Below are positions 1 through 33,250 of a stretch of 33,250 nucleotides of DNA, piece after piece. The notes under the pieces were generated by a model that saw only the letters and a list, made by a program, of their open reading frames with translations, did no database searches and was not told the origin of the DNA. Where the stretch lies: the NCBI GenBank assembly GCA_005223075.1, contig NJBO01000020.1, positions 1 to 33,250 of the forward strand. Reading direction: 5' to 3'. This DNA is from a candidate division TA06 bacterium B3_TA06. GTDB taxonomy: Bacteria; Hydrothermota; Tepidihabitantia; B3-TA06. The position numbers and the translations under genes were made by a program. Every line of letters begins with the position of its first letter. Position 1 is the stretch's first letter.

Positions 1-44
1 AGTGTATCCATCACCCCACAGAGAGCAAGTAGAAGCATCGCCAT
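1..44 (-). CDS. 5' end of a leftward exported protein, cut by the window edge
   Basis: Only 14 codons are visible. They read MAMLLLALCGVMDT, which fits the start of a signal peptide. The call rests mainly on the promoter at 51-78: its -10 box ends 6 nt before this ATG, the same spacing as at the TIR gene. There is no Shine-Dalgarno sequence, so the mRNA would be leaderless. The second ATG, two codons in, is an alternative start. The function cannot be told, and chance cannot be excluded with so little sequence. Confidence 0.4.
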   Translation of the reverse strand, partial: MAMLLLALCGVMDT

Positions 45-50
45 TCGTTA

Positions 51-78
51 AGCATAGGCGGTGCTGGGAAGCTGTCAA
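51..78 (-). promoter_or_regulatory. Sigma-A-type promoter for the left-edge gene
   Basis: Read leftward, TTGACA (73-78) and TATGCT (51-56) are separated by exactly 16 bp. The same hexamers and spacing occur before the TIR gene. The start site is expected near 44, on the ATG itself. Confidence 0.55.
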
Positions 79-149
79 GGCCGATTAAACCTTTTTGGGT
101 TTGGCGTGTCCAACAGTTACGAATCAATCCTTTAATAAGGAGGAATAGT

Positions 150-635
150 ATGCTTAGAATAGCGGCAGCACTGCCCTTAATCCTGGTCGGTCTTTTCGGG
201 GCGCCGCGCGGCCAGCATGAAGGTCCGGGGCACTTCGGGGGTCTGCGACTTGGCCTGCTTCTCACCCCCCAGGCGGCGGAGGAACTCAATCTTACCGAAG
301 ACCAGCAGGATAAGCTCAAGGAGCTTTGCTACTCCCACCAGGAAAAGGTGCTTGAGATAAAGCAGAAGATCGAGCGCGAGCAGCTTGAACTTCGTAAGCT
401 CATGGATGCCGACGAGCCCAACGAGTCTAAGATCAAGGCAAAGATCCGTGAGATAGGTTCGCTCAGAACCGATCTACAACTGTCTCAGGTTGATCTCTAC
501 TTTGCGGCGCGCAATATACTTACCGACGAGCAGATCGAGAAGATGGAGAGCCTTCGTCATGCCGGACGCCGTGGTCCTGAAGGTTCAGGTCACGGCTCAG
601 GAAGAGGAGAGAGGTCCCCTGCCCCTGAAAGATAA
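150..635 (+). CDS. Spy/CpxP-like periplasmic LTxxQ protein
   Basis: 161 aa. The N-terminus (about residues 1-20) is hydrophobic and looks like a signal peptide. The rest is charged and helical. Two LTxxQ-type motifs are visible: LTEDQ near residue 49 and LTDEQ near residue 125, the signature of Spy/CpxP periplasmic proteins. Known members are helical chaperones or stress sensors that bind unfolded or metal-stressed proteins. The C-terminal tail is rich in Gly, Arg, His and Ser. An AAGGAGG at about 137-143 lies shortly before the ATG. A weak promoter (TTGGCG at 101-106, 16 bp, ATCAAT at 123-128) is possible. The gene is probably monocistronic, since the hairpin at 693-724 follows. The family call is good; the exact role is not known. 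Confidence 0.75.
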   Translation: MLRIAAALPLILVGLFGAPRGQHEGPGHFGGLRLGLLLTPQAAEELNLTEDQQDKLKELCYSHQEKVLEIKQKIEREQLELRKLMDADEPNESKIKAKIREIGSLRTDLQLSQVDLYFAARNILTDEQIEKMESLRHAGRRGPEGSGHGSGRGERSPAPER

Positions 636-666
636 ATCGCCTGGCCGGGGTTTACGACCCTAAGGC

Positions 667-695
667 TTGACTAACCCCTCCTCCCTTGGTATGAT
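667..695 (+). promoter_or_regulatory. Promoter overlapping the upstream terminator
   Basis: TTGACT (667-672), a 17-bp spacer and TATGAT (690-695) precede the gene at 750. The -10 box overlaps the left arm of the terminator hairpin, so the start site (about 702) falls at the hairpin loop. It is the only clear promoter here with a 17-bp spacer. Confidence 0.6.
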
Positions 696-724
696 GGCCG
701 GTGTAAATAACCGGCCATCTTTTT
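693..724 (+). terminator. Intrinsic terminator after the Spy-like gene
   Basis: GATGGCCGGT (693-702) and ACCGGCCATC (710-719) form a perfect 10-bp stem with a 7-nt loop, followed directly by five T. Only transcripts arriving from upstream contain both arms. Transcripts from the overlapping promoter start in or near the loop and escape it. Confidence 0.85.
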
Positions 725-749
725 ATTGGCCTTAAACCTGGAGGAGTTT

Positions 750-1289
750 ATGAAACGCATTGCACTTATCGTTGTTATTGCCGTGATCCTTTGCCCCATT
801 TCTATGGATGCGGCGCGTAGAAGCAAGAAAACCTTTCCCTTGATGCTCGGCCCCAAGCTTTCGGTTGGGTTCTTTGAAGGCGATGAGTCCATCTATCCGG
901 TCAGCTTCCAGGGCGAGGCGATGCTGAACCTTTACAAGAATCAAATCTGGGTGCGAACCAACATCCTTGAACTTACCGCCTACGAAAACTCAAACTATCT
1001 GGGTCTGAACATGGGTTCGCCGATTGAGGGGGTATTCATGGGAAGCTACAAGGATTGGCGTCCTTATGGCTTCGGAGGGCTGGGCATAGGCGTTACATCC
1101 ATAATAAGCGATATCGGAGACATCACCTCTTCCCGGATTTGGATTACCTTAGGTGGCGGCGCAGCTTACGTTGTCTCGAGATACTCGCACTTCTTCGGAG
1201 AAGGCGGTGTTGATCTTGGCTATGACGGCATCCACTGGGATGTGCGTTTGTTCGCAGGTATCGGGGTGTGGTTCGGGCTGAGCTGGTAG
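750..1289 (+). CDS. Small exported protein, probable outer-membrane beta-barrel
   Basis: 179 aa from the ATG at 750, which follows a GGAGG at about 740-745. A TTG eight codons earlier is in frame but has no ribosome binding site. The first 22 residues (KR, a hydrophobic run, then SMDAA) look like a signal peptide. The rest alternates polar and nonpolar residues and is rich in Gly, Tyr and Trp. It ends in an aromatic residue (FGLSW), as outer-membrane barrels often do. I do not recognise the family. It has its own promoter at 667-695 and no co-transcribed neighbour. A barrel porin-like or surface protein is inferred from composition only. Confidence 0.65.
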   Translation: MKRIALIVVIAVILCPISMDAARRSKKTFPLMLGPKLSVGFFEGDESIYPVSFQGEAMLNLYKNQIWVRTNILELTAYENSNYLGLNMGSPIEGVFMGSYKDWRPYGFGGLGIGVTSIISDIGDITSSRIWITLGGGAAYVVSRYSHFFGEGGVDLGYDGIHWDVRLFAGIGVWFGLSW

Positions 1290-1293
1290 CTTA

Positions 1294-1329
1294 CCCCACG
1301 CGCCTGCTTCGCATCCGCGCGGGGACCCC
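1294..1329. repeat. CCCCAC...GGGGACCCC hairpin element, copy A
   Basis: It begins CCCCACGCG and ends CGCGGGGACCCC, with a TTCG-containing centre. The ends pair with each other. The same ends with different centres recur at 1338, 20458, 20611 and 20907 (the last two inverted). Confidence 0.6.
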
Positions 1330-1337
1330 GGATTATG

Positions 1338-1375
1338 CACCCCACGAACGCACTTCGTGCGTCCGCGGGGACCCC
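1338..1375. repeat. CCCCAC...GGGGACCCC hairpin element, copy B
   Basis: The outer ends match copy A. The centre is a different hairpin, ACGCAC-TTC-GTGCGT. It lies 8 bp from copy A in the same orientation. Confidence 0.65.
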
Positions 1376-1382
1376 GAAATAA

Positions 1383-1414
1383 TGCTCCTTTTGACCAGAG
1401 GTCAAAAGATCGCA
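1383..1414 (+). repeat. GCTCC-hairpin-GATCGCA element, copy 1
   Basis: Constant flanks TGCTCC and GATCGCA enclose the stem TTTTGACC / GGTCAAAA with a 4-nt AGAG junction. Related copies lie at 8107-8138, 8179-8212 and 27028-27059, with different but still paired stems. Confidence 0.7.
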
Positions 1415-1429
1415 GAGAAAAACGTAGGG

Positions 1430-1471
1430 GCCGACTTTGGCGTTTCTAAACGCCGCTTCGCGTAAGTCGGC
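1430..1471. repeat. Nested inverted repeat
   Basis: Outer arms GCCGACTT (1430-1437) and AAGTCGGC (1464-1471) enclose inner arms GGCGTTT (1439-1445) and AAACGCC (1448-1454). It is preceded by GTAGGGGC, the same string that opens the palindromes at 1664 and 27064. It completes a repeat cluster filling the gap between 1290 and the tRNA promoter; I see no gene there. Confidence 0.55.
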
Positions 1472-1531
1472 ACGCTTACTATCTGAAAGAAATAATAGCG
1501 AAGGGACAACCTGAAGGTCGGCACTGCGTTC

Positions 1532-1559
1532 TTGACAAAGCACCTTCCCTCGCTAGAAT
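1532..1559 (+). promoter_or_regulatory. Promoter of tRNA-Arg
   Basis: TTGACA (1532-1537), 16 bp, TAGAAT (1554-1559). The expected start is near 1566, one or two nt before the mature tRNA 5' end at 1568. Confidence 0.75.
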
Positions 1560-1567
1560 AAGGCGTT

Positions 1568-1641
1568 GCGCCCGTGGCTCAACTGGATAGAGCAGCTGAC
1601 TACGGATCAGCAGGTTGGGGGTTCGAATCCCTCCGGGCGTA
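1568..1641 (+). tRNA. tRNA-Arg(ACG)
   Basis: A full cloverleaf can be folded. The acceptor is GCGCCCG (1568-1574) with CGGGCGT (1634-1640), closing with one G-U pair. The D arm is GCTC/GAGC. The anticodon stem is GCTGA/TCAGC, with loop CTACGGA giving anticodon ACG (1602-1604). The T arm is GGGGG/CCCTC with loop TTCGAAT. The discriminator is A1641 and CCA is not encoded. The A34 of this anticodon is the substrate of TadA, encoded 200 bp downstream. Confidence 0.95.
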
Positions 1642-1663
1642 TAAAGCGGCCTCTAGGCCATTC

Positions 1664-1691
1664 GTAGGGGCACGGCATGCCGTGCCCCTAC
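1664..1691. repeat. Perfect 28-bp palindrome, copy 1
   Basis: The sequence starts GTAGGGGCACGGCA and continues as its exact reverse complement. An identical copy lies at 27064-27091. Here it sits 23 bp after tRNA-Arg and could act as the end of that transcript, though no T run follows. Confidence 0.75.
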
Positions 1692-1738
1692 AGGCTCATA
1701 AACATCCGGGGTGTAATCCTCCAACGGTAAAAAGGTGT

Positions 1739-1757
1739 GTGTTACGGGTGTTACGGG
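1739..1757 (+). repeat. GTGTTACGGG repeat, two tandem units
   Basis: Two overlapping copies of the 10-mer, just upstream of the tadA promoter. Further copies occur at 12611, 18335, 21081, 21165, 26868 (minus strand), 30747 and 30759. Confidence 0.65.
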
Positions 1758-1765
1758 CGGGCGGG

Positions 1766-1793
1766 TTGACAGCGTCCAACTTATCGCTATCCT
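1766..1793 (+). promoter_or_regulatory. Promoter of tadA
   Basis: TTGACA (1766-1771), 16 bp, TATCCT (1788-1793). The expected start near 1800 gives a leader of about 35 nt that carries the Shine-Dalgarno AAAAGGAG. Confidence 0.7.
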
Positions 1794-1834
1794 TAGTCCT
1801 GAAGAGGGGAGAGGCCTGAAAAGGAGTCGCAGGA

Positions 1835-2317
1835 TTGATAGATTCAGACGAACGCTGGATGCGTGAGGCGTTGCGGGAGGCCAAGGCAGCTTGCGCCGAT
1901 GGCGAGGCCCCGGTTGGTGCGGTGGTTGTGCACGAAGGTCGAATAATAGGCCGGGGGCACAACCAGACCGAAAGGCTTGCCGATCCCACTGCGCATGCCG
2001 AGATGATAGCGCTTACCGCGGCTGCAGTGGCACTTGAGTCGTGGAGATTGCTGGATTGCACGCTCTATGTTACTGTGGAGCCATGTCTTATGTGCGCGGG
2101 CGCTGTGGTGCTTGCACGCATCCCGCGGGTGGTCTTCGGCATAAGGGACCCCAAATTCGGAGCGGTCTCATCGCTCTTTAAGATCGGTAGTGACGAGCGT
2201 CTGAATCACACCTTCAAGGTGACTGAGGGGGTGCTTGCCGAAGAGGCGAAGGCGCTGATGCAGTCTTTCTTTAAGGAGCGACGCAAGGTCAATACAAATG
2301 AGGCGGGAGATGCGTAG
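1835..2317 (+). CDS. tadA: tRNA(adenine34) deaminase TadA
   Basis: 160 aa, a normal length for TadA. It converts A34 of tRNA-Arg(ACG) to inosine so that one tRNA reads CGU, CGC and CGA. The zinc deaminase signature is clear: HAE at residues 54-56 (zinc ligand and proton shuttle) and PCLMC at 83-87 (two cysteine ligands). The GEAPVGAVVV segment near residue 23 is also typical. The start is a TTG, 8 nt after AAGGAG at 1821-1826. Its substrate tRNA-Arg(ACG) lies just upstream under a separate promoter, and tRNA-Ser(CGA) follows 46 bp downstream, perhaps on the same transcript. Confidence 0.95.
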   Translation: MIDSDERWMREALREAKAACADGEAPVGAVVVHEGRIIGRGHNQTERLADPTAHAEMIALTAAAVALESWRLLDCTLYVTVEPCLMCAGAVVLARIPRVVFGIRDPKFGAVSSLFKIGSDERLNHTFKVTEGVLAEEAKALMQSFFKERRKVNTNEAGDA

Positions 2318-2324
2318 AGATATT

Positions 2325-2361
2325 TATGCGGGCACGATTGCTTCGCAAGCGTGTCCGCATA
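2325..2361 (+). repeat. Long hairpin between tadA and tRNA-Ser
   Basis: TATGCGGGCACG and CGTGTCCGCATA pair over 12 bp with one G-U. Inside, TTGC-TTC-GCAA can form a smaller stem. It ends 2 nt before the tRNA. There is no T run, so a processing or folding role is more likely than termination. No separate tRNA-Ser promoter was found. Confidence 0.6.
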
Positions 2362-2363
2362 CA

Positions 2364-2448
2364 GGAGAGATGGCTGAGTGGACGAAAGCGCACGACTCGA
2401 AATCGTGTGGGCCGAAAGGCCCCGGGGGTTCGAATCCCTCTCTCTCCG
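2364..2448 (+). tRNA. tRNA-Ser(CGA)
   Basis: A type II tRNA with a long variable arm. The acceptor is GGAGAGA (2364-2370) with TCTCTCC (2441-2447) and discriminator G2448. The anticodon stem is CACGA/TCGTG, with loop CTCGAAA giving CGA (2398-2400), which reads UCG. The variable arm around GGGCC-GAAA-GGCCC is the class II mark of serine tRNAs. CCA is not encoded. Confidence 0.95.
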
Positions 2449-2538
2449 TGTCTCAGTGGAGACTTGCAAAAAAACTATGGAGGCAGCCGAGGCATTCTTC
2501 GTTTTGATCTTTAACCCGATGGAAGGAGTAAGAGACTT

Positions 2539-5500
2539 ATGATCAAACGAGCGGCTATATTGGGTCTTCTGGCTTCGGCTCTGCTTTTTGCAGAACGCAT
2601 CAAGGTGCCGGTGAAGCCTTACCAATCCAGGTTGGATGATCCTTATTATAAAAGTTTGCTGTATCGTTCAGCCACCACCCCTACCCGGGTTAATACCGCA
2701 GCACGAGAGTATCTTCAATCTATGGCAGGTATTCCAGTTCCCGGGACCTTACGGGTGCTTGCCATAAGGGTGGAGTTTCCCGCTGACGACGATCCCTTCA
2801 CCTGGGGCAACGGGAAGATGGACCTTCGCGGCTTCGGCTCGCCATCCGACGGGCTTTACTACGATCCGCCGCACGATAGAACTTACTTTGAGAACCAGAT
2901 GCTGGGACTGCGAAACTTCTATCTCTTGAACTCCCGCGGCAGACTGGTGATCGAATACGATGTTTATCCCTCCGAGCCATTCCGTTGCTACCAGGTTCCG
3001 CACAAGATGACCTACTACGGCGATACAAGCAATCTGGATCGGGGACTTACGCTTTTCATGCGCGACGCGTTGCTGGCTGCTGCAGAAGACCCTGAGATAG
3101 ATTTCTCCAAATATCAATATCCGGGTTTTGATATGATTATCATCTTCCATGCGGGAAGCACCATCCAATCCTCATACTGGTTCGGCTATACCTCAGACCT
3201 TGCCTCAGCTACGATAACACCTGGAGCACTTGGGGCTTATACTGGACAAGATTCGGTCTTAGTCAACGGGGTTGGAATAAAGACAGCATCAGTCGTTCCT
3301 GAAAGTCCTCGCGTTGAAGGGGTGATGACCGGCTTGCCAGGCCTCCTTTACCACGAGTTTGCCCATCTTCTAGGCGGATACGATCTCTACGACGTTTCAG
3401 GCTACACCCAGGGTGTTGGCGCATGGTCGCTGATGGGTGGCGGTGGTTGGCTCGGCTACCCTGCAGGCCAGATACCCTCGATGCACGATGCGTTCCATCG
3501 CTACTGGTTCGGCTGGGGGAACCCGATTGTGGTTACCTCGGATACCACCGTCTCCCTCTATTCTGCGGAGTTCGATACCCTTCTTATTCCTGAATGGGAG
3601 GCTCAAAACCGGCCCACCCTTATAAAGGTTCCCATCCGTGACAAGGAGTATTTTTTGATCGAGAACCGCCAGACCGACGTGAAAGCGGTGGATACGGTCG
3701 AGGTGGACGTTAAGGGCGGTGTGCCTGTATGGGTGGTGGAGGGCGAGTACGACGCGTTTCAGCCCGGCTCAGGGCTAATCATCTGGCACGTTGACGAGGA
3801 CGTGGTGGACGAGTGGGGAGACTACAACTACGTCAACGCATGGACCGCCTTCGGAAAGCACAACGCTGTGGATATGGAGGAGGCGGACGGCATCCAGGAC
3901 TACGAGCTCCTGTACTACGAGAGCTCGGGTTCTTACGCCACCCAGGGCTCTGAGTTTGACCCCTTCTTTGCAGATGGCGGCAACGCGGAGTTCGGCCCTG
4001 CGACTAATCCTTCGACTGATGGTTACTACGGCGAGACAGGCATAACTGTTAGGGTGCTCGACCCATCCGACACCGTGATGAGGGTCCAGATTACGTTTGA
4101 GGGCAAGCTGGGCGGCTTTCCGCAGGAGGCTTATTATCTTGATGAGATCAACTCGGTCTTTGTTGCCGATCTGGATGGTGACGGTGATAAAGAGTTGATC
4201 GCTTTTGGTGTGCCCTCCAGCTCTGGTGAGCACAGGATAGGCTTTGCCTGGCGCTCGGACGGTTCGCCCTACAATGGTTCTGAACCTATGTTCCTCAGAT
4301 TTGATTACCGACTCTCTTCACCGCCGGCTCTCGGGGATGTGGACGGCGATGGCTTGCCGGAGATTGTACTTGTAGGAGAAATAGGTATGGTCTCGGTATA
4401 TGATCCTGATTCGCTTGTGGGGGGAAGGGTTGCGGCCCTCAAGCAAGGGTTTCCGTTCCGGATGGAGGGGCGCAGCTTTGCAGCACCCATGCTTGCCGAT
4501 CTTGATGGGGACGCTGACCTTGAGATCCTTACGGTTGACGAGTTTGGAAAGGTCTATGCCCTGAACGTAGAGGAAGATACGGCGGCGCTACTTGAGAATT
4601 ATCCTTTAGATCTTAACGAAGAGGTTAGACCGGGCTTCGCTCTGGTCCAGCGCTCACCTGCTCAGTTCGCGGTTCTTGCCACCTCCGGGCGTCTTTACCT
4701 GTTTGATGCGGCCGGGAACCTCAGCGAGGGCTTTCCTTTAGATCTGGGGCGAGGCTCTGCACAGTGTGATGTTCCGCCCTTGGTTGCCGACATTGACGGC
4801 GACGGCGAGCGTGAGATACTTGCCTTTGTATACGAGTACAACGATTATCGATACGTGGCAGTATCCCAGGATGGAACCATCAAATACCGCTCAAGCCGCA
4901 GCTTTGCCTCTCCGCTAACAACCCCAGCACTTGCCGATCTGGACGCAGATGGTCTGCCTGAGGTCTTATTCGGAGCGGCCAACGGTCTGTGGGCGCTTGA
5001 CGCCAACGGTGCCGCAGTCCCGGGGTATCCTTTAGTCTTCCCTGAAACCTATCAGATTCAGGAACCCTACGAGCACGGCGGATACCTCTACTTTATCACC
5101 TTTGAGGAACCATTTGCGTTCCGCTCCTCGCCGGTTGTTGCAGACCTTGACGCGGACGGCGAGCGAGAGATCGTCATAGGTTCGCCAGATCACGGGGTCT
5201 ACCTTATCAAACGAGGTGCACGGAAACCTTACAAAACCCTCTACACCCGCTATCCGATAGGCAAAGCTCTGGCACTTGCTGACCTTGACGATGACGGCAA
5301 GCTGGAGATATTGGCAGGTACCGTGGTCGATACTTTAAACAGCAAGGTTCACGTCTGGCGCACCACAGGTTCACAGCTTTCATGGGGCGAGTGGATGCAC
5401 GATGCGGCCCATACCGGTTTGCTGGAAGAGACCTTTAATGCTCCACCTGCTCCTTCGGTCCCCCTGTCAGAGGTCTACGTCTATCCCAACCCGGCTCGCT

Positions 5501-5739
5501 ATCACGCGTATCTGCACGTCTTACTGGGTGATGTTGATGCCCTTAAGATTCAGCTCGTGGATATCTCAGGCAAGCTGATGCGAACCATAGAACCTTCGTT
5601 TGATCCAAACATGACGAACGATATTCCGCTTGATGAGCTTCTGACCGATGTCGTATCAGGGTTATATATCGTTCGCGTTGAAGCCTCCAAGGCTGAGGAG
5701 AAGACGGTTGAGCTTTATAAACTCGGTGTGATCCGATAG
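2539..5739 (+). CDS. Secreted M6-type metalloprotease with FG-GAP repeats and C-terminal sorting domain
   Basis: 1066 aa with an N-terminal signal peptide (KRAAILGLLASALLFA). The zinc site is HEFAH at residues 272-276, extended to HExxHxxGxxD by G279 and D282, as in the M6 (immune inhibitor A-like) family. Residues from about 530 to 940 hold at least seven calcium-type loops such as DLDGDGDKEL, DVDGDGLPEI and DLDADGEREI, the marks of FG-GAP/VCBS propeller repeats. The last 90 residues (VYPNPARYHAY... to LYIVRVEASK) resemble type IX secretion sorting domains. An AAGGAG about 10 nt upstream supports the ATG. It is probably a large extracellular protease or surface-bound degradative enzyme. It heads a tight group with the next gene and nadB; no clear promoter was seen. 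Confidence 0.88.
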   Translation: MIKRAAILGLLASALLFAERIKVPVKPYQSRLDDPYYKSLLYRSATTPTRVNTAAREYLQSMAGIPVPGTLRVLAIRVEFPADDDPFTWGNGKMDLRGFGSPSDGLYYDPPHDRTYFENQMLGLRNFYLLNSRGRLVIEYDVYPSEPFRCYQVPHKMTYYGDTSNLDRGLTLFMRDALLAAAEDPEIDFSKYQYPGFDMIIIFHAGSTIQSSYWFGYTSDLASATITPGALGAYTGQDSVLVNGVGIKTASVVPESPRVEGVMTGLPGLLYHEFAHLLGGYDLYDVSGYTQGVGAWSLMGGGGWLGYPAGQIPSMHDAFHRYWFGWGNPIVVTSDTTVSLYSAEFDTLLIPEWEAQNRPTLIKVPIRDKEYFLIENRQTDVKAVDTVEVDVKGGVPVWVVEGEYDAFQPGSGLIIWHVDEDVVDEWGDYNYVNAWTAFGKHNAVDMEEADGIQDYELLYYESSGSYATQGSEFDPFFADGGNAEFGPATNPSTDGYYGETGITVRVLDPSDTVMRVQITFEGKLGGFPQEAYYLDEINSVFVADLDGDGDKELIAFGVPSSSGEHRIGFAWRSDGSPYNGSEPMFLRFDYRLSSPPALGDVDGDGLPEIVLVGEIGMVSVYDPDSLVGGRVAALKQGFPFRMEGRSFAAPMLADLDGDADLEILTVDEFGKVYALNVEEDTAALLENYPLDLNEEVRPGFALVQRSPAQFAVLATSGRLYLFDAAGNLSEGFPLDLGRGSAQCDVPPLVADIDGDGEREILAFVYEYNDYRYVAVSQDGTIKYRSSRSFASPLTTPALADLDADGLPEVLFGAANGLWALDANGAAVPGYPLVFPETYQIQEPYEHGGYLYFITFEEPFAFRSSPVVADLDADGEREIVIGSPDHGVYLIKRGARKPYKTLYTRYPIGKALALADLDDDGKLEILAGTVVDTLNSKVHVWRTTGSQLSWGEWMHDAAHTGLLEETFNAPPAPSVPLSEVYVYPNPARYHAYLHVLLGDVDALKIQLVDISGKLMRTIEPSFDPNMTNDIPLDELLTDVVSGLYIVRVEASKAEEKTVELYKLGVIR

Positions 5740-5753
5740 AGAGAGGAGGCCAG

Positions 5754-6434
5754 ATGAGTTTCATAATTACCCTGATCTTTATATCAGCAGATACTCCCCA
5801 GATGCCTGTTGCAAAGGATGCTTCCGAGATGGCGCTCACAACAAGAGAACTGACCCGTGCCGAAAAGCTTGCACCTTTCGCCTCCCTTTTTCTACCTGGA
5901 ACAGGTGAGCTTATTCGGGGCTACAGGCTTAAAGGTGAGCTGTTTTTGTGGGGCGATGGTCTGGCAATTGCAGGTGCGGCCGGTTTCGGATGGGACGCTT
6001 TCAACAAAGGCCAGGCCGCTATAGGGATGGCGGTGATGAATGCTGATGCCAATCCTTCCAACCGTTCCCGAATCTACCTTGCTGCTATGGAGAACTATTT
6101 CTCCTCGGATGACTACAATCTCAACGTGGCCAGGGAGGCTCGTGATCTTTACTCCGACGACCTTGCCGCGCAACAGGACTACATTGCTGCCAACAGCTTT
6201 ACAGGCGGAGATGCCTGGATGTGGCGTTCGGATTCCTTGATGATGGGGTATTTCAACCAGAGGATCCGGATGCGCCGGGCACAGCAGACCTCTACTGTGT
6301 TTATTGGTGTGATGTTGCTTACACGGCTTGCAAGTACTTTGGACGTTGCATTCTTCTCACCTGTAGGCTCCAGTCGTCTGGGGATCGTCCCTCGGTTTGA
6401 CACACCAGGTATTCAACTGACCTGGAGGTTCTAG
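5754..6434 (+). CDS. Membrane or exported protein of unknown function
   Basis: 226 aa. A short hydrophobic N-terminus (SFIITLIFISADTP) may be a signal peptide. Then come a PGTGELIRGYRLKGELFLWGDGLAIAGAAGF segment, which looks like a membrane hairpin, a polar helical middle, and a hydrophobic stretch near residue 180. The PG-x-G...KG pattern recalls DUF5683-type membrane proteins, but this is a weak match by eye. The ATG has GAGAGGAGG just upstream. The gene lies 14 nt after the protease gene and 3 nt before nadB, so it is surely co-transcribed with them. The grouping gives no clear functional hint. Confidence 0.7.
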   Translation: MSFIITLIFISADTPQMPVAKDASEMALTTRELTRAEKLAPFASLFLPGTGELIRGYRLKGELFLWGDGLAIAGAAGFGWDAFNKGQAAIGMAVMNADANPSNRSRIYLAAMENYFSSDDYNLNVAREARDLYSDDLAAQQDYIAANSFTGGDAWMWRSDSLMMGYFNQRIRMRRAQQTSTVFIGVMLLTRLASTLDVAFFSPVGSSRLGIVPRFDTPGIQLTWRF

Positions 6435-6437
6435 CAT

Positions 6438-8003
6438 ATGCGCATCGAGACCGACTTCCTTGTGGTCGGTTCAGGGATGGCGGGTTTGTGGTTTGCCTAC
6501 CGGATCTCCAATCACGGTCGGGTGCTTGTCCTTACTAAGAAAGATGATTCCGAGTCCAACACCAACTACGCTCAGGGAGGGATTGCTGCGGCATTGGGGT
6601 CGGATGATTCGCCTCAGCAGCATCTTGAAGATACCGTAAAAGCCGGTTACGGTCTCTGCGATCCGCAAGCGGTTCAGGTTATGGTCGGAGAGGGGCCTCG
6701 TCTTGTCAGGGAGCTACAGAAGTTGGAGATCGAGTTCTCAACAGAGGGCGGTCACCTTGAGTTGGGCATTGAGGGTGGGCACACCAGGCACAGGGTAGCC
6801 CATGTCGCCGATACCACAGGTCAGGCGGTGGAGTGGGGACTTATTAATGCGGTGCGTTCAGCCCCTAACGTGGCACTCTATGAGCACCATTTCGTTATCG
6901 ACCTTTTAACCGATGAGAGCGGACGCTGCTGCGGGGTGCTGAGCTTTGATCGTGAGAGCGGGAAGTTTGCAGAGATCCACGCTAAGGTAGTGATGCTTGC
7001 CACAGGCGGGCTTTGCAGGGTATACGAACATACCACCAATCCGCCGATAGCGACAGGGGACGGCGTAGCAATGGCCTGGCGAGCCGGAGCGAAGGTTGCC
7101 GATCTTGAGTTCATCCAGTTTCATCCTACCTCGCTTTTCGGCGCCAGGATAGACGGTCGCGCCTTCCTTATATCCGAGGCGGTTCGCGGTGAGGGCGGGA
7201 TACTTCGGACACCTGACGGGGAGCGGTTCATGCCGCGTTATCATCCTGATGCGGAGCTGGCCCCGCGCAGCGTGGTGGCACGCGCCATCTACAACGAACT
7301 TCGAACAAGAAGGCTTGACTACGTTCTCTTGGATCTCTCATCCATCCCCCCCGCGCACATCCTCAAACGGTTTCCCATGATCGCCGATACCTGTAAGCGC
7401 TTCGGGCTTGACATCACCCGCGAGCCTGTGCCTGTGGTGCCTGCGGCCCATTACTCTGTTGGCGGGGTAAAGACCGATCTCTGGGGAAGAACCTCCATCC
7501 CTTGTCTTTACACAGCCGGTGAATGCGCCCATACCGGGGTTCACGGCGCAAACAGGCTTGCATCCAACTCGCTGCTTGAGGCCCTGGTCTTCGCAGATCG
7601 CGCCGCGCAGGCTGCCAGCAAGGAAGAGGCTCGTCTTCCCTCTTTAGATAAGATAAATCCGTTTGAACGTCAACTGCGCAGCATAGAGGACCCGTCGCTC
7701 CTTAACTCCCTTGTCTCGTCTCTGAAGCAGACGATGTGGCGGTTTGCAGGGATAGTGCGTTCCGCGAAGGAGATGGAACGGGGCCGGGCAAGGCTTGCAG
7801 AGCTCTCTCGTGAGCTAAAGGCGCTGTATCCGGCGAGAATCTTCAGTCCGGGCATCAAACAGCTCCGCAACACGCTGATCGTCGGCGATCTTATCCTTCG
7901 TTCGGCCCTTGCACGAAAGGAGTCCCGCGGGCTTCACTACGTGGAGGAGTTCCCTGATACCCTGCCTGAAGCATCTCATACTGTGCTTTCCCCAAAAGAT
8001 TAA
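6438..8003 (+). CDS. nadB: L-aspartate oxidase
   Basis: 521 aa, standard for NadB. It is an FAD enzyme of the cytoplasm that oxidises L-aspartate to iminoaspartate, the first step of de novo NAD synthesis. Visible motifs: the dinucleotide-binding GSGMAG (about residues 12-17), NTNYAQGGIAA, the FQFHPTSL-type segment, an active-site HYSVGG, and the FAD-binding GECAHTGVHGANRLASNSL near residue 370. The C-terminal helical domain is present. The ATG is preceded by TGGAGG lying inside the end of the upstream gene. No nadA or nadC is in the window. Fumarate reductase flavoproteins are related, but the NTNYAQGGIAA motif and the length favour NadB. Confidence 0.95.
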   Translation: MRIETDFLVVGSGMAGLWFAYRISNHGRVLVLTKKDDSESNTNYAQGGIAAALGSDDSPQQHLEDTVKAGYGLCDPQAVQVMVGEGPRLVRELQKLEIEFSTEGGHLELGIEGGHTRHRVAHVADTTGQAVEWGLINAVRSAPNVALYEHHFVIDLLTDESGRCCGVLSFDRESGKFAEIHAKVVMLATGGLCRVYEHTTNPPIATGDGVAMAWRAGAKVADLEFIQFHPTSLFGARIDGRAFLISEAVRGEGGILRTPDGERFMPRYHPDAELAPRSVVARAIYNELRTRRLDYVLLDLSSIPPAHILKRFPMIADTCKRFGLDITREPVPVVPAAHYSVGGVKTDLWGRTSIPCLYTAGECAHTGVHGANRLASNSLLEALVFADRAAQAASKEEARLPSLDKINPFERQLRSIEDPSLLNSLVSSLKQTMWRFAGIVRSAKEMERGRARLAELSRELKALYPARIFSPGIKQLRNTLIVGDLILRSALARKESRGLHYVEEFPDTLPEASHTVLSPKD

Positions 8004-8106
8004 TCTGCGAAGCAGATTTCACCTATTCCCTCGGGGTATTTTATGTCGTGTCGGTAGTCGGGGGATTATTCCTTAGATCTTCGGATTAAATGGGAACCGG
8101 ATTTTC

Positions 8107-8138
8107 TGCGATCTTTTAACCGAAGGTTAAAAGGAGCA
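8107..8138 (-). repeat. GCTCC-hairpin-GATCGCA element, copy 2
   Basis: Inverted relative to copy 1. The stem is TTTTAACC / GGTTAAAA in place of GACC/GGTC, so both sides have changed together. It lies between the convergent genes nadB and the LVIVD lipoprotein. Confidence 0.7.
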
Positions 8139-8145
8139 CACAAAA

Positions 8146-8171
8146 AAAGGCCAGCCCGAAGGCTGACCTTT
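8146..8171 (-). terminator. Terminator between convergent genes
   Basis: AAAGG-C-CAGCC and GGCTG-A-CCTTT form a stem with one mismatch and a CGAA loop. Read leftward it is followed by a run of seven T, a strong terminator for the lipoprotein gene. Read rightward the T run is poorer (TAATCTTTT) but may still serve nadB. Confidence 0.75.
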
Positions 8172-8178
8172 AATCTTT

Positions 8179-8212
8179 TGCGATCTTTTTAGCCGTAGGC
8201 TAAAAAGGAGCA
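8179..8212 (-). repeat. GCTCC-hairpin-GATCGCA element, copy 3
   Basis: Same orientation as copy 2, 40 bp away. The stem is TTTTTAGCC / GGCTAAAAA, again different yet fully paired, with the GATCGCA and GCTCC flanks kept. Confidence 0.7.
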
Positions 8213-8217
8213 CTAAT

Positions 8218-9828
8218 TTATTCCCACTCGACCATGTAGATGGCGTTGTACCAGTCGGCAAGTATGGCTGTGGTAGATGCGCCAGATTGTCCGATTACCC
8301 AGACGTCCCTTATCTGGCTGCCGACCTCTATGGTTCCCAGATGTTTAGGTGTTTTGGGGTCGGTAACATCCAGTACACGCAGTCCGTATTCACCGTCGGC
8401 AAGGTATGCCCGATCGCCGGAGACATAGACTCCGAAGGCCTGGTTGCCTTCATCAGCCTTCCATTGGCCTGCCCGTTTTGGTTCGTTCTTGTTAGCGACG
8501 TCTATTATCATCAGTCCTTCGCCGAAAGCGGCGACGTATGTATAGTCCCGGGAAACGAACAGTGCCTTGGCCTCGTCATTGGTGGAGGTGATGCCTACCG
8601 AGGTCATGGCCAGGTCGGGTTCGGCGTTTTGATCCCAGCGCAGTATCTCCAATCCAGCGTTGCCCTCGGTGACGTAGATGTAGTTTCCGTCCACGTGTAT
8701 GTCGGTGGGCACATCGTAGAGTGTATCTACTCCTCTCACGTAGGCAGTGGCGCCAGCCAAATCAATCTCAAGCCAGGTGATGGTGTGAACCTGGTTGGCC
8801 TGGTCCCTGCAGCCCACGAACACGTCGTTTCCCTCCGCATACACAGTAACCGCCTCAGCATAGTCGCTTCCGGTCAAGGTGAAAACATCTCCACCAGTCA
8901 GGATGGTGTCTATTGGATTCAGAGGATTTTCTATGAGATACCCGTGATATCCGGCTTTGCCGAACGCAACGTGCAAAAGGTTAGAAGAGCGGTATACGTC
9001 CCAGGCCACTGCCTCAGGGATCGGCTTTACGATATTTCCACCGGAAACGATACTGTTGCCTCCGATGTTGAACCCCTTGACGCTCTGCTCCAGCACTGCA
9101 CAGAAGATGTGGTTGCTGATGCTGGCCAGACGATTCCCGTGGCCTCCGCCCAGACTGGTCTGGCCCAGTATCTCGAAGTACCTGGTGTTGACCGCCACCT
9201 CGTTGGAGAAGGTCTTGTGGTCGGCCGAGTCGATCACCGCGATGGCGTAGTAGTAGGTTTTGCCCGGTTCCAGGTCGTCTATGGTGATAGAGGTATCCAG
9301 ACGACTTTCAGGGAAGTTGGGTATCTGGATCAGCTGCCCGTTGTCCTTGACCCCTGGAGAGGTTGAGGTGTATACCTGATAGGTTTTCCAGGTGGGATGC
9401 TGGCTTTGGGTCCAGACCAGGGTGACGTAGGTCCACCCTATGTCGGTGGGTTCCCGCAGGGTCACCGCTGGAGCACCTGCATAATCCACTGTAACCATGA
9501 GAGAGGAATCGTAAGCCACTCCGCCCTGGCCGTCACTTACGGTGACATAAAAGCGATAGGTGCGGGGAGTTTCATCAGGTATAGGGGCAATCCAGGTGAA
9601 CGATTGACCCATGTAGGCGGTAGCTTCGTCCACCGATTCCCAATCGTAGGTCATCTGGTTCCCATCCGGGTCGTTGGCCGTACAGGTTATGTTGGTCTCT
9701 TCAGCCGGCTCTACCGTGCTGGGAGAAGCTGTAACCCCTGCTATTTCGGGCGGATGGTTGCCACAACCTGTCAAAGCTACGAATATCACTGCAATCAAAG
9801 CTGCCGAAACGAGAAAACGTTTCGCCAT
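8218..9828 (-). CDS. LVIVD-repeat lipoprotein with Ig/Fn3-like domains
   Basis: 536 aa from the ATG at 9828, which has AAGGAGG just upstream. An ATG seven codons earlier lacks a binding site. The N-terminus MAKRFLVSAALIAVIFVALTGCGN ends in a lipobox (LTGC), so it is a lipoprotein. Residues of about 20-110 resemble a PKD/Ig-like fold (ITCTANDPDGNQMTYDW). Residues of about 120-215 look like fibronectin type III (LEPGKTYYYAIAVIDS). The rest is a beta-propeller of LVIVD-type repeats such as GLMIIDVANKNEP and GLRVLDVTDPKTP. Such proteins are surface or periplasmic scaffolds with no known enzyme activity. It is a single gene with its own promoter and terminator. Confidence 0.85.
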   Translation of the reverse strand: MAKRFLVSAALIAVIFVALTGCGNHPPEIAGVTASPSTVEPAEETNITCTANDPDGNQMTYDWESVDEATAYMGQSFTWIAPIPDETPRTYRFYVTVSDGQGGVAYDSSLMVTVDYAGAPAVTLREPTDIGWTYVTLVWTQSQHPTWKTYQVYTSTSPGVKDNGQLIQIPNFPESRLDTSITIDDLEPGKTYYYAIAVIDSADHKTFSNEVAVNTRYFEILGQTSLGGGHGNRLASISNHIFCAVLEQSVKGFNIGGNSIVSGGNIVKPIPEAVAWDVYRSSNLLHVAFGKAGYHGYLIENPLNPIDTILTGGDVFTLTGSDYAEAVTVYAEGNDVFVGCRDQANQVHTITWLEIDLAGATAYVRGVDTLYDVPTDIHVDGNYIYVTEGNAGLEILRWDQNAEPDLAMTSVGITSTNDEAKALFVSRDYTYVAAFGEGLMIIDVANKNEPKRAGQWKADEGNQAFGVYVSGDRAYLADGEYGLRVLDVTDPKTPKHLGTIEVGSQIRDVWVIGQSGASTTAILADWYNAIYMVEWE

Positions 9829-9856
9829 GCGACCTCCTTGTCTAATCATTATTAAA

Positions 9857-9884
9857 ATTATAAGGATTTTTGAAGGTTTGTCAA
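9857..9884 (-). promoter_or_regulatory. Consensus promoter of the LVIVD lipoprotein
   Basis: Read leftward, TTGACA (9879-9884), 16 bp, TATAAT (9857-9862): both boxes are perfect. The start near 9850 leaves a leader of about 22 nt that contains the Shine-Dalgarno sequence. Confidence 0.85.
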
Positions 9885-9893
9885 CCCCCCTAG

Positions 9894-9909
9894 AGATAAG
9901 AAGTTATCT
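9894..9909. promoter_or_regulatory. Inverted repeat between divergent promoters
   Basis: AGATAA-GAAG-TTATCT, midway between the lipoprotein and grpE promoters. It could be an operator acting on either gene. No CIRCE element was found near grpE. The function is inferred from position only. Confidence 0.35.
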
Positions 9910-9929
9910 GTGCGTAAGTTCAGATGAAC

Positions 9930-9957
9930 TTGACGCAGGCGGCTTTCTTTTTATAAT
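9930..9957 (+). promoter_or_regulatory. Promoter of the grpE-rpoD block
   Basis: TTGACG (9930-9935), 16 bp, TATAAT (9952-9957). The start near 9964 lies only about 3 nt before the grpE ATG. Confidence 0.8.
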
Positions 9958-9966
9958 CACAATCAG

Positions 9967-10533
9967 ATGGTAAAAAAAGGTCCCGTGTCAAAGTTAAAGG
10001 AGGAACTTCGCGCGAAAGAAGCGGAAGTTGCCCAGATGCGTTCCTTGGCGCTTCGGGCCGCGGCGGAGTTAGATAACGCTCGCAAGCGCTGGGAGCGCGA
10101 GCGCGATGAGCTTGGAATCCAGGCCCAGGCCGAGGTGCTGGGAGCACTAGTAGAGATTTGGGATAACTTCGAGCGCGCCCTGGCGGTTGATGCCGAGGAT
10201 AACGAGAAGACCTTGGAATCCTATCGCAAGGGAGTGGAGCTTATCTTCTCGCAGTTCCGCGACGTCCTTGCGAAGTATGGGTTAATGCAATATAGTTGTC
10301 TGGGCGAGGAGTTCGATCCAACAAAGGCGGAGGCCTTGGGGTATATGGAGACTTCCGAGGCGAAACCTGGCCAGGTTGTGGAAGAGCCCAAGAAAGGTTT
10401 CATGCTGGGTGATTACCTGCTGCGTCCTGCGCAGGTGATCGTGGCCAGAGAGGTTAAAGAAGAGAAGAAAGAAGCTGAAGCTTCAGAAGAGACCACGGGC
10501 AAACAGCGATCCCGTGAAGACAAGGAGGTTTAA
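9967..10533 (+). CDS. grpE: Nucleotide exchange factor GrpE
   Basis: 188 aa. GrpE is a dimeric cytoplasmic co-chaperone that releases ADP from DnaK. A long N-terminal coiled coil (about residues 7-60, rich in Glu, Lys and Arg) leads into the conserved ALVEIWDNFERAL, a four-helix segment, and the C-terminal beta-domain around GYMETSEAKPGQVVEEPKKGFMLGD. The ATG at 9967 lies 9 nt after a TATAAT box, with no Shine-Dalgarno sequence, so the mRNA should be leaderless. A GTG at 9985 is the only other near start, with a poor site. It is first gene of the chaperone block, 6 nt before dnaK. No hrcA is seen. Confidence 0.93.
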   Translation: MVKKGPVSKLKEELRAKEAEVAQMRSLALRAAAELDNARKRWERERDELGIQAQAEVLGALVEIWDNFERALAVDAEDNEKTLESYRKGVELIFSQFRDVLAKYGLMQYSCLGEEFDPTKAEALGYMETSEAKPGQVVEEPKKGFMLGDYLLRPAQVIVAREVKEEKKEAEASEETTGKQRSREDKEV

Positions 10534-10539
10534 GAGAAA

Positions 10540-12483
10540 ATGGCAAAGGTTATCGGTATCGATCTGGGAACCACCAACTCATGTGTAGCAGTGGTTGAGC
10601 AGGGACAGGCGGTTGTTATACCCAATCCTGAGGGTGGACGCACCACGCCGTCGGTGGTGTCATTTGGTAAGGAAAGGCTGGTCGGCACCCTGGCCAAGCG
10701 CCAGGCGGTGCTTCATCCTGATGAGACCATCTACTCCATCAAACGATTCATGGGCAGGCGCTACTCAGAGGTCGCCTATGAGCGCGAGAGGGTCTCCTTC
10801 AAGGTAGTTCCTGCAGATAACGGCGATGCCTGGGTTCAGGTGGATGGCCGTAAGATGGCGCCGCCCGAGATCTCGGCTATGATACTTCAGTATCTCAGGA
10901 AGGCGGCTGAGGCATACCTGGGAGAGCCTGTCAAGCAGGCGGTTATCTCGGTTCCAGCCTATTTTAACGACTCCCAGCGTCATGCTACCAAGGATGCGGG
11001 CAAGATTGCAGGGCTGGATGTCTTGCGAATAATCAACGAACCTACCGCTGCTGCGCTTGCCTATGGTTTAGATAAAAAGACGTCGGCAAAGGTGGCTGTC
11101 TATGACCTGGGCGGCGGGACGTTCGATATCTCCATTATCGAAGTTGATGTAGAGGCCAAGACCATCGAGGTGCTTTCAACCAACGGCAACACCCATCTGG
11201 GCGGTGACGACTTCGACCAGCGGATCATGGACTACATCATTACCGAGTTCAAGCGCGAGCAGGGAGTTAACCTTTCAAAGGATCATTCGGCCCTTGCCCG
11301 AATCAAGGAGGCGGCTGAGAAGGCGAAGGTCGAGCTTTCTTCCAGTCTAGAAACTACCATAAGCCAGCCGTTCATCGCATCCGATCCTGATAAGGGGCCA
11401 TTGCATCTTGAGATGTCTGTAACCCGCACCAAGCTTGAGTCGCTGGTGGGCGATTTGGTGGAGAGCACTTTCGGCCCGGTCAAGCAGGCGCTTACCGACG
11501 CAAAGGCAACACCTGCCGATATCAGCGAGGTCATCCTTGTCGGCGGCCAGACCCGGATGCCCATGGTGCAGAAGCGCGTGCAGGAGTTCTTTGGCAAGGA
11601 GCCTCACAAGGGCATCAACCCTGACGAGGTGGTGGCCGTCGGTGCTGCCCATGCCGCGTTGGCGGCGTCGCCTGAAGGAGTTGCCGAGAAATCTCTGCTT
11701 CTCCTTGATGTAACCCCGCTTTCTCTTGGCATAGAAACCCTGGGTGGCGTAATGACTGTTCTTATCCCACGGAATACCACCATCCCCCATGATAAGACCG
11801 AGACCTTTACCACGGCTGAGGACAGTCAGCCTGCGGTTACTGTACACGTTCTTCAGGGTGAACGTCCCATGGCTCGAGACAACCGCACTCTCGGTCGTTT
11901 TGAGCTTGATGGAATCCCGCCTGCACCACGCGGCGTGCCCCAGATAGAGGTCACCTTCGACATAGACGAGAACGGCATCCTGGATGTCTCTGCAAAGGAT
12001 AAAGGCACCGCCAAGGAGCAGTCAATACGCATCACCGCCTCCTCCGGTCTCTCAGAGGGGGAGAAGGAGCGCATGGTCAAGGATGCAGAAACCCACGCTG
12101 CCGAGGATCGTAAGCACCGCGAGGTGATTGATGCCCGCAACAAGGCTGACGGCTTTATCTACTCTGTAGAAAAGTCCATGCGGGAGGCAGGCGACAAGGT
12201 TCCACAGGCCGACCGCAAGGCTATCGAAGAGAAGATTGCCGCTCTCAAGGAAGCCATGAAGGGTGAGGACGTGGCTGCTATCAACAAGGCCCAGGAAGAA
12301 CTCCAGCAGGTCTCCTACAAGCTCTCCGAGGTTCTCTATAAACAGCAGCAGGTAGGTCCGCAGGCAGGACCTCAACCTGGTCCTCAGCCTGGCCCGGAGC
12401 AGGGCGAGGCACAAAAAGAGGCCGAAGACGTTCAGGCCGACTACGAGGTCATAGACGAAGAGGACCCGCAACACACCTCTTAA
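10540..12483 (+). CDS. dnaK: Chaperone DnaK (Hsp70)
   Basis: 647 aa, full length. It is an ATP-driven cytoplasmic chaperone working with DnaJ and GrpE. The ATPase domain shows [15 protein letters not shown] at the start, [27 protein letters not shown] and the HLGGDDFD segment. The substrate-binding domain carries [18 protein letters not shown] and the NTTIP segment. The C-terminus has a Gln-Pro-Gly linker ([17 protein letters not shown]) and an acidic tail with YEVIDEEDP, the usual DnaK end. AAGGAGG lies upstream of the ATG. It is preceded by grpE and followed by a 136-bp gap before dnaJ. Confidence 0.98.
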
Positions 12484-12610
12484 CGAGCGCTATGGGTGTA
12501 ACGCTTTGATTAATAAGATGTTACAGTTGACTCTCAAAAGTGTCAGATGAATGCTAGCTTGTGGCAGGGTTTGAGTACTCCGAGAATCCTTTCAAGGGCT
12601 GAGGAAAGGA

Positions 12611-12620
12611 GTGTTACGGG
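12611..12620 (+). repeat. GTGTTACGGG repeat at the dnaJ start
   Basis: One copy lies between the Shine-Dalgarno and the chosen GTG start of dnaJ, so it forms the spacer of the ribosome binding site. Confidence 0.5.
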
Positions 12621-13750
12621 TGGCTGCTAAAAGAGACTACTACGAGGTTCTTGGTGTTGATAAATCGGCCTCCGAAGACGATATAAAGAAGGCCTACCGC
12701 AAGCTGGCCCGCCGGAATCACCCTGACGCCAACCCTTCGGACCGCGAGGGTTCGCGTGAGCGCTTCAAGCAGGTCAGCGAGGCCTACGACGTACTCTCCA
12801 ATCCCGAAAAGCGCAGACTCTACGATCAGTTCGGCCACGCAGGCGTAAGCCGCCAGTACGGACCGGCCGGCTTCAACATGAACGACTTCTTCCGCCAGCA
12901 CCAGAGCGAGTTCGAAACGGACTCCGTCTTCGGGGACATCTTCTCCAGCCTGTTCGAGAGCCTCTTCGGTTTCGGCAGTGCAGGATTTAGGGGGGCCGAT
13001 CCGCGTCGAAGGATTGGCGGTGATATCCGTATAAAGATTCAGCTTTCTTTAGAAGAGATCGCCAATGGAGCGAGGAAGAGGGTTCAGGTCTCCCGCTACG
13101 ACCGATGCGAGGCCTGCGTGGGAAAGGGTGGCCATAATCCCCAAACCTGCTCCACCTGCCAGGGTAGGGGACAGGTGGTTACCGTTTCACGTTCCTTCTT
13201 TGGAACGTTCAGGGAGAGGAGGGTTTGTCCCAACTGCGCTGGAACGGGCGAGATCTTCAAGGAAACCTGTAAGAAGTGTGCAGGTTCTGGCAGGGTCAAG
13301 AAATCGCACAAGATAGAGTTGAACATACCTGCCGGGGTAGCTGCCGGCAACTACATGCGTTTGAGGGATGAGGGCCACTGGGGACCAGGGGGCCGCGGCG
13401 ATGTGATCATCGAATTTGCTGAAAAGCCCCACAACCTGTTCAAGCGCATCGGCGACGATATCATGATCGAGTTCCCCATCTCCTTCACCACCGCCGCCCT
13501 GGGCGGAAACGTGGATGTACCTACCCTTAACGGAAAGCGCAAGATCAAGATTCAGTCTGGCACACAGTCGGGTGCTGTCTACCGTATACGTAAGCAGGGG
13601 ATCGAGCATCTCAACGGCGGCAAGGGCGACGAGCTGGTTCGAATAATCGTTCACACGCCTAAACGACTTTCCGCAGCCCAGCGAAAGCTCCTCCAAGAGC
13701 TTGCCGACAAGGACTACAAGGTTCCCAACCCTCGTAAACCAAAGCGATGA
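12620..13750 (+). CDS. dnaJ: Chaperone DnaJ (Hsp40)
   Basis: 376 aa from the GTG at 12620. The GTG at 12611 is in frame but overlaps the ribosome binding site (AAAGGAG ending near 12611). The later start gives the family-typical beginning [12 protein letters not shown]. The J domain holds HPD at residues 34-36, which stimulates DnaK ATPase. The Gly/Phe region is short and poor in glycine. The zinc domain has four CxxCxGxG-type repeats: [27 protein letters not shown] and CKKCAGSGR. The C-terminal substrate domains follow. It overlaps rsmE by ATGA. An internal promoter upstream is not evident. Confidence 0.95.
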
Positions 13751-14469
13751 AGGAGCTTTTCTACACACCGGCGAGAACCATCTCCGGCTCACGGGTTATG
13801 ATCAGGGGAGAGGAGGCACACCACATCTTCAAGGTGAAGCGCCACCGACATGGTGATAAGGTACTGGTGACCGACGGCGAAGGCTCCGAGTATAAGGTGC
13901 TTATAACATCGGCCTCGGACAGTCTTGTGGAAGGCCAGATTATTTCCACTTTGCGTAAGCCTAAAGAACCACTTCTTGAGGTTACCCTTGCCTTCGGTAT
14001 CATAAAGGCCCCGCGGATCGAGGTGCTTTTTGAGAAGTGTACCGAGATGGGAGTCAGTGCATTTCAACCTCTGGTTACCTCACGCACCGTCCCCGAATGG
14101 GAGGAGGAGAAGAAGGTGCCGCGCTTCGAGAGGATTATCGTTTCCGCCATGAAGCAATCGCTGCGCTCGGTAGCACCGAAGATACTACCTTTGCTTGACT
14201 TGCGCGATTTTCTTACTATAATACCGAATTATGACCATGCCTTGGTGGCCTGGGAAGAAGCGCGTCACCAGCTAAGAGAAAGATTGACTAAAAGGCGCGT
14301 CAGGCGTCTTTTATTAGTGATAGGTCCTGAGGGCGGTTTTGCGCTCGATGAGGTTGATGCGCTCCTAAAGGCTGGGGCAAAACCGTTTTCTTTGGGACTG
14401 CGCAGGCTGCGATCCGAGACCGCAGCTTTAGCTGCCCTGGCTAACGTTTACAGTTTGTATGATGCATAA
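13747..14469 (+). CDS. rsmE: 16S rRNA m3U1498 methyltransferase RsmE
   Basis: 240 aa, normal for the family. It uses S-adenosylmethionine to methylate N3 of U1498 in 16S rRNA. The N-terminal PUA-like part contains [19 protein letters not shown]. The C-terminal SPOUT knot shows [18 protein letters not shown] and then [17 protein letters not shown], the cofactor-binding signature. The start codon overlaps the dnaJ stop (ATGA), so translation is probably coupled. A dnaJ-rsmE-rpsU order is also known in Firmicutes, where prmA often lies in between; prmA is absent here. Confidence 0.95.
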
Positions 14470-14502
14470 ACCCTTAAACGCCATAGAAAGGAGGTGAATC
14501 TA

Positions 14503-14706
14503 TTGGCAGGTACAGGTATCAGTGTCCGCGAAGGCGAGTCGTATGAGAGTTTTATGAGACGATTCCGCCGTGCCTGTGAGAGGGCGGCGGTGTTGCGTGA
14601 CTACAAGCGTCATCAGTTTTATGAGAAACCTAGCGAGAGACGCAAGCGCAAGATAATCGAGGCACGGCGCAGGGCATGGCGCCGTCGTCAGAAGGAGCAG
14701 TACTAG
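14503..14706 (+). CDS. rpsU: Ribosomal protein bS21
   Basis: 67 aa from the TTG at 14503, about 9 nt after AAAGGAGG. An in-frame GTG at 14494 touches the ribosome binding site and is unlikely. The sequence is very basic, with the bS21 pattern VREGESYESFMRRFRRACERA followed by KRHQFYEKPSERRKRK. It is a small-subunit protein that helps mRNA binding. It sits 33 nt after rsmE and 1 nt before mutS2. rpsU with dnaG and rpoD is the classical macromolecular synthesis operon. Confidence 0.95.
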   Translation: MAGTGISVREGESYESFMRRFRRACERAAVLRDYKRHQFYEKPSERRKRKIIEARRRAWRRRQKEQY

Positions 14707-14707
14707 G

Positions 14708-17041
14708 GTGATTGCCTTAGAGACGTTTGAGCGTCTCGATTTTGCGCGTATCCGCACTATTCTGAGCGAGAAGTGTGCAACGATGCGGGGCAAGCGGCGT
14801 GCAGAGGCGCTGGTTCCTTGCAGGGGTGTCGAGCAGGTAAGAAGGCTTTTTGCAGAAACCGAGGAGGCTCTGCTTTTTAGGTCTACGTTGCCCTTCGGCT
14901 TATGCGCACCCGGTGACGAACTGCTTGCAAAGCTTGAGAAAGAGGTCTACCTATCACCTTTAGAGTTCCTGAAGTTGGCCCAGGTGTTGGAGGGGTGTAG
15001 GGTTATCAAGCACCCGCTTTCTTCGGCTAGCTACGGGAAGTTCCCTCTCTTGAAAGAAGCAGGTGACATGCTTGTCACCTTTGAGGAGCTTCGCAGTGCT
15101 ATAACGGCAACGGTGGACGAAGAGGGTGTCAAGGAATCCGCCTCCTCTCGTCTAGGAGAGATCAGACGCGCGATGGTTGCGGGACGCAAGGAGGCTCTGC
15201 GCACCCTTGAGGCGTCGGTTGCCTCTGGCAAAGAGATATTTCAGGACTCTCCCATACACTTCCGGGAGGGCAGGCTTGTGCTTGCTGTGCGCAGGGACCG
15301 TGAAGCAGAGCTTGAGGGTATAGTGCACGGGGTCTCAAGCGGCGGAGCGACCGTTTTTGTTGAGCCTTTCGAGACCGTTGACGCGAACAACCGATTGCGT
15401 CGTCTTCGTGATGAAGAACGCGAGGAGGTTGAACGGGTGCTTATATCGCTTGCAGACGCTGTCAGGGAAAACCTTACGGATATCCGCTCCACCCTTGATG
15501 TGGTAGCCGAGCTTGACTTCATCTTTGCCAGAGCGGATTGGGCAAGGCGTTTTAAGGCGGTGGCTGTTGATCCGGCGGGCGAGGTCCTGGAACTCCTTGC
15601 CGCTCGCCACCCATTGCTTGCCTTAAAGCGCGAGGTGGTGCCGCTTGATCTTGAGTTTGATCCAGAAACCAAGGTGCTTCTTGTCTCCGGCCCCAACGCG
15701 GGCGGCAAGACCGTGGTTCTCAAGACAGTAGGGCTTGCGGCTTTGCTTTCTTCCTGCGGAATTCACGTCCCTGCCTCTCGTGACACTCGAATCCCCTTCT
15801 TTCGTAAGGTTTTCATGGACATAGGTGACGAGCAGTCCATTGACGACGATCTATCAAGCTTTACCGCGCACCTTGCTAACCTGCGTAAGATACTTGCGGA
15901 GGCGGATGGAGAGTCCCTTGTTCTTCTTGACGAACTTGGCGCATCCACATCCCCTGAGGAGGGGGGAGCCCTGGGTATGGCAGTGCTTTCAGCCCTTGCC
16001 AGAAAAGGTGCCACGGTGATCGCTACCACTCACCTTGAGTCTCTCAAATACTTCGTGGAGGAGAAGGCTTCGATGCAGAACGCTGGCATGGAGTTCACAG
16101 ATCACCCCACCTACCGGCTAATCATGGGTATACCCGGCGCCTCCAACGCCCTTGAAGTCGCTGACGAGGTTGGTTTTCCCAAGGCAGTGCTTGATGAGGC
16201 GCGCGGCTTCCTCCGCCCTGAGTTTCTGGAATCCTCCTTTCTTATCGCCAAACTTTCAGAAGAGCATCATAAGGCCGAAGAACTGCGTATTGTGCTTGAA
16301 GACCAACTCAAAGAGGCAATAGCCTCGCAAGCTCGCTACGAGCAAGGGGAGGCCGAGCTTGCCGAACGACGCAGACGTTTTGATGCCGAGATGCTTGCAG
16401 AGCGCGAAATGCTGCTTTCTGAGGCACGCAGAGAGATAGAGAACCTGGTGCGTGAGATAAAAGAAACCCGGGCCTCGCGGGAATCCATCCTTAAAGCCAA
16501 GGAGTTCGTGGACGCTCAGGGTTCTGCCCTGAGGGCGGATCAAGAGGAGACAGAGCAGTCCAGGACAGCCCCAGGATTAGCAGAAGGCCTAAGGGTTAGC
16601 TCACGCCAGCTTAAGCGCGAAGGGGTGATAGCCGAGATCAATGAACGCTCCGGCGAGGCCTTGGTTGAGTTCGGCACCCTGAAGATGGCCCTGCCTTTGA
16701 GTGACCTTTCTTTTGTCCAGGAAGGGTCCAATGAGTCCTTAACCGAGGTCAAGCTATCTGTCAAAACACAATCGGAGTCCGGCCAGGATGCGGAGTTTAA
16801 TCCCAGGCTTCATCTTCGAGGGATGCACGCAGATGAGGCATACGATCGTCTCCTGACACACATCAGCGAGGCTTTAGCCTTGGGGATCCGTGAGGTAGCC
16901 ATAGTCCATGGTAAAGGAACCGGTGTTCTGCGTAATATGATTATGGATTTTGCAAGGCGTGATAAGCGGGTTGCCTCGTTCAGGGTAGGCGAGCCTTTTG
17001 AGGGCGGTGACGGCGTAACCGTGTTGAGGCTGGCCTCATGA
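14708..17041 (+). CDS. mutS2: Endonuclease MutS2 / ribosome rescue factor
   Basis: 777 aa, full length. The MutS-type ATPase has Walker A GPNAGGKT near residues 328-335 and Walker B with LVLLDELGAST. A coiled-coil segment (about 500-610) follows, then a C-terminal Smr domain with LHLRGMHADEA and the HGKGTG motif. The mismatch-recognition N-terminal domain of MutS1 is absent, which fits MutS2. Known members limit recombination or split collided ribosomes. The GTG start lies 10 nt after AAGGAG inside the end of rpsU. It overlaps dnaG by ATGA. Its place between rpsU and dnaG suits a translation-linked role, which is inference. Confidence 0.95.
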   Translation: MIALETFERLDFARIRTILSEKCATMRGKRRAEALVPCRGVEQVRRLFAETEEALLFRSTLPFGLCAPGDELLAKLEKEVYLSPLEFLKLAQVLEGCRVIKHPLSSASYGKFPLLKEAGDMLVTFEELRSAITATVDEEGVKESASSRLGEIRRAMVAGRKEALRTLEASVASGKEIFQDSPIHFREGRLVLAVRRDREAELEGIVHGVSSGGATVFVEPFETVDANNRLRRLRDEEREEVERVLISLADAVRENLTDIRSTLDVVAELDFIFARADWARRFKAVAVDPAGEVLELLAARHPLLALKREVVPLDLEFDPETKVLLVSGPNAGGKTVVLKTVGLAALLSSCGIHVPASRDTRIPFFRKVFMDIGDEQSIDDDLSSFTAHLANLRKILAEADGESLVLLDELGASTSPEEGGALGMAVLSALARKGATVIATTHLESLKYFVEEKASMQNAGMEFTDHPTYRLIMGIPGASNALEVADEVGFPKAVLDEARGFLRPEFLESSFLIAKLSEEHHKAEELRIVLEDQLKEAIASQARYEQGEAELAERRRRFDAEMLAEREMLLSEARREIENLVREIKETRASRESILKAKEFVDAQGSALRADQEETEQSRTAPGLAEGLRVSSRQLKREGVIAEINERSGEALVEFGTLKMALPLSDLSFVQEGSNESLTEVKLSVKTQSESGQDAEFNPRLHLRGMHADEAYDRLLTHISEALALGIREVAIVHGKGTGVLRNMIMDFARRDKRVASFRVGEPFEGGDGVTVLRLAS

Positions 17042-18762
17042 TTCCCCAGGAAGTAATCGAACGAGTCCGTGCCGAAACCGACATCGTTGGGCTTATCGGT
17101 TCCTATATTAAGCTCAAGCGTTCAGGCAAAAGCTTTGTCGGGCTTTGTCCTTTTCATCAGGAAAAGACAGCGTCCTTTAACGTGAGCCCTGATCGCCAGG
17201 CTTACTACTGCTTCGGATGCGGTGCAGGCGGGAACGTCATCACCTTTCTTATGAACTACGAGAACCTCTCTTTCCCTGAGGCGGTTAAGCAGTTGGGTGA
17301 ACGCTTGGGGATTAGGATCCAATATACCGCGGAAGACGATCCAACAAAACCCCTCCTCGACGCACTGGAGCTTGCGCACAAGATCTACAAGGACGCCCTT
17401 TGGTCTAGCGAAGGCCTAGGGGCCCAGCGCTACCTTGTTTCTCGTGGTCTTAAAAAGGAGACGGTGAGATCCTTTGAACTTGGTCTTGTGCCACGGGATA
17501 CATCGCTTCTTCTTTCGACAGCCAGAGAGGCCAAGCTCTCCACCCAGATTTTAAGGGATGCTGGGGTCCTGGGCAGCACCTCAGGCAGGCTTTATCCCTT
17601 CCTTGCCGGACGGATCGTTTTTCCCATTCGGTGGCCCTCAGGCAAGCTTGTAGGCTTTTCAGGTCGCGTGTGGGGGGATGATCCCAATCCTGCCAAGTAC
17701 GTCAATACCTCTGAAACCAGGCTATTCAAGAAGAGCAGGCTTCTTTACGGACTTAACAAGGCACGGCCTTATCTCAGGCGAGAGGGAGCTTTGCTTGTGG
17801 AAGGGCAGACGGATGTCCTCAGACTTGCGCAGGAAGGATTCCACAATGTGGTAGCGCCCCTTGGGACAGCCTTTACAGGCGGGCAGGCCAAGGTTCTTTC
17901 CCGGTACACGGATAGTGTTACCCTTGTCTTTGACGGGGACGAGGCCGGACGCAAGGCGGCACAGCGGGCGTTGGGCGAGGTGCTTGCAGCCGATCTTGAC
18001 GTGAAGCTTCTCCTGCTTCCCGAAGGTGAGGATCCTGACTCGTTCCTTGCCTCCCACTCCTCGGATGAGTTCAACTCTTTGCTCGAACAAGCTCAGGAAC
18101 CCATGCCGTTCCTCTATAACCTGCTTTCTCCGTCCACTACCAGGGTTCGTAAGAAGGCCGCGGAGATTATGCTATCCCTTATCAATCGTGTATCCGATTC
18201 CCTGCGCCGTGAGCTGTACCTTGACGAAGCGGCAAACCTTCTTAGAATTGATAGGAGGGTTATCGAAAGAGTGCTTGCCGATCTGGCCAAATCTTCCAGG
18301 TCGGGTGGTACTGTTTCTGAAGCGGATGGTGCGGGTGTTACGGGTACGGGTGATCCTGAGGAAAGGCTGTTGAGGATGATGATTCAGAAAGCCGAGTTTG
18401 TTCGTCTGGCTGCCGAGAATCTTCCGTTATCTTTGTTCCCCGAGGGGGAGAGGCGGGAGTTTTTAGAAAAGCTCTATGGTGTGGCCGCTCGCAAAGGGCA
18501 GTTTAGCACCGGCGAGATACTGGATTTGCTCTCGCCCGAGATGCAGCGTAGGGTCTCAGGGTGGAGCTTTTCAGATGTTAACTACTCACGCGAGGAGTTC
18601 GCACGCGCGTTAGCGCACTACCTTTACAGGCGCAGACGGGATGCCCTGCGTCATGAACTTACGCAAGCCGAACGTTCAGGGGATGCTGAGCGCGCACGCA
18701 GCATCCTTGTTCAGTTGAATGAGTTAGATAAGGAAAGCAACAAAATCTATCAGGAGATATGA
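17038..18762 (+). CDS. dnaG: DNA primase DnaG
   Basis: 574 aa. It makes RNA primers for chromosome replication. The zinc-binding domain has C37, H40, C58 and C61 (CPFH...CFGC). The TOPRIM catalytic core shows [17 protein letters not shown] and the metal-binding LVFDGDEAG. The C-terminal part, which normally binds DnaB, is helical and less conserved. A GTGTTACGGG repeat at 18335 encodes part of a Gly/Thr-rich linker ([10 protein letters not shown]) between core and C-terminal domain. It is joined to mutS2 and rpoD by ATGA overlaps on both sides. Confidence 0.96.
18335..18344 (+). repeat. GTGTTACGGG repeat inside dnaG
   Basis: The 10-mer, followed by TACGGG, is in frame in dnaG and encodes part of the GAGVTGTG linker. 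It is one of at least three coding copies in the window. Confidence 0.55.
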
Positions 18763-20408
18763 ATAAGAAAGCAAACGTTCAAGCAGCCGCGATAACCCTA
18801 CGCGGCAGAGAGGTTGCGGATAAGATCCTTACTCAGGTTAAGGATCGTCGGACTATAACCTATAAGGAACTTGAGAGCTATCTGCCCGAAACCTACGTCT
18901 CCTCTGAGGAGGTAGACGAGATAATAGTGAGGCTTAGAGAGCAGGGGGTAAAGCTTGTGGCAGAGGGTGAGGTTATCCATGAGGGACCAAAGGAGAAGAC
19001 CTACAAGCTTCCTCGTGCCAAGGGGCGCAAGGATTCTACCCGTTCATACTTCAAGGAACTCAACAAGTTCGGGCTTCTTACCAAGCAAGATGAGGTCCGC
19101 TACTCCAGCCGGATGGAAGAGGGTTACATCCAGCTGCAGCATGAGATATTGGGAACATGGGGGATGCTTGCTCAGCTTCTTGAGCAATGCCAGGAGGTGG
19201 AGGATGGGGAGGCGCACGTGGACCAGATCGCCAAACCTGACATCGACTCGGTCATCGACAAGAGGCTATACCAGCGCTGGAAACAGGGTTTTATTCGTAA
19301 CTCTCACAAGCTCGCCGAGTTAAATGAGCAGCTGCGTGAGGCGACCCGGCGACGCAATCGTACCAAGGAGGAGGAGAGGGCTTTAGAAAAGCTGCGCGAT
19401 AAGATCCATAGAAAAGTAATGAATCTTTCCCTGCAACCCGATATTGTCAAGGAATACACCGAGCGATACAAACTGGAGATCTCCGAACTTATCAAGATGG
19501 ATAGCCGGGTTGAGGGACTCAAGGCGAAGGCTGCCAGGAGCGCATCCGCGTCAGCCAGACTCGAGTTCCACGAAGCTCGCACGGATCTGCGTCGCGCCGA
19601 GCGCAACTTCGGGCGGACCGTAAAGGAGGCAAGAGAAAGCCTTGCTCGCTTGAGGCAGATAGAGGCAAGCATACTGCGCGCACGCGACCGGATGATAGAA
19701 GGCAACGTCCGTCTCGTGATCTCCATCGCCAAGCGCTACACCAACCGGGGGCTGGAGTTCATCGACCTCATCGCCGAAGGCAACTGCGGACTTATCAAGG
19801 CGGTTGAGAAGTTTGACTACAAGAAGGGCTATAAGTTCTCTACCTACGCAACATGGTGGATCAAGCAGGCCATTACCCGTGCGATTGCCGATCAATCCAG
19901 AACGGTAAGGGTGCCGGCGCATATCATAGATGCTATAAACAAGATAACCCGCGTATCACGGCGCTTTATTCAGAAACACGGCCGCATGCCAGCTCCGCAT
20001 GAGGTCTCGCACTATCTCCCAACCTTTACCGAGGACAAGGTCAAGTTCCTCACCAACATAGCGCAGTATCACGTCTCGCTGGACAAGGCAATAGACGACG
20101 ATGCATCATCGTTCGTGGGCGACTTCATCTCCGATGACAAAACCCCTGTTCCCACTTATCATGCGGCGCGATCGGTTCTTGACACCCGTATTGACGACGC
20201 CTTGGCCACGCTTTCAAAGCGTGAGGAGACCGTGCTGCGGCTGCGCTTCGGTGTTGACGACGGGGTTCAGCGCACACTTGAGGAGGTTGGTCAGATCTTC
20301 AACGTGACCCGGGAGCGCATCCGTCAGATAGAGGCAAAGGCGTTAAAGAGGCTTCGCGACCCCTCGCGCCGCAAGATCTTTGACCCACTAAAGGAGCTGC
20401 TTCGTTAA
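18759..20408 (+). CDS. rpoD: Primary sigma factor RpoD (sigma-A/70)
   Basis: 549 aa. It directs RNA polymerase to housekeeping promoters. The order is normal: region 1.1 (residues of about 15-75), region 1.2 ([18 protein letters not shown]), a charged non-conserved insert, region 2 with [21 protein letters not shown] and the -10 reading helix ([10 protein letters not shown]), region 3, and region 4 with the -35 reading helix ([18 protein letters not shown]). It overlaps dnaG by ATGA and is last in the block. It is presumably the factor that reads the 16-bp-spaced promoters seen throughout this window. Confidence 0.97.
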
Positions 20409-20430
20409 CCCTCATTAATACGTAATTTAA

Positions 20431-20456
20431 GGCCGCCCGAGGGCGGCCTTTTTTTT
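20431..20456 (+). terminator. Strong terminator after rpoD
   Basis: GGCCGCCC and GGGCGGCC form a perfect GC-rich stem followed by eight T. It closes the grpE-rpoD block. Confidence 0.93.
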
Positions 20457-20457
20457 C

Positions 20458-20495
20458 CACCCCACGGTGCTACTGCGTATCACCGCGGGGACCCC
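20458..20495. repeat. CCCCAC...GGGGACCCC hairpin element, copy C
   Basis: It starts 2 bp after the rpoD terminator. The ends match copies A and B; the arms continue as CGGTG / TCACCG around a different loop. Confidence 0.6.
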
Positions 20496-20518
20496 ATATC
20501 GAAAATCGGGTGAAAAAT

Positions 20519-20607
20519 GTGGACAAATAGTAGTCAAAAGCTGGCCAAATAATACCCAAAAAGCTATCCAAAAGGTGGACAAAAGCTGGTCAAAAGGTGG
20601 TCAAAAA
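20519..20607 (+). repeat. Degenerate 11-bp tandem array, eight units
   Basis: Units begin at 20519, 20530, 20541, 20552, 20563, 20575, 20586 and 20597. Examples are GTGGACAAATA, GTAGTCAAAAG, CTGGCCAAATA, GTGGACAAAAG and GTGGTCAAAAA, roughly STRGNCAAAAR. One extra base sits at 20574. The period is one helical turn. A short open frame over it is not convincing as a gene. Confidence 0.75.
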
Positions 20608-20610
20608 CCC

Positions 20611-20648
20611 GGGATCCCCGCGAAGCTGCGAAGCAGATTTGTGGGGTG
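20611..20648. repeat. CCCCAC...GGGGACCCC hairpin element, copy D (inverted)
   Basis: It reads GGGATCCCCGCGAAG... to GTGGGGTG, the reverse-complement orientation of copies A-C. The GCTGCGAAGCAG centre is a hairpin similar to the one directly after the nadB stop (8002-8018). Confidence 0.5.
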
Positions 20649-20666
20649 AAAAAGATGGACAAGAAC

Positions 20667-20743
20667 GCGACTTCGTCGCAATCACAGATTGCAGATTGGA
20701 AGATTGAAGATTGGAAGATTGCTCCACAAGTGTCGCCCTTCGG
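20667..20743 (+). repeat. Left direct-repeat block flanking the TIR island
   Basis: It opens with GCGACTTCGTCGC and ends CTCCACAAGTGTCGCCCTTCGG. Between these lie repeats of AGATTGGA/AGATTGA. The same opening and nearly the same end (CTCCGCAAGCGTTGTCCTTCGG) recur in the same orientation at 23259-23320. The 20744-20906 stretch holds further low-complexity fragments (for example CTCAGAATGA, CTCAGGATGACA) and no gene that I can support. Confidence 0.5.
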
Positions 20744-20906
20744 AACTCTGCAAGCATCGTCCTTAAAGGTCTTTCGTCCTTCCGGCCTCCGGGCTCCAGT
20801 CCTCAGAATGAGGGATAGGAGGAGTGTTATGAGATCCTTACGTCGTATGCCTCCTTCGGAGACAATACTCCTCAGGATGACAGAGGGGGGAGTGGCGTCC
20901 TTCCAC

Positions 20907-20944
20907 GGGGTCCCCGCGACTTCGTGAAGCGAAGGCGTGGGGTG
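20907..20944. repeat. CCCCAC...GGGGACCCC hairpin element, copy E (inverted)
   Basis: It reads GGGGTCCCCGCGACTTCG... to GCGTGGGGTG, the same orientation as copy D, ending just before the 106-aa membrane protein stop. Confidence 0.55.
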
Positions 20945-20959
20945 TTTATCTGGGGTAAA

Positions 20960-21280
20960 TTAAAGCATCAGCAGGATAACGGTTACGCAGGCGGCGGCAA
21001 GCAGGGGTGAGGCTACGGCCCAGAACACCAGCGGCGGCTTGTCCTGGCGCCGGGTGCCGTAGCGTCCGGAGGACGCATGCGTGTTACGGGTGTTACGGGT
21101 GTTATTTCCTTGCGACCGGAGCGCAAGCTCCGAGTAATAGTGAGAATGCCCCGTAGGGGTACGGGTGTTACGGGTGTCGGGCTCGCGGCTGGCCAGCTTC
21201 CTAACGGCGGCGATAAATCGCATTGCCGCAAGAATCGCAACCGCGCCCGCGATGAGTATTATAAGCACCGTTCCAAACAT
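20960..21280 (-). CDS. Small two-helix membrane protein with repeat-derived linker
   Basis: 106 aa. One hydrophobic helix lies at the N-terminus (TVLIILIAGAVAILAAM) and one at the C-terminus (PLVFWAVASPLLAAACVTVILLML). The linker is polar and contains TRNTRT and NTRNTRNTH, which are translations of the GTGTTACGGG repeat read on the opposite strand. No family is recognised. Reality is supported by a promoter (21290-21317) whose -10 box lies 9 nt before the ATG, the same geometry as grpE, and there is no Shine-Dalgarno sequence. It follows the TIR cassette on the same strand by 44 nt but has its own promoter. It could be a host gene or a third cassette member. Confidence 0.55.
   Translation of the reverse strand: MFGTVLIILIAGAVAILAAMRFIAAVRKLASREPDTRNTRTPTGHSHYYSELALRSQGNNTRNTRNTHASSGRYGTRRQDKPPLVFWAVASPLLAAACVTVILLML
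21081..21174 (+). repeat. GTGTTACGGG repeats inside the small membrane gene
   Basis: Two tandem units plus a partial third at 21081-21104, and a further unit at 21165-21174. They encode the TRNT-rich linker on the minus strand. Confidence 0.65.
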
Positions 21281-21289
21281 GTAGTCGTC

Positions 21290-21317
21290 ATTGTAACCAG
21301 ATAGGGAAGAGAGTCAA
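21290..21317 (-). promoter_or_regulatory. Promoter of the 106-aa membrane protein
   Basis: Read leftward, TTGACT (21312-21317), 16 bp, TACAAT (21290-21295). The -35 box begins 8 bp after the stop of the TIR-partner gene. Confidence 0.6.
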
Positions 21318-21324
21318 GGAAGTA

Positions 21325-22104
21325 TTATTTCTTTGGTATTTCTCCTGGGAAAGTCCCGTGTTTTGAAAACCATTGAAGGCTTGACTGACGGAGTGCGATG
21401 TAAGTTGGATGTAATTCCGGTTCTATGGTTTGTATTCCGAAAGCGCCTACTAGAGAGTCAGCAGCCATGGCAGAGATACGTGTAAAATCCATTAGACAAA
21501 TTTTGAATTTCTGTTTATCCACCATTGGACCTACTTTGAGTAGACGATTTTTTCCAACTCCTCGCCCAAGCATACTGTTGATCCCGACGTGTGTAGGATG
21601 AACGCCTAACTCACAAAGTAGGTGGTACATATAGTCGATGTTAGTTCTATGCGTAATAGGGATTCCTGTGGTTTCTTTAATCAATTTTCTTATTTCTCTA
21701 GGTTGGAATTCTTCTTTTTGTTCTCTGTTCTCAGGGTCAACATCTTTCCATCGTTGGATTGAAGGGCGGTCTAGTGCGAATTTGGTGAGGAGTAAACCAC
21801 ATTCAAAAATATCTCTTTGAACCATCAGGGAAACCTGGTAGAAACCGGAGAAAAGTAAAGACCAAGCTGTTGAATAGTCATTAAACAAACGAGCTCCTAT
21901 ACCTCGAATAAGCAATTCATCATCATCTTTGTGCAGTCGTTCGACAGCTATGAGGTTAACTATGTTGATTGAATCATGAATAAGTTGAATGTGCTCCTGC
22001 CAATCAGGATTTTCGGCAATCATTACGATGGTTTTCTTTCTAACATCCTCATGTCCTTCAAGGAGGTTGGAAAGATTTTCTGGAATGGGAGGGATAATTG
22101 TCAT
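21325..22104 (-). CDS. Helical partner protein of the TIR gene (DUF5677/HEPN-like, tentative)
   Basis: 259 aa from the ATG at 22104, which overlaps the TIR stop as ATGA; a longer in-frame start six codons earlier is less likely. The protein is almost wholly helical. Residues of about 65-110 (FNDYSTAWSLLFSGFYQVSLMVQRDIFECGLLL) and the later DYMYHLLCELGVHPTHVG resemble the repeat-unit helix and terminal histidine segment of DUF5677-type proteins, which some place near HEPN folds. This is pattern-matching by eye. No catalytic RxxxxH motif is clear. Its base composition is A+T-rich like the TIR gene and unlike the neighbours. It is probably the second half of a two-gene defence or toxin cassette; whether it is effector, sensor or inhibitor is unknown. 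Confidence 0.6.
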   Translation of the reverse strand: MTIIPPIPENLSNLLEGHEDVRKKTIVMIAENPDWQEHIQLIHDSINIVNLIAVERLHKDDDELLIRGIGARLFNDYSTAWSLLFSGFYQVSLMVQRDIFECGLLLTKFALDRPSIQRWKDVDPENREQKEEFQPREIRKLIKETTGIPITHRTNIDYMYHLLCELGVHPTHVGINSMLGRGVGKNRLLKVGPMVDKQKFKICLMDFTRISAMAADSLVGAFGIQTIEPELHPTYIALRQSSLQWFSKHGTFPGEIPKK

Positions 22105-23078
22105 CGATTGTTTTGCAACCAACGTTTTAATTCAGGGTTAACTTCATAAATGTAAATCTGTCCTCCTCCAACATATTCTGCTTTTATGTATTTTTCCCAC
22201 TTTAAATGGGTAATAACATGGTCGATTATTACCTCTGGAACGTTTAAATGAGATGCTATTGAGAAGTTGTCTCCGCCATTTTTATTGACGATTGAAGCGA
22301 CAGTTGATTTGAATATCGATTCGTAATCTTCTCGATATGCTTTGAGGTATGCGTCCATTCCCCATTCAGTTACATGAAAACAGAATCCTTTAGCTCCTTC
22401 ACTATTGGAGCCAAGAAATTTCTTTAAATCGATAAGATTCCTTCTGTCAAGAATCTCTAGTGATTCCATCATTGCGTTGAAGTCTATTTCGAACGGCTGG
22501 ACTGCTTCGAAGATTTCTTCTCCTTCAATGAGGTGAGCGTAACCTTGTTCAATAAGTCTTTCGCAAGACAACTTAAGTACTAAGTTGTCTAGTTTAGTTA
22601 AATCAGGTATTAGCTCAATTCTGGTTTGGGCATATTTAGGGGGTTCACCTAGTGGGGGCTTCTCCCGGTGTTCGTAAATTGAGTTGATTATTTCATTGAG
22701 TTCATCTTCGTAATCGTTAAGATCCTTAACCCTAACCCAGCGATATGGCTTTAAGCTCTCCGGAACTTCCTCGTCTTGTATGTCAAGGATTAACGGGATA
22801 AGTCTAATATTTTCATTTATCTTTTTAATAACACTGACATCTCGTTCAGCTTTAGGCCAAGGTTTCTCAATACTGTATTGAGAAAGGACTACAATCACGG
22901 CCTGAGTCTTCTTTATCCCCTCTTCGAATATCTTGTCGACAAGATTGTCACCTGCAAGTATTTCCCGTTTATCTAACCAGACGTCTATACCTTGAGCACG
23001 TAACCTCTTGTCTAAGTCTAAAACAAATCTGGTCTTATCTTCGCTAGCGTGACTGATAAAGACTTTCGGAGTCTCCAT
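22101..23078 (-). CDS. TIR-domain protein with winged-helix-like C-terminal region
   Basis: 325 aa. Residues 1-130 are a bacterial TIR domain: KVFISHASED at the start, DVWLDKREILAGDNL, VIVVLSQYS near 61-69, then W74 and E79 in EKPWPKAERD. The glutamate sits where catalytic TIR NADases have theirs. Residues of about 150-325 contain two stretches (FEIDFNAMMESLEILDRRNLIDL and FSIASHLNVPEVIIDHVITHLKWEKYIKA) that look like winged-helix units. TIR proteins in phage defence cleave NAD or make signal nucleotides. Here no Thoeris ThsA is adjacent. The ATG lies 6 nt after the -10 box, so the mRNA is leaderless. The A+T-rich composition suggests horizontal transfer. Confidence 0.85.
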   Translation of the reverse strand: METPKVFISHASEDKTRFVLDLDKRLRAQGIDVWLDKREILAGDNLVDKIFEEGIKKTQAVIVVLSQYSIEKPWPKAERDVSVIKKINENIRLIPLILDIQDEEVPESLKPYRWVRVKDLNDYEDELNEIINSIYEHREKPPLGEPPKYAQTRIELIPDLTKLDNLVLKLSCERLIEQGYAHLIEGEEIFEAVQPFEIDFNAMMESLEILDRRNLIDLKKFLGSNSEGAKGFCFHVTEWGMDAYLKAYREDYESIFKSTVASIVNKNGGDNFSIASHLNVPEVIIDHVITHLKWEKYIKAEYVGGGQIYIYEVNPELKRWLQNNR

Positions 23079-23084
23079 GTTCTA

Positions 23085-23112
23085 AGCATAGTTAAATTTA
23101 AGAGACTGTCAA
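23085..23112 (-). promoter_or_regulatory. Promoter of the TIR cassette
   Basis: Read leftward, TTGACA (23107-23112), 16 bp, TATGCT (23085-23090), then six bases to the ATG at 23078. Start of transcription and translation should coincide. Confidence 0.8.
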
Positions 23113-23258
23113 CCCTCTAACCCCGCCATATCACCTTATAGCGAACAGCTCACGGCTGACAGCTGACGGCAAGAGCGCGCTGACGCACGCATTGCAAAGA
23201 TCAAATTTCAAATATCAAAATGAAACGGGGCAGACAGCTCACGGCAGACAGCAGGGAG
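23113..23258. other. Non-coding mosaic of short repeats
   Basis: No gene is seen. The stretch holds repeated CAGCTCACGG/CTGACAGCTGACGGC fragments (23147-23170 and 23232-23248) and an AAATTTCAAATATCAAAATG run. Similar low-complexity pieces occupy the other side of the TIR cassette. Confidence 0.5.
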
Positions 23259-23320
23259 GCGACTTCGTCGCCAATGCAAAAGTCAAACTGCAAATTGGCT
23301 CCGCAAGCGTTGTCCTTCGG
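23259..23320 (+). repeat. Right direct-repeat block flanking the TIR island
   Basis: It starts GCGACTTCGTCGC and ends CTCCGCAAGCGTTGTCCTTCGG, with CAAACTGCAAATTGG between. It parallels the block at 20667-20743 in order and orientation. Confidence 0.5.
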
Positions 23321-23386
23321 TGCCACGCCTCTTCGAGGCTCGCAATGACGTCTTTAATCTACACCCTTGTTATCCTACTCACCCGG

Positions 23387-23414
23387 TTGACAGGCGGGGT
23401 TAAGCACCTATAAT
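23387..23414 (+). promoter_or_regulatory. Consensus promoter of the 23439-27023 gene group
   Basis: TTGACA (23387-23392), 16 bp, TATAAT (23409-23414). The start near 23421 leaves a leader of about 18 nt containing AAGGAGG. Confidence 0.85.
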
Positions 23415-23438
23415 CAGGGATAATTCAAGGAGGAACAG

Positions 23439-24560
23439 TTGGCGCACGCGTACACGCCGGGTCTTAAGGTAACGGCCAAGACAAAGATAGCAAAGGAGCG
23501 CAGGCTTCCACTGAAGGGTGAGGTTGTGGTCGCCAAGGGCCAGAAGGTCACGGGCGATACGGTGGTTGCCCGCACAGCACTTCCCGGTAACGTAGCCACG
23601 CTCAACGTGGGTCAACTTCTTGGCGTTCTGGCTTCGGACATCCCGGAACTTATGATTAAAAAACCTGGGGAGCCAATCAAGAAGGGTGAGATGATCGCTC
23701 AGACCAAGGGGCTTTTCGGTATCTTCAAGTCTAAGGTCGCCTCGCCTATCACAGGCGAGATTGAGAGTATCTCCCCGATAACCGGGCAGGTAATTATGCG
23801 CGAGCCGCCTCAGCCGGTTGAGGTAGACGCCTACATGGACGGCGAGGTTGTTGAGGTTTTCGCAAATGAAGGTGTGATCGTTGAGACCACGGGCAGCCTG
23901 ATCCAGGGCATCTTCGGATTCGGCGGGGAACGCCGCGGTAAGATAAAGCTCCTCGCCTCCAGCCCTGATGAGGTGCTTGACGCGTTCGGGCTTACCCCTG
24001 ATATGAAGGGCTGCGTGGTAGTAGGCGGTTCGCTCGTGACCGCCGAGGCGATTCAGCGCGGAGAAGAGCTTGGCATCTGCGGGTTAGTGGTCGGCGGAAT
24101 CGAGGACTCCTCGATCAAGAAGGTTCTGGGTTACGACATAGGCGTGGCCATCACGGGTTCTGAACCGATTTCTCTTTCAGTTATAGTAACCGAGGGTTTT
24201 GGAAAGATGCCTATGGCTCCGCGAACATTTGAGCTTCTTTCCGAGCTTGACGGGCAGCGTGCTTCGATAAACGGTGCCACTCAGATCCGTGCGGGCGTGA
24301 TACGTCCTGAGATCATAGTGCCGCGCGAAGTCACATGGAAAGAGCGAAGCAAGGGTTCGCTTGAGGAAGGACTCAAGGTCGGGATGCAGGTAAGGATTAT
24401 CCGTGAGCCGCATTTCGGCGCCATAGGCACGGTGGTCGGCCTGCCGGTCGATCTTGAGGAGATAGAGACCGAATCAAAGGTCAGAATCCTGGAGGTGGAG
24501 CTTGCAGGAAAAGAACGTATACGTTTGCCGCGCGCCAATGTCGAGATTATCGAAGCTTAG
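23439..24560 (+). CDS. Conserved-looking protein with barrel-sandwich-like N-terminus and C-terminal KOW-like motif; function unknown
   Basis: 373 aa from a TTG, 5 nt after AAGGAGG (23427-23433). The first 150 residues are beta-rich. They carry Gly/Pro/Lys turns such as RRLPLKGEVVVAKGQKV and KSKVASPITGEIESISPITGQV, as in lipoyl/biotinyl-like or RnfC-type sandwich folds, but no lipoyl-lysine motif. Residues of about 180-265 (KGCVVVGGSLVTAEAIQRGEELGICGLVVGGI) suggest an alpha/beta unit. The end (GMQVRIIREPHFGAIGTVVGLP) fits a KOW-type motif. No signal peptide is seen, so it is probably cytoplasmic. It overlaps the PorV-like gene. I do not recognise a named family. Confidence 0.75.
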   Translation: MAHAYTPGLKVTAKTKIAKERRLPLKGEVVVAKGQKVTGDTVVARTALPGNVATLNVGQLLGVLASDIPELMIKKPGEPIKKGEMIAQTKGLFGIFKSKVASPITGEIESISPITGQVIMREPPQPVEVDAYMDGEVVEVFANEGVIVETTGSLIQGIFGFGGERRGKIKLLASSPDEVLDAFGLTPDMKGCVVVGGSLVTAEAIQRGEELGICGLVVGGIEDSSIKKVLGYDIGVAITGSEPISLSVIVTEGFGKMPMAPRTFELLSELDGQRASINGATQIRAGVIRPEIIVPREVTWKERSKGSLEEGLKVGMQVRIIREPHFGAIGTVVGLPVDLEEIETESKVRILEVELAGKERIRLPRANVEIIEA

Positions 24561-25494
24561 TAACGCCGGTCTTAAGACCGGTATTTTATTCCTTTTATTG
24601 AGCGGGGCTTTCTTGATGCTTGCTGCGGCGCAGGGTTATGCCTCGCTTAAGATCGCTGCTGGTGCGCGGGAGGCCGCGATGGGGGAGACAGGAGTGGCCG
24701 GAGCCTCATCTGCAGATGCACTTCGGTGGAATCCTGCCCTTATGGTCAAGGGAGCTGGCATCGAAGCCTCCATGCATCATACCCTCTGGTTTCTTGGCAC
24801 CTCTCAGAGCTCGCTTCTTATCAAGCGCAGGCTGGGTCGGTTCTCGATCGGTGCAGAGGCGATCTACTTTAGTAGCGGTGAGATAGAGTTACGCGACAGC
24901 ATCAGCTCTCCCGACCCACTGGGCAGCTACCACTTTGCAGATCTCTCCCTGGGTTTAGGGGCAGGTGTTGAGGTAGTTCGTGGGACACGCATCGGGTTTG
25001 TTGCTCGATACTATCATGAACGTCTATGGAGTTACTCGGATCATACCTGGGGGTTTGACGTGGGACTGAACTATGCCCCATTATCTGGTTTTGATCTGGG
25101 GGCCTCGGTGCTTGATTTTGGCTTTGATATGCACCTGGATGCAGAGGGCTTTAAGCCGCCTATGACCATTCGGGTGGGCGGTGCCTACGCTCACGATTGG
25201 ACCGAGGAGTTTGCCACGGTCCTCAATCTGGATTTCCTTTACCGTCCTTATGACAAGGAGCCAGGGCTGCGAACCGGATTGGAGGCAAAATTTTTCAATA
25301 TCCTGGCCCTGCGTGCCGGAGCCAAGCTCTTGTATATGGATGAGGATCTGAAGCTTCTCTCACCTTCGGAGCTTCTTACCTTTGGGCTGGGGGTACAGCA
25401 CAACTGGGTTTCACTGGACTACGCCATTGTTCCTTACGAGCGGCTGGACCTCGGGCTGACGCATCGGATAAGCCTCAACCTTGCATTTGATTGA
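24538..25494 (+). CDS. PorV/PorQ-like outer-membrane protein
   Basis: 318 aa from the ATG at 24538, which gives a good signal peptide (SRLSKLSNAGLKTGILFLLLSGAFLMLAAAQG written in part). The mature start ASLKIAAGAREAAMGETGVAG...ALRWNPA is the hallmark of the PorV/PorQ (UPF0164-like) family. The remainder is Gly- and aromatic-rich beta-strand sequence, and it ends in LNLAFD. PorV members are FadL-type barrels that shuttle type IX cargo to the surface; other paralogues have unclear roles. The start overlaps the previous gene by 23 nt and lacks a Shine-Dalgarno sequence. A 16-bp palindrome (24566-24581) lies within the signal-peptide codons. The stop overlaps accA (TGATG). Confidence 0.82.
   Translation: MSRLSKLSNAGLKTGILFLLLSGAFLMLAAAQGYASLKIAAGAREAAMGETGVAGASSADALRWNPALMVKGAGIEASMHHTLWFLGTSQSSLLIKRRLGRFSIGAEAIYFSSGEIELRDSISSPDPLGSYHFADLSLGLGAGVEVVRGTRIGFVARYYHERLWSYSDHTWGFDVGLNYAPLSGFDLGASVLDFGFDMHLDAEGFKPPMTIRVGGAYAHDWTEEFATVLNLDFLYRPYDKEPGLRTGLEAKFFNILALRAGAKLLYMDEDLKLLSPSELLTFGLGVQHNWVSLDYAIVPYERLDLGLTHRISLNLAFD
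24566..24581 (+). promoter_or_regulatory. Palindrome inside PorV signal-peptide codons, possible attenuator
   Basis: CCGGTCTTAAGACCGG is a perfect palindrome 6 nt after the upstream stop, followed by TATTTTATTCC. The layout resembles an intrinsic terminator placed within the next gene. An operator is also possible. Confidence 0.45.
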
Positions 25495-26441
25495 TGGCAG
25501 AGTTTTTGCTTGATTTCGAGAAACCCATAGTAGAGCTTGAGAAGCGCATTGAGGCATTGAAGGGTCTTGAAGGGGTGGATGGTGATATAGCCAGGCTAGA
25601 GAAGCAGGCTGAGAAGCTGCGCCGCAAGGTCTACTCCCGGCTTACCCGTTGGCAGATAGTCCAGCTTGCGCGTCATCCCCTCCGTCCCTACACCCTTGAT
25701 CTGGTTCCCTATATTTTTACCGATTTTACCGAGCTTCACGGTGATCGTGGATTTGCCGATGATCCGGCGATTGTGACCGGTATAGCTCGTTTTCGTGGGC
25801 GCTCGTTGGCTTTGGTCGGGCATCAGAAGGGGCACGACACCAAGGAGAGGATTCGACGCAACTTCGGGATGCCACATCCAGAGGGTTACCGCAAGGCGCT
25901 GCGCATCTACAAGCTGGCTGAGAAGTTCGGTATGCCCATCATCAACTTCGTAGATACCCCTGGTGCTGATCCCGGGATTGGTGCTGAGGAACGCGGCCAG
26001 TCCGAGGCAATAGCCCGCAACCTTCAGGAGATAGCGATTCTCAGAACCCCTATCCTTGTGATAGTTACCGGTGAGGGAGGCTCGGGCGGCGCTCTGGCCA
26101 TTGGGATTGGCGACCGCATCTATATGCTTGAGTATTCCTTCTACTCGACGATCTCGCCTGAGGGTTGCGCCTCGATCCTCTGGCGTGACAGTGCCAAGGC
26201 CCCACAGGCAGCCGAGGCCTTGAAGTTCACAAGCCGCGATAACCTTGATCATGGGGTTATAGATGGGGTTATCCCTGAGCCCCCGGGAGGCGCTCATCGC
26301 GACTGGCAGCACACAGCCAAGTTTATAGGTGATCAGATCGCCCAGGCCCTTGCGGAACTTGAGGGGCTTTCTCACGAAGAACTGATTGCCAAACGTATCG
26401 AGAAGTTCCGCAAGGTGGGTAAGTTCAAAACTATCCGTTAA
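25494..26441 (+). CDS. accA: Acetyl-CoA carboxylase carboxyltransferase, alpha subunit
   Basis: 315 aa, standard for AccA. With AccD it transfers the carboxyl group from biotin to acetyl-CoA, giving malonyl-CoA for fatty acid synthesis. The N-terminal helix (LDFEKPIVELEKRIEALK) is typical. The core shows LTRWQIVQLARHPLRPYTLDLV, GHQKGHDTKERIRRNFGMPHPEGYRKA, FVDTPGADPGIGAEERGQSEAIARNL and EGGSGGALAIGIGDRIYMLEYSFYSTISPEGCASILWRDS (each in part), all AccA landmarks. The ATG overlaps the PorV stop as TGATG; a TTG one codon earlier is possible. No accD is nearby. Confidence 0.97.
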   Translation: MAEFLLDFEKPIVELEKRIEALKGLEGVDGDIARLEKQAEKLRRKVYSRLTRWQIVQLARHPLRPYTLDLVPYIFTDFTELHGDRGFADDPAIVTGIARFRGRSLALVGHQKGHDTKERIRRNFGMPHPEGYRKALRIYKLAEKFGMPIINFVDTPGADPGIGAEERGQSEAIARNLQEIAILRTPILVIVTGEGGSGGALAIGIGDRIYMLEYSFYSTISPEGCASILWRDSAKAPQAAEALKFTSRDNLDHGVIDGVIPEPPGGAHRDWQHTAKFIGDQIAQALAELEGLSHEELIAKRIEKFRKVGKFKTIR

Positions 26442-26480
26442 TCTATGTGGTTCTGTGAGGGCTACTCGGAGGAGTAATTA

Positions 26481-27023
26481 ATGAGGCTTGACGGAACCCT
26501 TGAGGATTACCCGCTTTCCGATATCCTGCAGCTTATCTTTATGGGGAACCGTTCGGGCATACTGCACCTGTACTCGGGCGGTGACGAGGGAACTGTGGTC
26601 GTCGGTGATGGCCTCATAAAGTACGGGAAGACCCGGAAACTCTCAGGATTGAAGGCGGTTAGGACGATACTTAGCTGGCGCAGGGGCAAGTTCGTCTTCG
26701 ATACCGAGGAGAGGGTTGAGCTCGGGGATGAGACGCGAATCAATTTACCCATACAGCAGTTTATCCTGGGGCTCTCTGCCGAGATGGACGAATTCGAGAA
26801 TCTTATGAGCAGGATAGGTGGTCCTGATCGTCGCTTGATGCTTGTGCCCTTGGCACCGCAGTCTAAACCCGTAACACTTTCGCCTACCCAGTGGCAGGTG
26901 GTGGTTCACATGGGGGATGTTCCCACCGTCGCCGAGCTTCAGGGCCGCTTGGCCCTTGCCGAGCGCGATCTGTTGCGCGTGATCGTTGATCTGCGCGACC
27001 GTGGGCTCCTGACGATAGAATAA
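26481..27023 (+). CDS. DUF4388 domain protein
   Basis: 180 aa. Residues of about 1-95 match the DUF4388 pattern: LDGTLEDYPLSDILQLIFMGNRSGILHL, then GTVVVGDGLIKYG and a RRGKFVFDTEE segment. This domain is found in bacterial signalling and gliding-related proteins and is probably a protein-interaction module. The C-terminal part (SPTQWQVVVHMGDVPTVAELQ...DLRDRGLLTIE) resembles a degenerate winged helix. The ATG follows GGAGGAG closely. It is last in the group after accA, 39 nt away. A GTGTTACGGG copy on the minus strand (26868-26877) encodes PVTL in the linker between the two parts. Confidence 0.8.
   Translation: MRLDGTLEDYPLSDILQLIFMGNRSGILHLYSGGDEGTVVVGDGLIKYGKTRKLSGLKAVRTILSWRRGKFVFDTEERVELGDETRINLPIQQFILGLSAEMDEFENLMSRIGGPDRRLMLVPLAPQSKPVTLSPTQWQVVVHMGDVPTVAELQGRLALAERDLLRVIVDLRDRGLLTIE
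26868..26877 (-). repeat. GTGTTACGGG repeat inside the DUF4388 gene
   Basis: The reverse complement CCCGTAACAC is in frame within the linker of the DUF4388 protein. Confidence 0.5.
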
Positions 27024-27027
27024 TTTA

Positions 27028-27059
27028 TGCTCCTTTTACCCTTCGGGTAAAAGATCGCA
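27028..27059 (+). repeat. GCTCC-hairpin-GATCGCA element, copy 4
   Basis: It starts 5 nt after the DUF4388 stop. The stem is TTTTACCC / GGGTAAAA with TTCG across the tip, flanked by the same GCTCC and GATCGCA. It could end the transcript of the 23439-27023 group. Confidence 0.7.
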
Positions 27060-27063
27060 AGAG

Positions 27064-27091
27064 GTAGGGGCACGGCATGCCGTGCCCCTAC
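27064..27091. repeat. Perfect 28-bp palindrome, copy 2
   Basis: Identical to 1664-1691. Followed by AGTTTTGATTT, it may act as a terminator between the convergent DUF4388 and LolA-like genes. The order GCTCC element then GTAGGGGC string also occurs at 1383-1437. Confidence 0.75.
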
Positions 27092-27114
27092 AGTTTTGAT
27101 TTGTCAGTGTTATC

Positions 27115-27864
27115 CTATCTTTCCAGATAACCTTTGGTGAAGACGTTTGCCGGTATTGATACCCCGAGCTGGATGTTGGTGATAACGAACTCCGACCAGG
27201 TGTTTTTACGCAGCTTGTTCTCCATCTTGATTCTTGTCGGGTAATTCTTACCGGATACCCTTTTCCATTCCAGTATCTGCACGTCCTTCATGAGCCTGCC
27301 GCTGCGGGAGTAGTACTCTGCTTTAAGGAATATGAAACTCGATTTATCAACCCACAGCTTCTGGGTGTAGTAGGAACCTTCCGCACCTTCTTTAAGTGAA
27401 AGCTTGAGAACGTAGCAGTTCTTGTCTCCAACCTTTTCTTCTCCTTCCAGTACCGCGTCGTAGTTATTAGCCAGCTCTTCGTTGGACACCGCATCCTCGT
27501 ATGAGAAATCCGACCCCATGAGTGAACCGCGCATGGCGTGTCCTGCAATCTTGACAGCCTTGCCTACGTTTGGCAGGTACATCCAGAATTCATCTGCCAG
27601 CTTGAGGAACCGGGTACCCTTATCTCTTGAGGGTGAGGTGAACTCCATATAGGCTTTGTCTTCGCCCTTGGAATAACCTTCGAATTCCTTGGTGCGTACC
27701 GAGCCGGAGATGCTGATTTTAAGCTCGGCTGAAAACTTCATGGATGAGGCAACCATGTTGGCATCAACCTTGTCCAGTATCTCAGATGCGGTTAGCGCCT
27801 GAAGCGAGGTGAATATTCCGGATATCACCAGGATCATGACGGTCAAAGTGATTAGTTTTTTCAT
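27115..27864 (-). CDS. LolA-like outer-membrane lipoprotein-sorting protein
   Basis: 249 aa from the second of two adjacent ATGs (27864), 5 nt after AAGGAG; the first ATG (27867) sits very close to it. The signal peptide is MKKLITLTVMILVISGIFTSLQA. The mature part begins TASEILDKVDANM and continues with GYSKGEDKAYMEFTSPSRDKGTRFLKLADEFWMYLPN (in part), the pattern of LolA-fold proteins annotated as outer-membrane lipoprotein-sorting proteins. Such proteins form a beta half-barrel that holds a lipid or lipid anchor in the periplasm. It is last in the TetR-ABC operon, so it probably accepts the substrate released by the two permeases. That pairing is inference. Confidence 0.85.
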   Translation of the reverse strand: MKKLITLTVMILVISGIFTSLQALTASEILDKVDANMVASSMKFSAELKISISGSVRTKEFEGYSKGEDKAYMEFTSPSRDKGTRFLKLADEFWMYLPNVGKAVKIAGHAMRGSLMGSDFSYEDAVSNEELANNYDAVLEGEEKVGDKNCYVLKLSLKEGAEGSYYTQKLWVDKSSFIFLKAEYYSRSGRLMKDVQILEWKRVSGKNYPTRIKMENKLRKNTWSEFVITNIQLGVSIPANVFTKGYLER

Positions 27865-27951
27865 CATTTCTCCTTATTGAGATTCATTTCCAGTCTACTT
27901 TTCTTCACCCCATCTGTCTTAAGCACTTTCTGTTTACGTCTTCTAATATAC

Positions 27952-27998
27952 GTAGCGCGGAGCTTTAGCTCCGCTGCGAGACTGAAGTCTCGCACTAC
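27952..27998. repeat. Double hairpin with pairing ends (three-way junction)
   Basis: Stem 1 is GCGGAGCT/AGCTCCGC (27957-27974) and stem 2 is GCGAGACT/AGTCTCGC (27976-27993). The ends GTAG (27952-27955) and CTAC (27995-27998) pair around both. It sits in the 208-bp gap between the permease and the LolA-like gene, where no gene is seen. Confidence 0.7.
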
Positions 27999-28072
27999 AT
28001 GTGCAATAGATACAAGGATTTTAGCGTTGTTTGGGGTTATTCGATAGCCTTCTATGGCGTTATCGAAATCCA

Positions 28073-29299
28073 TCATACTCTTCTGAGCGCCTGGGCAGGC
28101 TGAACCTTGGTGCCCTGGCGGGCCGGGTAAAGTGCGGTAAACGTGGCTATGAACCAGCCGAACAGGAAGCAGGCTAAAACAACACCGGGGGTGAGGTTCA
28201 GCTGGATGATAGGATTGATGTAGATCGATCCCAGGTCCTGACCAGACAGGGAGGAGAAGTTTACCTCTGGTGCAACCAGGACTAGAACCACTCCCAACAC
28301 CGCGCCGATGAGGGCCCCGAACAATCCAATCATCGATGCCTCGGCAGTCAATAGCCACAAGATGCGGTTTCCGCGCATACCCATTGCCTTGAGGATGCCT
28401 ATTTCCTTGATACGCTCAAATACAGCCATGAGCATGGTGTTGATGATGGTGGCCGAAGCGATAAGAAGGATAATGGCGTATATCACCCAGTAAATCCTGA
28501 AAACCACATGCAGGAAACCCAGGACATCATCCTGCTGCCATGGTACGAACTCGAGGCCCATTGCATCTCCTGCATCCTCCTGCCAGGCAGATGCCACTTT
28601 CTCGGAGTTATCCTTGGTATCAAGGAGAACCAGAACCTCGGCTGCCCTGCCCTTGAGGTCGAGAAGCTGTTGCCCGGCAGCCAGAGGGATATAGAAGGCG
28701 TTGTCGTCAAGGTTGGCCTGGCCAATTTCAATGATGCCTTTTACGGTAAGGTTAGCACCCGAGGGGGAACCGAAGGCGTCGGCGGTGATTATTACCAGGG
28801 AATCACCTATCTTAAATCCCAGCTCCTCGGCCAGGCCCTTGCCGATGAGGATTGCTTCGTCATTCGCAGCGAGGTAGGCACCTTCCACCAGATATCTATC
28901 ATCGGACAAATCGAGGAAGTCTTTCTCCCGCTCCACGTCTATTGCTGTACCAAATGCCGGCTTGGAGTTTTCGTCCTTGGAAAGCAGTACACCAAAAGGG
29001 ATGCGATAGGTGTAGGCTGTTACCTCAGGAGTGGTCTCAACCATCTCCTCTAATTCAGGTGTGATGAATACCGATTCCTCAAGAGGAGACAATCTTTCCC
29101 GGCGTAGATATTCTGGAGTGACTACGCGTACGTGGCCGGACTTGATGCGAGCCGTGTTTTCAATCATGCTATCAACAATCCCGGTGATAAATGCCTGGGC
29201 GTAGATGATTAGCATCACCGCGATGATTATGCCGACGGCGGTCAGGACGGAGCGGCGTTTGTTTCTCAGAACGTTCCGGAATGCCAGTTTCAGCAGCAT
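28073..29299 (-). CDS. ABC transporter permease, FtsX/MacB (LolC/E-like) family, second copy
   Basis: 408 aa from the ATG at 29299, 5 nt after AGGAGG; an in-frame ATG at 29332 lacks a site. The layout is that of MacB/FtsX permeases: a first membrane helix (SVLTAVGIIIAVMLIIYAQ), a periplasmic domain of about 230 residues (MacB_PCD-like), then three helices near residues 270-390 (IYWVIYAIILLIASATIINTM, LIGAVLGVVLVLVA, VVLACFLFGWFIATFTALYPA, in part). The ERIKEIGILKAMGMRGNRI loop is typical of this family and contacts the ATPase. With the upstream permease it probably makes a heterodimer moving lipid-anchored or hydrophobic substrates out of the inner membrane. Confidence 0.92.
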   Translation of the reverse strand: MLLKLAFRNVLRNKRRSVLTAVGIIIAVMLIIYAQAFITGIVDSMIENTARIKSGHVRVVTPEYLRRERLSPLEESVFITPELEEMVETTPEVTAYTYRIPFGVLLSKDENSKPAFGTAIDVEREKDFLDLSDDRYLVEGAYLAANDEAILIGKGLAEELGFKIGDSLVIITADAFGSPSGANLTVKGIIEIGQANLDDNAFYIPLAAGQQLLDLKGRAAEVLVLLDTKDNSEKVASAWQEDAGDAMGLEFVPWQQDDVLGFLHVVFRIYWVIYAIILLIASATIINTMLMAVFERIKEIGILKAMGMRGNRILWLLTAEASMIGLFGALIGAVLGVVLVLVAPEVNFSSLSGQDLGSIYINPIIQLNLTPGVVLACFLFGWFIATFTALYPARQGTKVQPAQALRRV

Positions 29300-29332
29300 C
29301 TTATCCTCCTGGGGATAATAATAGGTAACCAC

Positions 29333-29478
29333 AAAGGCACTGAGGCACAGAGAGGAATTAATGAAATCGAAGTCACTCTGTGTCCTCTGCGGTTCTCGGT
29401 GTTCTCTGTGTCGAATAAGATTTTCATTTCGTCTGTAAGGAGTTCTAATCTGTGCAATCTGCGAAATCTGCGGTTTTT
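29333..29478. repeat. Low-complexity repeat spacer between the two permease genes
   Basis: A run with CACAAAGGCACTGAGGCACAG (split 29331-29351), CTCTGTGTCCTCTGCGG, TTCTCGGTGTTCTCTGTG and TCTGTGCAATCTGCGAAATC. The two halves are partly complementary. It interrupts an otherwise tight operon. No gene is seen. Confidence 0.5.
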
Positions 29479-29489
29479 CATCTCTTCTC

Positions 29490-30728
29490 CTATGTGCTGC
29501 GCAGCGCTTCTGAGGGTTCTATCCTGGTTGCCTTGCGTGCAGGGATCAAAGTGATTACTGTGGAGATGATCCAGCCCAGGAAGAAGGTGAACGCCATGTA
29601 TCCGAAGTTGTACTCGCCCCTGAAATTAAGATTCATAGGCATGGGCATCTCGAAGTTGCCTATCAACGAGGTCATATCCATGCCTACTTCGGTCAAGAAT
29701 ATGACCACTCCAAGCCCCAGTATCACTCCAACCAGGCCGCCTAAGAAACCGATGACCGAACCTTCCATGAGCATCATCCACCGGATATTTCCTTTACTGA
29801 ATCCCATGGCGCGCATGGTGCCCAGTTCAGGAATACGTTCGTAGATCGAGAGTAGCATGGTGTTGACGATTCCCACCAGAGCGATAACGATGACTATGAG
29901 TGCGATCAAGTATCCCACCGATTGTTTCTGGCCGGAAATCTCGAACAGGGTTGCATTGAGGTCGAGCCAGGTGTAGAGTTCGTATTTGCTGCCCAGGTCT
30001 TTATTGATTCGCTGCCCCAGGGTATCGAGTCGTTCAAGATCTTTGGGATTGCCTTTGATGTGCAGGTTGATCTCTGATGCGGCATCGGGTGCCTCGAGTA
30101 TTACCTGCGCCTCAGCCAGGGAGATAAATATGGCGTTACGGTTGATTACGGGATTGGACGTATTTACGATTCCTGTTATCTCGTACTCCCGTACATCCAT
30201 TACCCCGCGGCGGGACCTGGTCTGGATAAGGACGTAATCGCCCAGTGCAACGTTTAACTCCTTGGCCAACCCCGAACCTATCACCAGGTCGCCGTCAGCG
30301 GCAAGGAAGCGGCCTTCATCGATGTAATTTTCGAGCTCGAACACCTTTGCGTCCATCTCAGGATCGATACCTACACCAAACGCGAAAAGCTCGGCCTCAG
30401 GGGCTATGGCGAATACTGCGAAGCGCAGCCGAGGGGTTGCGGAGATGACATCGGCATAGCCACCTTCCAGCTTGGTAGATAGTACCGAGGCGTCCTCGAT
30501 TAAGGTATCAAGGGGGAAAAGGAAGCGGTCCTCAAAAACACCGGTAGGATAAACCACCAGTTCGGAGTTGTCGGTTTCCAGGATGTTGCGTATGCTCTGA
30601 TTCTCAACCCCGCCGAACATGGAGTCTATCATTATCATGAACATGAGCCCCACGCCGATGGCCACCGCGGTGATCAAGGTTCTTCTCGTGTGGCGGAAGA
30701 CGTTGCGTACTGCTAACTTGAACAGCAT
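29490..30728 (-). CDS. ABC transporter permease, FtsX/MacB (LolC/E-like) family, first copy
   Basis: 412 aa with the same plan as the other permease: helix 1 (TLITAVAIGVGLMFMIMIDSMFG), a periplasmic domain of about 240 residues, and three C-terminal helices (YLIALIVIVIALVGIVNTMLL, IGFLGGLVGVILGLGVVIFL, and the last near residue 375). The YERIPELGTMRAMGFSKGNIRWM loop is the family coupling motif. The two permeases are clearly paralogues (both begin with xLxKLAxRNVxR and end with LxPARxxTxxxPxxAxR), pointing to a past duplication. It starts 2 nt after the ATPase stop, with only a weak GGGAAG site, so coupling is likely. Confidence 0.92.
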   Translation of the reverse strand: MLFKLAVRNVFRHTRRTLITAVAIGVGLMFMIMIDSMFGGVENQSIRNILETDNSELVVYPTGVFEDRFLFPLDTLIEDASVLSTKLEGGYADVISATPRLRFAVFAIAPEAELFAFGVGIDPEMDAKVFELENYIDEGRFLAADGDLVIGSGLAKELNVALGDYVLIQTRSRRGVMDVREYEITGIVNTSNPVINRNAIFISLAEAQVILEAPDAASEINLHIKGNPKDLERLDTLGQRINKDLGSKYELYTWLDLNATLFEISGQKQSVGYLIALIVIVIALVGIVNTMLLSIYERIPELGTMRAMGFSKGNIRWMMLMEGSVIGFLGGLVGVILGLGVVIFLTEVGMDMTSLIGNFEMPMPMNLNFRGEYNFGYMAFTFFLGWIISTVITLIPARKATRIEPSEALRST

Positions 30729-30730
30729 GA

Positions 30731-31441
30731 CTACTTCCCGGACTTTGTGTTACGGGTTGTGTTACGGGAATCGGAGGCTACCTTGCCGTCCTTTAGGAGT
30801 ATCAGGCGGTGGGCAAAATCCATGACCATCTTGTCGTGGGTGGAGAAGACGAAGGTGGTGTTCTTTTTCTTGTTTAATTCTTTCATGAGTTCCAGGGTCT
30901 CCATGCCGGTGGTGGAGTCCAGGTTGGCGGTAGGTTCGTCTGCCAGAACCAGTTTGGGTTCCTTGATCAAGGCCCTGGCAATGGCAACGCGCTGCTGTTG
31001 TCCACCCGACATGGCAAGAGGACGGCGATAGATGTAATCCTTGAGGCCCACATCGATCAGTAGCTGTTCTACCGTCTCCTTGCGCTTGCGTTTACTCCAT
31101 TTGAGAAGGATCAACGGTATCTCCACGTTTTCGAACGCAGTAAGCACCGGGATCAGATTGAACGACTGGAACACGAACCCTATGGAGTTCTTACGCAGTT
31201 CGGCACGTGCCTTGTTGCTCAAATCGGCCAGGTCGGTGCCGTTAAGCGAGACCGTGCCAGAGGTAGGCACGTCCAGACAGCCGATGATGTTTAATAGTGT
31301 GGTTTTGCCTGAACCTGAAGGACCGGCGATGGAAAGGAACTCTCCCTCGGCTATCTCCAGGTCAACGCCACGCAGCGCCTTGGTTATGACCTTGCCGGTC
31401 TTGTAGTCCTTGGTCAGGTCTTGGATGGTTAAGAGGGCCAT
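30731..31441 (-). CDS. ABC transporter ATPase, MacB/LolD type
   Basis: 236 aa. It powers the two following permeases. Walker A is GPSGSGKT at residues 40-47, the Q-loop is FVFQSFNLIP near 89, the signature SGGQQQ starts at about 145, and Walker B is LVLADE at 164-169, followed by PTANLDSTTG as in LolD/MacB. The switch histidine is in FSTHD. The C-terminus extends past the usual end as SRNTTRNTKSGK, encoded by two copies of the GTGTTACGGG repeat on the opposite strand. AAAGGAG lies 5 nt before the ATG. It lies 18 nt after the TetR gene. Confidence 0.95.
   Translation of the reverse strand: MALLTIQDLTKDYKTGKVITKALRGVDLEIAEGEFLSIAGPSGSGKTTLLNIIGCLDVPTSGTVSLNGTDLADLSNKARAELRKNSIGFVFQSFNLIPVLTAFENVEIPLILLKWSKRKRKETVEQLLIDVGLKDYIYRRPLAMSGGQQQRVAIARALIKEPKLVLADEPTANLDSTTGMETLELMKELNKKKNTTFVFSTHDKMVMDFAHRLILLKDGKVASDSRNTTRNTKSGK
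30747..30768 (+). repeat. GTGTTACGGG repeats at the ATPase C-terminus
   Basis: Two units, at 30747-30756 and 30759-30768, encode the RNTTRNT tail of the ATPase on the minus strand. Confidence 0.65.
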
Positions 31442-31459
31442 TGTTTCTCCTTTGCTGCG

Positions 31460-32092
31460 TTATTTCTTCTCCAGCCCCTTAAGGATGAGATCAACGTATT
31501 CCTCAATCTCATCGTCAGTGAGCTCTCTTGTTTTCAAATACTTGGTGATGAACTTGCTGCCCTGCAGAAAGGCGAGGCTGAACATGTACCATACAGCCAG
31601 CTTGGGGTTTATGGGACGGATCTCGCCTTTTTCCACGGCCTGGGCAATTATCTGTTCCATGTACTTTATGGACTGGCCCATTGCCGATTCCAGCTTGGGC
31701 GATAGCCCTGGCGAGCCGCTGTCTATCCATTCCCTGGTGAAAAGTTCAATAGCGGTATTTTTCTTTTTTGCCAGTTTCATCTTGGCTTTGGCCAGGGCCA
31801 AGAACCTGTCGCGTAACGAGGCGCTGGGGTCATCAATCCTTTTTAACAATTCCAGCAAACCTACCGCGCTTTCGATCAGTGTTGCCTGGTAAAGTCCCTG
31901 CTTATCTTTGTAATAGTAGTAGATATTGGGCGAGGTGACGCCTGCTTTATCGGCAATATCCCTGATCGAAGCGCCTTCAAATCCTTTCTGAGCAAACAGT
32001 TCAGTGGCGGCATCCAGAATCTTTTTTCTAACCTCACCGCGCTTGCGGCGCTTCTGGTCTGACTCCTTACGGGTAATTAATTTGTTCTTCAT
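31460..32092 (-). CDS. TetR-family transcriptional regulator
   Basis: 210 aa from the ATG at 32092, 4-5 nt after AAGGAGAG; a longer in-frame start runs into the upstream gene without a site. The first 20 residues are very basic. The DNA-binding domain is KKILDAATELFAQKGFEGASIRDIADKAGVTSPNIYYYYKDKQGLY (in part), a textbook TetR helix-turn-helix. The C-terminal ligand domain resembles the common TetR_C types but its ligand is unknown. The operon promoter lies between two copies of TTAACGAAYGTTAR, probably its own operator sites, so autorepression of the export operon is likely. Confidence 0.92.
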   Translation of the reverse strand: MKNKLITRKESDQKRRKRGEVRKKILDAATELFAQKGFEGASIRDIADKAGVTSPNIYYYYKDKQGLYQATLIESAVGLLELLKRIDDPSASLRDRFLALAKAKMKLAKKKNTAIELFTREWIDSGSPGLSPKLESAMGQSIKYMEQIIAQAVEKGEIRPINPKLAVWYMFSLAFLQGSKFITKYLKTRELTDDEIEEYVDLILKGLEKK

Positions 32093-32138
32093 CTCTCCTT
32101 CCTTCAATTTGGGCGAATCGGCTGTCAGCTGAAATACC

Positions 32139-32660
32139 CTACGAGGTTTTGAACCTTGTGCCATATACCTTCCTTGGGAAGTCACCCTTTGCATACTCAA
32201 CCTTACGTTCCCTTTTCACAATAACTTCATCTGCATACGCCTCTATTACCTCCCCTATGATCAGACTCTTATCCCCGGTTTCTATCTCATGATCGAGCTT
32301 GCATTCTATGTGAGCCACACATTCATCTATAATTGGAGCTTTTACCGCGCGTGCCGGTTTCGGGGTCAGGCCTGTTTCTTTAAATTTATCCACCTCATGA
32401 CCTGAATGGAGACCGCAGTAGTATATCTCCGGCTTCAATCCCGAGGTGGGCACATTTATGACGAACTCCTTGGTTGAGGTTATCAGTTTATAGGAATAAG
32501 AACCCCTCCCTATAGCGCACGCTATCAGAGGGGGGAGTTTGGAGACGGGCATGCAGAAGCTAAGGGCTATGATGTTTGATTCCCCGGCAATATCACCGCA
32601 CGTTATAAGGTAATGCCTCATCGGCCACATGAACTCCAGATATTCAACATCTACCTTCAT
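32139..32660 (-). CDS. Flavin reductase-like FMN-binding protein
   Basis: 173 aa from the ATG at 32660, 5 nt after ATAGGAG; an ATG six codons earlier has no site. The sequence fits the flavin-reductase split barrel: MWPMRHYLITCGDIAGESNIIALSF near the start, PPLIACAIGRGSYSYKLI, FVINVPTSGL and a C-terminal ESxVIGEV-like LIIGEVIEAYADEV (in part). Such proteins bind FMN and act as NAD(P)H:flavin oxidoreductases or remain uncharacterised. It is the first gene of the operon and its link to export is unclear; a redox or stress role is possible. Confidence 0.85.
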   Translation of the reverse strand: MKVDVEYLEFMWPMRHYLITCGDIAGESNIIALSFCMPVSKLPPLIACAIGRGSYSYKLITSTKEFVINVPTSGLKPEIYYCGLHSGHEVDKFKETGLTPKPARAVKAPIIDECVAHIECKLDHEIETGDKSLIIGEVIEAYADEVIVKRERKVEYAKGDFPRKVYGTRFKTS

Positions 32661-32720
32661 TTTATCTCCTATCGGCATTGGCTTTTATCTCAAGCATCAT
32701 TCCCCCAAGATCCAATCTCT

Positions 32721-32734
32721 TTAACGAACGTTAG
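32721..32734. promoter_or_regulatory. Probable TetR operator, promoter-proximal
   Basis: TTAACGAACGTTAG, with arms TAACG/CGTTA. It lies just downstream of the -10 box and covers the expected start site at about 32732. Confidence 0.65.
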
Positions 32735-32738
32735 GTAA

Positions 32739-32766
32739 ATTATAGGAGGATTTTTGGATCTGTCAA
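32739..32766 (-). promoter_or_regulatory. Consensus promoter of the TetR-ABC operon
   Basis: Read leftward, TTGACA (32761-32766), 16 bp, TATAAT (32739-32744). Both boxes are perfect. Palindromic sites flank it on both sides. The leader to the first gene is about 70 nt. Confidence 0.88.
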
Positions 32767-32772
32767 GGTGTT

Positions 32773-32786
32773 TTAACGAATGTTAA
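32773..32786. promoter_or_regulatory. Probable TetR operator, upstream copy
   Basis: TTAACGAATGTTAA, 12 of 14 bases equal to the site at 32721. The centres are 52 bp apart, close to five helical turns, and it lies just upstream of the -35 box. From 32787 to 33000 I see no gene and no other clear signal. Confidence 0.62.
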
Positions 32787-33000
32787 TTAAAATTCGCCTG
32801 CCAGTGGGTTTTTAGGGGTTTTCTCCGAAAACAATCATGTTTTGAATTTGAAGTGGGGTGTTAGGGATAGACTAACTGAAGTCAATGTCCGCTACAGGTA
32901 CGTCATCCTCAATCGTCCTGCCTTTTGCCTTCTTGTTTTGCGAACATGTACTATGCAGCTAACTGCGTCTCATGTTAGCCCTCTTAATTTCGTTTCCCCT

Positions 33001-33250
33001 TTAGCGCACGCGGATGAGCTTTCTTGTAGCCGTATGGTTCCCTGCCTCCATCCTGATGAAGTAGACGCCAGTGGCCACAGCTCGACCGAGATCATCTCGA
33101 CCATCCCAGGTTATAGCATAATGACCCGAGGCCTTGATACCAGAGCTCAGGGTCTTCACTGGCCTGCCCGAGACATCGTAGACCTTCAGGTTGACCAGGC
33201 CTGAATGGGCAAGCGAATAGTAAATATCGGTGGAAAGCTTGAAGGGGTTG
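33001..33250 (-). CDS. 3' end of a secreted protein with FlgD/type IX-like sorting domain
   Basis: The gene runs in from the right edge; its start lies outside the window and the stop is at 33001-33003. The 82 visible residues read NPFKLSTDIYYSLAHSGLV, then NLKVYDVSGRPVKTLSSG, HYAITWDGRDDLGRAVATG and VYFIRMEAGNHTATRKL, ending IRVR. This is the common C-terminal domain of secreted proteins in this kind of organism (VxxYDxxGrxVxxL...W.GrD..G..v..GvYf.r). It resembles the last 90 residues of the M6 protease at 2539. The identity of the rest of the protein cannot be told. Confidence 0.85.
   Translation of the reverse strand, partial: NPFKLSTDIYYSLAHSGLVNLKVYDVSGRPVKTLSSGIKASGHYAITWDGRDDLGRAVATGVYFIRMEAGNHTATRKLIRVR

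Follow-up and report, generated by a model that had tools for sequence, protein, structure and literature searches.

The gene for the sigma factor RpoD is followed here by a short stretch in which an 11-bp motif is repeated several times, and this raises the question of what such an array does beside a core gene. Within the window, that is, the whole stretch of 33,250 nucleotides that was analysed (contig C20 of the genome G000, which comprises 2.41 Mb in 42 contigs), the array can be read directly as eight units running from 20519/20520 to 20606/20607, in the order TGGACAAATAG TAGTCAAAAGC TGGCCAAATAA TACCCAAAAAGC TATCCAAAAGG TGGACAAAAGC TGGTCAAAAGG TGGTCAAAA. This reading confirmed the original prediction of a degenerate eight-unit array with an 11-bp period and a single one-base slip, the slip being one unit of 12 bp. 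Tandem Repeats Finder reported period 11 for positions 20535-20606, together with two period-22 arrays. No ORF of at least 80 aa covers the array, which agrees with the non-coding position that had been claimed for it and rules out a translated repeat at this site. Its placement between inverted hairpin elements was likewise correct, with an imperfect hairpin before it and another hairpin after it, as was its placement next to a TIR island (Table 1).

Table 1. Features of the rpoD slot in the window (strand as given; a dot marks features listed without strand).
Feature	Position	Strand	Basis
rpoD, conserved core gene 5' of the array	18759..20408	+	Orthologues in 8/9 genomes, 49-100% identity
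Intrinsic terminator of rpoD (GGCCGCCCGAGGGCGGCC + T run)	20431..20456	+	Read directly; kept in G001, G002, G004
Imperfect hairpin element before the array (CCCCACGGTG..CACCGCGGGG)	20460..20490	.	Read directly
11-bp phased array, 8 units, one of 12 bp	20519..20607	+	Direct reading and repeat search
Hairpin element CCCCGCG..TGTGGGG immediately 3' of the array	20616..20646	+	Fold; dispersed family
Lone extra unit TGGACAAGAA after the hairpin	20656..20665	+	Read directly
Hairpin GCGACTTCGTCGC, common after arrays	20667..20679	.	Fold
AGATTG-type tract, filler repeat of the slot	20686..20722	+	Repeat search
Small gene module (106-aa ORF 20960-21280)	20949..21319	-	91% identity to module 3' of a different G001 array (L129)
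265-aa cargo protein, no family match	21325..22122	-	ORF and family searches
TIR-domain cargo protein, defence type	22101..23078	-	TIR_2, PF13676, E 1.8e-25; PADLOC PDC-S66, bSEFIR
Homology to G001 resumes	23383..24560	+	At promoter-like TTGACA of next conserved gene (23439-24560)

The gene content of this slot differs between genomes. It holds the TIR protein in G000, an AAA_15 ATPase in G004 and a protein without family match in G001, while still other genes occupy it in G002 and G006; G005 has no insert, and the conserved gene that closes the slot in the window follows rpoD directly there. Among the rpoD orthologues counted in Table 1, that of G003 is cut by a contig end, and the rpoD search in G007 found only a second sigma factor. 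The arrangement of a lone extra unit after the hairpin recurs at other loci. The TIR slot ends on the right (23145-23290) with the filler tracts CAGCTCACGGCTGAC, GCGACTTCGTCGC and TGCAAAAGTCAAA, and tracts of the same kinds follow other arrays.

Searching the genome of the window for similar sequences, we obtained 31 exact matches to the two-unit pattern TGGNCAAAAGSTGGNCAAAA and none to the reversed control pattern, and a looser array pattern occurred at 139 places as compared with 8 for its control. Overall, about 40 arrays are dispersed over this 2.4-Mb genome (Stahlbacteria/WOR-3). We fetched 37 further G000 stretches besides the window, and the resulting 38 loci contain 39 arrays, none of them within a predicted gene; outside the window and in other genera, one of 16 arrays (L169) lies inside a predicted gene. 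The strict unit was present in 6 of 147 genomes of the phylum, and the generalised 11-bp unit CAAAAG-N5 in all eight family genomes examined, which represent three genera, and in none of the 139 others of the phylum, with no matches to the control. When species genomes were scanned, 46 stretches were returned, 45 of them in MAGs named Candidatus Stahlbacteria or WOR-3 and one on a Clostridiales contig. The latter (L058, 200-330) is one short array with this consensus, standing by itself in the MAG RUI217 from outside the phylum. No match came from viral contigs, phages or plasmids, and a phage or plasmid origin was rejected on this ground. The search in the genome and in relatives that the original prediction had proposed thus revealed wide occurrence and regular phase, and neither absence from all relatives nor loss of phase in other copies, which it had named as counting against it, was found. 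The arrays are at least a new interspersed repeat family, and the literature on tandem or intergenic repeats of Stahlbacteria/WOR-3 that our search covered, largely outside subscription journals and preprints, held no description of it.

What do these arrays have in common? Across the 107 arrays compared, the usual size is 4-6 units, and within the unit the CAAAAG core and TGG are conserved, one position (N) is free and another (W) holds either A or T; units with TACC or TCCC are also present, and the third genus shows more diversity at the five variable letters. Many arrays are preceded by a leader, CGTCAGGTTTGAGTGCAACTCGTCAC, and 22 of 27 leader hits are separated from the array by 8 bp. The same overall anatomy was found in the other two genera, where related leaders were judged by eye. 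A GCGAC-type hairpin follows within 120 bp in 27 of 72 arrays and a GGGGWCCCC hairpin in 14 of 72; copies of the latter cluster near arrays, with 17 of 45 lying within 150 bp of one in the fetched G000 loci. The A-tracts of the arrays are phased at 11-11.3 bp, and the bend predicted for 54-bp arrays from wedge parameters averaged 73 degrees as compared with 23 degrees for shuffled sequences and 20 degrees for neighbouring windows, none of 305 windows reaching the array mean. For the 88-bp array of the window the result was weaker (67.6 as compared with 34.3 for shuffled sequences, a value reached by 27 of 500 shuffles). One-turn phasing with curvature, as originally predicted, was therefore borne out by the A-tract spacing and the predicted bend, and an iteron-like architecture is supported. 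The arrays differ from replication-origin iterons, however, in being present in about 40 copies and in lacking any relation to skew: positive GC skew was found on the array strand at 19 of 39 arrays in G000 and 19 of 33 in G001. A replication origin at this site, which a GC-skew check had been proposed to reveal, is not supported by these numbers, and an orientation by replication was rejected.

In plasmid parC sites, too, direct repeats with a length near 11 bp are grouped about five at a time along one face of the DNA. The arrays resemble them in all three respects and could in principle be a chromosomal centromere-like partition site bound by a ribbon-helix-helix protein. Their roughly 40 copies spread over the genome, the missing relation to the replication strand and the close association with swapped genes described below argue against this explanation, and we consider it highly improbable.

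Array orientation does carry information about the neighbouring genes. We compared G000 with G001, whose rpoD genes are 98% identical, and matched 26 array pairs, of which 15 were kept for their ample flanks on both sides; those left out were cut by contig ends or, in the case of L036/L126, had a G001 flank outside the fetched DNA. For most G000-only loci, matching was confined to the fetched G001 loci, and at 5 of 30 G001 loci (L111, L123, L126, L132 and L136) no G000 array was matched. For the 15 pairs, the aligned fraction in 500 bp was 0.99 on the 5' side as compared with 0.31 on the 3' side. Thirteen pairs were better conserved on the 5' side, none showed the reverse, and the remaining two, L041 and L026, were ties and are sites without any exchange. 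The genes gave the same picture: an orthologue of the first 5'-side gene was present at the site in 14 of 14 cases and of the first 3'-side gene in 3 of 15, while the second 3'-side gene was again accompanied by its orthologue in 11 of 14. For the second 5'-side gene the figure was only 8 of 15, in part because the required flank on that side was just 2 kb. G+C content is about 0.53-0.56 before the array and about 0.45-0.47 after it, and the nearest gene is closer on the 5' side in 31 of the 36 G000 arrays for which a gene was called on either side; in other genera this holds for 9 of 11 arrays. Polarity is independent of gene strand. Relative to the 5'-side gene, arrays have the same orientation at 15 G000 loci and the opposite one at 23, and since orientation to genes is mixed we ruled out a 3' UTR or transcript element. 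The main result beyond the earlier claims is that the arrays are polar borders between conserved and swapped genes. At one locus (L019, 5068-8161) a conserved 950-aa gene is flanked on either side by arrays that point away from it.

Gaps of 250 bp or more that hold no array were conserved just as poorly (0.31 aligned, 39 gaps, all from these same loci, which had been fetched for holding arrays). Position could thus underlie part of the polarity, and any long gap next to a core gene would be expected to show some of this contrast. It is the fixed orientation that sets the arrays apart from other long gaps. This bears on the explanation that they are a passive dispersed repeat, a minisatellite or interspersed mosaic repeat that has no part in exchange and gathers where the intergenic DNA next to core genes is unconstrained. 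The variability of array-free gaps would be expected from it, as would slots full of other dispersed repeats and hairpins. A passive repeat accounts poorly, on the other hand, for a polarity of 13 to 0, for the single leader and its recurring 8-bp spacing, and for the 26 matched pairs in which the array has kept its site. Together with the unit pattern, these points make this explanation quite unlikely.

We analysed the unit pattern in 38 pairs of orthologous arrays whose upstream DNA could be aligned (mean identity 89.7%). The arrays turn over fast: unit number was equal in only 11 of the 38 pairs, and in those 11 (50 unit pairs) N agreed in 58% and W in 68%, as compared with 90-100% at the other positions; between non-orthologous arrays N agreed in 34% and W in 49%. 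Compensating gain and loss of units may inflate the apparent change at N and W. Neighbouring units were identical in 50 of 445 cases as compared with 42 expected, a likeness at chance level for which simple slippage gives no explanation; replication slippage as the source of units is unsupported. Both the kept unit core beside two variable positions and the chance-level likeness of neighbours count against a passive repeat. Strings of two and three units common to different loci were at chance level. Four-unit strings were in excess (12 as compared with 3.9 expected), as were five-unit strings (4 as compared with 0.1); most of these strings were contributed by loci that are linked or by individual ones (L061/L083, L079/L084). 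Since sharing beyond chance is confined to these few linked cases, frequent array-to-array copying is not visible, and copying of multi-unit tracts between loci was rejected. Neither slippage nor frequent tract copying explains the unit pattern.

Which genes lie on the two sides? The first 5'-side genes (37 proteins) are of housekeeping types, for example sigma factors, SmpB, ribonucleotide reductase, urocanase and PEPCK, and matched 16 PADLOC families with one member each. The first 3'-side genes (70 proteins) include those for TPR proteins, KAP ATPase/QatA/PifA, pAgo, a type IIG RM protein, a type II methyltransferase, TIR proteins and AAA ATPases, and matched 225 PADLOC families; this set was drawn from G000, G001 and four other genomes and so has a different denominator from the 5'-side set. 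Non-defence cargo is also present, namely subtilase, FlgD-type and acetate-kinase-like proteins. Some cargo recurs in different slots: besides the 371-bp module of the window and its counterpart behind another G001 array, an 829-bp module is 95% identical between the G006 rpoD slot and a different G007 slot. Neither cross-slot module begins at the array itself; in both cases several hundred bp lie between. At other loci the array itself is included, with L024 and L036, both in G000, being identical from within the array on for several hundred bp, and with L017/L111 and L077/L079 having leader, array and downstream DNA in common and different upstream DNA. The right ends of the slots share no common motif, as judged by eye at the junctions of 13 loci. 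An internally repetitive cargo gene lies behind several arrays in different species (L042, L087, L113 and L131).

These observations bear on the view that the arrays are boundaries or insulators, at which a nucleoid-type protein on the bent array would part core-gene transcription from the foreign genes on the 3' side, or silence them, with selection keeping the borders and no recombination involved. The strong predicted bend fits this view, as does the placement of the core gene on the 5' side opposite low-G+C accessory genes; tolerance of A or T at one unit position might also point to minor-groove reading. A boundary would not readily explain, though, why usually one slot edge alone carries an array, why array-containing segments are common to non-orthologous loci and why arrays turn over so fast. 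We regard a pure boundary as unlikely.

We tentatively favour, at just short of an even chance, the reading that the arrays are a family-specific dispersed element that serves as the protein-bound, one-sided anchor of single-gene exchange slots beside core genes. In its favour are the restriction to one family, the intergenic placement, the uniform polarity with gene replacement and a G+C step on the 3' side, the varied content of the rpoD slot, the contrast between cargo and housekeeping neighbours, the segments common to different slots, the predicted bend and the like anatomy of all three genera. Against it count the lack of a dedicated enzyme in the searches described below, right ends without a common motif, cross-slot modules that begin away from the array, the poor conservation of array-free gaps, the two sites without exchange and the absence of visible array-to-array copying on a frequent scale. 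The slots are best read as exchange slots for one to a few genes, and the element as a leader followed by 4-6 CAAAAG-N5 direct repeats, often with hairpins behind. We infer a recombination step in which a protein would bind one unit per helical turn along one face of the bent DNA, and the bound complex would anchor one end of a recombination that imports or replaces the neighbouring gene, the other end being loosely defined. Catalysis might be provided by a dedicated nuclease or recombinase, for example of the rolling-circle (HUH) type, or, equally, by ordinary homologous recombination via the common arrays and filler repeats. A more specific version, in which the roughly 40 bent arrays per chromosome are integron-like one-sided docking sites where a putative array-binding nuclease or recombinase, perhaps rolling-circle, replaces single accessory or defence genes and rewrites the array, is possible though doubtful.

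Profile searches of the genomes for integrase, RVT_1, Y1 and Y2 found no dedicated enzyme for the arrays. The integron integrase model TIGR02249 was over cut-off in none of 11 genomes, and weak matches to it were those of general tyrosine recombinases; control genomes also had none over cut-off, so the sensitivity of this search, on which the integron integrase was ruled out, rests on the curated cut-off. A reverse transcriptase (RVT_1) was found in one of 11 genomes (G002:C193:523-1146) and was absent from G000, and a reverse-transcriptase origin was rejected accordingly. The search for IS91-type Y2 transposases (Y2_Tnp) gave no match, and neither did its control. Y1 transposases were absent from G004, where arrays are present, and the Y1 genes checked did not have the hairpin on both flanks, GGGGTCCCC being found in a single copy in L101 and L102 and not at all in L103 and L104; RAYT was rejected on these grounds. 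Of the four Y1 genes in G000, however, two have arrays less than 2.5 kb away (L039 on C16 and L018 on C3).

Among the systems compared, the nearest printed architecture is the bind locus of RepB, the HUH initiator of the pMV158-type dso, which has three 11-bp direct repeats with the proteins on one face and a hairpin nic site 84 bp away (PMC9943647, PMC3387028); a relative has four such repeats 52 bp from nic (PMC3387028). The arrays share with it the tandem 11-bp direct repeats one turn apart near a hairpin (PMC9943647), and this likeness makes an HUH-type one-ended process an attractive idea. They differ from it in forming about 40 chromosomal copies of 4-6 units, in the inconstant type of the neighbouring hairpin and in that no Rep gene was found beside them by searches that covered families other than the pMV158-type Rep. 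The STAR elements of staphylococci are also dispersed intergenic direct repeats of variable copy number, stable position and unknown function, but their motif is GC-rich and 14 bp long, and its copies are set apart by spacers of 40 bp or more that are conserved within lineages (PMC3532100), whereas the arrays have an 11-bp A-tract unit without spacers, are curved and polar to exchange, and change fast at two unit positions; the STAR motif was not found in them. REP/BIME elements with RAYT comprise hairpins and mosaic composites scattered through intergenic DNA (PMC2817692), while the core feature of the arrays is direct repeats, the Y1 genes checked do not have the hairpin on both flanks, and G004 has arrays but no Y1 hit. 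Integron attI/attC sites resemble the arrays as fixed sites beside which single-gene cassettes are exchanged; here, in contrast, no integrase was over cut-off, there are many sites per genome and no cassette-end site was recognised. As regards CRISPR arrays, the variable stretch of the unit here is just 5 nt. E. coli has about 40 hotspots at which defence genes replace one another between conserved core genes; they are attributed to mobile elements, and the account compared here mentions no repeat array common to their edges (PMC10121019). As far as these sources can be compared, nothing like the polarity of the arrays toward gene exchange is described for STAR, REP/BIME, integrons or the E. 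coli hotspots. Defence genes beside particular core genes are mostly explained by known mobile elements with integrases, whereas here a sequence mark without known enzyme predicts the side and the gene of the swap across three genera. Should the mark direct exchange, it would represent a new route of gene acquisition and offer a simple sequence handle by which defence and other accessory genes of uncultured bacteria can be located; should it be a boundary element, it would be a signal for the border between core and foreign genes of a kind rare in bacteria.

The window contains further repeats. A second copy of the GGGGTCCCCGCG..CGTGGGGT hairpin lies at 20906-20944, 296 bp after the first, and a GTGTTACGG-type 9-bp repeat recurs at 1739-1757, 21081-21177 and 30745-30768; one occurrence closes an ABC-transporter-like ORF (...RNTTRNTK...), and another falls inside the 106-aa ORF.
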